Assembly: GCF_000025545.1 (NCBI RefSeq)
Contig: NC_013889.1
Span: forward strand, 427,501-491,500
Direction: 5' to 3'
DNA: 64,000 nucleotides
Origin: Thioalkalivibrio sp. K90mix
GTDB lineage: Bacteria > Pseudomonadota > Gammaproteobacteria > Ectothiorhodospirales > Ectothiorhodospiraceae
Every line of letters starts with the position of its first letter. The first letter of the stretch is position 1. The translations under genes and the position numbers were made by a program. Below are positions 1-64,000 of this stretch, piece by piece. The notes beneath the pieces were generated by a model that did no database searches, was not told the origin of the DNA, and was given only the letters and a program-made list of their open reading frames with translations.

Positions 1-573
<573 letters not shown>

Positions 574-690
574 ATAACACCCAAGGTGTTGATGGTTGGT
601 CTCGTCTGACACATCACTGTTGTACACATCACCTAGAATGCATTCCGAATTCAGATGACGCAGCGTTCGCGCTGGGTGATCTGGCCAGTT

Positions 691-810
691 TGTCTGGCGG
701 CAATAGCGAGTAGGAACCACCCGATCCCATCCCGAACTCGGAAGTGAAACTGCTCTGCGCCGATGGTAGTGTGGGGCCTCCCCATGTGAGAGTAGGTCAC
801 CGCCAGGCAT
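691..810 (+). rRNA. 5S ribosomal RNA
   Basis: A 120-nt gene that starts TGTCTGGCGGC and ends GCCAGGCAT, so the two ends form the terminal helix of 5S rRNA. The conserved internal stretch CCGAACTCGGAAGTGAAAC and the GATGGTAGTGTGGG segment are both present. It is the last gene of the rRNA operon whose 23S part opens the window. The exact ends may be off by one or two bases. Confidence 0.97.
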
Positions 811-817
811 TAATCCG

Positions 818-853
818 AAGCCCGGTTCCCAATATGGGGGCCGGGCTTTTTTT
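818..853 (+). terminator. rRNA operon terminator
   Basis: Stem AAGCCCGG pairs with CCGGGCTT across a 15-nt loop and is followed directly by a T-run. It lies eight bases after the 5S end, as expected for the factor-independent terminator of the rRNA operon. Confidence 0.9.
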
Positions 854-920
854 ATGGCTGCAAACGCAGGCATGATCCTGAATGCACCTTCGCCCAGGCG
901 AATAGAGACGGTTTGAAGAG

Positions 921-1133
921 ATGGCTCGAGGCAAGAAACGGACAGACGGTGGGTTGGTGACGGTCGGGTTGGTGCTGATCGGGATCGGGACCTACGCGGT
1001 ACTCGGGGGCGAGGTCGCGTTTACACCGATTGCGCCTCGCGAGGGTTCGGGCTTTGGCGGGCCGATCGCGACCATTATCGGGCTGGCCTTCATTGCGGGC
1101 GGGGTGTATTTCCTGCGGGAGTCACGCCGCTAG
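921..1133 (+). CDS. small two-helix membrane protein, unknown function
   Basis: I do not recognise a family. The 70-residue product has a basic start (ARGKKR), two hydrophobic segments (about residues 11-30 and 45-64) and a basic end (RESRR), so it is probably a small inner-membrane hairpin with both ends in the cytoplasm. A purine-rich GAAGAG lies just before the ATG. Its TAG stop falls inside the 9-bp sequence duplicated by the downstream insertion element, so the insertion left the reading frame and stop intact. Reality of the gene is likely but rests only on composition and topology. Confidence 0.5.
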   Translation: MARGKKRTDGGLVTVGLVLIGIGTYAVLGGEVAFTPIAPREGSGFGGPIATIIGLAFIAGGVYFLRESRR

Positions 1134-1136
1134 CCA
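1128..1136. repeat. target-site duplication, left copy
   Basis: The 9-bp CGCTAGCCA directly abuts the left end of the IS256-family element and is repeated exactly at its right end. The TAG inside it is the stop codon of the preceding small gene. Confidence 0.93.
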
Positions 1137-2550
1137 GAGTTATGGTCAAGTCTGGTGTATGAGCGATGGCGGGTTCAGGCGGCGCTCCGGTCGGTGATGG
1201 AGGATGCCTCGTCGTTGGTCGGTTCGGTCTGCTCGATGCCGTCGATGAACTTGACCCCGCGCTCGAGCTTGTCGAGCCATTCGTAACCCCGGAGCCGACG
1301 CCAGCGCTTCTGCGTGCTCTGACCGAGCTTGAACGTCAGGCTCAAGACGGTGTTGCGGGTCACGCAGCCCCGGGTCTTGTCGGTGCGCAGCCGCACGGTG
1401 GCGAAGGTCGATTCGATCGGATTGGTGGTCCGGATCGACTGCCAGTGCGCGGCTGGGAAGTCGTAGAACGCGAGCAGGTCTTCCCGGTCCTTGGCCAGCG
1501 TCTCGGCGGCTTTCGGGTACTTGTCGCCGTAGGCGGTCAGGAAGGCGTCGAAGGCCTGTTCGGCGTCGGCGCGGGTCTCGGCCATCCAGATCGCCTGCAA
1601 GGCGGACTTGGCCTTGGGCTGACTGCGCTTGGGCAGCCGGTTCAGCACATTGGCGGTCTTGTGGACCCAGCAGCGCTGGCGGCGGGTGTCCGGGTAGACC
1701 CGGGCCAGGGCCTTCCAGAAGCCCAGCGCGCCATCGCCGATGGCGAGCTTCGGGCCGTTCGCGAGGCCCTGATGATCCCGCAGGCGCACCAGCAGTTCGT
1801 ACCAGCTCTGCTCGGACTCGCGCATCCCGTCGTCGAGGGCAACAAACTCCTTGGTCCCGTCGGGCAGGACCCCGATGATGACCAGCACACAGGCGCGTTC
1901 GTCGTCCTCCCCGCGCAGGTTGAAGTGGATACCGTCCGCCCACCAGTAGCTGTAGCGGTAGGCGCGGAGATCACGCTCGCGCCATTCGGCGTGCTCGGTC
2001 AGCCACTGCTGCTTGAGGCGGCCCAGTGTCGAGGCCGACAGCCCCTGGGCCTGCTCGCCCAGCAGCGCGCTCAGCGCCTCCTGGAAGTCGCCCGAGGACA
2101 CCCCCTTGAGATAGAGCCAGGGCAGCAGCTCCTCGACCGAGCGCGCCCGGCGCAGATACGGGGGCAGCAGGCTCGACGTGAAGTGCCGGCCACCGCCGGA
2201 CCGATCCCGGGTCTTCGGCACCTGCACCGGTACATCGCCGATGCCGGTCTGAACCCGGCGCTGGGGCTGATAGCCATTGCGTACGACCGCCCGGCGACCG
2301 TCCGGCATGCGATCCTCCGCGTAGGTCTCCATGAACGTCCGCAACTCTGCCTCCACCGCTTGCTGGATCAGATCCCGCGCCCCGCGGCGCAGCAGATCGG
2401 TCAACGGGTCCTCTGGTCCGTTCGGGTTCTCTGTCGTATCGTGAGCCATGTTGGCGTATCTCCTCTGGCTGGCTGGTTGGTCGCACTTCCATTCCAGCCG
2501 GATACGCCGCCTTCCTCAATCCCCCCGTACACCACTTTTGACAGTAACTC
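1137..2550 (-). mobile_element. IS256-family insertion sequence, complete
   Basis: A 1414-bp element with one transposase gene on the minus strand. The ends are imperfect inverted repeats of about 24 bp: both start GAGTTA, then share GTCAA and TGGTGTA at the same spacing. A 9-bp direct repeat flanks it on both sides, in the 8-9 bp range typical of the IS256 family. Intact transposase, matching ends and an undamaged target duplication together suggest a recent insertion that may still be mobile. Confidence 0.94.
1175..2449 (-). CDS. IS256-family (mutator-type) DDE transposase
   Basis: Full-length transposase of 424 residues, close to the usual family size. The likely catalytic acidic residues sit in WADGIHF (about 171), AIGDGALGF (about 239) and TTNPIESTFATVR (about 345), the pattern expected of mutator/IS256 DDE enzymes; the conserved RCWVHKTANVL stretch lies between the last two. 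No frameshift or stop interrupts it. It occupies nearly the whole element, leaving under 110 bp at the promoter end. It catalyses excision and insertion of its own element; host function is none. Confidence 0.96.
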   Translation of the reverse strand: MAHDTTENPNGPEDPLTDLLRRGARDLIQQAVEAELRTFMETYAEDRMPDGRRAVVRNGYQPQRRVQTGIGDVPVQVPKTRDRSGGGRHFTSSLLPPYLRRARSVEELLPWLYLKGVSSGDFQEALSALLGEQAQGLSASTLGRLKQQWLTEHAEWRERDLRAYRYSYWWADGIHFNLRGEDDERACVLVIIGVLPDGTKEFVALDDGMRESEQSWYELLVRLRDHQGLANGPKLAIGDGALGFWKALARVYPDTRRQRCWVHKTANVLNRLPKRSQPKAKSALQAIWMAETRADAEQAFDAFLTAYGDKYPKAAETLAKDREDLLAFYDFPAAHWQSIRTTNPIESTFATVRLRTDKTRGCVTRNTVLSLTFKLGQSTQKRWRRLRGYEWLDKLERGVKFIDGIEQTEPTNDEASSITDRSAA

Positions 2551-2559
2551 CGCTAGCCA
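2551..2559. repeat. target-site duplication, right copy
   Basis: Exact copy of CGCTAGCCA next to the right end of the IS256-family element. Removing the element and one copy would rejoin the small membrane protein gene to the spacer ahead of the MBL hydrolase gene. Confidence 0.93.
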
Positions 2560-2599
2560 TCGGTCTACCGGTAGGGCGCGGGCGGAACAAGAGCGCTGG

Positions 2600-3364
2600 C
2601 TAGGGGATGCAGCGCCATTCAAAGCCGTGGTCCTGGGATGCGATTGCGATCTCGTCGCGACTGGCACCGACGCCCTCGCATAAGGCCTGCTCGGCCAACT
2701 CGGGGCGATTATTGTCGCTCGAAAGGTGCATTCCGATCAGGTGTTCCAACTTGGATGTGTCGGCGCTTTGAAGGAGTCGGGTCGCGTCGTGGTTGGGCAG
2801 GTGTCCGTACCCATCAGCGATGCGTCGTTTGAGCTTGGCCGGGTATCGACCGGACGCGAGCATCTCCGGGCAGTGGTTGCATTCGAGCAGGAGGCCCTGG
2901 GCGCCGGAGGCAGTGTCGATCATGTGAGGTGAAATGTGGCCAGCATCGGTCATCAGGACGAGACGGGACGCGCCGTCGGAAAAGGCAAACTGGGTTGGTT
3001 CGCGGGCGTCATGCGGGACTGTATAGGGGATGATCAGGGCGTCATCCAGCTCGACCGGGATATCCGGCTGAATCTCTTCGAGGTGTGCAAATGCGCTGTC
3101 GCGCGCCGCCAGGCGGGTTCCGGCTGAGGCATAGACGCGCAGGTCATAGCGTCGGGAGAGAGCCGGCGCAGATCCCAGGTGGTCGCCGTGTTCGTGGGTG
3201 ACGAACACGGCGTCGAGGTCAGAGGCAGCACGCCCCTGACGTGCGAGGCGGCGCTCAATCTCCTGTACGGAAAATCCGCAGTCCACCAGCAGACGAGTCG
3301 ACCCGATTTCGACCACGAGCGCGTTGCCGCCACTCCCGCTGCCAAGTGAACAGAATCGGATCAC
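2600..3364 (-). CDS. MBL-fold metallohydrolase, YycJ/WalJ type
   Basis: A 254-residue metallo-beta-lactamase-fold protein. It starts MIRFCSLGSGSGGNA, the hallmark opening of the YycJ-like subgroup, followed by the metal-binding THEHGDH motif near residue 58, MTDAGH around 138 and a late HLSSDNN. Such proteins are cytosolic, bind two metal ions and have been linked to DNA processing, but the substrate is not established. It is read toward the rRNA operon and ends 50 bp from the insertion element. About 120 bp separate it from bamC upstream, so it may be its own unit or the tail of the dapA-bamC transcript. Confidence 0.88.
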   Translation of the reverse strand: MIRFCSLGSGSGGNALVVEIGSTRLLVDCGFSVQEIERRLARQGRAASDLDAVFVTHEHGDHLGSAPALSRRYDLRVYASAGTRLAARDSAFAHLEEIQPDIPVELDDALIIPYTVPHDAREPTQFAFSDGASRLVLMTDAGHISPHMIDTASGAQGLLLECNHCPEMLASGRYPAKLKRRIADGYGHLPNHDATRLLQSADTSKLEHLIGMHLSSDNNRPELAEQALCEGVGASRDEIAIASQDHGFEWRCIP

Positions 3365-3483
3365 GCGCTACTCCGAAGGTAAATGCAGGGTGGGCTACTG
3401 GCGCACGCTATCAGGGTTCCGCGGCCGGGGGGGTACGTGCTCCATCCGGCCACATCTTCGCTGAAGTGGTCCCCGTGCGCGTC

Positions 3484-4650
3484 CTACCGCTGCATCTGCG
3501 TCTGAATACGCTCGAGCACAAACTCGGCGTCACGATTGCTCAGGCGGTCACCTTCAATGTCGCGTGCCTCGATCAACAGGTCGCCATCGCCTCGATCCTC
3601 CAGGCGGATCTGGTAGCGTTCGTTTTCGCGGCGGTCTCCGCCGCGACCGAAGATGCGGCCGAAGAAACCGGGCTCGTCGCGGTCGCCGGTCATGTCCGGT
3701 CGGTAGGTGACCTCGTAGATGCCGGCCTGGCGGTCCTGTTCGTCCACCAGCAATCCGGCACGGTCCAGGAAGGTGCCCAGTTGGCGCCAGACGCGTTCAT
3801 ATTCACCGCCCAGCAGCAGGGCGGGCGAACCATCCTGTTCCGTCATCTGCAGTTCGGTGGGACGGTCGACGAGAGTCTCGGCAACGCGTGCGCCCCCTTC
3901 ACCCGGATCGCCGGTGGTGAGGTAAACCAGCAGGCGGTTCAGCATCTCGGCTTCGAGTTCCGGGTCCGACGGGCGCATGGCCCAGCGCCAGGACTGGCCC
4001 TCGGCCTGTTCTTCGGCACCCCGGTGGGTGATATAGATTTCCGACTGTCCGTTGACGCGCTCGACGCGCATCCGGTACTGGTCCCGGGTGTTGGCGTCGT
4101 ACACGTTGCCAAGGGCGCGCGCGAAGATGTTCTGCGTGCCACGCAGCGGGATGCCGGCGCGATCTTCGGCCCACTCGGTCTGCATCACGCCCACCTGTGG
4201 TTCGTTGCGTTCGAGCCGGAGGTTCTGGCTGTCCCAGAAGGCGACCAAACGGTCCCAGATCTCGCCGGGATCGCCGTCGACCTGGAGCCAGCGCGTGCCC
4301 CCGTCGCGCATGAGCTGCACCTCGGCGGACTCCGGCAGTACCTGGACGGTGCGGGTCGGGGCGCCGGGCTGGGCCTGCGCGGGCTGTTGCTGGCGCTGGG
4401 CGGTGTCCTGCTGCATGTCGCGGGCACTGATGCGGCCGCCCGGGTCATCGGGCAGGCGGTAGGCCCGTTCGGTATCAGGCGCGATCAGATCCGGCGGGAC
4501 TTCAAGGTCCTCCATCTGCCGGCTCATTTCGTATTCCGGGCCGGACTGGCGATCACCGCCCCAGCCTCCGCAACCAGCGACGGCGAGACCCGTGGCGATC
4601 GCGAGGGTGGCGCGCGTGGCGGAGTGGTAGGGCTTGAAAGGCAATTTCAT
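3484..4650 (-). CDS. bamC: outer membrane assembly lipoprotein BamC
   Basis: BamC is an accessory lipoprotein of the BAM complex that inserts beta-barrel proteins into the outer membrane. The 388-residue product has a basic N-terminus, a hydrophobic stretch and a lipobox ending AVAGC, so Cys at about 27 should be lipidated. Then comes the unstructured PPDLIAPDT segment that binds BamD, followed by two helix-grip domains (roughly 110-230 and 270-385). It is somewhat longer than the E. coli protein (344). It starts 8 bp after dapA, the conserved gammaproteobacterial dapA-bamC pair. Confidence 0.9.
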   Translation of the reverse strand: MKLPFKPYHSATRATLAIATGLAVAGCGGWGGDRQSGPEYEMSRQMEDLEVPPDLIAPDTERAYRLPDDPGGRISARDMQQDTAQRQQQPAQAQPGAPTRTVQVLPESAEVQLMRDGGTRWLQVDGDPGEIWDRLVAFWDSQNLRLERNEPQVGVMQTEWAEDRAGIPLRGTQNIFARALGNVYDANTRDQYRMRVERVNGQSEIYITHRGAEEQAEGQSWRWAMRPSDPELEAEMLNRLLVYLTTGDPGEGGARVAETLVDRPTELQMTEQDGSPALLLGGEYERVWRQLGTFLDRAGLLVDEQDRQAGIYEVTYRPDMTGDRDEPGFFGRIFGRGGDRRENERYQIRLEDRGDGDLLIEARDIEGDRLSNRDAEFVLERIQTQMQR

Positions 4651-4658
4651 GATCGGGC

Positions 4659-5537
4659 TCAGACCTCAATGCCGGCTTGGCGCATCGCGTCCAGTACCGG
4701 TGCATGGAACGGTTCGGAAAGGGGTGTCAGAGGCAGGCGGATACCTTCCTCTATCATCCCCATGCGCTGCAAGGCCCATTTTACCGGGATGGGATTCGCT
4801 TCGAGAAAGAGGGCCGAATGCAGGCCGTCGAGCTGGCGATTGATCTCGCGCGCTTCGTCCGCGTGGCCCTCGCGCACGGCTCGGCACATGCGAGACATCA
4901 GTGCCGGCGCGACATTGGCCGTCACCGAGATGACGCCCTGCCCTCCGGCCAGCATGAACGCGAGACCATTGGCGTCTTCGCCACTGAACAGGTCCAATCG
5001 CCCCCCCACGCGCTGGACAAGCTCCGCGGTGCGCTCGTTATTGCCCGTTGCCTCCTTGAGCCCGACGATGTTGGGGATGTCGGCCAGGCGTTCGACCGTC
5101 TCGGGGAGCATGTCGACGGCCGTGCGTCCCGGGACGTTATAGAGGATCTGCGGGATATCCACGGCCTCGGCGATGGCCTTGTGGTGCAGATACAAGCCCT
5201 CCTGTGTGGGCTTGTTGTAGTACGGGGATACCAGCAGGCAGGCATCAGCGCCGGCCTCGCGGGCGCAGCGCGTGAGGGCGATCGCCTCGCGCGTGGAGTT
5301 CGCGCCGGTGCCGGCGATGACCGGCAGGCGACCGCCCACGGTCTTGACCGTATGGGCAATCGCTTCGCAGTGTTCGTCGAAATCGAGGGTGGCGGATTCG
5401 CCGGTAGTACCGACCGCTACGATGGCGTCGGTTCCGGCCTCGATGTGGAATTCGAGGAGCCGATCAAGCGCCGGCCAGTCAAGACTGCCGTCCGCGTGCA
5501 TCGGGGTCGCCAGTGCGACCATGCTGCCTTGAAACAT
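4659..5537 (-). CDS. dapA: 4-hydroxy-tetrahydrodipicolinate synthase
   Basis: DapA condenses pyruvate with aspartate-semialdehyde, the first committed step of lysine and diaminopimelate synthesis. The 292-residue protein is the normal length. Visible signatures are VGTTGESATL near residue 42, the tyrosine in YYNKPTQEG near 133, and the Schiff-base lysine in GLKEATG near 161. It is divergent from gcvR and forms a tight operon with bamC. Cytosolic tetramer by family knowledge. Confidence 0.97.
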   Translation of the reverse strand: MFQGSMVALATPMHADGSLDWPALDRLLEFHIEAGTDAIVAVGTTGESATLDFDEHCEAIAHTVKTVGGRLPVIAGTGANSTREAIALTRCAREAGADACLLVSPYYNKPTQEGLYLHHKAIAEAVDIPQILYNVPGRTAVDMLPETVERLADIPNIVGLKEATGNNERTAELVQRVGGRLDLFSGEDANGLAFMLAGGQGVISVTANVAPALMSRMCRAVREGHADEAREINRQLDGLHSALFLEANPIPVKWALQRMGMIEEGIRLPLTPLSEPFHAPVLDAMRQAGIEV

Positions 5538-5766
5538 CGACTCCTCCAGCGACGGTAATGGTGCAGTCTAACGGGCGCGCGACAAGGCGTTCAAGAAGCC
5601 GCGCGAAGCCCCCGTCTGGATGACCCTTCCATGCCACCCCGACCGTTGGCGCCACCAGGGCGAGGTGGTATGTTCCCAGCCATCATGCCCGCAGATGCAT
5701 CCAACCCGTCCAGCATTGCCTCAGGCCTTTGGCCGTTCGGCGGCGCTCTGCGCTCCAGGGGCCGGC

Positions 5767-6321
5767 ATGGCTGAGGTCGTCGGGGCCGGCTCGCACACCC
5801 ATCTGATCCTGAACCTGATCGGACCCGATCAGCCTGGCCTGGTGGCCGGCGTCACGCGGGTAATCGTCGATACAGGCTGCAACCTGGAGTCCAGCCGCAT
5901 TACGACCCTGGACGGCTATTGCTGCATGGCGCTGAGCGCCAGCGGCAACTGGAAGACCCTCGCCACGCTGGAATCCCGCCTGGAACGGCTGGAGGCCGAG
6001 CTGGATCTCGCGATCACCGTGCGCCGTGGGCCGCTGGATGAGTCCAGCCAGCCCGCGATGGCCTATGCGGTGGACGTGGTCGCGCTGGACGCCCCGGGGC
6101 TGGTCAATGCCCTGGCCGATTTCTTCACCAGCCGTGGCGTGAACCTGCGCGATGTGCAGACGCGCGTCTATACCGCTCAGCACACGGGGGCGCGCATGTT
6201 CGCCGCCAACATGGTGGTGGACATCCCGGCGGGACAGCACCTGGCCAGCCTGCGCGGCGAATTCATGGATTTTTGCGACGAACTGAACCTGGACGGGGTG
6301 CTGGATCCGATCAAGGCCTGA
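5767..6321 (+). CDS. gcvR: GcvR-like ACT-domain regulator
   Basis: The product has two ACT domains, the first opening with LILNLIGPDQPGLVAGVTRV and the second with VDVVALDAPGLVNALADFF, the layout of GcvR, which antagonises GcvA control of the glycine cleavage operon. I chose the ATG that gives 184 residues, because the protein then starts just before the first ACT domain as in E. coli GcvR; an in-frame ATG 24 codons upstream is also possible. It is divergent from dapA and is followed by bcp after 47 bp, the common gcvR-bcp order. Confidence 0.85.
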   Translation: MAEVVGAGSHTHLILNLIGPDQPGLVAGVTRVIVDTGCNLESSRITTLDGYCCMALSASGNWKTLATLESRLERLEAELDLAITVRRGPLDESSQPAMAYAVDVVALDAPGLVNALADFFTSRGVNLRDVQTRVYTAQHTGARMFAANMVVDIPAGQHLASLRGEFMDFCDELNLDGVLDPIKA

Positions 6322-6368
6322 TCCGATCCGGGGCTGTCCGGCCCAACCTCGACACGGAGTGACAGCTG

Positions 6369-6845
6369 ATGACGATCGCCATTGACCAGACCGTTCCCGA
6401 AGACCTGCGCGTGCCCGCCACCGGCGAGCAGACCCTGGGCCCGGGTGATTTTCGCGGCAAGGTCGTGGTGCTCTATTTCTACCCGAAGGACAGCACCCCG
6501 GGCTGCACCAACGAAAGCCGCGATTTTGCCGCCAACAAGGCCGCGTTCGACGCCGCCGGCGCCGTCATCCTCGGGGTTTCGCGCGACAGCGTGAAAAGCC
6601 ACGAGAACTTCCGCACCAAACAGGAGTTGCCGTTCGACCTGCTGAGCGACGCCGACGAGCAGTTGTGCGAGGCGTTTGACGTAATCAAGATGAAGAACAT
6701 GTACGGCAAGCAGGTGCGCGGTATCGAACGCTCCACTTTCCTGATCGACGAGCAGGGCGTGCTGCGCCGGGAATGGCGCAAGGTCAAGGTGCCGGGGCAT
6801 GTGGACGAGGTCCTGGCCGCGGTGCGCGAGATGGCCGGCCAGTGA
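6369..6845 (+). CDS. bcp: thioredoxin-dependent thiol peroxidase Bcp
   Basis: An atypical peroxiredoxin of 158 residues that reduces hydrogen peroxide and organic hydroperoxides with thioredoxin. The peroxidatic cysteine lies in STPGCTNESRDF (about 46); the family's usual second cysteine five residues later is replaced here (PGCTNESR rather than PGCTxExC), so this looks like a one-Cys form or one using the later Cys in EQLCEAF. The product has YFYPKDSTPG before the active site. GGAG precedes the ATG in the gcvR-bcp spacer. Cytosolic. Confidence 0.93.
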   Translation: MTIAIDQTVPEDLRVPATGEQTLGPGDFRGKVVVLYFYPKDSTPGCTNESRDFAANKAAFDAAGAVILGVSRDSVKSHENFRTKQELPFDLLSDADEQLCEAFDVIKMKNMYGKQVRGIERSTFLIDEQGVLRREWRKVKVPGHVDEVLAAVREMAGQ

Positions 6846-6927
6846 GGCGCCGCGCGAATTCTTCGAGAGCACTGGCAGTAGACGTTCGACCCATTTGTTT
6901 TCGACTCACCCCGGCCGCGGAGGCGCC

Positions 6928-8346
6928 ATGAGCGAAACACCGGAGGACCCGAAACGCCTGTTTGTCCTGGACACCAATGTCCTGATGCACGATCCCACCG
7001 CGCTGTTCCGCTTCAAGGAACACGACATCTTCCTGCCCATGGTCGTGCTCGAGGAGCTCGACCGCGGCAAGAAGGGGGTCTCCGAGGTCGCGCGCAACGT
7101 GCGCCAGGTCTCGCGCTTTATCGACGAGTTGATGAGTGGCGCGACCCACGAGCAGATCGCCGCCGGGTTGCCGCTACAGGCCGAATCGCTCAGCGAGTCG
7201 ACGCTTGCACCCTCCGGGCGGCTGTTTTTTCAGACCCGCAATCTGACCTCGCGCCTGCCGGACTCGCTGCCCGGCTCGACGCCGGACAACGACATCCTGG
7301 CCACCGCCCAGGCACTCAAGACGGAGTGGTCGGATCTCCCGGTCACGCTGGTCTCCAAGGACATCAACCTGCGCATCAAGGCGGCGGTGATCGGCCTGCA
7401 CGCGGAGGACTACTACAACGACCAGGTCCTGGACGACGTCAGTCTGCTGTTCTCCGGCATGACCGAGCTGCCGGCGGACTTCTGGGAGACCCACGGGGCC
7501 AAGATGGACTCCTGGCAGGAGTCCGGCCGGACCTACTACCGGGTCACCGGACCCCTGGTCAGCGAGTGGCAGCCCAACCAGTTCGTGTACCGCGAGGGGG
7601 AGAACCCGCTGTCCGCGATCGTGCTGGAGATCGATCAGCCGAACGAGTCCGCGGTGATCGAGCTGGTGGACGACTACATGACCCCGCGCCACAGCGTCTG
7701 GGGTATCAATGCCCGCAACCGCGAGCAGAACTACGCCCTGAACCTGCTGATGGACCCGGAGGTGGATTTCGTCTCCCTGCTGGGGGCTGCCGGCACCGGC
7801 AAGACCCTGCTGGCGCTGGCCGCGGGGCTCGCGCAGACGCTGGAGGACAACACCTACAAGGAGATCATAATGACCCGGGTCACGGTCCCGGTGGGCGAGG
7901 ATATCGGCTTCCTGCCCGGGACCGAGGAGGAAAAGATGACCCCCTGGATGGGCGCACTGATGGACAACCTCGAGGTGCTCGCCAAGTCCGAGGGTGCGGG
8001 CGACTGGGGGCGGGCGGCCACGAACGACGTGCTGACCAGCCGCATCAAGATCCGCTCGCTGAATTTCATGCGCGGGCGCACCTTCCTCAACCGATACATC
8101 ATCCTCGACGAGGCGCAGAACCTGACCTCCAAGCAGATGAAGACCCTGGTCACCCGCGCCGGGCCGGGCACCAAGGTGGTGGCGCTGGGCAACATCGCGC
8201 AGATCGACACCCCGTACCTGACCGAGACCTCGTCCGGCCTGACCTACGTGGTGGACCGCTTCCGCAACTGGACCCACAGCGGCCACATCACGCTCACCCG
8301 CGGCGAGCGCTCGCGGCTGGCGGACTACGCCTCGAATCATCTTTAG
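6928..8346 (+). CDS. PIN-PhoH fusion protein (PhoH family ATPase)
   Basis: A 472-residue fusion of an N-terminal PIN-type nuclease domain (LFVLDTNVLMHDPTALF at 11-27) and a C-terminal PhoH ATPase domain with Walker A GAAGTGKTLL near 290 and Walker B IILDEAQNL near 390. Related PIN-PhoH proteins unwind and cleave RNA. The ATG was chosen because CGGAGG precedes it at the right distance and the PIN domain starts directly after. Its TAG stop overlaps the first base of the 281-bp inverted-repeat element downstream. It is not clearly in an operon with bcp (82 bp apart). Confidence 0.92.
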   Translation: MSETPEDPKRLFVLDTNVLMHDPTALFRFKEHDIFLPMVVLEELDRGKKGVSEVARNVRQVSRFIDELMSGATHEQIAAGLPLQAESLSESTLAPSGRLFFQTRNLTSRLPDSLPGSTPDNDILATAQALKTEWSDLPVTLVSKDINLRIKAAVIGLHAEDYYNDQVLDDVSLLFSGMTELPADFWETHGAKMDSWQESGRTYYRVTGPLVSEWQPNQFVYREGENPLSAIVLEIDQPNESAVIELVDDYMTPRHSVWGINARNREQNYALNLLMDPEVDFVSLLGAAGTGKTLLALAAGLAQTLEDNTYKEIIMTRVTVPVGEDIGFLPGTEEEKMTPWMGALMDNLEVLAKSEGAGDWGRAATNDVLTSRIKIRSLNFMRGRTFLNRYIILDEAQNLTSKQMKTLVTRAGPGTKVVALGNIAQIDTPYLTETSSGLTYVVDRFRNWTHSGHITLTRGERSRLADYASNHL

Positions 8347-8626
8347 GGAAACACTGATTAATGTGCACGCTCGCGCTCGAGTCGCTTTTGCGTGCGAACA
8401 AGGCGCGGTGACTGCCGTGCAGCACTCTGCACAAAGGAACCGCAACGCCGTTCCCACGCAAAAGCGGCCGAGCCCCTGCTTTGAATGGCTTGTGGGGTTG
8501 GCACCCCAGGTTCCCCGATCCTGCGTTGCGCCGCTTGCGGGTAGAACCACTACCCGCTGCGCGACGCGCCTGGTCTCGGAAAACCTGGGGTACCAACGCG
8601 AGCGTGTACATTAATCAGTGTTTCCC
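8346..8626. repeat. 281-bp MITE-like element with 30-bp terminal inverted repeats
   Basis: The ends are inverted copies of a 30-bp sequence that begins GGGAAACACTGATTAATGT and ends CACGCTCGCG, with one mismatch. Inside are further stems: CGCTTTTGCGTG with CACGCAAAAGCG, GCGGGTAG with CTACCCGC, and GTTGGCACCCCAGG with CCTGGGGTACCAAC. There is no convincing gene inside. The left end starts on the last base of the phoH stop codon. I see no clear target duplication. It could be a non-autonomous transposable element or a large palindromic repeat that also ends transcription between convergent phoH and queD. Confidence 0.75.
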
Positions 8627-8674
8627 CAGGGGTTGTCGGATGCGCCCCGTCGTTGCGGGGCGCAAGAGGAGGGA

Positions 8675-9058
8675 CTAGCCGTCCTCGCTGTAGCGTACGC
8701 AGGCGCGGTCGGTCTCCCACAGGGTCAGCGCGTGCATGCGCAGGCCCGGGCGGTTCAGGCGTTCGGACATCTGACGGAAGAACCACTGCGCGATGTTCTC
8801 GGCGGTCGGGTTGACCGTGTCAAACGGCGGGACGTCGTTCAGATAGCGGTGGTCCAGTTGCCCGGCGATCTCGCGCGCGGCGGTCTTGACCACCTTGAAG
8901 TCCACCGCCATGCCGGCGTCGTCCAGGGTCTCGGCCTGGACTTCGGCCTCCACCTTCCAGTTGTGTCCGTGCATGTTCGCGCACTGCCCCGGGTAGTCGC
9001 GCAGGGTATGCGCGGAGGCAAAGTCGGTCAGGACACGAAGGGTGTAGCGGGCACTCAT
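8675..9058 (-). CDS. queD: 6-carboxy-tetrahydropterin synthase
   Basis: QueD makes 6-carboxy-5,6,7,8-tetrahydropterin from dihydroneopterin triphosphate for queuosine (tRNA wobble base) synthesis. The 127-residue product shows the zinc histidines H17, H30 and H32 in ASAHTLRDYPGQCANMHGHNW, with the catalytic cysteine at 26 in the same stretch, and a C-terminal LWETDRACVRY. The start chosen gives the normal family length and N-terminus. It follows dxs by 41 bp and may be co-transcribed with xseB-ispA-dxs. Confidence 0.93.
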   Translation of the reverse strand: MSARYTLRVLTDFASAHTLRDYPGQCANMHGHNWKVEAEVQAETLDDAGMAVDFKVVKTAAREIAGQLDHRYLNDVPPFDTVNPTAENIAQWFFRQMSERLNRPGLRMHALTLWETDRACVRYSEDG

Positions 9059-9099
9059 GATCTTTTCCGGGCGAGCGGCCGTCGCCGGCCGGGGTTGTG

Positions 9100-11001
9100 T
9101 CAGCCCGCGAAGCCTAGCCGGCCGTTGTCTTCGGCGCAATTCTCCTGCCCGGATGCGTGGCGAATCGCGGCCAGCACGCCCTCGGTGTCGAGGCCGCAGT
9201 CGGCCAGGATCTGTTCGCGCGAGCCGTGTTCGGTGAAGACGTCCGGGATGCCCAGTACCTGACAGGGCAGGGTCAGGCCCTCGGCGGACAGCCATTCCAG
9301 CACCGCGCTGCCGGCGCCACCGGCTCGGGCATGATCCTCGAGCGCCACGAAGCGTTCGTGGCTGGAGGCCAGCCGCGCCAGCAGTTCGGTGTCGAGTGGC
9401 TTGATAAAGCGCATGCTCACCACGGTCGCATCCAGCGCTTCGCCGGCGGCCAGGGCGGTCTCCAGCAGCGCGCCGAAGCTGAGGATCGCCAGACCCCGGC
9501 CCTCGCGTACGACCTCGGCGCGTCCGATCGGCAGGGTCTCCAAATCCTCGCTGCCCCCTTCCGGCAGGACGCCGGGGCCGCCCCCGCGCGGATAGCGCAC
9601 CGCCGCCGGGCCCTCGTAGGCGTAGCCAGTGGACAGCATCTGGCGGCACTCGCGCTCGCTGGCCGGGGCCATCAGCAGCATGTTGGGGACACTGCGCAGC
9701 AGCGCGGTATCGAAGGTGCCGGCATGGGTCGGGCCATCAGCGCCAACGATCCCCGCGCGGTCGACCGCGAACAGTACCGGGAGTTTTTGCAGGGCGACGT
9801 CGTGGATCACCTGGTCCATCGCCCGCTGCAGGAAGGTCGAGTAGATCGCGACCACGGGCTTCTGTCCCTCGCAGGCCATGCCGGCGGCTAGCGTGACCGC
9901 GTGCTGCTCGGCGATTCCGACATCGAAGTAGCGCTCGGGGAACTGCTCGGAGAAGGCGACCAGGCCGGAACCCTCGCGCATCGCCGGGGTAATGCCCAGC
10001 AGGCGCTCGTCGGCCGCGGCCTGATCGCAAAGCCACTGGCTGAAGATGTCGGTATAGGTCGGTGCCTTCGGGCCCGAGGGCTTCAGGCCGTTTTCCGGCT
10101 CGAACTTGGAGACCCCGTGGTAGCGGCAGGGATCTTCCTCGGCCGGGGCGTAGCCCTGTCCCTTGCGCGTAACCACATGCAGCAGCTGTGGGCCGTGGCC
10201 GCCGCGCAGGTTCTTCAGGATCGATACCAGGCCGTTTACGTCGTGCCCGTCCACGGGGCCGAAATAGCGAAAACCCAGCTCCTCGAACAGCGTGCCAGGT
10301 ACCAGCATGCCCTTCATGTGTTCCTCGGCGCGCTCGGCGAAGGCCTTCACCGGCGGGACGAACTCCAGCATGCGCTTGGAGCCCTCGCGCACCGAGCTGT
10401 AGATGCGTCCGGACAGCAGGCGAGTGAAGTACTGGTTCATCGCGCCGACGTTGGGCGAGATCGACATGTCGTTGTCGTTCAGGATGACCAGCAGATTGCA
10501 GTCAAGATCGCCGATATGGTTGAGCGCCTCGAAGGCCATGCCGGCGGTCATCGCCCCGTCGCCGATCACCGCGACATGGCGGCGGTCCAGTCCGGCGTGC
10601 TTGGCCGCCAGGGCCATCCCGGCGGCCGCGCTGATCGAGGTGCTGGAATGCCCGGCCCCGAAGGCGTCGTATTCGCTCTCCGCACGCTTGGGGAACCCGG
10701 CCAGTCCGCCGTACTGGCGCAGACTGGCCATGCCGGCCCGCCGCCCGGTCAGGATCTTGTGCGCGTAGGCCTGGTGGCCGACATCCCACACAATGCGATC
10801 ATCCGGGGTGTTGAACGCGTAGTGCAGCGCGATCGCGAGCTCCACCGTGCCCAGGTTGGCGGCCAGGTGCCCGCCCGTGCGCGAGACGCTCTCGATCAGG
10901 AACTGGCGCAGCTCGCCGGCCAGGCCGGGCAGTTCCGAGGCCGGGTGTGCCCGCAGGTCGGCGGGCCATTCGATTGCATCCAGCAGGGGCGTGGGGGTCA
11001 T
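9100..11001 (-). CDS. dxs: 1-deoxy-D-xylulose-5-phosphate synthase
   Basis: Dxs condenses pyruvate and glyceraldehyde 3-phosphate using thiamine diphosphate, the entry step of the MEP isoprenoid route. The 633-residue length is typical. The ThDP-binding [18 protein letters not shown] (about 150) and the transketolase pyrimidine-domain stretch [17 protein letters not shown] (about 365) are present. It starts 12 bp after ispA, so isoprenoid precursor supply and prenyl chain synthesis are in one operon, a common gammaproteobacterial order. Confidence 0.97.
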
Positions 11002-11013
11002 GGGCAGGCCGTA

Positions 11014-11907
11014 TCAGTTCATGCGGTCGACGATGTACCGCGCGAGGAAGCGAAGCAAGTCCGCCTCCTGGCCAAAGGGTTGCAGCTCGGCCAGCGCTTC
11101 GTCGACCAGGGCCACCGCGCGCTCGCGCGAAGCCTCCAGGCCCTGCAGCGAGGGAAAGGTGGCCTTGTCCAGTCGGGCATCCGCGCCGCAGGCCTTGCCG
11201 AGCACCTCCGGGTCACCCTCCACGTCGAGCACGTCATCGCGGATCTGGAAGGCCAGGCCAATGCATTCGGCGTAGCGGGTCAGGTGGCCAAGGGCGTCCC
11301 CCGGAACGCCGCCGGCGATGGCGCCCAGGCGCACCGAGACCCGGATCAGGGCACCGGTCTTGAGCCGGTGCATGCGCTCCAGTTCCGCCAGATCGATTGG
11401 CTTGCCGCAGGCGCCAAGGTCGATGGCCTGACCGCCGGCCATGCCGTGCAGGCCCGCTGCATGCGCGAGCTCGGCCAGGGCATCCAGAGCGGCTGTCCCG
11501 GGCAGGGCGCGCACGCCGGCGGTCATGATCTCGAAGGCGCAAGCCTGTAGTGCATCCCCGGCGAGGATGGCGGTGGCCTCGTCGAACGCACGGTGGCAGG
11601 TGGGCCGGCCACGGCGCAGGTCGTCGTTGTCCATCGCCGGAAGGTCGTCGTGGATCAGCGAATAGACATGGACCATCTCCACGGCCGCCGCCATCGCATC
11701 AAGCACGTCATCGGGGGCGCCGCAGGTGGCCCCGGCCGCGTATACCAGTACCGGTCGCAGGCGCTTGCCGCCGGAGAGGGTGGCATAGCGCATGGCCTCG
11801 ATGAGCCGCGGGTCCGGGGCAGAGTCGGCCGCCAGGCGCTGGTCGAGTACGGTCTCGATACGACGCTGATAGGCTTTCAGCGCCTCGGATGGGTCAGGGG
11901 TGGCCAA
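11014..11907 (-). CDS. ispA: farnesyl diphosphate synthase (short-chain polyprenyl synthase)
   Basis: Elongates dimethylallyl/geranyl diphosphate with isopentenyl diphosphate to farnesyl diphosphate for quinone, undecaprenyl and haem side chains. The 297-residue protein has the first aspartate-rich motif DDLPAMDND near residue 85, with the usual two-residue insertion of bacterial FPP synthases, and the second motif DDVLD near 225. GGKRLRP is visible near 48. It lies between xseB and dxs with gaps of 9 and 12 bp. Confidence 0.95.
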   Translation of the reverse strand: MATPDPSEALKAYQRRIETVLDQRLAADSAPDPRLIEAMRYATLSGGKRLRPVLVYAAGATCGAPDDVLDAMAAAVEMVHVYSLIHDDLPAMDNDDLRRGRPTCHRAFDEATAILAGDALQACAFEIMTAGVRALPGTAALDALAELAHAAGLHGMAGGQAIDLGACGKPIDLAELERMHRLKTGALIRVSVRLGAIAGGVPGDALGHLTRYAECIGLAFQIRDDVLDVEGDPEVLGKACGADARLDKATFPSLQGLEASRERAVALVDEALAELQPFGQEADLLRFLARYIVDRMN

Positions 11908-11916
11908 GGCAGGATC

Positions 11917-12189
11917 CTAGAACGGGACGTCGTCGGGGTCGGTCGGGGTGCCGGCGGCGCTCCCGGACACCGTGCCCTGCTCCGCTGGCGCGCTGGCGAG
12001 TTTTTCAATGCGTGCCTGGGCGTCGTCCAGCGCCTTCTGGCAGAGGCCGACCAGCTCCATGCCGCGCTGGAATTCCTCCAGCGACTGTTCCAGGCCCAGT
12101 TCGCCGGACTCCATCCGCGCCACCAGGGCCTCCAGGGCCTCCAGGCTGGCTTCGAACTCGGCAGGGCTGTCGGTGGATGTGTCGGTCAT
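11917..12189 (-). CDS. xseB: exodeoxyribonuclease VII small subunit
   Basis: XseB is the small helical subunit that, with XseA, forms a single-strand exonuclease. The 90-residue product carries the family core FEASLEALEALVARMESGEL followed by a LEEFQRGMELVGLCQKALDDAQ helix. The C-terminal 15 residues are low complexity (SGSAAGTPTDPDD) and variable in the family. It heads the xseB-ispA-dxs operon; xseA is not in the window. Confidence 0.93.
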   Translation of the reverse strand: MTDTSTDSPAEFEASLEALEALVARMESGELGLEQSLEEFQRGMELVGLCQKALDDAQARIEKLASAPAEQGTVSGSAAGTPTDPDDVPF

Positions 12190-12372
12190 GGTGTCGGATT
12201 ACGTTTGGGTTCTTATTGGATCGCGGGGGCCAAAAGGTGAGAAAGTATCCGATCCGCCGCGGCGAGGAAAGAAGCCGGGATACCGGGGGCTTGAGTTTCG
12301 TGACCGTGCCCCCACGGTCACCGGGGCAATCGGTTGACATGCGACCGGGTGCTGACTAGAGTTTCGAAGTGG

Positions 12373-12389
12373 TTTAGACACAGTCTAAA
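12373..12389. promoter_or_regulatory. perfect palindrome upstream of rubrerythrin operon
   Basis: TTTAGAC-ACA-GTCTAAA is a perfect inverted repeat with 7-bp arms, 62 bp before the rubrerythrin start codon. The arms resemble the AT-rich dyads bound by Fur/PerR-family or Rrf2-type regulators, but I cannot assign the regulator. Position and symmetry make it a good operator candidate for the downstream peroxide/iron genes. The 260 bp between xseB and rubrerythrin otherwise show nothing I can name. Confidence 0.6.
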
Positions 12390-12450
12390 TGTCCGGTCTG
12401 CGCAGCGGTCGCATCGGTGTGCAGATCTTAACCAGCAAGAGGAGAGACCC

Positions 12451-12870
12451 ATGGAACTGAAAGGTAGCAAGACCGAAGAAGCCCTCAAGGAGGCCTTTGC
12501 CGGCGAATCGATGGCCAACCGTCGTTACCTGTACTTCGCTTCCAAGGCGGACGTGGAAGGCTACAACGACGTCGCGACCGTGTTCCGTTCCACCGCCGAA
12601 GGCGAAACCGGCCACGCCCACGGTCACCTTGAGTACCTCGAGAGCTGCGGCGACCCGGCCACTGGTCTGGAGTTCGGCTCCACCGCCGCGAACCTGAAGA
12701 CCGCCGTTGCCGGCGAGACCCATGAGTACACCGATATGTACCCGGGTATGGCCAAGACCGCCCGCGACGAAGGCTTCGACGAAGTCGCCGACTGGTTCGA
12801 GACCCTGGCCAAGGCGGAGCGTTCCCACGCCAACCGCTTCCAGAAGGCCCTGGACCAGCTGGACGACTGA
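12451..12870 (+). CDS. rubredoxin-less rubrerythrin
   Basis: A 139-residue four-helix diiron protein of the rubrerythrin family, expected to reduce hydrogen peroxide. The two ExxH metal motifs are at E52/H55 (GETGHAH) and E123/H126 (KAERSH), with further acidic ligands at about E19 and E89. The usual C-terminal rubredoxin domain with its CxxC pairs is absent, so electrons must come from another protein; the Fe-S gene downstream is the obvious candidate. Start chosen by the GAGGAGA ribosome site 9 bases upstream. First gene of a likely four-gene unit behind a palindromic operator. Confidence 0.93.
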
Positions 12871-12895
12871 TCGTCCGGTAGTAACGGAAGCATGC

Positions 12896-12920
12896 GGGGC
12901 CGGTACTCCGGCCCCGTTTT
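12896..12920 (+). terminator. hairpin after rubrerythrin, partial terminator
   Basis: GGGGCCGG-TACT-CCGGCCCC followed by GTTTTCC. The stem is strong but the T-run is short, so it may terminate only part of the transcripts and set rubrerythrin expression above the three downstream genes, or protect the rubrerythrin mRNA end. A second inverted pair, ACGGAACA with TGTTCCGT, follows within the same spacer. Confidence 0.6.
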
Positions 12921-13026
12921 CCGGGAGGTACGGAACAGCCTGTGAAGTCAGCCCTGCGGCTGCGTTCGCACGTTGTTCCGTGTTTCCCTCGAAGCATCGT
13001 CACTGATACGGATACCGGAGGGATGC

Positions 13027-14379
13027 ATGTCTGCGCCGACGCACCAACGTGAAGGAAGTCTGGAAGCCCCGACCCGCCATCCGCTGGACTGGAAGAATCC
13101 CGAGTTCTACAACGAGGAATCGTTGTTCGCCGAGCTGGAGCGGGTCTACGACATCTGTCACGGCTGCCGGCGTTGCGTCAGCCTCTGCAATTCGTTCCCC
13201 ACGCTGTTCGACCTGGTCGACGAATCCGAGACCATGGAGGTCGACGGGGTCGACAGGAAGGACTACTGGAAGGTGGTCGATCACTGCTACCTGTGTGATC
13301 TGTGCTACCTGACCAAGTGCCCCTACGTGCCCCCGCACGAATGGAACGTCGACTTCCCGCACCTGATGCTGCGGGCCAAAGCCGTGCGTTTCCAGAAAGA
13401 GGGAGCGAAGGCCGCGCACAAGTTCATGTCCAGCACCGATACCGTCGGCAAGCTGGCGGGCATCCCGGTGGTCGCCGGCGTAGTCAACGCCGCGAACAAG
13501 AACGGCGCAATGCGGAAGGTGCTGGACAAGACTATGGGCGTGCACCCGGATGCCCCGGTCCCCGAATACCACTCGAGCAAGGGTCGTTCGCGCATGGCGA
13601 AGGTTGCCAAGGGGGTTAGCAACCCCGAGCCGGCCGGTGCCACCCAGGGCAAGGTCGCCCTCTACGCTACCTGCTACGGCAACTACAACGAGCCGCACCT
13701 GGTGGAGGACCTAGTCAAGGTCTTCGAGCATAACGGCATCGAGGTCACCCTGGTCGAGAAAGAGCAGTGCTGCGGCATGCCCAAGCTCGAACTGGGCGAC
13801 CTGAAGGCGGTCGAGTCCGCGAAGGATGCGAACATCCCGGCGATGAAGCGCATGATCGATCAGGGCTATGACATTGTCGCGCCGGTCCCCTCCTGCGTGC
13901 TGATGTACAAGCAGGAATTGCCGCTGATGTTCCCGGACGAGCCCGATGTCGCCGCCGTGCGCGATCGTATCTTCGACCCGTTCGAATACCTGATGGAGCG
14001 CCACAAGGAAGGCAAGCTGAAGACCGATTTCCCCGAGAAGCTCGGCAAGATCGCCTACCACGCGGCCTGTCACCTGCGGGTCCAGAACATGGGCCTGAAG
14101 ACCCGTGACCTGCTGAAGCTCGTGCCGGATACCGAGATCGACGTGATCGAACGCTGCTCCGGGCACGATGGCACCTATGGTGTTAAGAGCGAGTTCTACG
14201 AGACCGCGGCCAAGATCTGCCGCCCGGTGGTGAACCGGGTGCAGAAGGCCGAGTCCGATCACTACTCGAGTGACTGCCCGATGGCCGGGCACATGATCGA
14301 GAACGGGCTGCAGGGCAAGGGCGAGGACAAGGCGCCCGAACACCCGCTGACCCTGCTGCGCCAGGCCTACGGCCTGTAG
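13027..14379 (+). CDS. Fe-S/CCG-domain oxidoreductase, GlpC/HdrD-like
   Basis: A 450-residue soluble protein with two 4Fe-4S cluster sites near the N-terminus (C44, C47, C50, C54 and C87, C90, C93, C98) followed by two cysteine-rich CCG-type domains: EKEQCCGMPKLELG near 258 and the weaker AACHLRV...RCSGHDGTYG around 350-390. This is the layout of GlpC and heterodisulfide-reductase HdrD-like subunits, which pass electrons between flavoproteins, quinones or thiols. GGAGGG precedes the start. Its place between a rubredoxin-less rubrerythrin and a ferritin-like gene suggests it is their electron donor; that is inference. Confidence 0.88.
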   Translation: MSAPTHQREGSLEAPTRHPLDWKNPEFYNEESLFAELERVYDICHGCRRCVSLCNSFPTLFDLVDESETMEVDGVDRKDYWKVVDHCYLCDLCYLTKCPYVPPHEWNVDFPHLMLRAKAVRFQKEGAKAAHKFMSSTDTVGKLAGIPVVAGVVNAANKNGAMRKVLDKTMGVHPDAPVPEYHSSKGRSRMAKVAKGVSNPEPAGATQGKVALYATCYGNYNEPHLVEDLVKVFEHNGIEVTLVEKEQCCGMPKLELGDLKAVESAKDANIPAMKRMIDQGYDIVAPVPSCVLMYKQELPLMFPDEPDVAAVRDRIFDPFEYLMERHKEGKLKTDFPEKLGKIAYHAACHLRVQNMGLKTRDLLKLVPDTEIDVIERCSGHDGTYGVKSEFYETAAKICRPVVNRVQKAESDHYSSDCPMAGHMIENGLQGKGEDKAPEHPLTLLRQAYGL

Positions 14380-14444
14380 CGCCGGGCATCGGCTACTAGC
14401 AACACGATGCGCGCCCGCCGAGGCGCCACGGATGGAGACACGAA

Positions 14445-14747
14445 ATGGCCAGTGACAGCTACCACGAACCCGTCGAGGAACTGAGCGACGAGTCGCGCGG
14501 GATGCATCGCGCCATCGTCTCGCTGATGGAAGAGCTCGAGGCGGTGGACTGGTACCAGCAGCGCATCGATGCCTGCAAGAACGAGGAACTCAAGGCGATC
14601 CTCGCGCACAACCGCGACGAGGAGATCGAACATGCGGCGATGGTGCTGGAGTGGATCCGTCGCCATAACCCGGTGTTCGACCATGAACTGAAAGACAACC
14701 TCTGGTCCGACAAGGACTACACGAAGATGGGACACCACGACCACTGA
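14445..14747 (+). CDS. encapsulated-ferritin-like (EncFtn) protein without targeting tail
   Basis: A 100-residue two-helix ferritin-like protein that closely follows encapsulated ferritin. The ferroxidase residues match: E30, W36 and Y37 in MEELEAVDWY, and E60/H63 in NRDEEIEHAAM, with AILAHNRDEE intact. EncFtn forms ring decamers that oxidise Fe(II) at dimer interfaces. Known members end in a flexible linker and a GSLxxG-type peptide that docks into the encapsulin shell; here the protein stops at GHHDH just after the second helix region, and no encapsulin gene follows. It probably works unencapsulated or with another partner. Confidence 0.88.
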   Translation: MASDSYHEPVEELSDESRGMHRAIVSLMEELEAVDWYQQRIDACKNEELKAILAHNRDEEIEHAAMVLEWIRRHNPVFDHELKDNLWSDKDYTKMGHHDH

Positions 14748-14787
14748 GGGGTCCTGCGGACCAGTCCGACGTGACGGAGGTAGCGAG

Positions 14788-15393
14788 ATGGAGGCAAGTG
14801 TGGACAAGCTGAGTCGAGAAGACCTGTATTCGCTGGAGAAGTACCACGAGCTGCGGCCCCAGTTCCGCAACGAGGTCATGCAGCACAAGCGCAATCGCGT
14901 GGTGCAGGTGGGCCCGGCCGTGACCCTGCACTTCGAGGATCGCAAGACCATGCAGTACCAGATCCAGGAGATGCTGCGGGTCGAGAAGATTTTTGACGCC
15001 GAGGGCATCCAGGACGAGCTGGACGCCTACAACCCGCTGATCCCGGACGGCTCCAACTGGAAGGCGACCATGATGGTCGAGTATCCGGACGTGGACGAGC
15101 GCAAGGTCCAGCTGTCCAAGCTGATCGGGATCGAGCGCAAGACCTACGTGCAGGTCGAGGGCCATGACAAGGTCTACCCGATCGCGAACGAGGATCTGGA
15201 CCGCGAGACTGACGACAAGACCTCGTCGGTGCACTTCCTGCGCTTCGAGCTGACCCCGGAGATGGTCTCCGCCGTGAAATCCGGTGCAGCCATCGCCATG
15301 GGGGTGGAGCACGAGAACTACAGCCACCGGCTGGACGCCGTCTCCGAGGGCACGCGCGAATCCCTCGCGTCCGACCTCGACGCCGTCAACTGA
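14788..15393 (+). CDS. DUF3501 family protein
   Basis: A 201-residue acidic protein that I recognise as DUF3501, a family without known function. It opens LSREDLYSLEKYHELRPQFR, followed by HKRNRVVQVGPAVTLHFEDRKTM and a C-terminal half ending in GVEHENYSH. There is no signal peptide, membrane segment or cysteine motif. It starts 40 bp after the EncFtn-like gene with GGAGG before the ATG and closes the unit, being followed by a strong terminator. Linkage with rubrerythrin and a CCG protein suggests a role in peroxide or iron handling. Confidence 0.85.
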   Translation: MEASVDKLSREDLYSLEKYHELRPQFRNEVMQHKRNRVVQVGPAVTLHFEDRKTMQYQIQEMLRVEKIFDAEGIQDELDAYNPLIPDGSNWKATMMVEYPDVDERKVQLSKLIGIERKTYVQVEGHDKVYPIANEDLDRETDDKTSSVHFLRFELTPEMVSAVKSGAAIAMGVEHENYSHRLDAVSEGTRESLASDLDAVN

Positions 15394-15416
15394 CGCGGCC
15401 TTTTGACCGCTTCACC

Positions 15417-15441
15417 AAAGGCGCCTCCGGGCGCCTTTTTC
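15417..15441 (+). terminator. terminator of the rubrerythrin-DUF3501 unit
   Basis: AGGCGCC-TCCG-GGCGCCT followed by TTTTTCG, 26 bp after the DUF3501 stop. Typical factor-independent terminator. Confidence 0.9.
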
Positions 15442-15467
15442 GTTTCCGGCTTTTGCCGCGGCTGTTC

Positions 15468-15684
15468 AGGCTGGGCCTGGTTCGTCGTCTGGTGTTTACG
15501 ATGGCTTCGTCCGGCCGCCTGCCAAGCGCTCACTCGCGAGCGCGCCGCGAGGTACTTTCTTGCTTGCCCAAGAAAGTACCCAAAGAAGGGCACCCGGATT
15601 CCGCCCGGGAACCTTGCTCCAGGGTCCTCGGGCCGGCGGCGCTGAAACTCGCTGCGCCTTCGGCTCCGCTCAGACAGTCAGCGC
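15468..15684 (+). repeat. dispersed intergenic repeat, copy A
   Basis: About 217 bp that recur in inverted orientation on the other side of the IS110-type gene. Shared blocks include TGGTGTTTACGATGGCTTCG, GGCCGCCTGCC, CCCGGGAACCTTGCTCC, GGCGGCGCTGAAACTCGCTG and CGCTCAGACAGT. Reading frames exist across it but they differ between the two copies by indels, so it is not coding. It looks like a member of a genome-wide repeat family. Confidence 0.75.
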
Positions 15685-15877
15685 CTCTCTTCCGCCCCGA
15701 GGACCCTTCCGCAAGGGGCTTCATACGGGGGATGAAGGTCAAGACAACGGCGGTCCTGACGTTTGTGCGAATGGCTGGAGGCAAGGTGTTCCAACATCCT
15801 GGGCACGCGCGGCCTTCGGCCCTGGCGTGCCGCGCCTGCCAGTGGGCGCCAGAACCCGTCGTAGATACCGTCTTGCC
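15685..15877. other. noncoding 3' flank of IS110-type transposase
   Basis: No gene. It contains a long stem, GGCACGC...GCGTGCC around an inner GGCC-TTC-GGCC (about 15803-15831), lying downstream of the transposase stop. In IS1111-type relatives the guide (bridge) RNA is encoded at this end, so the stem is worth noting; the element boundary here is not defined. Confidence 0.4.
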
Positions 15878-16870
15878 CTATGAGGTGCAAGGCGTGTCAT
15901 TTCGGGGTTGATACGGGGTTTGCGACTTGAGGACGCCGAAGGCGATGTGCAGGAGCTTGCGCATGGCCGCCCCGATGGCGGCCATCTTGGCTTTGCCCCG
16001 CCTCAGGAGGCGGTGGTACTGGCGCCGCACGTCCGGGTTGTAGCGGGTGGCCACCACAGCGGCCATGTAGAGCGTTTTGCGCAGCCGCCCCGAGCCGGCC
16101 TTCGCCAGCCGCGGGGGTCGCTGGACCGAGGTCCCGGACTCCTGCAGGACCGGTACCAGCCCATGGAACGCCGCCGCCTGCCGAGCACTCGTGAACGCAC
16201 GGCTGCGCAACGTCGCGGCCATCGACGCCGACAACACCCGGCCGATGCCGGGGATGCTCTCCAGCAAGGCCCGATCCCGCTTGAGATGATCATGCGCGTC
16301 GAAGTGATCATCGATCTGCTGCTGTAGCCGACGGTGTTCCTCGCGCAGGGCTTGCAGCACGTTGTCGATCGACGCCTGGGCGAGGGTGTCCTCGCTGAAC
16401 TGCGCCTTCTCCAGGCGATTCTCCTCGCGCCGGATGTCCTCCTCAAGGGCTTCCAGCCGGCTGAGCAGGCGCTTGAGCTCCCGCACCTCGGGCGGCTCGG
16501 GCTGCCAGCGCCGTGGCGCGCGCTCGATGCCGTAACGCGCCAGCATCATGCTGTCCTTGCGGTCGGTCTTGTTGCGCACCCCCATGCCCTGGGCGTGGAA
16601 GCGCACTTGGGCCGGGTTCAGCACATGGACCCGAACCCCCTGCTCATGCAGCCAGTAGGCCAGCGGTTCGTGATAGATGCCGGTGGCTTCCAGATACACC
16701 TGAAGCGTCTCGGGCGCTTCACCCGTGTTGCGCTGCAGCCAGCGCAGCAACTCCGGATACTGGTCCTGGCGGTTCGGGAATACCTTCGGCTTGACCTTGC
16801 CCGCCTCCAGATCCCGGACCCACATGCAGTCGAGCTTGTTCTTGCTGACATCAATGCCGATATGGGCCAT
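15878..16870 (-). CDS. IS110-family transposase
   Basis: A 330-residue, intact IS110-type recombinase. The N-terminal RuvC-like DEDD domain shows D6 in HIGIDVSKN, E in VYLEATGIYHEP (about 61) and the DRKDSMMLARY pair near 103. A coiled-coil linker (about 120-190) leads to the C-terminal transposase-20 domain with ESIPGIG near 206 and the serine-containing KAGSGRLRKTLYMAA near 270. IS110 enzymes use a structured bridge RNA encoded in the element's noncoding end and lack terminal inverted repeats, so I cannot set the ends from one copy. Confidence 0.95.
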   Translation of the reverse strand: MAHIGIDVSKNKLDCMWVRDLEAGKVKPKVFPNRQDQYPELLRWLQRNTGEAPETLQVYLEATGIYHEPLAYWLHEQGVRVHVLNPAQVRFHAQGMGVRNKTDRKDSMMLARYGIERAPRRWQPEPPEVRELKRLLSRLEALEEDIRREENRLEKAQFSEDTLAQASIDNVLQALREEHRRLQQQIDDHFDAHDHLKRDRALLESIPGIGRVLSASMAATLRSRAFTSARQAAAFHGLVPVLQESGTSVQRPPRLAKAGSGRLRKTLYMAAVVATRYNPDVRRQYHRLLRRGKAKMAAIGAAMRKLLHIAFGVLKSQTPYQPRNDTPCTS

Positions 16871-17058
16871 CTCGTCCTCTCGCCTTGTCCGTACAGCCTC
16901 ACCCGTCCCTTACGGGGGGCTTGGATACCGTTCAAACTTCGAGATGAAAAAGGACTCGGGGGCCCATCTACGGCACAGGTTCGTGACCTCAGGATGCGAT
17001 CGGGTTACCCCGAGCCCGGTGCGGTCCATGGTAGCGATCCGTGAACCGCAAGACACAA

Positions 17059-17087
17059 GGATGCGGATGAGCGCAGCGAATCGCATC
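17059..17087 (+). repeat. short dispersed repeat, GCGCAGCGAATCGCATC type
   Basis: GGATGCGGATGAGCGCAGCG followed by AATCGCATC. A near-identical sequence occurs at 43311-43340. It is a partly palindromic intergenic repeat. Confidence 0.65.
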
Positions 17088-17109
17088 TGGGTTGCCCCGG
17101 CGTCGGAGT

Positions 17110-17142
17110 GGTGCGTTTCGCTGCGCTCAACGCACCCTACAG
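17110..17142. repeat. palindromic intergenic repeat
   Basis: GTGCGTT and AACGCAC arms flank TCGCTGCGCTC, giving a hairpin of the type scattered through many proteobacterial genomes. It neighbours the related repeat at 17059-17087. Confidence 0.55.
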
Positions 17143-17252
17143 CTCGGGGCTTAGGACAGGTACGGGGACACCGTCGGTTTTGACCTACCCTCCCGATATG
17201 AGCCCTTTGTGGAGGGTGTGACAGGCCGGACGATTCAAAATAGTAACGGGGA

Positions 17253-17482
17253 CGCTAACTGTCTGAGCGAAGCCGAAGGCGCAGCGAGTTTCAGCGCCGC
17301 CGGCCTGGCGCGTCCGGAGCAAGGTTCCCGGGCGAATCCCGGGCGTGTTTCTTGGGTACTTCTTTGCACGAGCAAAGAAGCCCGTTTTTGATTAAGAACT
17401 GGCGCGGCGCGCTGGCGAGACAGCGCAGGCAGGCGGCCGGACGAAGCCATCGTAAACACCAGATGACGAACCGAGCCTAGCC
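17253..17482 (-). repeat. dispersed intergenic repeat, copy B (inverted)
   Basis: Inverted counterpart of the repeat at 15468-15684, about 230 bp, with the same ordered blocks in reverse complement but with small insertions around the middle. The pair brackets the IS110-type gene. It runs almost to the end of radA and may carry its 3' transcript end. Confidence 0.75.
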
Positions 17483-17505
17483 AGAAGAGGCGGCGGGGCC
17501 AGGCA

Positions 17506-18851
<1,346 letters not shown>

Positions 18852-18852
<1 letters not shown>

Positions 18853-20138
18853 CAGGCTTCCTTGTTGTCCGGGCTTGTCGGTAGATCAGGGGCGACCACG
18901 CGCACCGTGCGGATGGTGTTGTTCTTGATCTGCACGATGTCCATCACCACGTCATTGATGCGCACGCTTACTGGCGCCTCGGGAATGCTCTCAAGGTATT
19001 CCACGATCAGTCCGCTGAGGGTCTTGGGGCCATCCACCGGGAGCTCCAGGCCCAGCGAGCGGTTGAGCTCGCGCAGGTGGATGCCGCCATCGACCATCGC
19101 CGAGCCGTCCTCCTGGCGCAGCACGTCGTCGCTCATGGCCGGGGAGTCGGTGGTGAACTCTCCGACAATCTCCTCCAGCAGGTCTTCCAGCGTGATCAGT
19201 CCCTCGATGTCGCCATACTCGTCCACCACCAGGCCGATCCGCTTTTTCTGCTGCTGGAAGTTGATCAGCTGGCGGTTCAGCGCCGTGCCTTCGGGGATGA
19301 AGTAGGGCGGGGTCAGGATCTGGCGCAGGTCTTCGGCATCGAAGTCATCGCGCTCGATCAGCGGGATCACGTCGCGCCGGTGCAGGAAGCCGACGATATG
19401 GTCCAGTTCGCCCTCGACCACCGGCAGGCGGGTGAAGCTGCCGTGTACCAGCTGCTCGACGACCTCGTTCCAGGGTTCGTTCAGATCCAGGACCACGATC
19501 TCGTTGCGCGGGATCATGATGTCCTCGACCGTCGTGCGCTCCAGATCCAGCAGATTCAGCAGCATGCGCTGATGGTTGGCCGGGATCAGCGCGCCGGCCT
19601 CGGAGACCACGCTGCGCAGCTCGTCGGTATTCAGGGCCGAGCGCTGGCCGGGCTTCATGTGTACCCCGAACAGGCGCAATACGCCATTGGCCATCACGTT
19701 GATCATCCAGACCACCGGCCACATCACCTTCAGCAGGCCGGTATAGACCCAGGCCGCCGGGTAGGCGACACGTTCGCTGTGCAGGGCCGCGAGGGTCTTG
19801 GGGGCTGTCTCGGCGAAGATCAGCAGGGTGAGCGTAAGAACGCCGGTAGCAATGGCCACGCCGGTATCGCCGAATAGTCGCCAGCCGATAAAGGTGGCGA
19901 TTTGCGCGATCAGGATATTGACGAAATTGTTGCCCAGCAGGATCAGGCCAATCAGGCGGTCCGGCCGCTCCAGCAGCCGGGCGGCGAGTGCAGCGCCCCG
20001 GTGTCCAGTCTGCGCGCGGTGGCGCATGCGGTAGCGGTTCAGTGCCATCAGCGCGGTCTCCGAACCGGAGAAAAACGCCGACAGCAGGAACAGAACGATC
20101 AGGGCGCCGAACAGAAAGGAGAGCGGGATCTCTTGCAA
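18852..20138 (-). CDS. CNNM/CorC-type (DUF21-CBS) membrane protein, YfjD-like
   Basis: A 428-residue inner-membrane protein with an N-terminal DUF21 domain of three or four helices (FSGSETALMALNRYR near 26, ILLGNNFVNILIAQ near 66, FAETAPKTLAALHSE near 107), two CBS domains (about 195-320, with MIPRNEI and GLITLEDLLEEIVGE) and a C-terminal CorC/HlyC domain. Members are linked to magnesium or cobalt resistance and export. It sits between ypjD and radA, the conserved order in many gammaproteobacteria. Confidence 0.93.
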
Positions 20139-20243
20139 GGGGCGGCCTGCGGGTCAGGGATGGGGTGGTCGCCCCGTGAAGGGCGTCTGGGTCATTTCAG
20201 GCAAGCGCCGCCGGGGTGTCAAGCCGGCCGGCCGGGAGTGCCA

Positions 20244-21044
20244 TCAGACACGCCCGAGGATGACTTCCAGCACCAGCTTGGAGCCAAAGTAGGCCAGCAC
20301 CAGCACCACGAAGCCGCCAGTAGTCCATGCAAGGGCGCGCGTCCCGCGCCAGCCCAGGCGCCAGCGCCCGAGCAGCAGGATGGAGAAGATCACCCAGGCC
20401 AGCAGCGACAGGATGGTCTTGTGTACCAGATGCTGGGCGAACAGGTCGTCGACGAAGATCAGGCCGGAGAGCAGGCTGAGCCCAAGGAACAGCCAGCCGA
20501 TGAAGATCATGCGGAACAACCAGACCTCCATCGAGAACAGCGGCGGCAGGTAGCGCACGATCCCCGAGGTGTGATGGTTGTGCAGTGCGCGGTGCTGGGC
20601 AGCCATGACTGCGGCTTGGGCCGTGGACAGCGCGAGGAAGGCCCATCCGAGCGCCGAGAACAGGATATGCACGTCGATCCCGGCCGAGGTTGCGTAGCGG
20701 GTACCGTCTTCGCACAGCAGTGCGCCAAGGGCGGCCAGCGCAGTCAGCGGCAGGATCATCACGCCCAGTACGGCCAGCGGGTGGCGCAGGGCGGTCAGCC
20801 ACAACAGCGCAGCCACCAGCCACAGCGACGCGGACAGGGCATTGCCCAGGCACAGGTTCAGCCCGGCCTCGGTTACGACCAGCGGGATCAGTGCCGCCAG
20901 GTGCACGATCAGGGCCGCCAGCCAGAGCACCAGGGGCGCGCGGGGCTGCCCGGCGGCCAGGGGCTGGGTGCGGGTGGCGACGATCAGGTATCCCGTGGTG
21001 GCGAGATACAGCGCTACGGCAAGCAATCCGGCAACGGTGGTCAT
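20244..21044 (-). CDS. YpjD-like cytochrome c assembly-family membrane protein
   Basis: A 266-residue polytopic protein with about eight hydrophobic helices that belongs to the CcsA/HemX-like family. HILFSALGWAFLALSTAQA near 135 and HHTSGIVRYLPPLFSMEVWLF near 166 correspond to the conserved family core. The tryptophan-rich haem-handling motif of true CcsA is not evident, so the function is uncertain. It is divergent from ffh, the usual YpjD location, and 105 bp before the CNNM gene. Confidence 0.88.
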   Translation of the reverse strand: MTTVAGLLAVALYLATTGYLIVATRTQPLAAGQPRAPLVLWLAALIVHLAALIPLVVTEAGLNLCLGNALSASLWLVAALLWLTALRHPLAVLGVMILPLTALAALGALLCEDGTRYATSAGIDVHILFSALGWAFLALSTAQAAVMAAQHRALHNHHTSGIVRYLPPLFSMEVWLFRMIFIGWLFLGLSLLSGLIFVDDLFAQHLVHKTILSLLAWVIFSILLLGRWRLGWRGTRALAWTTGGFVVLVLAYFGSKLVLEVILGRV

Positions 21045-21140
21045 GGGCGGCGATTATCCCCGCTCCCGATCCTGAATGCACATTCGGGGCGGCAATCCCG
21101 GAACACGACTGGGGCCGTGCAGGCCGGGTGGCGAGGCCGC

Positions 21141-21146
21141 TATACT
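21141..21146 (+). promoter_or_regulatory. possible -10 box for ffh
   Basis: TATACT lies 54 bp before the ffh ATG in the spacer divergent from ypjD. No good -35 box is visible at the usual distance, so this is tentative. Confidence 0.35.
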
Positions 21147-21200
21147 GTACGGTCTTTCCCGGCACGGGCCGGGCCAGAACGAGCGAGACGAGGACAGACG

Positions 21201-22589
21201 ATGTTCGACGGCCTTTCCAGCCGCCTCCAGGAGACCATGAAGCGCCTGAAAGGCCAGGCGCGGCTCACCGAGGACAATATTCAGGACGCCCTGCGCGAGG
21301 TGCGCATGGCACTGCTGGAGGCCGATGTGGCCCTGCCGGTGGTGCGCGAGTTCGTCAAGGACGTCAAGGAAAAGGCGCTGGGCCAGGAGGTCATTGGGAG
21401 CCTCACCCCGGGGCAGGCCCTGATCAAGGTCGTCCATGACGAGCTGGTCGCGACGATGGGCGGGGAGAACGCCGCGCTGAATCTGGCGGTCCAGCCGCCG
21501 GCCGTGGTGCTGGTGGCCGGTCTGCAGGGCGCGGGCAAGACCACCAGTATCGGCAAGCTCGCGCGCCTGTTGCGCGAGCGCGAGAAGAAGAAGGTCGCGG
21601 TGGTCAGCTGCGACGTCTATCGGCCGGCGGCGATCCAGCAGCTGGAGACCCTGGCCGGGCAGGTCGAGGTCACGTTCTATCCCAGCGATACCAGCCAGAA
21701 GCCCGAGGCGATCGCGAGCGAGGCCGTTGCCCGGGCGCGCCGCGATGGTACCGAGGTGCTGCTGGTGGATACCGCCGGGCGGCTGCATGTCGACGAAGAC
21801 ATGATGGCCGAGGTGAAGGCCCTGCATCAGGCGATCGACCCGATCGAGACCCTGTTTGTGGTCGACTCCATGACCGGCCAGGACGCGGCGAACACCGCGC
21901 GCGCTTTTGGCGAGGCCCTGCCGCTGACGGGGGTGGTGCTCACCAAGGCTGACGGTGACGCCCGCGGCGGCGCTGCGCTGTCGGTGCGCCAGATCACGGG
22001 GGTGCCGATCAAGTTCATCGGCATGGGCGAGCGCCCGGATGCGCTGGAGCCGTTCCACCCCGAACGTATCGCCTCGCGCATCCTCGGCAAGGGCGATGTC
22101 CTGTCGCTGGTCGAGGAGGCCAGCCGCCAGGTCGACCAGGACAAGGCCGCCAAGCTCACGCGCAAGCTGAAGAAGGGGCGCGGCTTTGACCTGAACGACC
22201 TGCGCGAACAGCTCGGTCAGATGCAGAAGATGGGCGGGATCAGCTCGATGCTGGAAAAGCTGCCCGGCGGCGGCAAGCTGCCGGACGCGGTGAAGAACCA
22301 GGCCAACGACAAGGAGATCGGTCGCATGATGGCGGTGATTTCGTCGATGACCGAGCACGAGCGTCGCCACCCGGACATCATCAAGGGTTCGCGCAAGCGC
22401 CGGATTGCCGCCGGGTCCGGCACCCAGATCCAGGATGTGAACCGCCTGCTCAAGCAGCACGCGCAGATGAGCAAGGCGATGAAAAAATTCTCCAAGGGTG
22501 GCGCATCGAAGATGATGCGCGCCCTGGGTGGAAAATTGGGCGGCATGGGTGGAATGGGTGGCCCCGGTGGGGGCATGCCGTTCCGCTAG
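21201..22589 (+). CDS. ffh: signal recognition particle GTPase Ffh
   Basis: Ffh binds 4.5S RNA and directs membrane-protein ribosomes to FtsY. The 462-residue protein has the N-domain (1-85), the GTPase domain with [15 protein letters not shown] near 107, [13 protein letters not shown] near 190 and [14 protein letters not shown] near 248, and the C-terminal methionine-rich M domain (about 330-435) with the RNA-binding SGTQ-like [15 protein letters not shown]. It ends in a Gly/Met-rich tail. A purine-rich GACGAGG precedes the ATG. Upstream of the rpsP operon, a widespread order. Confidence 0.97.
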
Positions 22590-22616
22590 CCGGAGGACGC
22601 TACCGGCCTCGGCACC

Positions 22617-22644
22617 TTGTGCTGGCGGCGGGATTCGTTATAAT
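22617..22644 (+). promoter_or_regulatory. sigma-70-type promoter for rpsP operon
   Basis: TTGTGC and a perfect TATAAT are separated by 16 bp; the -10 box ends 48 bp before the rpsP ATG. This is the best-looking housekeeping promoter in the area and would serve rpsP-rimM-trmD-rplS. Confidence 0.65.
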
Positions 22645-22692
22645 CGCGCGTTTTCTCGAGAAAACGGACTCAAACGGGGTTCAACAGAACAT

Positions 22693-22950
22693 ATGGTTAC
22701 GATTCGCCTGCTTCGCCGCGGCGCCAAAAAGCGCCCGTTCTACTCGATCGTCGTCACCGATTCGCGCAAGCGTCGGGACAGCGGCTACAAGGAACAGATC
22801 GGCTTCTTCAACCCGGTCGCCCGCGGTCAGGAAGAGCCGCTGCGCATTGACCTGGAACGCGTGGACTACTGGCTGGGCCACGGTGCTGGCATGTCCGAGC
22901 GCGTGAACCACCTGGTCAAGGGCTACCGCAAGCAGCAAGCCGCGGCCTGA
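22693..22950 (+). CDS. rpsP: 30S ribosomal protein S16
   Basis: S16 of 85 residues, starting [20 protein letters not shown], followed by the conserved [19 protein letters not shown]. It is a 16S rRNA-binding protein needed for small-subunit assembly. The gene leads the rpsP-rimM-trmD-rplS operon and is preceded by a TATAAT promoter. Confidence 0.98.
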
Positions 22951-22991
22951 GGCCGTCGGCTCGCTGATTACGCGTAGTCCGAACCCCGGTG

Positions 22992-23501
22992 ATGAACGAG
23001 GCGGGTGAACGCATCCGCGTCGGACGCGTCTCCGGGGTGTACGGCGTGAAGGGCTGGGTGCGGATCTTTTCCGAGACCGAGCCACGCGCCGCGATTGCCG
23101 ACTTCCCCCATTTGTGGCTGCGTGCCGGCGCCGACTGGCGGCTGGTGGAGGTCGAAGCGGGCCGGGCCCACGGGCACGGCGTCGTGATGAAATTTGCCGA
23201 GACCGCCGATCGCGAGGCGGCCTACGGCCTGATGGGCGCCGAACTGGCGATCGAACGCGACTGGCTCCCGCCCGCCGAGGACGGCGAGTACTACTGGGCC
23301 GACCTGCTGGGTATGAAGGTCGAGCACCAGGACGGGACCGCGCTGGGGCGCATCTCCGGATTCATGGAGACGGGCGCCAACGATGTGCTGGTCGTGCGCG
23401 GCGATCGCGAACGACTGATCCCCTGGGTGCGGGGCCAGTACATCCTGGATGTGGACCTGGAGGGCCGGCGGTTGCGGGTCGACTGGGATCCGGAATTCTG
23501 A
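22992..23501 (+). CDS. rimM: 16S rRNA processing protein RimM
   Basis: RimM assists late 30S maturation and binds S19. The 169-residue protein has the N-terminal barrel opening [20 protein letters not shown] and the C-terminal PRC-barrel with [11 protein letters not shown] near 100 and the closing [14 protein letters not shown]. An alternative GTG lies one codon before the chosen ATG. Second gene of the rpsP operon. Confidence 0.96.
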
Positions 23502-23509
23502 GGCGGACG

Positions 23510-24277
23510 ATGCGCTTCGATATCGTCACGCTGTTTCCGGAACTGGTAACGGCGGTGGGCGAGTCCGGGGTGACCGGGCGGGCGGTGCAGCAGGGACGGC
23601 TCGCACTGGAGACCTGGAACCCGCGTGACTGGGGGGCCGGTTTCCATCAGGCGGTGGATGACCGCCCCTATGGCGGTGGTCCCGGCATGGTCATGCAGTA
23701 TGGGCCGCTGGCGTCCGCGCTGGAGGCGGCGCGAGCCGACGCGACGGCGCCCCTGCACGTGATCGCCCTGACCCCCCAGGGGCGGCCGATCCGGCAGGCG
23801 ATGTTGCGGGAGCTGGTCAGGAAGCCGCGGGTGGCACTGGTGTGCGGCCGCTACGAGGGCATCGACGAGCGCTTCATCGAGGCGCAGGTCGACGAGGAAT
23901 GGTCGCTGGGCGACTATGTCCTGTCCGGTGGCGAGCTGGGCGCGATGGTAGTCATCGATGCCTGTGCGCGCCTGCTCCCGGGTGTGCTCGGGCACGCGGA
24001 TTCCGCCGGGCAGGACTCGTTCAGCGAGGGCCTGCTCGACTGCCCGCACTACACGCGGCCAGAGGTTGTGGCTGGGCGCGCGGTACCGCAGGTTTTGCTG
24101 GGTGGCGACCATGGCGCGATCCGGCGCTGGCGGCGGCGCGAGGCGCTGGGGCGCACTTGGGAACGGCGGCCGGACGTGCTGGCGCGCGAAGAACTTGGGG
24201 TCGAGGATCTGGCCCTGTTGGACGAATACCGTGTGGAACGCCGGAAGGGCGGTCCGCACACCGAAAGCGATGATTGA
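23510..24277 (+). CDS. trmD: tRNA (guanine-37-N1) methyltransferase
   Basis: TrmD methylates G37 of tRNAs with AdoMet and prevents frameshifting. The 255-residue protein has the trefoil-knot SPOUT fold signatures [14 protein letters not shown] near 50, [13 protein letters not shown] near 112 and [19 protein letters not shown] near 134. It begins 8 bp after rimM and ends 9 bp before rplS, as expected for this translation operon. Confidence 0.98.
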
Positions 24278-24286
24278 GGTCGAACA

Positions 24287-24652
24287 ATGAACAGCGTGAT
24301 TCAGGAACTGGAAGCCGAACAGATGAAGTCCGACGTGCCGGACTTTGGTCCGGGCGACACCCTGGTGGTGCAGGTGAAGGTGCGCGAAGGCGAGCGCGAG
24401 CGCCTGCAGGCCTTCGAGGGCGTGGTGATCGGCAAGCGCAGCCGTGGCCTCAACTCGGCGTTCACCCTGCGCAAGGTCTCCTACGGCAATGGCGTGGAGC
24501 GGACCTTCCAGACGCACAGCCCGCAGATTGCCGAGATCAAGGTGAAGCGCCGCGGCAAGGTCCGTCGCTCCAAGCTGTACTTCCTGCGGGATCGCACTGG
24601 CAAGGCCGCGCGCATCAAGGAAGACATCAAGGCGAACCGGAACGGCGCCTGA
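24287..24652 (+). CDS. rplS: 50S ribosomal protein L19
   Basis: L19 of 121 residues at the 30S-50S interface. [39 protein letters not shown] and [11 protein letters not shown] are standard. Its stop overlaps the start of the next gene by one base, so the alkyltransferase gene is translationally coupled to the ribosomal operon. Confidence 0.98.
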
Positions 24653-25227
24653 TGACCAGGGTGGCCGCGCAGCTCCGCTCGCGCCCACCCGGTTTTCCGT
24701 TGTCGGCCGACTTGGCCATGCGAAGCCAGCGCTGTCTCCTGCCGGGAGTCGCGCTGGCTTTTGTGTGGCTGGAGTCCGGGCAGGGGGATCTGCTGGCCTG
24801 TGGCTGGCAGCGCCCCGACGATCCACTCGATTTGTCCCCGCTGCGGGATATCCCGACCGCTGACCGGTCCCCTCCTGCCTTCGACCCTGCAGACTACGCC
24901 CGCGATCCGACCAAGTGGCGGGCAACGCCAGCGGTACCGCCGGGGACGGAGCACGCACGCCGGGTCTGGGCCGCGCTCTCGGCCATCCCCGTCGGCGAGG
25001 TGCGGACCTACGCGCAGATTGCCTCGCAGATCGGCTCGGCCCCGCGCGCGGTGGGCCAAGCCTGCCGCACCAACCCCTGGCCGTTGTTCATCCCCTGTCA
25101 TCGCGTGGTGTCCGCGCGTCACCGCGGTACGCGCGACATTGGTGGCTACGCGGGCGACCAGGATGGCCCGTTGGCCGAAGTGAAACGCGCCCTGCTCGTT
25201 CACGAAGGTGTGCCCCAGCTCGGCTAG
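24652..25227 (+). CDS. methylated-DNA--protein-cysteine methyltransferase (Ogt/MGMT type)
   Basis: A suicide alkyltransferase that removes O6-alkyl groups from guanine. The 191-residue protein has an N-terminal domain (1-90) and the catalytic domain with helix-turn-helix VRTYAQIASQIGSAPRAVGQ and the active site PCHRVV, cysteine at 149. A conserved Asn precedes it in RTNPWP. The usual arginine finger corresponds to R132 in APRAVG. It overlaps rplS by one base, an unusual tail to a ribosomal operon. Confidence 0.9.
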   Translation: MTRVAAQLRSRPPGFPLSADLAMRSQRCLLPGVALAFVWLESGQGDLLACGWQRPDDPLDLSPLRDIPTADRSPPAFDPADYARDPTKWRATPAVPPGTEHARRVWAALSAIPVGEVRTYAQIASQIGSAPRAVGQACRTNPWPLFIPCHRVVSARHRGTRDIGGYAGDQDGPLAEVKRALLVHEGVPQLG

Positions 25228-25439
25228 CGCTTCCCACTCCAGTTACTGGCAGCGTGCCCTTCGTGCGCGGCGCGGTTTTCTTCCTAGTTCAATGGCTTGC
25301 CAGGCACCTCGTCTGGCCTGGCCAGGGTCGGTGAGACGATACCCCCGAAAATTCCATCACCCGGCGGAATAGAATTCGCGTATGCTGCGTCTGCCAGACG
25401 GTGCTGGGCTCCGAGAATCCTTGAAAAACAGACTGTTAG

Positions 25440-25469
25440 AAAAAGCTAATATAGCTTTTTGTGTTGACA
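25440..25469 (+). promoter_or_regulatory. palindrome and -35-like box upstream of soxA
   Basis: AAAAAGCT-AATAT-AGCTTTTT, an inverted repeat with perfect 8-bp arms, is followed three bases later by TTGACA. It lies about 100 bp before soxA. An AT-rich dyad against a -35 hexamer is a classic operator position, although no good -10 is seen at 17 bp. The rest of the 330-bp spacer after the alkyltransferase gene holds nothing I can name. Confidence 0.5.
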
Positions 25470-25558
25470 GCACGGACCCCGGTTCAGCACTCTGCTACAC
25501 AGGTCCGGGCCGCTCCGGTCACGGACCGTATCGAAAAAACCGTGTGATGGAGGTTTCC

Positions 25559-26413
25559 ATGTTCAAGAAAGCATTGCTTGCGTTGCCCGTAGCAATGGCG
25601 GTCGGGGTTGCGGGTACCGCGGCCCAAGCGGATGAATGGCAGGATCCGAACGACGTCCTGCAGATGCTGCTCGAGGCGCAGCCCGACTCGAAGTACCTGC
25701 ATCAGAGTGAAATGAACATCATGATGATGCCGGACAACCCCGCCCTGTGGCTGCTGGATGACGGCGAGCGCCTGTTCCACGAAGAGCGCGGCCCGAATAA
25801 CGCATCGCTCGAAAGCTGCGACTTCGGCAAGGGCGAGGGCGTGCTGGAAGGTGCCTACGTCGAACTGCCGCGGTACTTCGACGACGTCGGCAAGGTCATG
25901 GACTTCGAGCAGCGCCTCGTGCACTGCATGAAGGAAATCCAGGGCTTTACCAGCGACGATTCCGCTGTCTCCCAGCGTCATGGTTCCGGCTCGGACATCA
26001 TGCGTCTGACGACTTATATCGCGCACCAGTCGTCCGGCTATGCCTGGAATCCGCCGCTGGACCACCCGGAAGAGCAGGCGATGCGTGACGCGGGCGAGAA
26101 GCTCTTCTTCCGCCGTGGCGGCGCGATGGACTTCAACTGCGCGGCTTGCCATGGCGATTCGGGCAAGCAGATCCGTGCGTCCGTGCTGCCGGAAATGCGT
26201 AACTCGCAGGAGTGGACCAAGGCGGTTTCCTGGCCGGCCCACCGCGCTGGACAGGATAACGTCCGCAGCCAGAACCACCGTATCCGTGGTTGCGTATGGC
26301 AGATGCGTCATGCCGGTATCCTGCCGGATACCCCGGTGAACACCGCGCTGATCTCCTACTGGAATGACGCGGCGCGTGGCGAACCGGCCATCCTGCCCGA
26401 CCTGAAGCGGTAA
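25559..26413 (+). CDS. soxA: sulfur-oxidation c-type cytochrome SoxA, mono-haem type
   Basis: SoxA, with SoxX, oxidatively couples thiosulfate to the SoxY carrier in the periplasm. The 284-residue precursor has a Sec signal peptide cut after AAQA (about 24). One haem site is present, CAACH at C194/C197/H198, and the catalytic cysteine ligand is C245 in RIRGCVWQM. The position of the first haem of diheme SoxA has no CxxCH; C87 and C123 probably form a disulfide instead, which is the mono-haem class. TGGAGG precedes the ATG. It leads soxA-soxX1-soxX2. Confidence 0.94.
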   Translation: MFKKALLALPVAMAVGVAGTAAQADEWQDPNDVLQMLLEAQPDSKYLHQSEMNIMMMPDNPALWLLDDGERLFHEERGPNNASLESCDFGKGEGVLEGAYVELPRYFDDVGKVMDFEQRLVHCMKEIQGFTSDDSAVSQRHGSGSDIMRLTTYIAHQSSGYAWNPPLDHPEEQAMRDAGEKLFFRRGGAMDFNCAACHGDSGKQIRASVLPEMRNSQEWTKAVSWPAHRAGQDNVRSQNHRIRGCVWQMRHAGILPDTPVNTALISYWNDAARGEPAILPDLKR

Positions 26414-26440
26414 CTACGGACGCAATAGGAGACATCAAGT

Positions 26441-27130
26441 ATGTTTAATAAAAACACTGTTGCGGCCGGTGTAGCCGCATTTGCATCCGTCGCCCTGGCT
26501 GCCGGCTGTGCCGTCGCCGATGGCAACAAGGCGGATGACGTGGATATCACGGCCATGAGTGCCGAGGAGCTGGCTGAGCATCTCATCTTCGAGACCAACA
26601 GCTGGCGTGATCAGGAGATGCAGGAAGGCGGTACCTGGCGCGACCGTATGACCCAGGACGAGATCCAGAAGGCCTGCTCGTTCGACTCCACCCGCAATGA
26701 TCTGGACGGTGAAACTGCCGGTCGGGTTGTAGCACTCGCCCGCGAGCAGTACGAAGCGCCGGAAGGCGACATCGAGCTGGGTGACTGGCGCAGGGGCGCC
26801 GAGCTGGCGGATTCCGGCTTCGGCTACCGCATCGGCCACAACAACGATGATCACGGCACCCGCGAGCAGGGTGGCAACTGCTACAACTGCCACGTGATGG
26901 ATTCGAGCGTTTCGGTACAGGGCACCATTGGCCCGAACCTCGAAAACTACGGTGCGCAGCGTGGCGACAGCCAGGAGATCCGTCAGTACGTGCATCAGGT
27001 GATCTCCAACCCGCACCAGTATTTCCCCTGCACGCAGATGCCGCGTTTCCAGGGGCTGCTGACCGAAGAGCAGATCAGCCACATCATGGCCTACCTGCTC
27101 GACCCGGAGTCCCCGGTTAACAACCGGTAG
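26441..27130 (+). CDS. soxX: sulfur-oxidation cytochrome SoxX, first copy
   Basis: A 229-residue mono-haem cytochrome c with haem motif CYNCH (C147/C150/H151) and axial methionine M200 in PCTQMPRF, followed by the conserved LTEEQISHIMAYLLDPESPV end. It is longer than compact SoxX proteins because of an extra N-terminal domain (about 30-120). The export signal ends ALAAGC; with alanine rather than leucine at -3 this is a marginal lipobox, so it may be lipidated or simply cleaved. It starts 27 bp after soxA. Confidence 0.92.
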   Translation: MFNKNTVAAGVAAFASVALAAGCAVADGNKADDVDITAMSAEELAEHLIFETNSWRDQEMQEGGTWRDRMTQDEIQKACSFDSTRNDLDGETAGRVVALAREQYEAPEGDIELGDWRRGAELADSGFGYRIGHNNDDHGTREQGGNCYNCHVMDSSVSVQGTIGPNLENYGAQRGDSQEIRQYVHQVISNPHQYFPCTQMPRFQGLLTEEQISHIMAYLLDPESPVNNR

Positions 27131-27187
27131 TCGTCTTGCACGACAGCTGCTCGGCCCCATCGGGGCCGGTGCAGCAAGGCAGTAGAA

Positions 27188-27218
27188 CGGGTTGTCGCGC
27201 CAGGCGCGCGGCAACCCG
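27188..27218. other. GC-rich hairpin between the two soxX genes
   Basis: CGGGTTGTCGCGCC pairs with GGCGCGCGGCAACCCG with a two-base bulge, in the 252-bp gap between the soxX copies. There is no T-run after it, so it is more likely an mRNA-stabilising or processing stem than an efficient terminator. A smaller CGGCCCC-AT-CGGGGCCG stem lies at about 27152. Confidence 0.5.
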
Positions 27219-27382
27219 CTTCCTTACAAATTTCTGCGGTTGGGTGTTTGCTCGGCTTTTTTGCGAGCGTGTCCGCCGGGCCGCACAGATGGGCTGAACA
27301 GGGGAACCGATGGGCCGCAGGACTGATGCGGCATGGGCTACGAAAGCCATCGGTCGTGACGGACGTGAGGGGAGGCTCAGGG

Positions 27383-28066
27383 ATGTTCAATAAAAAAATT
27401 CTGACTGCCGCTGTAGTGGTTTCGGCATCGGCGGCGCTGGCGGGTTGCGACCAGTTCTTTCAGGACGCCTCGGATCGCGAGGTCGATATCACCCAGATGA
27501 GCCCCGAGGAACTGGCCGAGCACCTGGTGCTCGAGACCGACAGCTACCGCCTGGACCAGGAGGTTCAGGAAGGGGGTACCGGCCGGGAACGGATGCAGCA
27601 GGACGAGATCCAGGCGCTGTGCTCGCTCGAAGGGTCCCCGGACAGTGAAACCGCAGGCCAGGTCGTCGCAGCCGCGCGCGCGGCGTACGAACGCCCCGAT
27701 GGCGGTGTGGAACTGGGCGACTGGCGCCGCGGCGCCGAGCTGGCCCGTTCCGGTTATGGCTATCGTGTCGGGCACAACAACGACGATCACGGCACCCGCG
27801 AGCCGGGGGCGAACTGCTACGCCTGTCACCAGATGGATCCGGCGGAAACCACCTACGGGACGATTGGCCCGAGTCTTGCCAACTACGGTCGCGAGCGCGG
27901 TACCGACGAGTCAGTACTGAACTATGTCCATGAGGTCGTCAGTAACCCGCACCAGTATTTCCCTTGCACCTACATGCCGCGATTCGGGCGCAACTTCCTG
28001 ACCGAGGAGCAGATCAGCCACGTTATGGCCTATCTGCTGGATCCCGAATCGCCGGTGAATCAGTAA
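27383..28066 (+). CDS. sulfur-oxidation cytochrome SoxX, second lipoprotein copy
   Basis: A 227-residue paralogue of the upstream SoxX with the same layout: haem CYACH (C145/C148/H149), axial M198 in PCTYMPRF, and the same ending LLDPESPVNQ. The N-terminus differs and has a textbook lipobox LAGC with Cys22; the next residue is Asp, the +2 signal that keeps lipoproteins in the inner membrane of enterobacteria. The start codon is fixed by GGGAGGCTCAGGG upstream and by likeness to copy 1 (MFNK). Separated from copy 1 by 252 bp, so it may have its own regulation. Confidence 0.91.
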   Translation: MFNKKILTAAVVVSASAALAGCDQFFQDASDREVDITQMSPEELAEHLVLETDSYRLDQEVQEGGTGRERMQQDEIQALCSLEGSPDSETAGQVVAAARAAYERPDGGVELGDWRRGAELARSGYGYRVGHNNDDHGTREPGANCYACHQMDPAETTYGTIGPSLANYGRERGTDESVLNYVHEVVSNPHQYFPCTYMPRFGRNFLTEEQISHVMAYLLDPESPVNQ

Positions 28067-28114
28067 ACCGTTCACACGGTCGCGGGCGGGTCTGAGAGGG
28101 CCGGCCCCCTTGGA

Positions 28115-28144
28115 CCACCGCGGGCTGCCCGCGGTGGTTTTTTT
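28115..28144 (+). terminator. terminator of the sox cluster
   Basis: CCACCGCGGGC-T-GCCCGCGGTGG with perfect arms and seven following T residues, 48 bp after the second soxX. Strong factor-independent terminator. Confidence 0.95.
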
Positions 28145-28200
28145 GTTTGCAGGGGCCGGGTGCTGGCCACGGCTAGAGGACGTCGCGCGGAGCCTGCGGG

Positions 28201-28228
28201 CTTGAAAATGCGAACGCTGCCCCCAAGG
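28201..28228 (+). promoter_or_regulatory. sigma-32 heat-shock promoter for htpG
   Basis: CTTGAAA, 13-bp spacer, CCCCAAGG: a near-consensus RpoH promoter. It ends 48 bp before the htpG start and matches the two other heat-shock promoters in this window. Confidence 0.85.
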
Positions 28229-28276
28229 TGCGTGCTGTAGAACCCATCCAAGCGCACGAGAGGAACGTACAGGACC

Positions 28277-30199
28277 ATGACGGACACGCAGACCGCATCG
28301 GCCGCCGAGGCCCATACCGAGACCCGCCGCTTCGAGACCGAGGTCAGTCAGCTGTTGCAGCTGATGATCCACTCGCTGTATTCCAACCGCGAGATCTTCC
28401 TGCGGGAACTGATCTCCAACGGCGCCGATGCCTGCGACAAGCTGCGCTTCGAGGCGCTGGCCCAGCCCGACGCGATCCCGCAGCCGGCCGAGCTGGCGAT
28501 CGACGTCGAGGTGGACAAGGAGGCCCGCACCGTCACCGTGCGTGATAATGGCATCGGCATGTCGCGCGACGAGGTCATCGAGCACATCGGCACCATCGCG
28601 CGTTCCGGCACGAAGGCCTTCCTCGAGAAGTTGACCGGAGACCAGAAAAAGGACTCGCAGCTGATCGGCCAGTTCGGCGTCGGGTTCTATTCCTCGTTCA
28701 TCGTGGCCGACCACGTCCGCCTCGAGACCCGTCGAGCGGGGACGTCCGAGGCCAGCGGCACCCGCTGGGAGTCGCGCGGCGACGGCGAGTACAGCCTGAG
28801 CGACTGCGTGCGCCCCGAGGCGGGTACCGAGATCACGCTGACGCTGAAAGAGGACGCCGACGAGTTCCTCGAGCTCTTCCGTCTGCGTCACATCATCAGC
28901 CGCTATTCCGACCACCTGGCGTTCCCGATCCGCATGCGCAAGATGGATGACGACGGCAAGCCCACCGACGAGTGGGAGACCGTCAACCGTGCCAGCGCGC
29001 TGTGGACCCGGCCGAAGAGCGAGATCAGCGACGACGAATACCGTGAGTTCTACAAGCACGTCGCGCACGACTTCGAGGATCCGGCCGCCTGGACCCACAA
29101 CCATGTCGAGGGGCGCCAGGAGTACACCACGCTGTTCTACATCCCGAAGCGCGCCCCGTTCGACCTGTGGGACCGCGACGCGCGCCACGGCGTCAAGCTC
29201 TACGTGAAGCGCGTGTTCATCATGGACGACGCCGAGAAACTGTTGCCCAGCTACCTGCGTTTCGTGCGCGGGGTGGTGGACTCGGCCGATCTGCCGCTGA
29301 ACGTCTCGCGCGAGATCCTGCAGGACAACCGGCTGGTGGATTCGATCCGCTCGGGCTCGGTCAAGAAGATCCTCGGCCTGCTCGAGACGATCGCCAGAAA
29401 CGAGCCGGAGAAATACGCCGAGATCTGGCAGAACTTCGGTCGCGTGCTGAAGGAGGGCCCGGGCGAGGACTACGCGAACCGCGAACAGATCGCGGGCCTG
29501 CTGCGCTTCGCCAGCACACATAACAGTGATGACACCCAGAACGTCTCGTTGGCCGACTACATCGGCCGGATGAAAGACGGGCAGGACGCGGTCTACGTGA
29601 TCACCGCGGACAACGCCAGCGCGGCGCGCAACAGCCCGCACCTGGAGATCTTCCGCAAGCACGGTATCGAGGTGCTGCTGCTGTCCGACCGGGTCGACGA
29701 ATGGCTGCTGTCGCACCTGCGCGAGTTCGACGGCAAGCCGATCAAGAATGTCGCCAAGGGCGACCTCGACCTGGACAAGATCATTGGCGAAGACGCGGCG
29801 AAAAAGGATGCCGCGGACGACAGCGCGAAGGCCGACGAGGACCTGGGCGATCTGCCGGAGCGCATCCAGGCCGCGCTGGGCGAGCGCGTCGACTCGGTAC
29901 GCGCCTCGAAGCGCCTGGTCGCTTCACCGGCCTGCATCGTGCTCGGCGAGCACGAGATGGCGCTGTACCTGCAGGAACTGCTGAAGCAAGCCGGACAGGA
30001 GACTTTCTCCAGCAAGCCGGTGCTCGAGATCAATCCGAAGCACCCGCTGGTCGAGCGTCTGCGCACCGCCGAAGGGGACGACTTCGACGATCTGGCATCG
30101 CTGCTGTTTGACCAGTCACTGCTGGCCGAAGGGGGACAGCTTGAAGACCCCTCCGGCTTCGTCTCGCGCCTGAACCGCCTGCTGCTGCAAAAGGCCTGA
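28277..30199 (+). CDS. htpG: molecular chaperone HtpG (Hsp90)
   Basis: Cytosolic Hsp90 of 640 residues. The GHKL ATPase domain shows [15 protein letters not shown] (about 40), [21 protein letters not shown] (about 90) and [14 protein letters not shown] (about 130); the middle domain has [10 protein letters not shown] and [12 protein letters not shown]. The N-terminal phrase [21 protein letters not shown] is typical. A sigma-32 promoter lies directly upstream and it appears monocistronic. Confidence 0.97.
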
Positions 30200-30317
30200 C
30201 GGCCAAGCCGGGGAGGGTCCGCCCCTCCCTGGAATCCGTCCCGGAAGCGGGTGGACCTGACGTCGCGGGGGTACGCGCGTTACCCTATGCGGCTCATATA
30301 TCGAGAGGGCCAAGCCC

Positions 30318-30800
30318 ATGCAAGTTGCACAAAACGCCGTGGTGTCCATCCACTACACCCTGACCAACGACGCTGGCGAGACCATCGACAGCTCCGAGGG
30401 CCGCGAGCCGCTCGCCTATCTGCACGGGAACGGCCAGCTGGTCCCGGGTCTCGAGCGCGAGCTTGAGGGCAAGGCCGCCGGTGACAAGGTTCAGGCCAAG
30501 GTTGCCCCCGCCGAGGGTTACGGCGAGAAAATCGACGCCATGGTGCAGGAGATCCCGCTGGAGGCCTTCCAGGGCGTGGATTCCGTGCAGCCGGGCATGC
30601 AGTTCCAGGCCGAGACTCAGAATGGTCCGCTGACCGTGACCGTGACCAAGGTCGAGGGCGACACCGCGACCGTGGACGGCAATCACCCGTTGGCCGGCGA
30701 AAACCTCAACTTCGACGTCGAGGTGGTCGAGGTCCGCGAGGCCTCCGCCGAGGAGCTGGAGCACGGCCACGCCCACGGCGTCGGCGGTCACCAGCACTGA
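30318..30800 (+). CDS. slyD: FKBP-type peptidyl-prolyl isomerase SlyD
   Basis: SlyD is a cytosolic proline isomerase and chaperone that also delivers nickel. The 160-residue product has the FKBP core split by the insert-in-flap domain: ALTNDAGETIDSS-type start, EGREPLAYLHGNGQLVPGLE, then the IF segment with AEGYGEK, and VDGNHPLAGENLNFDVEVVEVR. The tail HGHAHGVGGHQH is a short His-rich metal-binding end, reduced relative to E. coli. A terminator follows after 68 bp. Confidence 0.94.
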   Translation: MQVAQNAVVSIHYTLTNDAGETIDSSEGREPLAYLHGNGQLVPGLERELEGKAAGDKVQAKVAPAEGYGEKIDAMVQEIPLEAFQGVDSVQPGMQFQAETQNGPLTVTVTKVEGDTATVDGNHPLAGENLNFDVEVVEVREASAEELEHGHAHGVGGHQH

Positions 30801-30868
30801 GTTTGTTGCCAGGGCCTCGAAGGACGCGCATACATCGCGTTTCCTGGCCTGCCAAGCGCTTTATTGAG

Positions 30869-30892
30869 GCCCCGCGAATGCGGGGCTTTTTT
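30869..30892 (+). terminator. terminator of slyD
   Basis: GCCCCGC-GAAT-GCGGGGC followed by six T residues. Strong factor-independent terminator. Confidence 0.92.
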
Positions 30893-30956
30893 CGTCTGGG
30901 TGCGCGGGGTGGCAGTGCGGTGCACTCCTCCAGCATGCGAAACCCTTCCAATCGCT

Positions 30957-30979
30957 AATGGTGTTGAAAACCATTCTCA
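30957..30979. promoter_or_regulatory. Fur-like box upstream of bfd
   Basis: AATGGT...ACCATT arms lie in AATGGTGTTGAAAACCATTC, which fits a degenerate Fur box (consensus GATAATGATAATCATTATC). A related sequence precedes bfr (34496-34520). Location 47-69 bp before the bfd start fits iron repression. Confidence 0.65.
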
Positions 30980-31025
30980 GTCATCGTATCGTCTGCCTCG
31001 ACAGTCAGGTAGGTCGAGGAAGGTG

Positions 31026-31280
31026 ATGATCGTCTGTATCTGCAAATCGGTTCGCGAGCGCGATATCCGGGAATTGATCGACTCCAGCCAGGAAGGCCTG
31101 CGTATGCGGGATCTTCGTGATCGACTGGGTGTGAGTTCCGAATGTGGCAAGTGCGCTCGTCGAGCCAATTGCCTGCTGAAGGGGTGCTCCCGTGATACCG
31201 CCGTGAATGTGCTGCAGGTGTCGGGAGCGCGGACGCCCCCGGAGCCTGTCGGGCGACCCGACCCCGCCGTGGCCATGTAA
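31026..31280 (+). CDS. bfd: bacterioferritin-associated ferredoxin Bfd
   Basis: Bfd binds bacterioferritin and reduces its core to release iron. The 84-residue product has the [2Fe-2S] ligands in VCICKSV (C4 and C6) and ECGKC (C39 and C42), and IRELI/SQEGL elements of the fer2-BFD fold. It has a longer disordered C-terminal tail (about 20 residues) than E. coli Bfd (64). Its partner bfr is 3.4 kb downstream behind the TonB operon, and both have similar Fur-like boxes. Confidence 0.9.
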   Translation: MIVCICKSVRERDIRELIDSSQEGLRMRDLRDRLGVSSECGKCARRANCLLKGCSRDTAVNVLQVSGARTPPEPVGRPDPAVAM

Positions 31281-31310
31281 GTCCATCATTCGCTTTATCG
31301 TATTGTAGTG

Positions 31311-31344
31311 GGGCGCGGTGGCGGGTCCGCCGCGCCCATTTTTT
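31311..31344 (+). terminator. terminator of bfd
   Basis: GGGCGCGGTGG and CCGCCGCGCCC form a long stem with one mismatch, followed by ATTTTTTG. It separates bfd from exbB, so the TonB-ExbBD genes should have their own promoter in the next 100 bp. Confidence 0.82.
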
Positions 31345-31443
31345 GCCCATACCGTCGCCTGCCATGGGCCATCGTGCTACGTCCGTTGCCAGGCGTTGCT
31401 TGCATGGGGCGGTGTGCATTTTCAGAACGCTCGGAGCTTAGCG

Positions 31444-32193
31444 ATGAATTTCGATCAATGGATTCCATCGGAGCGCCTGGCCGGCTTTCTCGACGCGGGT
31501 GGGCCCGTCGTCCTGATCCTGCTGGGGGCCTCGGTGGTCGCACTGGCCTTTGTGCTGGTCAAGCTGTGGCAGTTGTGGCGCATGAGGGTCACCGATGTGC
31601 GTCCGGCGGATGAAGCGCTGAACCGCTTCCACCGCGGGGATATCCAGGGTGCGATCCAGTGTGCCGAGGCCACCCCCAATCCCGCCGCGCGGGCGGTGGC
31701 GCGGGGCATCCGGGGCCTGCAGGCCGGCGCGTCGGAGTCCATCGTGCGGGAGGAGGTCGTGCGCTACGGTAACGCGACCATCCAGTCCCTGCGTCAGGGG
31801 CTGCGGCCACTCGAAGTGATCGGCGCGCTGGCGCCTTTGCTGGGCCTGCTGGGTACCGTGATGGGGATGATCCGCGCCTTCCGAGCGATGGAAGAGGCCG
31901 GAAGTCAGGTGGACCCGGCGGTCCTGTCCGGTGGTATCTGGGAGGCCCTGCTGACGACCGCCGTCGGGCTGGCGGTCGCGATCCCGGTCGTGGCGGCACT
32001 CAACTGGCTGGAGACGCGGGTGGAGCGGGTCGCGCACCGCATGGATGATGCCGTGACCCGCCTGTTCACCGGGGGGCAGTACGCGGCCGTACCCCTGACC
32101 GCCGAGAGCCCGGTCCAACCGAGGCCTTGCGAGGCTGACGAGGCAAACTCGCCTGGGGGCGCTCTGCCCCGAACGGCCGATGCTGGACACTAG
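31444..32193 (+). CDS. exbB: MotA/TolQ/ExbB proton-channel protein ExbB
   Basis: ExbB forms the pentameric inner-membrane proton channel that energises TonB. The 249-residue product has three transmembrane helices: about 20-42, and after the cytoplasmic loop LEVIGALAPLLGLLGTVMGMI (about 121-140) and LLTTAVGLAVAIPVVAALNWL (about 165-190), the hallmark pair of the family. A 40-residue hydrophilic tail is extra. Its end overlaps exbD by 14 bp, indicating coupled translation. Confidence 0.93.
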   Translation: MNFDQWIPSERLAGFLDAGGPVVLILLGASVVALAFVLVKLWQLWRMRVTDVRPADEALNRFHRGDIQGAIQCAEATPNPAARAVARGIRGLQAGASESIVREEVVRYGNATIQSLRQGLRPLEVIGALAPLLGLLGTVMGMIRAFRAMEEAGSQVDPAVLSGGIWEALLTTAVGLAVAIPVVAALNWLETRVERVAHRMDDAVTRLFTGGQYAAVPLTAESPVQPRPCEADEANSPGGALPRTADAGH

Positions 32194-32578
32194 CCGCCCG
32201 CGCCGACGCAATCTGATCAGCCTCACTCCGCTGATCGATGTCGTCTTCATCCTGCTCGTGTTCTTCATGCTCGCCTCGAGCTTCCTTGAGTGGCGCGCGG
32301 TGCAACTCGAGGCGCCGGCCGAGGCCGGTGGGGCCGGCTCGATGGAAGGCGCCATGCTGGTCGAGATCCGGTCGGACGGGCTGCGGCTGGCGGGAGAGAT
32401 GCTGTCGGAGGGCGACCTGCACGACCGTATCAGCGCGCGCGTGCGCGAAGAAGCGGACACGCGGGTCCTGGTGATGCCGGCCCCGGGGGTCAGCATGCAG
32501 GACACCGTCAACGTGCTGGAGGGACTCGCAGATGTTGGGGCGCGCAATCTTTCGGTAATCCGGCAGGCACAGCCATGA
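32180..32578 (+). CDS. exbD: ExbD/TolR-family biopolymer transporter, first copy
   Basis: A 132-residue single-pass protein: short cytoplasmic start with RNLISLTPLIDVVFILLVFFML (helix about 10-30, with the proton-path aspartate D17 in PLIDVVF) and a periplasmic domain (about 45-132). It forms the rotor/peptidoglycan-binding part of the ExbB channel. It overlaps both exbB and the second exbD (by 4 bp). Confidence 0.92.
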   Translation: MLDTSRPRRRNLISLTPLIDVVFILLVFFMLASSFLEWRAVQLEAPAEAGGAGSMEGAMLVEIRSDGLRLAGEMLSEGDLHDRISARVREEADTRVLVMPAPGVSMQDTVNVLEGLADVGARNLSVIRQAQP

Positions 32579-32996
32579 TCGGACAGCGTCGCCACTTTCA
32601 GGTTGCCCATCGCCCGCGCAACGACGACGAGAGCATCCTGCCGCTGATCAACATTGTTTTCCTGTTGTTGATCTTCTTTATGGTGGCTGGCCAGTTGAGC
32701 GCGATCGATCCGTTCGAGGTCGAACCGGTGGAGTCGGCCGTGGATGGCCAGCCCGGGCCGGACGAGTTCATGGTGATCATCGGGACCGAGGGCCGGCTGG
32801 CGGTTAATCAGGATGAAGTCGATCTTGACGAAATGGCCGGCCTGGTACGCGAACACGTCGAGCGTCACGGAGATGCGGCCCGGGTCCGTGTGAAGTCGGA
32901 TGGACGGGCGGAAGCCGTCGAGGTCGTCGGGGTGCTTGAACGCCTGCGCGAGGCGGGGATCGAGCGCATTGATCTGCTGACAGTACCGGAAGTCTG

Positions 32997-32997
<1 letters not shown>
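32575..32997 (+). CDS. ExbD-like protein, second copy with Asn in place of the proton-path Asp
   Basis: A 140-residue ExbD-family protein with helix [20 protein letters not shown] (about 19-40) and a periplasmic domain. The membrane aspartate that carries protons in ExbD/TolR (PLIDVVF in the first copy) is asparagine here (PLINIVF). Family knowledge says this aspartate is essential, so the second copy may be a structural subunit or give a mixed ExbD dimer with one protonatable site. Overlaps exbD1 and tonB (TGATG). Confidence 0.9.
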
Positions 32998-33914
<917 letters not shown>

Positions 33915-34003
33915 CCAGGAGTGGAGCACCGTCACGGACACCGGCATGAGGACCGATGACCCGGACCTTGGCGGCAGACCCAGTTGAAAACGAGGACTTA
34001 CCC

Positions 34004-34438
34004 ATGCATTTACCAGGCAGGAGCATCCGGATACTGATCGCGGGCCTTTTCGTATTCGGCCTTTCGGGAAACGCGGCAGCCGAAGCGGACCCCGAGATCA
34101 GTGTCCAACTTAACAAGCTGGAAGCCGACGGTGATGACTGTCGTGCCCATCTGGTACTGGAAAATGCCCTGGGTGAAGCGCTGGAATCATTCCAGCTGGA
34201 TATGGTGGTTTTCGACAAGGAGGGGGTTATTCAGCGCCGCACCGCAGTCGAACTGGCACCGCTGCGGGAGGGGAGCACTTCCGTGCGGGCCTTCCGGATG
34301 CCGGACACGGACTGCGACGGCATCGGGCGAATCCTGATCAACGAGATCGCCGCCTGCGAAGGCCCCGAGGGCGCGATAGAGGGCTGCGTCGATCGGCTGG
34401 AGATCGAAAGTCTGGCGGATGTGCCCCTGATTCGTTGA
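34004..34438 (+). CDS. exported protein of unknown function next to tonB
   Basis: I do not recognise a family. The 144-residue precursor (from the second in-frame ATG, which has CGAGGA upstream) has a signal peptide ending GNAAA around residue 25 and a mature beta-rich domain with four cysteines (CRAHL, DTDCDG, IAACEG, EGCVD) that could form two disulfides. It lies 90 bp after tonB in the same direction and is probably the last gene of exbB-exbD-exbD-tonB, so a periplasmic role in TonB-dependent uptake is plausible but unproven. Confidence 0.75.
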   Translation: MHLPGRSIRILIAGLFVFGLSGNAAAEADPEISVQLNKLEADGDDCRAHLVLENALGEALESFQLDMVVFDKEGVIQRRTAVELAPLREGSTSVRAFRMPDTDCDGIGRILINEIAACEGPEGAIEGCVDRLEIESLADVPLIR

Positions 34439-34492
34439 GGCAGGTGCCAGGAGATTACCGTGGCCTGTCCAGCCGGTTTCGCTGCAAATATA

Positions 34493-34521
34493 GATAATGG
34501 TGTTGCAAATCGTTCGCATTA
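34493..34521. promoter_or_regulatory. Fur-like box upstream of bfr
   Basis: GATAATGGTGTTGCAAATCG followed by TTCGCATTA resembles the bfd box: both contain TAATGGTGTTG, a variable base, AAA and then C(A/G)TTC, suggesting the same regulator. It lies about 150 bp before the bfr ATG. The spacer between the exported-protein gene and bfr otherwise shows nothing clear. Confidence 0.55.
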
Positions 34522-34670
34522 CCGATATTGTATCGACGCGTTGAGGGTGCCTTGCATCCGGGCGAAGCCGGGCGGGATAGTGGGGACGGACCCTGGCGGT
34601 CCCGGGGTCTCTTTAATCAATCCGGCGTTTGACCCGACCAACCCCAAAATATCTTCTCAGGAGAGTTCTG

Positions 34671-35147
34671 ATGCAAGGCGATAAGGATGTAATTCGTTAC
34701 CTCAACCAGGCCCTCAAGGGCGAGTTGACCGCGATAAACCAGTATTTCCTCCATTCCCGCATGTTCAAGGACTGGGGGCTGGAGAAACTGGCCGCGGCCG
34801 AATATGAAGAATCGATCGACGAGATGAAACACGCGGACGAGCTGATCAACCGCATCCTGTTTCTCGAAGGACTGCCCAACCTGCAGGACCTGGGCACGCT
34901 GAGCATTGGCGAGAACACCCGCGAGATCCTGGAAGCGGATCTGGCCCTCGAGCACGCGAGTACCCCTGTCTACCGCGACGCGATTGCCCATTGCGAACAG
35001 GTGCGGGATTTCGTGACGCGAGATCTGCTGCAGAAGATCCTGGACAGTGAAGAAAGCCATATCGACTGGCTGGAGACCCAGCTGCAGCTCATCGATCGCA
35101 TCGGCTTGCAGAACTACGAGCAGAGCCAGGCGAGCTCCGCGTCGTAA
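34671..35147 (+). CDS. bfr: bacterioferritin
   Basis: A 24-mer iron-storage protein with haem at the subunit dimer interface. The 158-residue product shows ferroxidase ligands E18 and E51/H54 ([15 protein letters not shown]), E94 and E127/H130 ([11 protein letters not shown]) and the haem-ligating methionine at 52 in DEMKHA. AGGAGAG precedes the ATG. Followed by hemP after 48 bp; its releasing partner bfd lies upstream of the TonB genes. Confidence 0.96.
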
Positions 35148-35195
35148 CCGTTTCAACAAGTTCGACCGTCCTTCAGGGCGGTCGGGGAGGCAATC

Positions 35196-35402
35196 ATGAG
35201 TTCCAGCGAAGGCAGGCGTATCCCGGAATCCACTGACGCATCTCCAGTGAGCCTGAGGACGCATGATCACTCTCTCGGTACGCCGAGAGAGGTGGCCTCG
35301 AGTGAATTGCTGCGTGATGCCGACCGCCTGTTTATCCGCCACGAAGGGCAGTGTTACACCCTTCGGGTGACTTCCAGCAAGAAATTGATTCTGAACAAGT
35401 AA
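35196..35402 (+). CDS. hemP: hemin uptake protein HemP
   Basis: A 68-residue HemP-family protein. The conserved C-terminal block SSELLRDADRLFIRHEGQCY then TLRVTSSKKLILNK fits the family, in which a SSxxLL start and a LILTK-type end are typical. HemP usually sits before iron/haem receptor genes and acts as a regulator or uptake helper. Here it lies between bfr and a TonB-dependent receptor. A small hairpin, ACCGTCC-TTCA-GGGCGGT, lies just before its ribosome site. Confidence 0.88.
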   Translation: MSSSEGRRIPESTDASPVSLRTHDHSLGTPREVASSELLRDADRLFIRHEGQCYTLRVTSSKKLILNK

Positions 35403-35545
35403 AACGAGCTTTACACCGCCGTCTCGACCGATACGGCCCCGCCAGCCAAGGGACCTTCTCCCTCAGCCAGCCTTCAATCACGACTGCTACGGACGTTTGT
35501 CGCCCGTGGCACGACGTCTGCTGTCCGAATAGAGGGAGAAAACTC

Positions 35546-37750
35546 ATGGCTCGAAAGACGAAATGCCGTCAGGTGGGACTTCTGACCACCCCATACACCC
35601 GCAATCGTAGGGACTGGCGCCGCCACGCTGTCACGCTTGCGGTTCTGGGGGTTATGGGAGTCCCGGTGGCCCAGGCCCAGGATGCGGAGCCAACGCACTT
35701 GGCACCCGTGCAGATCATTGGTGACTCTGTGCATGCCCGGGATCTGGCTGGTTCGGGTGCCGTTGTGGAACCCGAACAGTTGGAACTGGATGGCACGACC
35801 GATATCCATCAGGCTCTTAAGACCGTCCCGGGCATGTATGTGCGTGAAGAAGAGGGTTATGGGCTAAGGCCGAACATTGGGGTCCGGGCCGCGCCCCCGG
35901 GCCGCAGCAGCAAGGTCACCATCATGGAGGACGGGGTGTTGATGGCGCCAGCGCCATACTCCAACCCGGCGGCGTACTATTTTCCGACCACCAAACGTAT
36001 CCACTCCATTGAAATTCTCAAGGGTGCGCCGCTGCTACGGCATGGGCCGCAAACAACCGGCGGGGTGGTCAATCTGCTGTCGACTCCGATCCCGACCGAG
36101 CGTCAAGGCAGTATCGAGACCGTCGTCGGTGAGCGTGGAGGGCTGGACGTACACGGGACCTGGGGCGACCGCGTGGGGGATTGGAGCTACATGGTCGAAA
36201 CGGTCCAGCGCCGTAGTGATGGGTTCAAGGATATCGACCGCAGTAACCGGGACAGTGGTTTCCGAGTCGAGGATTATGTCGCGAAGCTTCGGTGGGACGG
36301 GGACCGTCAGAGCGTCGAGCTCAAGGCACAGCATTCCGAGGAGGTTTCCAACGAGACCTACCTCGGCTTGACCGATGGCGACTTCTCCCGTGCGCCGAAT
36401 CGCCGTTACGGGCTGTCCGAGATTGATCAGATGGATGTCGAGCATCAGGGTGCCAGCCTTACGCATGAATTCGACTGGTCGCCCCACGTGCGCCAGACCT
36501 CGACGGTCTACCGTAACGATACCGCTCGCAATTGGTTCAAGTTGAGCGGCGATCTGGTGGCGGATGCCAACGAGGGCGATGAACGTGCCTATCGGATCCT
36601 TCAGGGAACGGAAGATACCTCGGGTGGCGAGTTGACCTATCGCAACAACAATCGAGAGTACGTCTCCCAGGGAGTGCAAACCGAGTTTGACCTGGCTTTG
36701 GGTGATCACTGGATTCGTACGGGAGTGCGTTATCACGAAGACGAAATGGATCGGTTCCAGCCAGACGAACTCTATGACCAGGTTAATGGTTCGTTGGTAC
36801 GCCAGAGTCGCGTCGAACCGACTGGTAGCAATAACCGTCTCGAGGATGCCAAGGCCTGGAGCCTCTGGATCACCGATGAATGGCGAGTGACGAACCGCCT
36901 GCGACTGAATCTCGCGATGCGCTACGAGGATGTGAGGACGTCCCGTGTCCAATATGCCGACCCGGGTCGGAACACCGTGGAAGACCGGCGCTCGAACGCC
37001 TACAGCGAATGGTTGCCCGGGGCTTCCATGACGTTCGATGTCAACGACAATTGGCAGCTACTGGCGGGGGTTCATCGCGGTTTCTCGCCTCTGGGTGGTG
37101 GATCGAGCGACGGTGAGCAACCCGAGACCAGCATCAACTGGGAGCTTGGAGGGCGTTATCGAACCAATAACCTTTTTGTCGAGGCGATTGGTTTCCATAG
37201 CGACTTTACCGACCAGAGAGAGGATTGTTCGGTAGGCTCGCCCTGCTCGGATGGCTCCACTTCCGGCACGTTCACCACCGGTGAAGCGGAGATCTCCGGG
37301 CTTGAACTCCAGGCCGGGACGCAATTTGCCATGGGACGTTTTCAAGTGCCGGTGTCGGCCGCCTATACCTATACCCGGGCGCGCATCAGTCGCGACAACC
37401 CGGCACAGGGTCTGGAGAAGGGCGATCACCTGCAGGATATCCCGCGCCATCAACTCAACCTGCGCGCGGGCCTGGAGCATCCCAGTGGCTGGGATCACTA
37501 TGCGGTGCTGAACTACACCGATTCGTCCTGTAGCTCGGTTGGTTGCAATCGCAGTGGATCGTCCTTTGACGAGACGGATTCTTTGATGACGGTTGATCTG
37601 ACAAGCCGTTATGCACTATCCAGCCAGACCGACATCTTCCTGCGGGCCAGCAACGTTTTCGATGAGCAACGCATCGTGGCACGTTCGCCCTACGGAGCCC
37701 GGCCGAACCAACCCCGTACGATTTCCGTCGGTTTGAAACACCGGTTCTGA
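35546..37750 (+). CDS. TonB-dependent outer-membrane receptor, FecA-like
   Basis: A 734-residue precursor for a 22-stranded receptor, probably for a ferric chelate. A long basic N-terminus precedes a signal helix that ends VAQAQ (about 45); a TonB-box-like LAPVQIIGD follows. The plug domain has IHQALKTVPGMYVREEEGYGL, SSKVTIMEDGVLMAPAPYS and IEILKGAPLLRHGPQTTGGV, close to FecA. The C-terminal strand ends with Phe (SVGLKHRF), as for barrel insertion. No N-terminal signalling domain is present, so it lacks FecA-type transcription control. Substrate cannot be told from sequence. Confidence 0.92.
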   Translation: MARKTKCRQVGLLTTPYTRNRRDWRRHAVTLAVLGVMGVPVAQAQDAEPTHLAPVQIIGDSVHARDLAGSGAVVEPEQLELDGTTDIHQALKTVPGMYVREEEGYGLRPNIGVRAAPPGRSSKVTIMEDGVLMAPAPYSNPAAYYFPTTKRIHSIEILKGAPLLRHGPQTTGGVVNLLSTPIPTERQGSIETVVGERGGLDVHGTWGDRVGDWSYMVETVQRRSDGFKDIDRSNRDSGFRVEDYVAKLRWDGDRQSVELKAQHSEEVSNETYLGLTDGDFSRAPNRRYGLSEIDQMDVEHQGASLTHEFDWSPHVRQTSTVYRNDTARNWFKLSGDLVADANEGDERAYRILQGTEDTSGGELTYRNNNREYVSQGVQTEFDLALGDHWIRTGVRYHEDEMDRFQPDELYDQVNGSLVRQSRVEPTGSNNRLEDAKAWSLWITDEWRVTNRLRLNLAMRYEDVRTSRVQYADPGRNTVEDRRSNAYSEWLPGASMTFDVNDNWQLLAGVHRGFSPLGGGSSDGEQPETSINWELGGRYRTNNLFVEAIGFHSDFTDQREDCSVGSPCSDGSTSGTFTTGEAEISGLELQAGTQFAMGRFQVPVSAAYTYTRARISRDNPAQGLEKGDHLQDIPRHQLNLRAGLEHPSGWDHYAVLNYTDSSCSSVGCNRSGSSFDETDSLMTVDLTSRYALSSQTDIFLRASNVFDEQRIVARSPYGARPNQPRTISVGLKHRF

Positions 37751-38069
37751 GCTGCGGCCGCCGAGAACGGGGCGGCTCGGCTCGGATAGATCCCGGCGGG
37801 TTGGCCGGTCGGGCCTTGGATCCAGACGCAATAAGGACGAGGTCGTCTGCGCCCCTATTGCCGGCCTTGAGCCTGGAAGCATGGATTGAAGCTTCGGTCC
37901 GAGCGCCGCGACAGACTTCACAAAACCAGGGTCGATGCGTGGATTGCAGTGATCGTTCGGTGTTGTGGACGGTCCCAACGCCCGAGTCCAGCAAGCGGCG
38001 GTCCTCGACAGAGGTCGCCGATTGGACTATCTACGAGAAGGATCCATTTTCCGGTAAAGGAGCGAACCG
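37751..38069. other. intergenic region after the receptor gene
   Basis: A 319-bp gap between the receptor and a small lipoprotein gene. I see no gene, no clear terminator with a T-run and no obvious promoter; AAAGGAG just before the next start codon is its ribosome site. Confidence 0.5.
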
Positions 38070-38261
38070 ATGCTCAACAAGTCTCGACTGACGATTTTCT
38101 TCCTGGCGCTGATGCTGGCGCTGGGCGGTGCCAGCCTCGCCGGCTGTGACAACCAGGGCCCGGCCGAAGAGGCGGGCGAAGACATTGATGACGCCATGGA
38201 TGATGCCGGCGATACGATGGAAGATGCGGGCGAAGAGATGGAAGACACCTTCGACAACTGA
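38070..38261 (+). CDS. small acidic lipoprotein
   Basis: A 63-residue precursor with lipobox SLAGC at about residue 26 and a mature part of some 38 residues made almost only of Asp, Glu, Ala, Gly and Met (repeated DDAMDDAGDTMEDAGEEMED). The heptad-like spacing suggests a short amphipathic or coiled helix, like the small outer-membrane-linked lipoproteins of other bacteria. AAAGGAG ribosome site. Function unknown. It converges with a second small lipoprotein gene. Confidence 0.8.
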   Translation: MLNKSRLTIFFLALMLALGGASLAGCDNQGPAEEAGEDIDDAMDDAGDTMEDAGEEMEDTFDN

Positions 38262-38290
38262 TTGCCAGTTGTCAGGTTTTCTGATCCAGG

Positions 38291-38321
38291 AGGGCAGCGG
38301 CCGTTGTCGCTGCCCTTTTTG
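38291..38321 (+). terminator. terminator of the acidic lipoprotein gene
   Basis: AGGGCAGCG and CGCTGCCCT arms around an 8-nt loop, followed by TTTTTG. Reads with the plus-strand lipoprotein gene. Confidence 0.85.
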
Positions 38322-38351
38322 ATTTTGTGTCCGGGGCAGTCGGCCGGGCAC

Positions 38352-38377
38352 AAAAAAGGAGGGGACAGGCCCCTCCC
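38352..38377 (-). terminator. terminator of the Gln-rich lipoprotein gene
   Basis: Read on the minus strand, GGAGGGG-CCTGT-CCCCTCC is followed by TTTTTTG. It ends transcription from the lipoprotein gene to its right. Confidence 0.82.
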
Positions 38378-38404
38378 TTCGTACGCTTCAGGCGTGCAGC
38401 AGGA

Positions 38405-38671
38405 CTAGAAGTCCTGTTCACCACCCCCGTCCGCGGGCGGTTCCATGCTGCCCTCTTCATCCGGCATCTGGCCGCCTTCCTGCGGGGGCTGCTGCTGTTG
38501 CATGCCCTCATCGGCCGGCGGTTGCATCGGTTCACCCCCGCCCTGTTCCTGCTGCTCCATCTGCTGCTGCTCGAATTCTTCCATGTCCATGTCGCCATTG
38601 CCGCAGCCGGCCAGGATCAGGGCAAACGGGGCGATCGCAAGCGTTGCCAGAATTCCAGTGGATCGTTTCAT
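38405..38671 (-). CDS. small Gln/Glu/Pro-rich lipoprotein
   Basis: An 88-residue precursor with signal helix TGILATLAIAPFALILAGC (lipobox LAGC, Cys about 23) and a low-complexity mature part: MEEFEQQQMEQQEQGGGEP, then a repeated PPADEG/PPQEGG pattern. No known domain. The chosen ATG has AGGAG upstream and starts with the usual MKR. It is convergent with another small acidic lipoprotein gene, each with its own terminator. Likely an envelope protein of unknown role. Confidence 0.75.
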   Translation of the reverse strand: MKRSTGILATLAIAPFALILAGCGNGDMDMEEFEQQQMEQQEQGGGEPMQPPADEGMQQQQPPQEGGQMPDEEGSMEPPADGGGEQDF

Positions 38672-38908
38672 GATGGCTCTCCTTGTTGCTCGAAGGCTTG
38701 GGTGAGTCGTGTGTGAAAACACTCTGCTTTCCGGTCAGGGGACAATCGCCGTTTTCATGAGTTCGACCGAATTTTTCGGAGCGTCCCCGGCTGTGCCGGC
38801 CGTCACGAAAGACTGTGTGCCAAATCGCCCTCCGCATGGGGGGGCGTTAAAGTGAACTCACTACTACCCGGAGGGTCCCGGACAATATCGGGTTCGCAAG
38901 ACATAACG

Positions 38909-39580
38909 ATGGCTGATACTCCAGAACTGGAAAACCTCGTGGAACAGGCCCGCAAGGCCTGGGGGCGCGGCGATATCGAGGCCGCGATCGATGGCTGGCG
39001 TGCCGGTGCCGCTGCTGGCGATGCCCGCTGCGCCTACAACCTGGGTGTACTGGCCGACGAGGGGCAATATCAGCCGCGCAATCCGGAAGCAGCCGCCCGC
39101 TGGTACCGCCGAGCCGCGGAGGCCGGCTTTCCGGATGCCGCCTTCAATCTCGCGGTCCTCTACGAACAGGGCGATGGTGTCGCCCCCGATGCCAACGAGG
39201 CCGCCCGCTGGTTTCACGTAGCCGCCGAGCGCGGCAATGCCCAGGCGATGTTCAATCTCGGACTCAAGTTCGATGAGGGCCGCGGGCTGCCCCAGGACGC
39301 CGAGCAGGCCGCGCAGTGGTACCTGCTGGCAGCCGAGGGTGGCGAGGGCCGGGGTGCCGCGAATCTGGGGCGGCTGTTCGCGATGGGTGAGGGTGTGGAG
39401 CGCTCGGACGTGTCGGCGTTCAAGTGGTACGCGATTGCCGCTGAAATGGGCGTGGCCAATGCCGCCCGCTATCGCGAGCGCGTGGCCCGGGAGCTGTCTC
39501 CCGACGAGCGCTTGCATGCGGGCGAGAAGGCCCGCGAGTGGCTGCAAAGTCAGGGACAGCCGGTGACGCGGTTGCAATAA
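38909..39580 (+). CDS. Sel1-repeat (TPR-like) protein
   Basis: A 223-residue protein of five or so Sel1 repeats, for example AYNLGVLADEGQY...AARWYRRAAEAG, AAFNLAVLYEQGDGVAPDAN and AMFNLGLKFDEGRGLPQDAE. There is no signal peptide from the chosen ATG, so it is probably cytosolic. Sel1 proteins act as scaffolds for protein-protein contacts; no partner can be inferred. Preceded by 237 bp shared with a divergent lipoprotein gene. Confidence 0.9.
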   Translation: MADTPELENLVEQARKAWGRGDIEAAIDGWRAGAAAGDARCAYNLGVLADEGQYQPRNPEAAARWYRRAAEAGFPDAAFNLAVLYEQGDGVAPDANEAARWFHVAAERGNAQAMFNLGLKFDEGRGLPQDAEQAAQWYLLAAEGGEGRGAANLGRLFAMGEGVERSDVSAFKWYAIAAEMGVANAARYRERVARELSPDERLHAGEKAREWLQSQGQPVTRLQ

Positions 39581-39610
39581 CCGGCGGGGTTGGTGCGTAA
39601 GGTGGCGTGA

Positions 39611-40054
39611 CTAGACCACCACGTTAAGTTCGCGCCGTGGCTCCTCAGTGGGGCCTGCCAGGCGCACGGCCAGTTCCACCCGACGGCGCAAGGCCTCGAC
39701 GCCGTCCTGCCCCAGCGAACTGCCATCACGAATCGCTGAATCGTCCGGCGTGTCGCCATCGCGGCGCATGCGGGCCGCCTCCTGCTCGGCGCTGATGCGC
39801 GCACGGCTCGACAGTTCCTGTTCGGAACGCGCGCCGAACTCCAGTGAGCGGTCACTCTGGTCGCCACCGCGGCGATCGCTATCCTGCTCCGCATCGTCCT
39901 CGATCGGACGGCGGGCCTCGCCGGCCTCGGGGTCGTTCAGCGGGCGGTCAAACTCCGCGGGTGCCGAGGTCTGGCCGAGTCCCAGGCGATCGGAACCCGT
40001 CGGCCGCGTGCCGAGCGGGACTGCCGCTGAAGGATTACTGACGGGGACTTCCAT
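39611..40054 (-). CDS. hypothetical charged protein
   Basis: I do not recognise a family. The 147-residue product is mostly disordered and rich in Arg, Asp, Glu and Ser (ARRPIEDDAEQDSDRRGG, RISAEQEAARMRRDGD), with a short amphipathic segment VEALRRRVELAVRLAG before a hydrophobic end ELNVVV. No export signal. It follows the short gene at 40080-40295 by 25 bp, so the two are probably one unit. It converges with the Sel1 gene. Confidence 0.65.
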   Translation of the reverse strand: MEVPVSNPSAAVPLGTRPTGSDRLGLGQTSAPAEFDRPLNDPEAGEARRPIEDDAEQDSDRRGGDQSDRSLEFGARSEQELSSRARISAEQEAARMRRDGDTPDDSAIRDGSSLGQDGVEALRRRVELAVRLAGPTEEPRRELNVVV

Positions 40055-40079
40055 CCTGCGCCTCCCGGAATCCGCCTTC

Positions 40080-40295
40080 TCAGGCGCGCACGTCCAGCAG
40101 CGAGCCGATCATGCGATCTTCGGCCTGCAGGGTTTTCACCGAGGCCTCGACCTGATTCTGGCTCGCGATCATGCCGACCTGTGCGGTTGTGCTTTCGCGC
40201 CCGCCGGCCGGCTCGGTGGCCACCGTATGCGCCTGCTGGCGCAGGCGGGTGACCCCATTCTGGATGCCCGTCAGGGACGCGCTGCCATCGATCAT
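40080..40295 (-). CDS. small protein resembling flagellar rod/hook N-termini
   Basis: A 71-residue protein. Its first part, SLTGIQNGVTRLRQQAHTVA, resembles the N-terminal helix of axial flagellar proteins (ALSGI-type with xxRLxxxAHNVAN), and the last part QNQVEASVKTLQAEDRMIGS resembles their C-terminal helix, as if a rod protein were reduced to its two end helices. That is only a likeness by eye. It may be a motility-related accessory protein; no flagellar genes are nearby. Probably co-transcribed with the next gene. Confidence 0.6.
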   Translation of the reverse strand: MIDGSASLTGIQNGVTRLRQQAHTVATEPAGGRESTTAQVGMIASQNQVEASVKTLQAEDRMIGSLLDVRA

Positions 40296-40354
40296 CGGGT
40301 GAATCCGTTAAATGAACGTCTTGACAATTATAGATCAATTACTTGGAAGACGCT

Positions 40355-41479
40355 TCATGCGTTGGCGAGACTGCCGGTCAGGGCATCGCGAATGGTGGAG
40401 CGGGCATTGGCCTGGCGCTGCTGCCATTGCGCCAGGTCATCGCGTCGATCCTGTGCGGTCCGGCCCTCGGCCAGGCGTGCGAGGACCTCGTCGGCCACCT
40501 CTTCCGGTGTGCTGCCGCGCGACACCAGGCCGGTGTGCTCGGCGGCCAGCCGCAGGCGGGTAGCGGCGTCCGGCTGAGCCGGATTGTCCGCCGGGCCACA
40601 AACAACGGCACTGCCGTAGGCCAGGGGCAGCGCGAGATCCGGCGGCGTCTCGCTGGCGGCCAGTGTGCCGCCAGGGAGGGTCACGTGTGCGCAGCCATAG
40701 GCCGAATGCAGGGTGTCGGGGTCCTCGATGTAGTACACCCGATTCTTGCGGGGGACAAAGGACGTCATGAAGCGGTTGTGGCGGATGATGGGAAGCGAAT
40801 ACTTGATCGCGTCGCGGTACACCGGCTCGTGACGCTCGCGATCCGCGGGCGCCAGCAGCAGGATCGCGGCGGTTTGGCGCAGCACGGCGAACAGCGCGGC
40901 GAACGCAAAGGCCTCTTCGCCAGGCCCCGTGTTGGGGGCGAGCAGGATGGGGTGCCCCTTCTCGTGGTATTCGCGGAAGCGTTCGCAGAAGTCCGAGTCG
41001 GGAGGCGGGGCTGCGGGCAGTTCGACGGCGCCGGCGAGCGGATCGCCGATCACCTGTGCCCCGGGCGCTTTGCAGGCCTGATCGCGCGCGGCGAAGATCC
41101 CGGTCCACTCGACGCCAGCCGGGGCGTCGCCCTCGGCGTTCACCCAGAGGCGGGGCACGGTGATTGCGGCGAGTGGCGGACCCAGTTCGCCCGCCGGGCC
41201 GATGACGACCACGGCCCGTGGCTGCAGGCGTGCCAGCCGTTCCCGGGCCAGATTCGGCAGCAGCGCCACGGTGGGCCGGTCACCACCCGGGTCGGGCAGT
41301 TCTCCGTCGCGCTCGGAATCGGTCACGCCGAGCGTCAGTGGGCCCGCGGTAGCGGCCAGGTCGTCCAGCCAGTCGCTGGCGGCCAGCAGGGTCTGTTTCG
41401 GGGCCAGCACGACGATGCGGCCGGCACTGCCGGCAGGCACGGAGCGGGCGGTGATCCAGGCGGACAAACGTGAGAACAT
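40355..41479 (-). CDS. glycosyltransferase-like protein (GT-B/KDO-transferase-like)
   Basis: A 374-residue protein with no signal peptide. It looks like a GT-B fold: an N-terminal half without clear motifs, then HPILLAPNTGPGEEAFAFAA near 190, a nucleotide-binding-like ILLLAPADRERHEPVYRDA near 220, and a C-terminal stretch YGSAVVCGPADNPAQPDAA. The arrangement recalls WaaA-type KDO transferases or mitochondrial-fission ELM1-like proteins, but identity is weak. Not part of an LPS cluster here. Function uncertain. Confidence 0.5.
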   Translation of the reverse strand: MFSRLSAWITARSVPAGSAGRIVVLAPKQTLLAASDWLDDLAATAGPLTLGVTDSERDGELPDPGGDRPTVALLPNLARERLARLQPRAVVVIGPAGELGPPLAAITVPRLWVNAEGDAPAGVEWTGIFAARDQACKAPGAQVIGDPLAGAVELPAAPPPDSDFCERFREYHEKGHPILLAPNTGPGEEAFAFAALFAVLRQTAAILLLAPADRERHEPVYRDAIKYSLPIIRHNRFMTSFVPRKNRVYYIEDPDTLHSAYGCAHVTLPGGTLAASETPPDLALPLAYGSAVVCGPADNPAQPDAATRLRLAAEHTGLVSRGSTPEEVADEVLARLAEGRTAQDRRDDLAQWQQRQANARSTIRDALTGSLANA

Positions 41480-41568
41480 GGCGGGCTGTCATCCGGTGGT
41501 CAGCGGGAGGGCCGGCATTATACGAGAGCCGGCGCGCCGGGGCCGCCCCGCGTCGGAGAGTGCAAGGC

Positions 41569-42261
41569 ATGCAGATACGCTGGATCGTGGGACTGATCGC
41601 GATGGCCGTGATTATGGCGCTGGCGATGTGGGTCTATTCCAACCCGGGCGGTCAGCGTACCCAGCAGTTCACCGACCTGCCCTGGCAGGTGCAGGTGATC
41701 GACGAGCAGCGTACCCGCGTGCTGGGTATTACGCTGGGTGAATCCACCATGGCGGACCAGATGGGCCGTCTGCCGGTGCCGGATATCCGCCTGTTCGTGG
41801 ACCCGGACGGGAGCCGTTCGGTCGAGGCCTATTACGTGAACGCGCGCATTCCCCCGTTCGAGACGAACCTGGTTCTGCGCCCGGATCTGGACGAGGCCGA
41901 CCTTGATCGCATCGAGTCCCAGACGACCTCCGATCGGCCCATGCCCAGCGGGGCATGGCGCTACGGGTTGAGCGACGAGGCGCTCAGTTCGCTGGGCAAT
42001 GTGCCGATCGTCGAGATGAGCTACATCCCCCGCGCGCGCTGGACCCACGACGTTCTGGTGGAGCGCTTTGGCGAACCGGCCGAACGTATGCAGGTCGATT
42101 CCGACCACAGCTACTGGCTTTATCCCGACCGCGGCCTGGCCATCATGGTGCCGCGCCGGGGCCGCGTGCTGATGCATTTTGTCACCCAGGAGCGCTGGGC
42201 CCAGACGGTGAGTCGTTTGCGTGATGAAGGACGGCGCATGCTCGGCGAGGACCATGAGTGA
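41569..42261 (+). CDS. membrane-anchored protein of unknown function
   Basis: A 230-residue protein with one N-terminal anchor helix (WIVGLIAMAVIMALAMWVY, 5-23) and a periplasmic domain. The sequence RVLGITLGESTMADQM near 50 and DHSYWLYPDRGLAIMVPRRG near 180 are the most conserved-looking stretches; the former resembles SmpA/OmlA-type start helices. I do not know a function. It overlaps the ycgN-like gene by 8 bp and so is translationally coupled to it. Confidence 0.75.
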   Translation: MQIRWIVGLIAMAVIMALAMWVYSNPGGQRTQQFTDLPWQVQVIDEQRTRVLGITLGESTMADQMGRLPVPDIRLFVDPDGSRSVEAYYVNARIPPFETNLVLRPDLDEADLDRIESQTTSDRPMPSGAWRYGLSDEALSSLGNVPIVEMSYIPRARWTHDVLVERFGEPAERMQVDSDHSYWLYPDRGLAIMVPRRGRVLMHFVTQERWAQTVSRLRDEGRRMLGEDHE

Positions 42262-42766
42262 CCCTGCAGACGAGCCCCCGGTCCCGTTCTGGGAGCGCCC
42301 GCTCGAGACGCTGAGCCACGCCGAGTGGGAGGCCCTTTGCGACGGCTGCGGCCGCTGCTGCCTGCACAAGCTGGAAGACGAGGATTCGGGTGACCTGGCC
42401 TTTACCTGGCTGGCCTGCGACCTGCTCGACTGCGAGACCGGCGCCTGTTCGGACTACGCAAATCGCCGCAACTTCGTGCCCGACTGCATCCAGCTCACCC
42501 TGGAAGACCTGGCCAGCTACCACTGGCTGCCGCCGACCTGCGCCTACCGACTGCGCTTCGAAGGCCAGCCGCTGCCCACCTGGCACCCGCTGCTGACGGG
42601 CGATCCGGAGACGGTCAAGCAAGCCCGCGTCTCGGTGGCCGGCCGGGTCATCCGCGAGTGTGATGCCCCGGACCTCCCCCTGATCGACTACGTGGTCGAC
42701 TGGCCCGGCGAGGTGCCGGAGTCCGCGCGTCTGTGGCGCCCGGTGGTACGGCTCCCGCAGGAGTAG
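42254..42766 (+). CDS. YcgN family (UPF0260) cysteine-cluster protein
   Basis: A 170-residue YcgN-like protein. It has FWERPLETLSHAEWEALCDGCGRCCLHK in two conserved halves, then CDLLDCETGACSDYANRR and PDCIQL, the eight-cysteine pattern of the family, which probably binds metal or an Fe-S cluster. Function unknown. Its start overlaps the preceding stop (ATGAGTGA) and the next gene begins two bases after its stop, so three genes are linked. Confidence 0.9.
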   Translation: MSDPADEPPVPFWERPLETLSHAEWEALCDGCGRCCLHKLEDEDSGDLAFTWLACDLLDCETGACSDYANRRNFVPDCIQLTLEDLASYHWLPPTCAYRLRFEGQPLPTWHPLLTGDPETVKQARVSVAGRVIRECDAPDLPLIDYVVDWPGEVPESARLWRPVVRLPQE

Positions 42767-42768
42767 CG

Positions 42769-43251
42769 ATGTCGGGCTACGTCGACCTGTTCGTGTACGG
42801 GACACTGAAGCAGGGCTTCGCCAACCACCGGACGTTCTGCAAGAAGGCCCTGAAGATCCGCGCCGCCACGATTGCCGGACAGCTCTATGACCTGCCCGTG
42901 GGTTATCCCGCCGTGCAGATTCCCGACAACAGCATTCTCCTGAAGGCCGGTCAGGACCCGGCCCGTGACGCGGGGCGTCAGCACCGCTTTCGGGGTCTGA
43001 CGCAGCCAGCCCCGGAGGGGGCGCAGGGGCTTGTGCACGGCGAGTGGATTCGCCTGCCCGACCCGCCACGGACCCTGCCGCACGTCGACGCCCTCGAGGG
43101 TGTACGCCCGGACGGCCGCGGGGAGTATCGCCGCGCCCTGGTGCCCGCCTGGACCGAGGATGGTCCGGCTGCCCTCTGGGTCTACTGGATGCCACGCCTG
43201 CCGCCCGGCGCGCGCCATCTGGCGGACGGCACCTGGCCGGCACGGCCCTGA
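42769..43251 (+). CDS. gamma-glutamylcyclotransferase-like (AIG2/GGCT) protein
   Basis: A 160-residue protein opening DLFVYGTLKQGFANH, the YGTLxxG signature that binds the gamma-glutamyl group, followed by LPVGYPAVQ and a GEW segment near 98 with the likely catalytic acid in VDALEGV near 110. An unusual insert (about 62-90) follows ILLKAG. Members cyclise gamma-glutamyl-amines or peptides; substrate unknown. Last gene of a three-gene unit. Confidence 0.87.
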   Translation: MSGYVDLFVYGTLKQGFANHRTFCKKALKIRAATIAGQLYDLPVGYPAVQIPDNSILLKAGQDPARDAGRQHRFRGLTQPAPEGAQGLVHGEWIRLPDPPRTLPHVDALEGVRPDGRGEYRRALVPAWTEDGPAALWVYWMPRLPPGARHLADGTWPARP

Positions 43252-43310
43252 ACCGCCTGGCTCAGCTGTGGTGGTCCTGTAGCGTCCGCTCCACGATCCG
43301 CGCGGGGTGT

Positions 43311-43397
43311 AGGATGCTGATGGGCGCAGCGAATCGCATCACATTGGGGCTGAGATAGGTTCCACGCTTGAAGCGATGCGATGCGCTCATCGCATCC
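43311..43397. repeat. imperfect palindromic intergenic repeat
   Basis: AGGATGCTGATGGGCGCAGC then GAATCGCATC at the left is roughly inverted at the right in GCGATGCGATGCGCTCATCG CATCCT-type sequence, giving an 87-bp dyad. The left arm nearly matches 17059-17087. It lies between convergent genes and may act as a transcription end; no T-run is present. Confidence 0.6.
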
Positions 43398-43427
43398 TGC
43401 GTTTTGCCTTGTGGTCTTCGTGCAGGA

Positions 43428-45089
43428 CTAGCCAGCAGCGGCGAGGAGTTCGCGGGCGTGGGTGCGGGTGGTTTCGGTGAGCTGGGTGCCGCCGATCAGG
43501 CGGGCCAGGGCCTCTATGCGGCGCTCGTCGTCCAGCGGCTGGATGGCGGTGCGGGTGCCGTCCTTGCCGTGCGACTTCTGCACCTCCAGTTGCTGGTGGG
43601 CCTGGGCGGCGACCTGCGCCAGGTGGGTCACGCACAGGACCTGATGGCGCTCGCCCAGGGTGCGCAGCTTGCGCCCGACGACCTCGGCGACCGCGCCGCT
43701 GATGCCACTGTCGACCTCGTCGAAAATCAGCGTGGGCACGGTCTGCTGCTGGCTGGCCAGCACCTGTAGCGCGAGCCCGATACGCGAGAGTTCGCCGCCG
43801 GAGGCGACCTTCGCCATCGGCTGGGGGGCGGCGCCGGGGTTCGCGGCGACGCGGAACTCGATGTGATCCACGCCGTGTGCCTGCGGCTTGTCGGCGGGCT
43901 CGATGGCGATCTCGAAGTGGCCGCCGGCCATGCCCAGCTCCTGCATGGTGTCGGTGACTGCCTGACCGATGCGCTTGGCGGTCTGCCGGCGGGCCTTGCT
44001 GAGCGCCGCGGCGGCCGCATCAAAGGCCGTGCGAGTCTCCTGCTCGCGCGCCTCCAGGGCCTCGAGGGTCTGGTCGCCGTTCTCCAGGGCGTCCCGCTCG
44101 GTCTGCAGTTCGTCGTGCAGGCCCGGCAGGGCCTCGGGGTCGACCCGGTGCTTGCGCGCCAGGCGCAGGTATTCGCCGACGCGCTGGTCCAGTTCGGCCA
44201 GGCGCTCCGGGTCCAGTTCGATGCCGTCGGCCAGTCGGCGCAGGGTGTCGTTGGCCTCGTCGATCTGGATGCGCGCCGATTCCAGTAGCTCGACAGCCGG
44301 GTTGACCCGTTCGTCGTGCTGCGCGGCGTCCTGCAGCGCGTGCAGGACATGGCCGATCCGGGAATCGACGCCGGCGTCGTCCTCGATCTGCTGGCTGGCG
44401 GTCTGCAGCGCGGTCAGCACCTCGGTGCCGTGGGCGAGCTGGTTCTGCTCGACCAGCAGTTGCGGGTACTCGTCCTGTACCGGGGCCAGTTCGGCCAGCT
44501 CGGTGGTCTGGAAGCGCAGCAGGTCGAGGCGGTCGGAGGTGTCGGCCTGGCTCTCGCGGGCCTGTTCCAGCGCGCGGGCGGCCTCGCGCCAGGCGCCATG
44601 GGCCTCGCGCACGCGGGACACCCGGTCGCCCTCGAGGAAGCCGTCCAGCCAGTGGCGCTGGGTGTCGCGCTGCAGCAGTTGCTGGTGCGCGTGCTGACCG
44701 TGGATGTCCACCAGCCACTCGCCCAGCGTGCGCAACTGGCCGACCGCGACCGGGCGGCCGTTGATCCAGGCGCGGCTCTTGCCCTGACGGGTCAGGACCC
44801 GCCGCAGCAGCACCGTGTCGTCGTCGGGGTCCGCCAGCTCCTGTTCGGCCAGCCACCTGCCGGCCGGGCCCGTGTCGGGCAGGGCGAACTCGGCGGACAG
44901 GTCGGCCTGTTGGGTACCCTCGCGCACCATGCCGGCGTCGGCGCGATCCCCCAGCAGCTGGCCGATCACGTCGATCAGGATGGACTTGCCGGCGCCGGTC
45001 TCGCCGGTCAGGGCGCTCAGGCCCGTGTCCAGCTCCAGCTCGAGGTGGTCGATGATGGCGAAGTCGCGGATGCTGATCAGTCGCAGCAT
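43428..45089 (-). CDS. recN: DNA repair protein RecN
   Basis: SMC-like ATPase for double-strand break repair. The 553-residue protein starts MLRLISIRDFAIIDHLELEL and has Walker A GETGAGKSIL near 32, long coiled coils (about 150-370), the ABC signature ASGGELSRIGLAL near 426 and Walker B TLIFDEVDSGISG near 457. Preceded by nadK with a 7-bp gap; this nadK-recN pairing is common. Confidence 0.97.
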   Translation of the reverse strand: MLRLISIRDFAIIDHLELELDTGLSALTGETGAGKSILIDVIGQLLGDRADAGMVREGTQQADLSAEFALPDTGPAGRWLAEQELADPDDDTVLLRRVLTRQGKSRAWINGRPVAVGQLRTLGEWLVDIHGQHAHQQLLQRDTQRHWLDGFLEGDRVSRVREAHGAWREAARALEQARESQADTSDRLDLLRFQTTELAELAPVQDEYPQLLVEQNQLAHGTEVLTALQTASQQIEDDAGVDSRIGHVLHALQDAAQHDERVNPAVELLESARIQIDEANDTLRRLADGIELDPERLAELDQRVGEYLRLARKHRVDPEALPGLHDELQTERDALENGDQTLEALEAREQETRTAFDAAAAALSKARRQTAKRIGQAVTDTMQELGMAGGHFEIAIEPADKPQAHGVDHIEFRVAANPGAAPQPMAKVASGGELSRIGLALQVLASQQQTVPTLIFDEVDSGISGAVAEVVGRKLRTLGERHQVLCVTHLAQVAAQAHQQLEVQKSHGKDGTRTAIQPLDDERRIEALARLIGGTQLTETTRTHARELLAAAG

Positions 45090-45096
45090 GGCGGGA

Positions 45097-45972
45097 TCAG
45101 GGCTGCTCGCCCCAGCGCAGCTTGGTGCGCAGGACACGCAGGAAGTAGTGCTCGCGCGGGTGGATCAGGGTCAGGTTGCGCTCGCGGCGGCGAATGCGCA
45201 CCAGATCGCCGGGGGCGAAATCGATGTTCTCCTGGCCATCCAGTGCGATCTGAGCCGGCGACCGGCTGCCGCTGGACAGGCGAATCTCCACCGTGGAGCG
45301 GCCGCTGACGACCAGAGGGCGGTGGTTCAGGCTGTGCGGGCAGACCGGCACCATGACCATCGCATCCAGCTGCGGGGTCAGAATCGGGCCGCCGGCGGAC
45401 AGGGCATAGGCGGTGGAGCCGGTGGGCGTAGCCACGACCAGCCCATCGGCGCGCAGGCGGCCGATGTCCATGCCGTCGATCGCGGTGTCGAACTCGATGA
45501 TGCGCACGACGCTGAGCACATGCAGCACGACGTCGTTGAGCGCGATGCCCTCGTGGATGGTGACACCGTCACGGATCAACTCGGCCTCGAGCATCGCACG
45601 CGGTTCCAGCTCATAGGCCCCGTCGAGCACCTCGCCCAGTTCCTCGCAGGCGGTCTCCGGCGAGACATCCACCAGAAAACCGAGACGCCCCAGGTTGATC
45701 CCGAGTACCGGCGTCTCGGCATCCGCGATCCGGCGTGCGGTGGACAGCAGCGTACCGTCGCCGCCGATGACAACCAGCAGGTCGGCCGCTTCGGCGAGTT
45801 CAGCCAGGGGGAGCAGCGGGATATCGTCCGGGCGCTCGAAGCCGGGGATGTCCTCCTCCATTCGGACCTGGCGGCCGCGCGTGCGAAGCAGTTCGACCAG
45901 CCGGCCCACCAGTGGGCCCGTGCGCGAGTCGCTGGCCTTGCCCACCAGCCCGATCGTGTTGAATTCCGGCAT
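45097..45972 (-). CDS. nadK: NAD kinase
   Basis: Phosphorylates NAD to NADP. The 291-residue protein has the VVIGGDGTLLSTAR motif near 65, INLGRLGFLVDVS near 90, the ALNDVVLHV stretch near 140 and ADGLVVATPTGSTAYALSAGG near 173. Two adjacent ATG codons are possible starts; the second is given. Divergent from hrcA with about 115 bp between, and upstream of recN. Confidence 0.96.
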   Translation of the reverse strand: MPEFNTIGLVGKASDSRTGPLVGRLVELLRTRGRQVRMEEDIPGFERPDDIPLLPLAELAEAADLLVVIGGDGTLLSTARRIADAETPVLGINLGRLGFLVDVSPETACEELGEVLDGAYELEPRAMLEAELIRDGVTIHEGIALNDVVLHVLSVVRIIEFDTAIDGMDIGRLRADGLVVATPTGSTAYALSAGGPILTPQLDAMVMVPVCPHSLNHRPLVVSGRSTVEIRLSSGSRSPAQIALDGQENIDFAPGDLVRIRRRERNLTLIHPREHYFLRVLRTKLRWGEQP

Positions 45973-46087
45973 CATGGCGGCATTATCCGGAAAAGGGCGG
46001 GGGACTGCATCCGCGGTTTCTTGACGTCTCCTGGTCTGGGGCAAACACTTGGGCCTGTCACTCGCCCCAATGGAGCGCTGATCAACG

Positions 46088-47143
46088 ATGGAAAATGCGG
46101 CGATCAATCTGGATGCCAGGGCCCGTACCCTGCTGCGGACCCTGATCGAGAGCTATATCCGCGACGGTCAGCCGGTCGGCTCGCGTACCCTCGCGCGCAC
46201 CTCCGGGCTCAAGGTCAGCGCGGCCACGGTGCGCAATGTGATGGCCGATCTCGAGGATCTGGGTCTGATTCAGGCACCGCATACCTCCGCCGGGCGGATC
46301 CCGACCGCGAGCGGCTACCGCCTGTTCGTCGACAGTCTGCTGCAGGTGCGCGAACCGACGGTCGAGGAGATTCGCGCGATCCAGTCGGGTTTCGACCCGA
46401 ACGCGACCACCCAGGACCTGATGGGGGCGACCTCCAACCTGTTGTCGCAGGTGACGCGCATGGCCGGCATGGTGCGCCTGCCGCGCCACCGCAACGTGGC
46501 GCTCAGTCAGCTCGAGTTCCTGCGCCTGGGCGAACGCCGGGTCCTGGCGATCCTGGTGATCGATGGCAAGGAGGTGCAGAACCGCGTGCTGGAACTGGAG
46601 CGCGACTTCGACCAGGACCAGCTTCAGCGCATGGCCAACTATCTGAACGCGCACCTGGCCGGCAAGAGCCTGCACGCGGTGCGCGATGCCCTGCTGCGCG
46701 AGATGCGCGACGTGCGCGAGAACCTGGACGCGATGATGCTGGCGGCCATTGATCTCGGCGAGAAGGCCGTGGCCGGCGAAGACCCGGACGACGTCGTGGT
46801 GGCGGGGCAGACCCACCTGCTCAGCTACGAGGAACTAGCCGACATCGACCGCCTGCGTCAGTTGCTGGAGGCCTTCAACGAGAAGCGCGAGATCCTCGGG
46901 ATTCTGGATCAGTGCATCCGCAGCGATCGGGTACAGATCTTCATCGGCCGCGAGTCCGGGCTCGACTGGTTCGAAAACTGTTCGGTGGTCACGGCCCCCT
47001 ACAGTGTCGACGGGGAAGTGGTCGGCGTGCTCGGGGTGATCGGACCCGCGCGCATGTCCTACGATCGCGTGATCCCGATTGTGGACGTGACCGCGCGCTT
47101 GCTGGGCTCGGCGCTCGGTGACCCGGTCCATGACACGAAATAG
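46088..47143 (+). CDS. hrcA: heat-inducible transcription repressor HrcA
   Basis: HrcA represses chaperone genes by binding CIRCE operators. The 351-residue protein has the N-terminal winged helix (ARTLLRTLIESYIRDGQPVG and SAATVRNVMADLEDLGLIQA), the conserved PHTSAGRIPTASGYRLFVD near 70 and a C-terminal GAF-like dimer domain ending GVIGPARMSYDRVIPIVD. It heads hrcA-grpE-dnaK-dnaJ. I see no CIRCE (TTAGCACTC-N9-GAGTGCTAA) in this window, while RpoH-type promoters precede grpE, dnaK and htpG, so its targets are probably elsewhere (for example groESL). Confidence 0.95.
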   Translation: MENAAINLDARARTLLRTLIESYIRDGQPVGSRTLARTSGLKVSAATVRNVMADLEDLGLIQAPHTSAGRIPTASGYRLFVDSLLQVREPTVEEIRAIQSGFDPNATTQDLMGATSNLLSQVTRMAGMVRLPRHRNVALSQLEFLRLGERRVLAILVIDGKEVQNRVLELERDFDQDQLQRMANYLNAHLAGKSLHAVRDALLREMRDVRENLDAMMLAAIDLGEKAVAGEDPDDVVVAGQTHLLSYEELADIDRLRQLLEAFNEKREILGILDQCIRSDRVQIFIGRESGLDWFENCSVVTAPYSVDGEVVGVLGVIGPARMSYDRVIPIVDVTARLLGSALGDPVHDTK

Positions 47144-47152
47144 CCGGACACC

Positions 47153-47179
47153 CTTGAAACCGCTCCGGGTGCCCCCAGA
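47153..47179 (+). promoter_or_regulatory. sigma-32 promoter for grpE
   Basis: CTTGAAA, 12-bp spacer, CCCCCAGA, starting just after hrcA stops. Close to the RpoH consensus CTTGAAA-N11-16-CCCCATNT. Confidence 0.78.
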
Positions 47180-47268
47180 GTCCCGATAGTTAAACCGAAT
47201 TGATTCGCGTATGCCGCCCGCAGGGTCCGGCATGCGTTTTACTTTTCACCGATTCTTACGAGGCAGAC

Positions 47269-47850
47269 ATGTCCGATCAGCGTGAACCCCAGGAACCGGC
47301 GGAAGCATCCGAGGCCGCGGATTCGGAGCACACCCAGCCCGAGGGCGCCGAGGCCGTCGATAATACTGACGCGCGCCTGCAGGAGCTCGAGGCCCTGGCC
47401 GAGGAACGCCGCGACCAGGCCCTGCGTGCCCAGGCGGAGCTGGAAAACCAGCGCCGGCGCTTCGAGCGCGAGCTGGAGAATGCGCACAAGTACGCGATGG
47501 AAAAATTCGCCTCCGAGATGCTGGAGGTGGGCGATTCCCTGGAGATGGGCCTGCAGGCCGCCCGCGAGTCCAAGGATGTCGAGCGTATCATCGAGGGCGC
47601 CGAGCTGACCCTGAAGAACCTGAATCGGGTTTTCGAGAAGTTCGGTATCCAGGCCGAGGACCCCACCGGCGAGCGTTTCGATCCGGAGCGCCATCAGGCG
47701 ATGTCCATGCAGGAAGACCCGGAGAATCCGCCGAATACCGTGGTGGCGACCATGCAGAAGGGCTACCTCCTGCAGGACCGCGTGCTGCGCCCGGCGATGG
47801 TCGTGGTCTCCAAGGCGCCCGCCTCGCCGAATATCGACGAGAGCGCCTGA
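47269..47850 (+). CDS. grpE: nucleotide exchange factor GrpE
   Basis: GrpE releases ADP from DnaK. The 193-residue protein has an acidic disordered start (1-40), a long paired helix (about 41-110; RAQAELENQRRRFERELENA) and the C-terminal beta wing with FDPERHQAMSM and NTVVATMQKGYLLQDRVLRPAMVVV. Own sigma-32 promoter in the hrcA-grpE gap. Confidence 0.97.
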   Translation: MSDQREPQEPAEASEAADSEHTQPEGAEAVDNTDARLQELEALAEERRDQALRAQAELENQRRRFERELENAHKYAMEKFASEMLEVGDSLEMGLQAARESKDVERIIEGAELTLKNLNRVFEKFGIQAEDPTGERFDPERHQAMSMQEDPENPPNTVVATMQKGYLLQDRVLRPAMVVVSKAPASPNIDESA

Positions 47851-47895
47851 TCCGGTCCCTTCGGGCGGGTTTTCGGGGCGCGTGACACGGCGTCC

Positions 47896-47923
47896 CTTGA
47901 AAACACGGCCCGGGGCCCCAAAT
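47896..47923 (+). promoter_or_regulatory. sigma-32 promoter for dnaK
   Basis: CTTGAAA, 13-bp spacer, CCCCAAAT: almost exact RpoH consensus, ending 67 bp before dnaK. Confidence 0.88.
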
Positions 47924-47990
47924 TCCCGTACAAGTTGGCAGAGACTCTTTCTCTGCCGAGCAACAATTTTCGCATCAGGAGAATTCAGCC

Positions 47991-49922
<1,932 letters not shown>

Positions 49923-49932
49923 TGCCACATCC

Positions 49933-50044
49933 GGTGGGGCCTGGTGCCCCACCGCCAGGGAGACCTGCGTTTCCCTGTCGTTTTAACGCAGCGCCCGGGG
50001 TACTCTCCGGGCGTTTGCGTGAAGGCGCTCCGCGTTCACGCAAA
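49933..50044 (+). other. three consecutive hairpins between dnaK and dnaJ
   Basis: GGTGGGGC-CTGGT-GCCCCACC, then CGCCCGG...CCGGGCG, then TTTGCGTGAA...TTCACGCAAA with 10-bp perfect arms, in a 140-bp spacer. The run ends 18 bp before dnaJ. None is followed by a proper T-run, so they look like mRNA processing or attenuation structures that lower dnaJ relative to dnaK. Confidence 0.7.
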
Positions 50045-50062
50045 CATTCGGGCTAGCTGGGA

Positions 50063-51214
50063 ATGACCATGTCACAACGCGACTACTACGAGGTGCTGGG
50101 TGTCTCCAAGGACGCCTCGGCCGCCGACATCAAGAAGGCTTTTCGCCGCCTGGCGATGAAGTACCACCCCGACCGCAATCCGGGGGATGAGGAGGCCGAG
50201 GCCAAGTTCAAGGAGGCGCGCGCCGCCTATGACGTCCTCAGTGACGACCAGAAGCGTGCGGCCTACGACCGCTACGGCCATGCCGGTGTCGATGGCGCGG
50301 CCGGGGGCTTTGGTGGTGGTGCCGGGGCCTCCAATTTCTCGGATATCTTCGAGGATATCTTTGGCGACATCTTCGGGGGTGGCGGTGGTCGCGCGCGCGG
50401 TTCGCGTGCGTTCCGTGGTTCCGACCTGCAGTACAACCTGGACCTGACCCTCGAGGAGGCCGTGTTCGGCACCGAGGTCAAGATCCGCATCCCGACCACC
50501 GTCTCCTGCCAGGCCTGTGACGGTTCGGGTGCCGAACCGGGGACCTCGCCAGAGACCTGCCCGACCTGCAACGGCGTGGGGCAGGTGCGCATCCAGCAGG
50601 GCTTCTTCTCGGTGCAGCAGACCTGCCCGCGCTGCGAGGGCTCGGGCAAGATCGTCGCCAATCCCTGCAAGGCCTGTAACGGCAACGGCCGGGTGCAGGA
50701 GCAGAACACGCTGGATGTGAAGATCCCCGCCGGGGTCGACAGCGGTGACCGCATCCGCCTGGCCGGCCAGGGCGAGGCCGGGGTCAACGGCGGGCCCCCC
50801 GGAGATCTCTACGTGCAGGTGCGGGTCAAGCCGCACAAGCTGTTTCGCCGCGAGGGCTCGGACCTGCATATTGAGGTCCCGATCTCGTTTGCCACCGCCG
50901 CACTCGGCGGCGAGCTGGAGGTTCCCTGCCTGGATGGCCGAGTGAAGCTGAAGGTGCCGGCCGAGACCCAGACCGGCAAGCAGTTCCGCGTCGGTGGCAA
51001 GGGCGTGCAGTCCGTGCACGGGGGGGGTGTCGGCGATCTGATCTGCCGCGTGACCGTGGAGACCCCGATCAACCTGACCAAGGAGCAAAAGGCGCTGCTG
51101 CGCCAGTTCGAGGACTCGACCCAGGCAGGTGGCACCAAGCACAGCCCGCAGGCGCACTCCTGGCTGGATGGCGTGAAGGGCTTTTTCGAGGATCTGAACT
51201 TCTGGTCGAAATAG
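50063..51214 (+). CDS. dnaJ: chaperone DnaJ
   Basis: DnaJ stimulates DnaK ATPase and delivers substrates. The 383-residue protein (381 if the second ATG is used) has the J domain with KYHPDRNPG, a Gly/Phe-rich stretch (about 75-115), four zinc CxxCxGxG repeats ([32 protein letters not shown]) and two C-terminal substrate domains. CTGGGA lies before the first ATG. Confidence 0.97.
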
Positions 51215-51221
51215 GCGGCGG

Positions 51222-53294
51222 TCAGGTCGCCTCGAAGTCGAACGTTGGTTTGGCGAGAGGCGACTGGATGAAGTACCCCTGCACCAGGTTGACGTTCAGC
51301 CCGTAGAGCACGGCCAGCACGCTGGCATCCTCCACGTGCGGCACGATTACCTGCTTGCCCTTGGCGTGTGCCGCATCGACATATTCGCGGATCGCCTCCT
51401 GGTTTTCCTCGTTCTCCGCCAGCCCCTCGACGAACGACGGGTCGAGCTTGATGTGGTCGGCCTCCAGGTGCTGCAGCAGCTGGAACGGGTTCAGGCCATT
51501 GCCGAAGTCGTCGATGCACAGGTGGCTGTGCATCTCGACCAGGCCGCGCGATACATTCATCGCTGGCTTCAGGTTGGTGACAACGGTCGGCTCCTTGAGC
51601 TCGACCACGACGTTGTCGGCCGGGATGCGCAGGGCGTGCAGGTCATCGTTGAGCCAGCTGACCACGGTCGGATCGCCCATTGAGCCGGTGCCCAGCTTCA
51701 GGAAAAACTGGGTCTTGGGCTGGGTCTTCAGGCACCCGGCGAGTTCGGTCAGCGCGGTCTTGACGATCCAGCGATCCACGGCCGGGGCCATGCCGGTGCG
51801 TTCGGCCGCAGGCAGGAAGGCGGGTGGTTCGTGCAGGTGGCCGTCGGCGTCGCGCAGGCGCACGAACACCGAATAGCGCGGCCGGTCGTTGCCGTGCAGA
51901 TGCACGATCGGCTGGAAGCGAAGCTCCAGGCGGTCATGGTCCAGGGCGTCCTGGATACGCAGCTTCCACTGCTGGTCGGCCTGACCCTGGGTCAATTCGC
52001 CCTCGGCCGGGTGGTAGAACCGATGGACGCCGCCGCCCGCCTCGACGGCCTCCTCCAGCGCCCGGTGGGCCTGGTCGAGCAGATCTTCGGTGCTGGGGGC
52101 GCTCTCGTCGGCGATCACCACGCCGGCCGACAGGGTGCAGTTGGTCGACGACTGGTTGAGTTCGAAGACATGTGCGGTGACGGCCTGCATCAGGCCGTGG
52201 ACCCGCTCTTCGACCTCCTGGCGGCGGGTCTCTGGCGCCAGCACGCCGAAGTGCTCGCCCTCCAGGCGCGCGGCAATCGCGGGTTCGGGGAAGTGATCCT
52301 CGATCAGCTTGCCCATGTCGGCCAGGAGCAGGTCGGCGGCGGACATCCCGACCTTCGCGCGGATCTCCGCGAAGCGGTCGACTGCCAGGGTCAGCAGGGC
52401 AAAGGGTTTCTCCGTCTCCTCGGCCCGGGTCTGAGCGCTCTCGATCGCGGACAGGAAGTGCTGGCGGTTGTACAAGCCGGTGACCAGATCGCGCTGCGAG
52501 AGGAAGTCGATTCGCTCCGCCAGCTCGGGGTCTTCCTGGCTGGCTTCCAGCTGGAGCTGGGTGCAGGCCTCGCCCTCCACGCTTGCGGCGGACAGGCGCA
52601 GGTCGGCCTCGAATGGCAGGCCATCGATGCTCTGCAGGTGGAAGTGGGCGCGAGCCGTATCGCCTTCCTCGCCATTCTGGAAGCGGCGCAGCAGCGCCTT
52701 CATCTCGCCGCGGTTATCGGCCGTGACCAAGTCCATCAGTGGCAGCCCGTCGACCTCGTCCGGATCCTCGATACCGAAGCGCTCGCGCCAGGAGGCGTTC
52801 GCGTACAGGTGCATGCCCTCGTGCACATAGGCAATCGCATCGCGCGAGTTGTCGAGCAGCAACTGGCAGCGGTTTTCCGACTCGTGCAGCGCGGCCTCGA
52901 GGCGCTGGATGCGTTGGCGCAGGCGCCGCTGTTCGGCCGCACGGATGGCCATCAGGCTCGCCAGTTCCACCTGTTCGTGATCGACCACGGCGAAACTCCC
53001 GGCCTCGTAGTCCAGGACGCGCTCGGGCTCCGGACGCTCGGTCAGCAGGACCAGCGGGATGCGGCGCCCACTGTCGCGCAGGGCGGTATCGACCACCTCG
53101 CGCGAGAGCGCGAGACCCGGCTCGATCAATACCACCACATCGTGTCGAGTGTTCTCCAGCGCGTTGATCAGGTCATCCTGGGTCTCGACCTGTTCCGGCC
53201 GTACCGCGCTACCCCGCGTACGAATGCTGCTGATGACTTGCTCGGCGAGATTCGGGTTCGCTGTGACGAAGAGGATTCGGATGGTTTCGCTCAT
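51222..53294 (-). CDS. FimX-like protein: degenerate REC-PAS-GGDEF-EAL
   Basis: A 690-residue protein with an N-terminal receiver-like domain (1-125; the phospho-acceptor region reads VVLIEPG, so it is probably not phosphorylated), a PAS domain (about 140-250; LLLDNSRDAIAYVHEG), a diguanylate-cyclase-like domain (265-420; FLSQRDLVTGLYNRQHF) and an EAL-like domain (440-690). The GGDEF motif is EGEHF and the EAL motif is FVRL, so neither activity is expected. This matches FimX, a c-di-GMP-binding effector of type IV pilus assembly. Followed downstream-convergent by dnaJ; upstream neighbour is a PilZ-like gene. Confidence 0.88.
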   Translation of the reverse strand: MSETIRILFVTANPNLAEQVISSIRTRGSAVRPEQVETQDDLINALENTRHDVVVLIEPGLALSREVVDTALRDSGRRIPLVLLTERPEPERVLDYEAGSFAVVDHEQVELASLMAIRAAEQRRLRQRIQRLEAALHESENRCQLLLDNSRDAIAYVHEGMHLYANASWRERFGIEDPDEVDGLPLMDLVTADNRGEMKALLRRFQNGEEGDTARAHFHLQSIDGLPFEADLRLSAASVEGEACTQLQLEASQEDPELAERIDFLSQRDLVTGLYNRQHFLSAIESAQTRAEETEKPFALLTLAVDRFAEIRAKVGMSAADLLLADMGKLIEDHFPEPAIAARLEGEHFGVLAPETRRQEVEERVHGLMQAVTAHVFELNQSSTNCTLSAGVVIADESAPSTEDLLDQAHRALEEAVEAGGGVHRFYHPAEGELTQGQADQQWKLRIQDALDHDRLELRFQPIVHLHGNDRPRYSVFVRLRDADGHLHEPPAFLPAAERTGMAPAVDRWIVKTALTELAGCLKTQPKTQFFLKLGTGSMGDPTVVSWLNDDLHALRIPADNVVVELKEPTVVTNLKPAMNVSRGLVEMHSHLCIDDFGNGLNPFQLLQHLEADHIKLDPSFVEGLAENEENQEAIREYVDAAHAKGKQVIVPHVEDASVLAVLYGLNVNLVQGYFIQSPLAKPTFDFEAT

Positions 53295-53303
53295 GCGGGT
53301 CCA

Positions 53304-55139
53304 TTATTTGCGTTCGCGCGGTGTGAGCGACAGCCCGGATCGGACCTGCTCGGTCACTGCTTCGTTGGCTTCCATGTCATCGGGAGGCGGTTCTCCCAGC
53401 GTCAGATCGGTCATCCGGCAGCCGGTTTCGGTAAACAGTGTCGTACCGGTGCGCTCGCTGTCCAGTGCCAGGACGCGCGGGCGCCCGGCCAGCCAGCATA
53501 CGAGGCGGCTCTCGTGGTCGAATACCTGGGCCGGCATGAACAGCGCCGCACCGCCGCGATCCCTGCGCAGCGAGGCAAAAAGACCCGGGTGCGCCGGGCC
53601 GGCCGCGCGACCATTACGGTACTCCTGTAGTTGCACCGGAAGGCCGCGCTCGGCGAGAAATTCCACCCCGATGCTGATCTCGATCTCGCTTTCGTAGCGG
53701 ATCCAGCGCAGGACGCCGATCGTCCAGTAGTGGTCGTCGGAGTGGCGCAGGGCGGCCAGGTCGCCAATCAGTAGTGACTGGCGGGGCTGAGCCAGCCGCA
53801 GGCGCAGTCCGCCCGCCCCGATATCGTCCACGGTCCATTGCTCGGGGGTATGCCGCTTGGTGATCGGGGTGCGGGGCTCGTCCGGACGGGCACTCTCCAG
53901 CCCGCGGCCGACGTTCTCCCAGGCGGCTGCGGCCGTATCGGGCGGCTCATCTGCCAGCTTGCGCAGCTCGGACGGTGGCCGGTGTGGACTCGCGGCGTCC
54001 ACCAGGGCGAAGTCCGAGCCCCGCTCGGCGGCGGTCGACATGTGGTAAACGCCCACCCGATCCGTGTCCCGCGTGACTCCGCTTGGAGGGAATGCATCCG
54101 ATGTGCCGCGCTTGCGCTCCTCCAGTTCCTCGCACAGGAAGTGCTGGATGCGCTTGATCCCCAGCAGGCACAAACGGTGCTGGCCCTCGGTGGTTTCGCG
54201 CGAATGCTGGCGGGTGGGCAGCTGCGACCAGAGCCGCAGCAGGCGTTCGGTCAGGCTGCGCTCGTCCGGGCGCCGATGCGGTTCCAGGCGGCGGGGTTCC
54301 TCTCGCAGCTGCTCCAGCACCGGTCCGAGTTCGACGCAACAGTCGCTGTGCAGCCGTGCGTGCTCGCGCAGCGTTAGCCCCGGAGGGTGGGCGCTGTCGA
54401 GGGCCGCACAGAGGACCGGGAGGCCGGGGTGCGGGGTTGCGGACAGCCCTTCGGCACAGGACAGCGGCAGCCGGTCCAGCCAGCGAGCCAGCAGGTCGAC
54501 CTCGCCCACCTCCAGGGCGTTGGGGTCGCTGCCGCCCAGCAGCATCAGACGTGCCGCCAGGGTCTCGACCGGGACCATGGACAGGAGCCCATAGCGGGGC
54601 TTGTCACGCGGCTGTGCCTGCGCGAGGTTCTGTGCGCGGGCCCATGACAGGACGGCGTAGGTACGCTGCCAGAAGTCATCCGGGAGCGGTTGATACAGGC
54701 GCCAGTGGTGCACGGCCTGGGCGGCGCTCAAGGCCAGGGCGGCCTGCAACGCGCGCGCACCGCGTTCGCCCTGCCCATGGTGCTCGCGGGCAACCAGGAG
54801 CCAGGCGGTGAGCAGGCTGTCCAGTGCCTCGGCCTGCTCCCGCGCGCGCCTCAGACTGCGTGCCCCCAGGGGTAGCGTGCGCTGGGAAAGGGATCTTCCG
54901 TTCCGCTGCAGCAAGGGCAGCAGGGGCTCTTCCAACAGGGTGACCAGCAAGTAACGAACCCCGGGTTCCAGCGCGAGACTGTTCAGTTCTCTCAGGGCCT
55001 GACGCAAATGGGAAAAGGCCGATTCCGGGTCGGCCGACGGGAGCGCTCGACACCACTGGCGCAGGCTGCGCGGCTGGCGATGCGGGAAGCTCTCGGGGCC
55101 GGCGGAGCGGGTCGGCAGTTTAGGCAGGATGTCGGTCAT
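53304..55139 (-). CDS. large protein with C-terminal PilZ-like region, fimX neighbour
   Basis: A 611-residue cytosolic protein without signal peptide. Most of it (1-400) is helical and unassigned, rich in Leu, Arg and Ala. Around residues 425-495 it has WTVDDIGAGGLRLRLAQ, LIGDLAALRH, WTIGVLRWIRYE and IGVEFLAERG, a pattern like PilZ/YcgR domains (D/NxSxxG with the IGVEF strand), although the N-terminal RxxxR c-di-GMP motif is not clear. The start is the second in-frame ATG. Lying 9 bp before the fimX-like gene it is almost surely co-transcribed and may be its partner. Confidence 0.7.
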   Translation of the reverse strand: MTDILPKLPTRSAGPESFPHRQPRSLRQWCRALPSADPESAFSHLRQALRELNSLALEPGVRYLLVTLLEEPLLPLLQRNGRSLSQRTLPLGARSLRRAREQAEALDSLLTAWLLVAREHHGQGERGARALQAALALSAAQAVHHWRLYQPLPDDFWQRTYAVLSWARAQNLAQAQPRDKPRYGLLSMVPVETLAARLMLLGGSDPNALEVGEVDLLARWLDRLPLSCAEGLSATPHPGLPVLCAALDSAHPPGLTLREHARLHSDCCVELGPVLEQLREEPRRLEPHRRPDERSLTERLLRLWSQLPTRQHSRETTEGQHRLCLLGIKRIQHFLCEELEERKRGTSDAFPPSGVTRDTDRVGVYHMSTAAERGSDFALVDAASPHRPPSELRKLADEPPDTAAAAWENVGRGLESARPDEPRTPITKRHTPEQWTVDDIGAGGLRLRLAQPRQSLLIGDLAALRHSDDHYWTIGVLRWIRYESEIEISIGVEFLAERGLPVQLQEYRNGRAAGPAHPGLFASLRRDRGGAALFMPAQVFDHESRLVCWLAGRPRVLALDSERTGTTLFTETGCRMTDLTLGEPPPDDMEANEAVTEQVRSGLSLTPRERK

Positions 55140-55232
55140 TGAGGGGGTCTGGGGGTCGCACCGTTGGTGGCCGGGCATCCGTTCACTGTAGCACCTCCCG
55201 AGGGGGGTTACTCGAGACCTCTGTGCGCGTCT

Positions 55233-56297
55233 TCACAGCCCGGCCCAACGGGGCGTCTTGCCGGGCTCGCCCGGGATCTCGCGGACCAGTCGGGGCACCA
55301 GGTAACCGGGCAGCCGGGCATGCAGGGCCTGGTGCAGCTCCAGCGCGCGGTGTTCCGTGACCTCGAAATGGGCGGTGCCGCGGGTGCGGTCAAGCAAGTG
55401 GAGGTAATAGGGCAGGACCCCGTGGCGAAAGCCGGCCTCCTGGAGCTCGCACAGGGTGTCCGGGTCATCGTTGATCCCGGCCAGCAGTACCGCCTGGTTC
55501 AGCAGTGTGATGCCCCGCGCCTGCAGACGCGCAAGGGCGGGGGCGGCCGGGTCGGCAAACTCCCTGGGATGGTTGGCGTGCAGGACCAGTACATGATGCA
55601 GGCGCCCCTTGCCCAGCCAGCTCAGGAGTTGCTCGTCCACACGCTCCGGCAGGACGACCGGCAGCCGCGTGTGGATGCGCAGGCGCTCGAGGTGGGGGAT
55701 GGCCTCCAGGCGCCGGACCAGATCGGCGAGGCGGCGGTCTGAAAGCGACAGGGGGTCGCCACCGCTCAGGATCACCTCGCGGATGGAGGTGTCCGCGTGG
55801 ATGTAGGCGATCGCTGGCGCCCAGTCGTCCTGGGATGCGTTGTGCTCGGCATACGGGAACTCGCGGCGGAAACAGTAGCGACAGTGCACCGCGCAGGCCC
55901 CGGTCGTCAGCAGCAGCACACGACCGTGGTACTTGTGCACGAGACCCGGGGCGGCCAGGGCGTCGTGGTCGCCCACCGGATCCGCCACGAAGCCCGGGTG
56001 TTCCTCGCTCTCCTGCTGCTGCGGGAGGACCTGCAGCAGCAGCGGGTCTTGCGGGTCCGCCTTGCGCATGCGTGCGAGGTAGCTCCTCGGGACGCGCACT
56101 CGAAACAGGGTATGGCCCGCGTGCAGGCCGGGCAGGTGAGCCGGATCCAGCTCCAGTTCACGGGCCAGAGTTACGGGGTCGCGGATCGCGCGGGCGAGCG
56201 CCTGCTGCCAGAGCGGGGTGGTGTCCCCCGCGTGGGTTCGGTCGCTCGGCTGGGTTCCCCGCGGCGTGCGCGTTATCATGATGGGCTTTGTGGGCAT
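55233..56297 (-). CDS. epmB: EF-P beta-lysylation protein EpmB (lysine 2,3-aminomutase)
   Basis: Radical-SAM enzyme that converts alpha-lysine to R-beta-lysine for EF-P modification. The 354-residue protein carries the cluster motif CAVHCRYCFRREFPY near 136, SGGDPLSLSD near 175 and the PLP-binding region in the C-terminal part (HYLPYYLHLLD-type GVLPYYLHLLDRTRGTAHF near 308). It is divergent from efp, 61 bp apart, the common gammaproteobacterial arrangement. Confidence 0.95.
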   Translation of the reverse strand: MPTKPIMITRTPRGTQPSDRTHAGDTTPLWQQALARAIRDPVTLARELELDPAHLPGLHAGHTLFRVRVPRSYLARMRKADPQDPLLLQVLPQQQESEEHPGFVADPVGDHDALAAPGLVHKYHGRVLLLTTGACAVHCRYCFRREFPYAEHNASQDDWAPAIAYIHADTSIREVILSGGDPLSLSDRRLADLVRRLEAIPHLERLRIHTRLPVVLPERVDEQLLSWLGKGRLHHVLVLHANHPREFADPAAPALARLQARGITLLNQAVLLAGINDDPDTLCELQEAGFRHGVLPYYLHLLDRTRGTAHFEVTEHRALELHQALHARLPGYLVPRLVREIPGEPGKTPRWAGL

Positions 56298-56358
56298 GGC
56301 GGACTCGTTAGTGGGCGGTCATGTCCGCGCCACGCAATCGCTTGAGGACTGACGCGCA

Positions 56359-56922
56359 ATGGCAACCTACAGTACCAACGAATTCAAGGCCGGTCTCAAA
56401 CTCCTGCTGGATGGCGACCCGCAGGCCATCGTCGAGAACGAATTCGTCAAGCCGGGCAAGGGCCAGGCCTTCAACCGCGTCAAGCTGCGCAACCTGCGCA
56501 CGGGGCGGGTGCTGGAAAAGACCTTCAAGTCCGGTGAATCGGTCGAGGCGGCCGATGTCATGGATACCGAGATGCAGTATCTCTACAACGATGGCGAGTT
56601 CTGGCACTTCATGGTGCCGGATACCTTCGAACAGTACGCCGTCGGCGAGGCCGCGCTGGGTGGCTGTGGCCAGTGGCTGAAGGAGCAGGACGTCTGCACC
56701 GTAACCCTGTGGAACGGCGAACCGCTGTCGGTGGTGCCCCCGGCCTTTGTCGAGATGAAGATCACCCAGTGCGATCCGGGCGTGCGCGGTGATACCGCCC
56801 AGGGCGGCACCAAGCCCGCAACGCTCGAGAGCGGTGCCGTGGTCAAGGTCCCGCTGTTCGTCGAGGAGGGCGAGACGGTCAAGGTCGACACCCGCTCCGG
56901 CGAGTACGTCTCGCGCGTCTGA
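56359..56922 (+). CDS. efp: elongation factor P
   Basis: EF-P relieves ribosome stalling at polyproline. The 187-residue length is standard, with three barrels. Loop I reads [11 protein letters not shown] and the modified residue is Lys34, as needed for EpmA/EpmB beta-lysylation. Both modifying genes flank it. The window's own TonB has 29 Glu-Pro units, not Pro-Pro, so it is not an obvious client. Confidence 0.97.
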
Positions 56923-56941
56923 TCATCGCGGGATTTTCGGC

Positions 56942-57907
56942 ATGACCGACTGGCGACCGGGCGCCGCGGCGGCCCGGGAGGCCCGTGCACGGCTGCTGAC
57001 TGGCCTGCGTGGCTTCTTTGCCGCCCGCAATGTGCTCGAAGTAGAAACCCCGATCCTGAGCCACGGGGCGCCGCTGGATCCTATGGTCGAGAGCTGGACC
57101 GCGACGAGCCCGGACGGCGCCAGCGGCTATCTGCAGACCTCGCCGGAATACCCGATGAAGCGCCTGCTGGCGGATGGTGCGCCGGACATCTACCAGATCG
57201 CGCGCGTCTTTCGGGGTGGCGAAGCGGGGCCCCGTCACAACCCCGAATTCACGCTGCTGGAGTGGTACCGCCACGGGATGGATCATCATCGTCTGGCGCG
57301 CGAGGTGGTGGCCCTGATCATGAACCAGGCGGCACTGGATGCGAGCTGGAGGCGTCCGGCCCGCCTGCGCGAGATCTCGTATCAGGCGTTGTTTCAGGCA
57401 CATCTGGGTATCGACCCGCTGGTGGCGGATGCCGACGAACTGCAGGCCGTCGCGGCACGGCAGGGGCTGGACATCCAGGGGGCACTGGATCGAGATGCCT
57501 GGCTGGATCTCCTGATCAGCCTGGCGATTGCCCCGGCGTTTCCGGACGACCGGCTCACCGTGGTGCATGACTATCCGGAGAGCCAGGCGGTGCTGGCGCG
57601 CCCCTGTGAACAGGATGCCCGGCTCGCGGCGCGCTTCGAGGTGTACTGGGGCGCACTGGAGCTGGCCAATGGCTACCACGAGCTGAGCGACCTCGCCCAG
57701 TTTCGCGAACGTCGCGATCGCGACCAGGCGCTGCGCAGGCAGCGCGGCCAGGTCCTGCCCCGGCCCGATGCCCATCTGGACGCCGCGCTGGCGTCGGGGC
57801 TGCCCGAGTGCGCCGGAGTGGCACTGGGGGTCGATCGTCTGCTGATGCGGCTGTTGGGGGTGGAGCGTATCGAGCAGGTAATCGACTTCCCGTTCGAGTC
57901 CGCCTGA
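56942..57907 (+). CDS. epmA: EF-P lysyl ligase EpmA (PoxA/GenX)
   Basis: A truncated class II lysyl-tRNA synthetase homologue that attaches beta-lysine to Lys34 of EF-P. The 321-residue length fits the family, which lacks the anticodon-binding domain. Motif 2 (FRGGEAGPRHNPEFTLLEWYR near 85) and motif 3 (GVALGVDRLLMRLLG near 294) are present, as is TSPEYPMKRLLADG. Starts 19 bp after efp, so the two are co-transcribed. Confidence 0.96.
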   Translation: MTDWRPGAAAAREARARLLTGLRGFFAARNVLEVETPILSHGAPLDPMVESWTATSPDGASGYLQTSPEYPMKRLLADGAPDIYQIARVFRGGEAGPRHNPEFTLLEWYRHGMDHHRLAREVVALIMNQAALDASWRRPARLREISYQALFQAHLGIDPLVADADELQAVAARQGLDIQGALDRDAWLDLLISLAIAPAFPDDRLTVVHDYPESQAVLARPCEQDARLAARFEVYWGALELANGYHELSDLAQFRERRDRDQALRRQRGQVLPRPDAHLDAALASGLPECAGVALGVDRLLMRLLGVERIEQVIDFPFESA

Positions 57908-58027
57908 GGCGTTTCACCGGTTTGTCCGGGATGGCCGGCGTTGCACCGATCCGGGGCTTGTCAGCCCCCACGTTGCGGGTGACTATTGTGGCGTCGATCC
58001 GGTGTCTGCTTCGGGATGGTAGCTTCG

Positions 58028-59494
58028 ATGCGCAAGTGTTTTTTCTGGTTCGCCCGACGGACGTTCCGCCGGGCCTTGTCCCCCTGGACGCTGTGTGCCG
58101 CACTGTTGCTGGTTCTGCCGCCGGCGCAGGCGCAGTTCGAGCACCTGCCCGCGCCACTGCAGCGCGCGATCCAGGCTCAGGGGTTGCCCCCCGACTCGGT
58201 GGGCCTCTGGGTGCAACGCGTCCCGGACGGGGCCGTGCTGGCCCGGCTGAATGCCGATACCCCGTATAACCCGGCCTCCACGGTCAAGCTGGCCACCTCG
58301 CTGGCGGCCCTGCACGAACTCGGCCCCAATTACACCTGGACGACCGAGATCTGGGCCACCCGCCCGGTCCAGGACGGTGTGCTGCGTGGGGACCTGGTGA
58401 TCCGCGGGACTGGCGACCCGGGCATGGTGACCGAGGAGTACTGGCGCATGATCGGCGAGCTGCGCCGAACCGGGCTCAAGCGCATCGAGGGGGATGTGAT
58501 TCTGGATGCCAGCCACTTCCAGCTCCCGAATGGGGACCCTGGAGACTTCAACCGCCAGCCATTGCGGGCGTACAACCAGTTGCCGTATGCCCTGCACGTG
58601 AATTCCAACTCCCAGCGCTTCCATGTGCGTCCCGAGCGCCGCGGCAACGGCATCGATGTAGTGGTCGATCCGCCGTTGCCCGGGCTCGAGGTCGTCAACC
58701 GTCTGCAGCCGACCCGAGGGGGGTGTGGCGAGTGGCAGCGGGGTATCCAGTTCAATGTCGATCAGAACGCCCAGCGGGTGACCTTTTCCGGTCAGTACCC
58801 GGTGAATTGTGGCAACTACGAGATGCTGCGCTCGGTGCTCACGCCGGAGGCCAACCATGCCGAGATGTTTCGCATGGCCTGGGATCAATGGGGCGGCGAA
58901 CTGACGGGCAGGGTGCGTACCGGCGTGTTGCCCGTGCTGCATGACGAGCCGATTGTGCGCCATCGCTCGCGCCCCCTGTCCGATCTGATCCGGGTGTCCA
59001 ACAAGTGGAGCTCGAATGTCATGAGCGATCACTTGCTGCTGACCCTGGGGGCGCGCAAGAACGGCCCGCCCGCGACGATGGACAAGGGGCGCGAGGCCCT
59101 GGTCCACTCACTGCGCGATCTGGGCGTGGATGTCGGCGGTATGGTGGTCGACAACGGTTCGGGCCTCAGCCGCGATGCCCGCATGACCGCGCGCCAGCTC
59201 GGCGAGATCCTCGAGGCGGGCTGGAAGCACCCGCATCGGCCCGAGTTCCAGTCGTCGCTGGCCCTGTCGGGGCTGGACGGGACCCTGCGCAACCGTTTCC
59301 GCAACGGCGACCTGCGCGGGCAGATGCACCTGAAGACCGGGCACATCAACGAGGTCTCGGCGGTGGCGGGCTATGTCCGCACCTCCAGCGGCGATGACGT
59401 GATCGTCACGGTGCTGGTGAATGGGCCGCGTGCGCACATCGGGCATGGGCGCAATCTCCAGGACGCGGTCCTGGAGTGGGCGCACGGGCTCTAG
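58028..59494 (+). CDS. dacB: D-alanyl-D-alanine carboxypeptidase/endopeptidase (PBP4, DacB)
   Basis: Class C low-molecular-weight penicillin-binding protein in the periplasm. A basic start and hydrophobic segment ending PAQAQ form the signal peptide. Catalytic motifs are SxxK in NPASTVKLATS (about 58), SxN in NKWSSNVMSDH (about 330) and KTG in MHLKTGHIN (about 435), with the long insert between SxxK and SxN that marks this class. About 488 residues. Two ATG codons 4 and 14 codons upstream are alternative starts. Confidence 0.93.
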   Translation: MRKCFFWFARRTFRRALSPWTLCAALLLVLPPAQAQFEHLPAPLQRAIQAQGLPPDSVGLWVQRVPDGAVLARLNADTPYNPASTVKLATSLAALHELGPNYTWTTEIWATRPVQDGVLRGDLVIRGTGDPGMVTEEYWRMIGELRRTGLKRIEGDVILDASHFQLPNGDPGDFNRQPLRAYNQLPYALHVNSNSQRFHVRPERRGNGIDVVVDPPLPGLEVVNRLQPTRGGCGEWQRGIQFNVDQNAQRVTFSGQYPVNCGNYEMLRSVLTPEANHAEMFRMAWDQWGGELTGRVRTGVLPVLHDEPIVRHRSRPLSDLIRVSNKWSSNVMSDHLLLTLGARKNGPPATMDKGREALVHSLRDLGVDVGGMVVDNGSGLSRDARMTARQLGEILEAGWKHPHRPEFQSSLALSGLDGTLRNRFRNGDLRGQMHLKTGHINEVSAVAGYVRTSSGDDVIVTVLVNGPRAHIGHGRNLQDAVLEWAHGL

Positions 59495-59519
59495 GGAAAC
59501 ACCGATCTCAGGGTTTCCC
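59494..59519. terminator. hairpin at the dacB stop codon, shared by convergent genes
   Basis: AGGGAAAC and GTTTCCCT form an 8-bp stem around a 10-nt loop, beginning at the dacB TAG. GGGAAACACCGAT is almost identical to the end of the 281-bp element behind phoH (GGGAAACACTGAT), which also starts on a TAG stop. It may be a relic of that element or a bidirectional terminator without T-run. Confidence 0.5.
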
Positions 59520-59523
59520 TGGT

Positions 59524-60129
59524 TTAGCGGGTTTCGACCTGCCAGTTCGAGAGCACCGGTTTCTTCGATACCTCGACGTCCAGGCTCTCCAGCCACTGGG
59601 CGACCACGTGGTTCGAGTTGTGGCGCAGAGTGTAGGCATCCGGGTGGTGGACGAAGCTCATGCCCCAGGCCGCCGAGTCGACGCGCTCGTCGGCTCCTTC
59701 TTCCCATATGGCCTCGAGCTTTTCGATCAGCGCCTGCGCCCGCGTGGCGGGGACCTCGATGTGGTGGATGTCCTCCAGCGGGACCCGCAGACTCGTGCGC
59801 ACGGCGGCGTTGAGATCGGCGCCCTCAAGTTCCTGGCGCCCCAGTGCTGCGCGGGTCGAGGCGAAGACGGCCGCCAGCATCGCACCCGGTCCGGTATTGC
59901 GTTCGACATAGAACGACCAGTCGCCATAGGAATAGCGCAGCCAGTGCCCGGGCGGCTCGGTCGGCAGCACCAGGCTGGAGTGGCGGCCATGGTCGAGCAC
60001 GGCCACGGTCACCGGGTCTTCGGGTTCCGCCGGGGCCTTGAGGGTGGTCGGGGCGCAACCGGACAGGAGCCCGGCCAGGCCGATGACCAGGATCAGGGAT
60101 GGCCAGCGTGTGGTCTGCCTTGGGCGCAT
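59524..60129 (-). CDS. lipoprotein, DUF2459-like
   Basis: A 201-residue precursor with lipobox LLSGC at about residue 25. The mature part contains VAVLDHGRHSSLVLPTE, which resembles the HGWHTGIVL-type motif of DUF2459 proteins, and YGDWSFYVERNTGP, then SFVHHPDAYTLRHNSNHVVAQWL near the end. The repeated His residues could bind a metal or be catalytic, but the function is unknown. It is convergent with dacB. Confidence 0.7.
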   Translation of the reverse strand: MRPRQTTRWPSLILVIGLAGLLSGCAPTTLKAPAEPEDPVTVAVLDHGRHSSLVLPTEPPGHWLRYSYGDWSFYVERNTGPGAMLAAVFASTRAALGRQELEGADLNAAVRTSLRVPLEDIHHIEVPATRAQALIEKLEAIWEEGADERVDSAAWGMSFVHHPDAYTLRHNSNHVVAQWLESLDVEVSKKPVLSNWQVETR

Positions 60130-60325
60130 GGTTCAGGGGGCCTTTGGCTATGTGTGTCGACGATCGCGACGGGCGATCGAATCGTTGTCCGTCACCCGCT
60201 CGGGCGGGTTCCATTGACTTGGTTCGCGTTGAGCGAGATTAGCATGGCCGGGAATGGTGACGACGAGTGCGTTCGCGACGGCCCTGCGGCACAATGGCGA
60301 CCGTGTTTCCTCGCGGAAGGTGACA

Positions 60326-60817
60326 GTGGAAGATCAAACGGCAGTCGGGCTGTGGACGGCCCTCGGGATTCTGGCGATCGTGGTAGCCGGCCTGGTGGGT
60401 TTCTGGGTTGGGCGCGTCACCAGTGACGAACGCAAACTGATCCGCGAGCTGGAGGAAGAGCTGGATCGGCGCATGCAGGAACTGACGCGCTATCGCGGTC
60501 AGGTCAACGACCACTTCGATCGTACCGCCACCCTGTTCGCGACCATGGCCGGTTCCTATCGCGACCTCTACCACCACCTCGCCCAGAGTGCGGAGGAGCT
60601 GGCAGACAAGCCGACCCGGGACCGCCTGGAGGATCGCGCGGGGCGCCTGTTGTCGAACGTGCCGAATCGTGATTACGGCGGCAGTCCGGGCGAGGGCCGC
60701 AGTCACCGCGAACGCGACTCGGAGCCGGAGGGTGATGTACCCGACCGGCGCTACGAGAGCGACTACCGCGAGTCCTCCGACGCCGAGCAGTCGCCGTCGC
60801 GTCCGCGGGCCGATTAG
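60326..60817 (+). CDS. zapG: YhcB/ZapG family (DUF1043) membrane protein
   Basis: A single-pass inner-membrane protein linked to cell division and envelope growth. From a GTG start (GGAAGG upstream) it has 163 residues: helix LWTALGILAIVVAGLVGFW, the family phrase VGRVTSDERKLIRELEEELD, then a coiled coil with HFDRTATLFATMAGSYRDLY, the conserved core. The C-terminal 45 residues are disordered, charged and longer than in E. coli (132). An in-frame ATG 24 codons upstream would disturb the N-terminal anchor and seems less likely. Confidence 0.87.
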   Translation: MEDQTAVGLWTALGILAIVVAGLVGFWVGRVTSDERKLIRELEEELDRRMQELTRYRGQVNDHFDRTATLFATMAGSYRDLYHHLAQSAEELADKPTRDRLEDRAGRLLSNVPNRDYGGSPGEGRSHRERDSEPEGDVPDRRYESDYRESSDAEQSPSRPRAD

Positions 60818-60868
60818 GCGGGCGAACCCTCCTTCTGCTGCCGGTGCGTAATCGGATGAGCAGACCAG

Positions 60869-60898
60869 AGAAAGGCCGGGCAAATGCCCGGCCTTTCT
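60869..60898. terminator. bidirectional terminator after zapG
   Basis: Perfect 13-bp stem AGAAAGGCCGGGC-AAAT-GCCCGGCCTTTCT followed by GTTTG on the plus strand. It lies between convergent zapG and a small lipoprotein gene and can serve both. Confidence 0.85.
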
Positions 60899-60931
60899 GT
60901 TTGTCGGGGTGGCTATAGGGGAGTAACGGGA

Positions 60932-61327
60932 TTAGAGCGCCGAGATTTCCGCGCGGATCTGGTTGTCCAGATTCTGTACCCAGTTGTTGTAGTTCGGGTG
61001 GATGCGGCCATCTTCGTAGTTGAGGTTCGAGCTGTCCTTGTAGCGGATGCTGTACGCCCCGTCGCTGTAGGGGATTTCGACCACTGCAATATGGTCGCGC
61101 AGCGACAGCCGACCTTCGAGCAGGCCGGATTCGGTCTCGCTCATCTGCCAGCCAAGTGCCGCACCGGCGTTGCGGATCGCCTTTTGCATCTGCTCCGCGC
61201 TCGGGCGTTCGCCGTGCACGTCGGTGACTGTGGTGTCGCTGACATTATGTACCGGTGCAGTACCGCGACAGCCTGCCAGCACGAGCACGCTGGCCACGAA
61301 CAGGATCAGCAGGAGTCTTGCAGGCAT
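60932..61327 (-). CDS. small lipoprotein of unknown function
   Basis: A 131-residue precursor with lipobox VLAGC at about residue 20 and a compact mature domain of 110 residues. EQMQKAIRNAGAALGWQMSE and VEIPYSDGAYSIRYKDSSNL then NYEDGRIHPNYNNWVQNLD are reminiscent of small periplasmic domains seen beside other lipoproteins, but I cannot name a family. It lies 109 bp after the GT2 gene, in the same direction as the cluster behind it. Confidence 0.78.
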   Translation of the reverse strand: MPARLLLILFVASVLVLAGCRGTAPVHNVSDTTVTDVHGERPSAEQMQKAIRNAGAALGWQMSETESGLLEGRLSLRDHIAVVEIPYSDGAYSIRYKDSSNLNYEDGRIHPNYNNWVQNLDNQIRAEISAL

Positions 61328-61436
61328 GGAGGCGTCCTTATGGGGGATGATGGTTCACAGTGTAGGCATCGTGGCGGTGAATTGCCATGATCGGGCCCGT
61401 AAAAAAGATATATGAATCCGACTCTTGCCGCGATTC

Positions 61437-62177
61437 TCAAGGTCTGCGAAGCAGTCCCAGGTGCCGCAGCAGACCGAGTGGATGCAGGCCGCGTGCAAGT
61501 AGGCGCAGGGCGACCATCTGGATAATCCGCAGGGTGTCTGTCGCGGCTCGGAAATGGCTTGCGCGGTGCTGATCCGGGTAGATGCAGCGCACGGGCACCA
61601 GGGTGACCGGGAAGCCCAGGCGCTCGGCCTCGATCAGGGCCTCGCTCTCGAATACGAAGCTGCGGCGTTCGCCATGAGGCAGTTCCAGACGTCTTAACAG
61701 GTCAGCCGGATACAGACGAAAGCCGGACTGCGAATCGCGCAGCGGCTGTCCCGAGGCCCAGCCAATCCAGAAGTCGGCGGTGCGGTTGCCGAACAGGCGC
61801 AGAGGCGGTGTCGTTTCCCGGCCCTTGAGCCGGGCCCCGATTACCAGATGGTGGGGGTGGGCGCGCCAGGCGGCGATCAGGTTCGGGATCTCCGTGGCAT
61901 CGTGCTGGCCATCCGCATCCAGTGTGATCACGGCATCCGCCCCTTGTTCCAGGGCGTGCTGCATGCCCGTCCACAGCGCATTCGCCTTGCCGCGATTGCG
62001 GGGTAGTCGCAGGAGTTCCACTATCCCGGGCTGTACCCCGATCCGGTCGGCAGTGCCGTCCTGCGAGCCGTCGTCGACCACGATCACCCGGTCGACATGA
62101 GGTTGCGTGGCCGCGACGACGGCGGCGATCGTGGGGGCCTCGTTATGGGCCGGTATCAGCGCGTGGACGACCGCCAT
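61437..62177 (-). CDS. family 2 glycosyltransferase
   Basis: A 246-residue GT2 with the nucleotide-sugar site HALIPAHNEAPTIAAVV, VIVVDDGSQDGTAD and the metal-binding DAVITLDADGQHD. It lacks transmembrane helices except perhaps the hydrophobic end, so it resembles DPM1/GtrB-type soluble polyprenyl-phosphate transferases. It begins 9 bp after the ketoreductase gene, which places it in an acyl/polyene biosynthesis unit; GT2 proteins are regular members of aryl-polyene clusters. Confidence 0.9.
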   Translation of the reverse strand: MAVVHALIPAHNEAPTIAAVVAATQPHVDRVIVVDDGSQDGTADRIGVQPGIVELLRLPRNRGKANALWTGMQHALEQGADAVITLDADGQHDATEIPNLIAAWRAHPHHLVIGARLKGRETTPPLRLFGNRTADFWIGWASGQPLRDSQSGFRLYPADLLRRLELPHGERRSFVFESEALIEAERLGFPVTLVPVRCIYPDQHRASHFRAATDTLRIIQMVALRLLARGLHPLGLLRHLGLLRRP

Positions 62178-62186
62178 CGGTTCGGG

Positions 62187-62909
62187 TCAGGCCAGTGCGC
62201 CATTGATGCCGATCACCTGGCCGGAGACATAGCCGGCCTGCTCGGAGGCCAGATACGCCACCAGCCCGGCGACCTCTTCGGGGCGTCCGGCGCGCTGCGC
62301 GGGCACCATGCGCCTGATCGTCTCGGCATCGAAGCTCGACTCGCTCATCGCGGTCTCGATGATTCCCGGCGCGACCGCGTTGGCCGTGATGCCGCGCGAC
62401 CCGACCTCCTGGGCCAGCGAGCGGATGGCCCCGTGCAGTCCGGACTTGGCCGCGGCGTAGTTGGCCTGGCCGCGGTTGCCGACCACGCCGGCCACCGAGG
62501 AGATCGCAATCACGCGCCCCCAGCGGGTTGTAATCATGGGCAACAGCAGCGGCTGGGCGACGTTGTAGAACCCGTTGAGCGCGACATCGATCGGCCGGGC
62601 CCATTGTTCCGGGCTCATGCCGGCCAGCGGCGCGTCATCGTGCACGCCTGCGTTGTGCACCAGGATCTGCACCGGCTGCGCAGCCGCAACGGGCTCCAGC
62701 TGTGCCCGCGCGGCAGCGGCGTCGGTGATGTCGAAGACCAGGACATCCGCCTGCCCCCCCTCGGAGTGGATCTGTTCGGCCAGGTCCCAGGCGGGGCCCG
62801 GGTTGCGGTGTGCATGCAGCAGGACCTCGCAGCCGCTATCGGCCAGCGCCCGCGCGATGGCCTGGCCGATGGCGCCGCTGGCGCCGGTGATCAGTGCGCG
62901 ATGGCTCAT
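62187..62909 (-). CDS. 3-oxoacyl-ACP reductase, FabG/ApeQ-like
   Basis: A 240-residue short-chain dehydrogenase. The Rossmann motif is TGASGAIGQAIA, the active site has NAG (VHNAGVHDDA), Ser in ISSVAGVVGN and YAAAK as YxxxK. It lacks nothing for NADPH-dependent ketoreduction. Overlap of 4 bp (ATGA) with the dehydratase gene shows translational coupling. Together with the neighbours this points to an aryl-polyene-type cluster, where ApeQ is the ketoreductase. Confidence 0.88.
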   Translation of the reverse strand: MSHRALITGASGAIGQAIARALADSGCEVLLHAHRNPGPAWDLAEQIHSEGGQADVLVFDITDAAAARAQLEPVAAAQPVQILVHNAGVHDDAPLAGMSPEQWARPIDVALNGFYNVAQPLLLPMITTRWGRVIAISSVAGVVGNRGQANYAAAKSGLHGAIRSLAQEVGSRGITANAVAPGIIETAMSESSFDAETIRRMVPAQRAGRPEEVAGLVAYLASEQAGYVSGQVIGINGALA

Positions 62910-63361
62910 GTCGGATCATCCTCGGTTTGCAGGATCACGGTCGCGCGCGCGGACAGGACGGGCTCACCCTCGGCCGATACCTCGAGATCATAGATGGAGC
63001 TGTTGCGATCTGACATCACGCTGCGGGCCGTGATGTCGAGGTCCGCGTTCAGGTCGTCCAGCTCCGTCCGGTGCACGCGCAGGTTGCGGACCGCGGCCAG
63101 GAAACCGGCCCTGGGTGGTCCGGCGTCGGCCAGCAGGGCGCCATGCACGGCCATCGCCTGGGCGCCGTACTCCAGCGCCGACAGGGCCGGGAGCCCGGTG
63201 GTGTTGCGCAAGGGGTTATCAGGGGCGCGGTGGCTGATGGCGCGGCAACGGATCGCCTGTTCGTCCCATTCGACCACCGCCTCCAGCAGGCACATTGCGC
63301 CTGCATGCGGCAGCAGGCGGCAGATCGCCTCGTGGTTCAGTTGGGGGCTGGCGGCCTTCAT
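62906..63361 (-). CDS. hot-dog-fold 3-hydroxyacyl-ACP dehydratase, ApeP-like
   Basis: A 151-residue hot-dog protein. AICRLLPHAGAMCLLEAVVEWD is the FabZ-like start (LPHxxxMxLLD), with the likely catalytic His at 19, and LSALEYGAQAMAVHGALL forms the central helix. It is closest by eye to the ApeP-type dehydratases of aryl-polyene and flexirubin clusters. Coupled to the ketoreductase by an ATGA overlap; the ketosynthase gene ends 51 bp before it. Confidence 0.83.
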   Translation of the reverse strand: MKAASPQLNHEAICRLLPHAGAMCLLEAVVEWDEQAIRCRAISHRAPDNPLRNTTGLPALSALEYGAQAMAVHGALLADAGPPRAGFLAAVRNLRVHRTELDDLNADLDITARSVMSDRNSSIYDLEVSAEGEPVLSARATVILQTEDDPT

Positions 63362-63412
63362 GTGTGGGATCGTCCTGATCCGTCGCAGAGAGTGAGGCGA
63401 ACCGCGGAAAGA

Positions 63413-64000
63413 TCAGGGCGTGACGCGGATCTCCAGCGATCGCCCCAGCGGCGCGGCAAGCGTAACATGACCGCCTTCGCCGCGCGCGAGGACCTCCAGC
63501 AGGGGCAGGGCACGGGCTGCGGGGTTGGTGCCGCGCAGGGCCTCCAGCGAATCCTGGCGGCAGGGGGTTGGATCGCCTCCTTCGCCCAAGGCCAGTTCGA
63601 GGGTGGGCCGCCCGGCAACGGCGGGGCCCAGGCGCAGGCCGACGGCGAACGGCTCGGTGATGGGCCGTACACGCCGGAACGTGGCCATGGAAGCGACGTC
63701 GTAAGCAGCCAGCAGGACTTCGCCACCGTCAGCCTGCAGTAGCGTGGCGGCCTCCAGCAGTCCTGCCGCCAGCGTCGCATCGAAACCGGAGATGGCCGTT
63801 GCCGGGGCTGGATTTCCCGTCGCGATCGACCAGTTGCCGGCCGGTGCGTTGTGTACCGAATTGTGGAACTGCACCGGCGAGACCATGGGCTCCGCCTGTG
63901 TCAGCGCCTCGCAGATGCGGTCGATGATGTCCATGTCCCCGGAGGACGAGGCGAACACCGAGCGCAGCTGGCTGCGGTCGCAGTCGGCTGTGGCCTCCTC
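63413..64000 (-). CDS. beta-ketoacyl synthase-like protein (partial), ApeC type
   Basis: Only the C-terminal 195 residues or so are in the window; the frame stays open to the edge. EEATADCDRSQLRSVFASSS then DIIDRICEALTQ and SPVQFHNSVHNAPAGNWSIA are the signature of the short ketoacyl-synthase-like family seen in aryl-polyene clusters. The HNSVHNAPAG stretch replaces the later His motif of full ketosynthases. It probably acts as a chain-length or partner subunit rather than a full condensing enzyme. First in transcription of the visible KS-dehydratase-ketoreductase-GT2 run. Confidence 0.82.
   Translation of the reverse strand, partial: EEATADCDRSQLRSVFASSSGDMDIIDRICEALTQAEPMVSPVQFHNSVHNAPAGNWSIATGNPAPATAISGFDATLAAGLLEAATLLQADGGEVLLAAYDVASMATFRRVRPITEPFAVGLRLGPAVAGRPTLELALGEGGDPTPCRQDSLEALRGTNPAARALPLLEVLARGEGGHVTLAAPLGRSLEIRVTP

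What the first reader, a model, noticed from the sequence alone, without database searches (positions are those of the whole stretch)
12360..15441. Rubrerythrin / CCG Fe-S / EncFtn-like / DUF3501 operon
Four collinear genes bounded by a palindrome at the front and a terminator at the back combine a rubrerythrin that has lost its rubredoxin, a two-cluster double-CCG electron carrier, a ferritin-like iron oxidase and a protein of unknown function. A coherent reading is a peroxide-reducing and iron-sequestering module in which the CCG protein feeds electrons to rubrerythrin and the EncFtn-like protein captures Fe(II). I know of no described system with this set; the role of DUF3501 is open.
Basis: partly seen in the sequence, partly recalled or inferred. 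Interest (0 to 1): 0.85.

Follow-up and report, generated by a model that had tools for sequence, protein, structure and literature searches.

The report
Peroxide-defence operon with shell-less ferritin
This is a known three-gene bacterial peroxide-defence set (rubrerythrin and two partner proteins) that has, in several lineages, gained a fourth gene: a ferritin-like iron oxidase of a kind usually packed in a protein shell, but here with no shell gene found.

Summary
In detail: rubrerythrin (RBR), GlpC-like CCG Fe-S protein (RFO), EncFtn-like protein and DUF3501 lie collinear behind a promoter with a 17-bp palindrome and before a terminator. The claim that no such set is described is mostly wrong: RBR-RFO-DUF3501 was published in 2016 as the 'aerobic-type' rubrerythrin system, and a Dps-containing variant in 2020. 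I found no paper describing the EncFtn-like member. It is a short, tag-less EncFtn ('s-FLP'), and the genome has no detectable family-1 encapsulin; five relatives with a full encapsulin carry a second, tagged EncFtn beside it. EncFtn lies next to DUF3501 in 31 of 34 DUF3501 genomes of the order sample (mostly this genus), but in only 2 of 25 of an even phylum sample, this genome included. The palindrome recurs upstream of RBR (19 of 26, at most 1 mismatch) and not before non-operon EncFtn genes (0 of 64). Likely working: RFO (HdrB/LutA-like) feeds electrons to RBR, DUF3501 (no Cys here, fold of its own) adapts the two, and the shell-less EncFtn oxidises Fe(II). A characterised EncFtn cannot mineralise iron without its shell, so 'iron-sequestering' is doubtful. 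A peroxide signal is unproven; the candidate regulator is Irr/PerR-like and weakly supported.

The parts
12334..12362 (+). sigma-70-type promoter TTGACA-N17-TAGAGT
   Evidence: only promoter-like site in 12200-15600, 10 of 12 matches; shuffles give 0.6 on average, so the match alone is weak; the same promoter-operator layout can be read upstream of RBR in the Thioalkalivibrio loci
12373..12389 (.). operator palindrome TTTAGACACAGTCTAAA, 10 bases downstream of the -10 hexamer
   Evidence: unique exact site in the genome; recurs upstream of RBR in relatives; absent (at most 3 mismatches) before 64 non-operon EncFtn genes
12451..12870 (+). aerobic-type rubrerythrin without rubredoxin domain (RBR)
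   Evidence: PDB relatives 9onm, 4di0, 8fuh (E 6e-74 to 1e-73) and sulerythrin 1j30 (E 4.2e-51)
12895..12916 (+). terminator-like hairpin between rbr and rfo (possible attenuator)
   Evidence: fold of 12890-12925: -23.2 kcal/mol, z -3.45; only 4 T follow, not picked up; some hairpin with a T-rich tail in 13 of 25 RBR-RFO gaps by a loose scan, not all of them homologous
13027..14379 (+). RFO: rubrerythrin-associated GlpC/HdrB-like Fe-S oxidoreductase with CCG domain
   Evidence: model (pLDDT 74) matches LutA 9a6l (E 9.9e-10) and HdrB 8rwn, 5odc
14445..14747 (+). short EncFtn-like ferroxidase (s-FLP type) without encapsulin targeting peptide; ends in GHHDH
   Evidence: ligand set E30, Y37, E60, H63 kept in 80 of 80 relatives
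14788..15393 (+). DUF3501 protein
   Evidence: solved relative 3fjv (E 2.3e-53); model TM 0.91 to 3fjv
15417..15438 (+). intrinsic terminator
   Evidence: fold of 15395-15445: -23.4 kcal/mol, z -4.04, a second small hairpin included

Best explanation
An operon of the known aerobic-type rubrerythrin system (RBR + RFO + DUF3501) that has taken up a short, shell-less EncFtn. Shown from sequence: gene order, families, conserved metal and Fe-S ligands, an operon-specific palindrome just after the promoter, and no detectable family-1 encapsulin in the genome. Inferred: a repressor of the Fur superfamily (Irr/PerR-like) sits on the palindrome and releases under peroxide and/or changed iron or haem status. 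RBR reduces H2O2 at its di-iron site. RFO takes electrons from a donor not identified here (quinol pool or a flavoprotein, by analogy with GlpC/LutA/HdrB) and replaces the missing rubredoxin. DUF3501 has no cysteine here, so it is not itself a thiolate-ligated metal or Fe-S carrier; it most likely is the adaptor that docks RFO to RBR. The EncFtn-like protein works free in the cytosol as a ferroxidase that removes Fe(II), the Fenton partner of the same peroxide, or passes iron on; on its own it should not build a mineral store.
For: RBR, RFO and DUF3501 co-occur in 185 genomes and RBR with DUF3501 in 25 more, with RFO-DUF3501 fusions in Nitrosomonas (PMC5114695, passages). EncFtn lies next to DUF3501 in 31 of 34 DUF3501 genomes of the order sample (misses: G011 has no EncFtn, G031 and G033 are cut at a contig start) and in 27 of 80 loci, 24 of them with all four genes: 13 Thioalkalivibrio, the rest Sedimenticola, Thiodiazotropha, Hydrogenophilaceae and other proteobacterial MAGs. 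The label 'in operon' needs at least 3 changes on well-supported branches and 9 on the best tree. Shell-less: 31 of 37 EncFtn genomes of the order and 17 of 21 of the phylum sample have no family-1 encapsulin match; no encapsulin in the held flanks of 80 loci and no GSL-type tag in 80 of 80; the 5 order genomes with a full encapsulin carry a second EncFtn with SLGIGSLR near its C-terminus beside the shell. Operator: at most 1 mismatch in 19 of 26 RBR upstream regions, 0 of 64 before non-operon EncFtn genes. A Dps plays a like positional part in another published operon (PMC7852563). RFO fold: LutA and HdrB.
Against: No experiment on the window's proteins. In the even phylum sample only 2 of 25 DUF3501 genomes, one of them this one, have EncFtn next to it, so DUF3501 does not need EncFtn; 53 of 80 EncFtn loci show no member of the trio nearby. 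The order sample is one family, 30 of 47 genomes from this genus, so its 31 of 34 is not 31 independent cases. NCBIfam names the EncFtn-like protein encapsulin-associated and it passes that model's cut-off. A hairpin in the 156-bp rbr-rfo gap could separate rbr from the rest. Seven of 26 upstream regions lack a clear palindrome (L075, L081, L098, L105, L110, L114; L084 borderline). The candidate regulator's presence does not track the operon (27 of 34 genomes with DUF3501 against 9 of 13 without). RFO has no hydrophobic stretch suggesting a membrane anchor, so a quinol donor is a guess. The activity of the B. pseudomallei RBR is not settled (PMC12585693, whole record).
Confidence: 0.55

Rival explanations
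1. The EncFtn-like gene is only a co-regulated lodger: it shares the promoter because both are useful in the same stress, but it has no biochemical coupling to RBR, RFO or DUF3501.
For: 53 of 80 s-FLP loci show no member of the trio in the DNA held; the rough ORF clustering gave no partner family common to them (the largest non-operon cluster other than EncFtn and its shadow frames covers 9 loci and was not annotated). DUF3501 occurs without adjacent EncFtn in 23 of 25 genomes of the phylum sample.
Against: The 'in operon' label changed several times on the tree, and the gene sits in the same slot between rfo and DUF3501 in 25 of 27 operon loci (exceptions L098 and L105).
Confidence: 0.35
2. 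The operon answers to iron or haem status, not to peroxide: the regulator is an Irr-like protein and the set manages intracellular Fe(II), RBR included.
For: The Fur-family protein encoded divergently from rbr in L087 (likewise in L109 and L110) is 49% identical to one encoded elsewhere in this genome (L121); both score best with the IrrA and Irr models of NCBIfam, though under the cut-offs, then with PerRA. The variant operator TTTAGAACTATTCTAA resembles the Irr box as I recall it; no call confirmed that consensus.
Against: Best solved relative of L121 is a Fur-family regulator, 5nl9, E 1.2e-18, which I recall as Leptospira PerR. What I read as a di-haem cytochrome c peroxidase gene (recall, no family search) lies next to the regulator gene in L087, L109 and L110, pointing to peroxide.
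Confidence: 0.3
3. The s-FLP is encapsulated after all, by a shell that these searches miss.
For: A 2024 review leaves this open and lists a putative tail signal LFTD(E/N)KPIAHE (PMC11202242, passages). The window protein passes the cut-off of TIGR04535, 'encapsulin-associated ferritin-like protein' (127.2 against 125 bits).
Against: No family-1 shell match in this genome, in 31 of 37 or in 17 of 21 EncFtn genomes; the window protein's tail is DYTKMGHHDH, not that signal; where a full shell exists a tagged paralogue sits beside it in 5 of 5 genomes. The family-2 search also found none, but its control rang nowhere, so it shows nothing.
Confidence: 0.07

Closest known systems
Aerobic-type rubrerythrin system RBR-RFO-DUF3501 (Cardenas et al. 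2016, PMC5114695)
   Same: RBR without rubredoxin, CCG Fe-S oxidoreductase and DUF3501 as neighbours
   Different: here an EncFtn-like gene sits between RFO and DUF3501; the parts read name only an unspecified 'HYP' gene in a figure legend (the figure itself is not held), and the word Thioalkalivibrio does not occur
Dps-RBR-COG0247-DUF3501 operon of Blastocatellia and Sideroxydans (PMC7852563)
   Same: the trio plus a ferritin-superfamily protein; oxidative-stress regulator OxyR beside it in Sideroxydans
   Different: Dps forms a cage and can store iron (general knowledge); here an EncFtn-type protein, which in characterised cases forms a ring without a cage
Short EncFtn (s-FLP), NE0167, PDB 3k6c
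   Same: closest solved relative (E 1.9e-39), same length class, no targeting peptide
   Different: window member lies in the rbr operon and ends in a histidine-rich tail
EncFtn-encapsulin iron store (R. rubrum, PDB 5da5)
   Same: same fold family and ferroxidase ligands
   Different: no targeting peptide and no detectable family-1 shell gene; the shell-associated EncFtn of five relatives form a separate branch (100/99, with a long-branch warning)

Membership tests
Aerobic-type rubrerythrin system (PMC5114695) | rubrerythrin lacking a rubredoxin domain | tested here: met
   139 aa, Pfam match 10-133; one Cys only (sequence)
Aerobic-type rubrerythrin system (PMC5114695) | DUF3501 gene co-located | tested here: met
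   PF12007 E 1.7e-75, same strand
Aerobic-type rubrerythrin system (PMC5114695) | Fe-S oxidoreductase with CCG domain, GlpC-related (RFO) | tested here: met
   COG0247 itself was not searched, and the GlpC models match below their cut-offs
Aerobic-type rubrerythrin system (PMC5114695) | RBR falls in the aerobic-type phylogenetic group | not tested
   no RBR tree built; nearest solved relatives are rubrerythrins 9onm, 4di0, 8fuh (B. pseudomallei, by recall) and then sulerythrin
Aerobic-type rubrerythrin system (PMC5114695) | peroxidase activity | not testable with these tools
   needs protein
Encapsulated ferritin with targeting peptide (FLP-TP) | EncFtn family and ferroxidase ligands | tested here: met
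   ligand positions from PMC5012862
Encapsulated ferritin with targeting peptide (FLP-TP) | C-terminal targeting peptide | tested here: not met
   ends DYTKMGHHDH; no GSL motif in 80 of 80 nearest relatives
Encapsulated ferritin with targeting peptide (FLP-TP) | encapsulin shell in the genome | tested here: not met
   no PF04454 match; control rang in 3 genomes
s-FLP (short EncFtn) | about 95-100 aa, no long disordered tail, no targeting peptide | tested here: met
s-FLP (short EncFtn) | decamer | not testable with these tools
   needs protein
Irr regulator (for the candidate at G000:C1:2592182-2592616) | passes the curated IrrA/Irr cut-offs | tested here: not met
   128.7 of 150 and 119.6 of 170 bits

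The most novel reading that the evidence does not exclude
The shell-less EncFtn is a working part of the rubrerythrin system: a cytosolic ring that couples Fe(II) oxidation to peroxide removal and is recharged by RFO through DUF3501, giving an iron-cycling peroxidase instead of an iron store. This would be a second, shell-independent role for EncFtn proteins.
Probability: 0.12. Interest if true: 0.75.

Novelty: new variant of a known kind. Interest (0 to 1): 0.42.

Why it matters
It gives genomic evidence on a question that a 2024 review leaves open, whether short EncFtn proteins are encapsulated (PMC11202242, passages): in the samples searched, most genomes with an EncFtn have no family-1 shell match. 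It also offers a four-gene context in which to test what EncFtn does without a shell, whether it prefers O2 or H2O2 (stated as unknown in PMC7762939, passages), and what DUF3501 does, a family with a solved structure (3fjv, titled 'unknown function').

Tried and rejected
Family-2 encapsulin search rang in no control genome, so it is not used as evidence. Promoter-like and terminator-like scans are near the shuffle expectation by number; the conserved layout, not the scan, carries the argument. A first motif check of EncFtn ligands gave 0 of 80 because my pattern had the wrong spacing; the corrected count is 80 of 80. Further regulon in this genome: only two 2-mismatch palindromes, while the reversed-pattern control gave 14, so nothing above chance. 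Neighbours of stand-alone EncFtn genes: no shared partner stood out in a rough clustering that also picked up shadow frames. DUF3501 fold search: no match at E <= 0.001 other than its own family. Plasmid search for DUF3501: four Burkholderia records only, not followed. The single-origin reading of the four-gene operon is not supported by the tree, but the tree has 92 columns, many open forks, a bootstrap that had not settled and a long-branch warning, and 9 of the 53 non-operon loci have under 2.5 kb on one side, so a few labels may be wrong. The loci are the best 80 of 572 relatives (of a capped list), so their proportions lean towards the query's kin. Papers: PMC5114695 abstract, passages and section 15; PMC7852563 passages and section 11; PMC7050145, PMC11202242, PMC5012862, PMC7762939 and PMC7760498 passages; PMC12585693 whole record; PMC1347296 not held. 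Other papers: listings only. That EncFtn with DUF3501 is not in print rests (the 5 DUF3501 papers and the 8 EncFtn-plus-rubrerythrin papers do not overlap) and the listing; figures and subscription papers were not searched.
Full report
What is there. Four genes on the + strand: RBR 12451-12870, RFO 13027-14379, EncFtn-like 14445-14747 and DUF3501 14788-15393, behind a promoter TTGACA-17-TAGAGT (12334-12362) and the palindrome TTTAGACACAGTCTAAA (12373-12389), and before a terminator at 15417-15438. Each gene has a purine-rich stretch before its start. The window lies in a 2.99-Mb genome; the nearest loci are Thioalkalivibrio.

The trio is known. Cardenas et al. (PMC5114695; abstract, passages and section 15) describe rubrerythrins without rubredoxin that sit with DUF3501 and an Fe-S oxidoreductase (RFO): 185 genomes with all three, 25 with RBR and DUF3501 only, and fusions of RFO with DUF3501. 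The trio is also reported in Acidihalobacter (PMC7760498, passages), in the predicted mitochondrial proteome of Andalucia (PMC7050145, passages) and, with a Dps gene, in Blastocatellia and Sideroxydans (PMC7852563, section 11). The window's trio meets the sequence features of that system that I tested.

The fourth gene is the variant. The EncFtn-like protein is closest among solved structures to NE0167 of Nitrosomonas (3k6c, E 1.9e-39), the type of the 'short' EncFtn without targeting peptide (PMC11202242, passages). In the order sample (47 genomes, all of one family, 30 of this genus) EncFtn is in 37, DUF3501 in 34 and family-1 encapsulin in 6, one of them (G030) only a fragment. EncFtn lies next to DUF3501 in 31 of the 34; of the three misses G011 has no EncFtn, and G031 and G033 have DUF3501 cut by a contig start. 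The five genomes with a full encapsulin (G013, G029, G035, G036, G037) have two EncFtn genes, one beside DUF3501 and one beside the shell; the latter has SLGIGSLR near its C-terminus in 5 of 5. In an even sample of 398 Pseudomonadota genomes, EncFtn over the cut-off is in 21, DUF3501 in 25 and encapsulin in 7 (6 over the cut-off); 17 of the 21 EncFtn genomes have no encapsulin match. Seven genomes have both EncFtn and DUF3501, and the two genes are adjacent in two of them, this genome and G149. I did not read the EncFtn tails in the phylum sample. So the EncFtn-DUF3501 pair is common in this family and rare elsewhere.

Spread. Of the 80 best-scoring relatives of the EncFtn-like protein (of 572 in a capped list), 27 have DUF3501 in the same run of genes, 24 of these with both RBR and RFO; L054 and L094 show no RBR (both matches begin near a contig end), L105 lacks RFO, and L098 has EncFtn last. 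The other 53 show none of the trio within the DNA held, by tblastn with the window proteins; 44 of those 53 have at least 2.5 kb on both sides. A tree of 106 sequences (92 columns) sets the five shell-associated EncFtn apart (100/99, with a long-branch warning) and needs at least three changes of the 'in operon' label on well-supported branches, nine on the best tree. Gains and losses cannot be told apart, and many forks are open.

The operator. Of 26 upstream regions of RBR (window and 25 loci), 15 have TTTAGACNNNGTCTAAA exactly, L044 has it with one mismatch, and L053, L087 and L109 have TTTAGAANNNTTCTAAA with one mismatch; L084 is borderline (3 of 100 shuffles as good) and six have none. 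Five Thioalkalivibrio loci carry two copies 29 bases apart (in L052 the upstream copy has one mismatch), the upstream one over the promoter spacer (my reading). None of 64 EncFtn genes outside the operon (53, 6 of a sister genus, 5 beside a shell) has it within 250 bases at up to 3 mismatches (0.95 expected from shuffles). In this genome the exact site is unique. Its place just after the -10 hexamer suits a repressor.

The regulator is uncertain. In L087, L109 and L110 a Fur-family gene is divergent from rbr, with what I read as a di-haem cytochrome c peroxidase gene next to it. This genome has a relative elsewhere (L121, 49% identical to the L087 protein). Both resemble Irr and PerR models below cut-off. 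But its presence does not follow the operon: counting matches of 149 bits or more, 27 of 34 genomes with DUF3501 have it, and 9 of 13 without, and G030, G035 and G038, all at least 96% complete, have EncFtn-DUF3501 and not the regulator. I therefore offer it as a candidate only.

RFO and DUF3501. RFO keeps 15 cysteines in 21 of 21 sequences. Its model (pLDDT 74) matches LutA and HdrB, so an electron carrier of that kind is likely; the N-terminal cluster region is poorly modelled. DUF3501 is modelled well (pLDDT 88.6) and matches only 3fjv at E <= 0.001. It has no cysteine in 20 of 22 sequences, so it cannot generally be a thiolate redox carrier. Residues 135-143 are predicted poorly, yet E135, D136 and R139, and the neighbouring K144-S146, are invariant in the alignment: a candidate docking loop. 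With the published fusion to RFO and the RFO-less archaeal pairs, an adaptor between RFO and RBR is the simplest role, by inference.

The EncFtn-like protein. Its ferroxidase ligands, by the numbering of PMC5012862, are kept in 80 of 80 relatives. R. rubrum EncFtn oxidises iron but cannot mineralise it without the shell. Without a detectable shell here, iron storage is not the expected role; Fe(II) oxidation or hand-over is. Against this, NCBIfam files the protein under an 'encapsulin-associated' model whose cut-off it just passes. Whether O2 or H2O2 is the oxidant is stated as unknown for EncFtn (PMC7762939).

Verdict.

Noticed in passing
window 15878-16870 (-), with 15459-15683 and 17253-17492: An ORF that I read (by recall, no family search) as an IS110-type transposase lies just downstream of the operon, between inverted copies of a repeat spanning about 225 bases (aligned blocks 84-89% complementary).
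   Followed up: no
window 12929-12983: A long stem-loop (-34 kcal/mol, z -5.98) in the rbr-rfo gap; a 12-base core of it was found only in L040 and L041 among 13 Thioalkalivibrio loci, and no further copy in the window.
   Followed up: partly
L087, L109, L110, L114, upstream of RBR: A gene that I read (recall) as a di-haem cytochrome c peroxidase lies upstream of the operon on the opposite strand in four loci outside Thioalkalivibrio.
   Followed up: no
L040-L052, EncFtn-like C-termini: All 13 Thioalkalivibrio EncFtn-like proteins end in a histidine-rich tail (such as GHHDH), which may bind metal.
   Followed up: no
G001, G003, G004, G005, G006, G010 (another genus of the family): Six genomes have a short EncFtn without a DUF3501 or encapsulin match, so the protein has a use outside the operon.
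   Followed up: no
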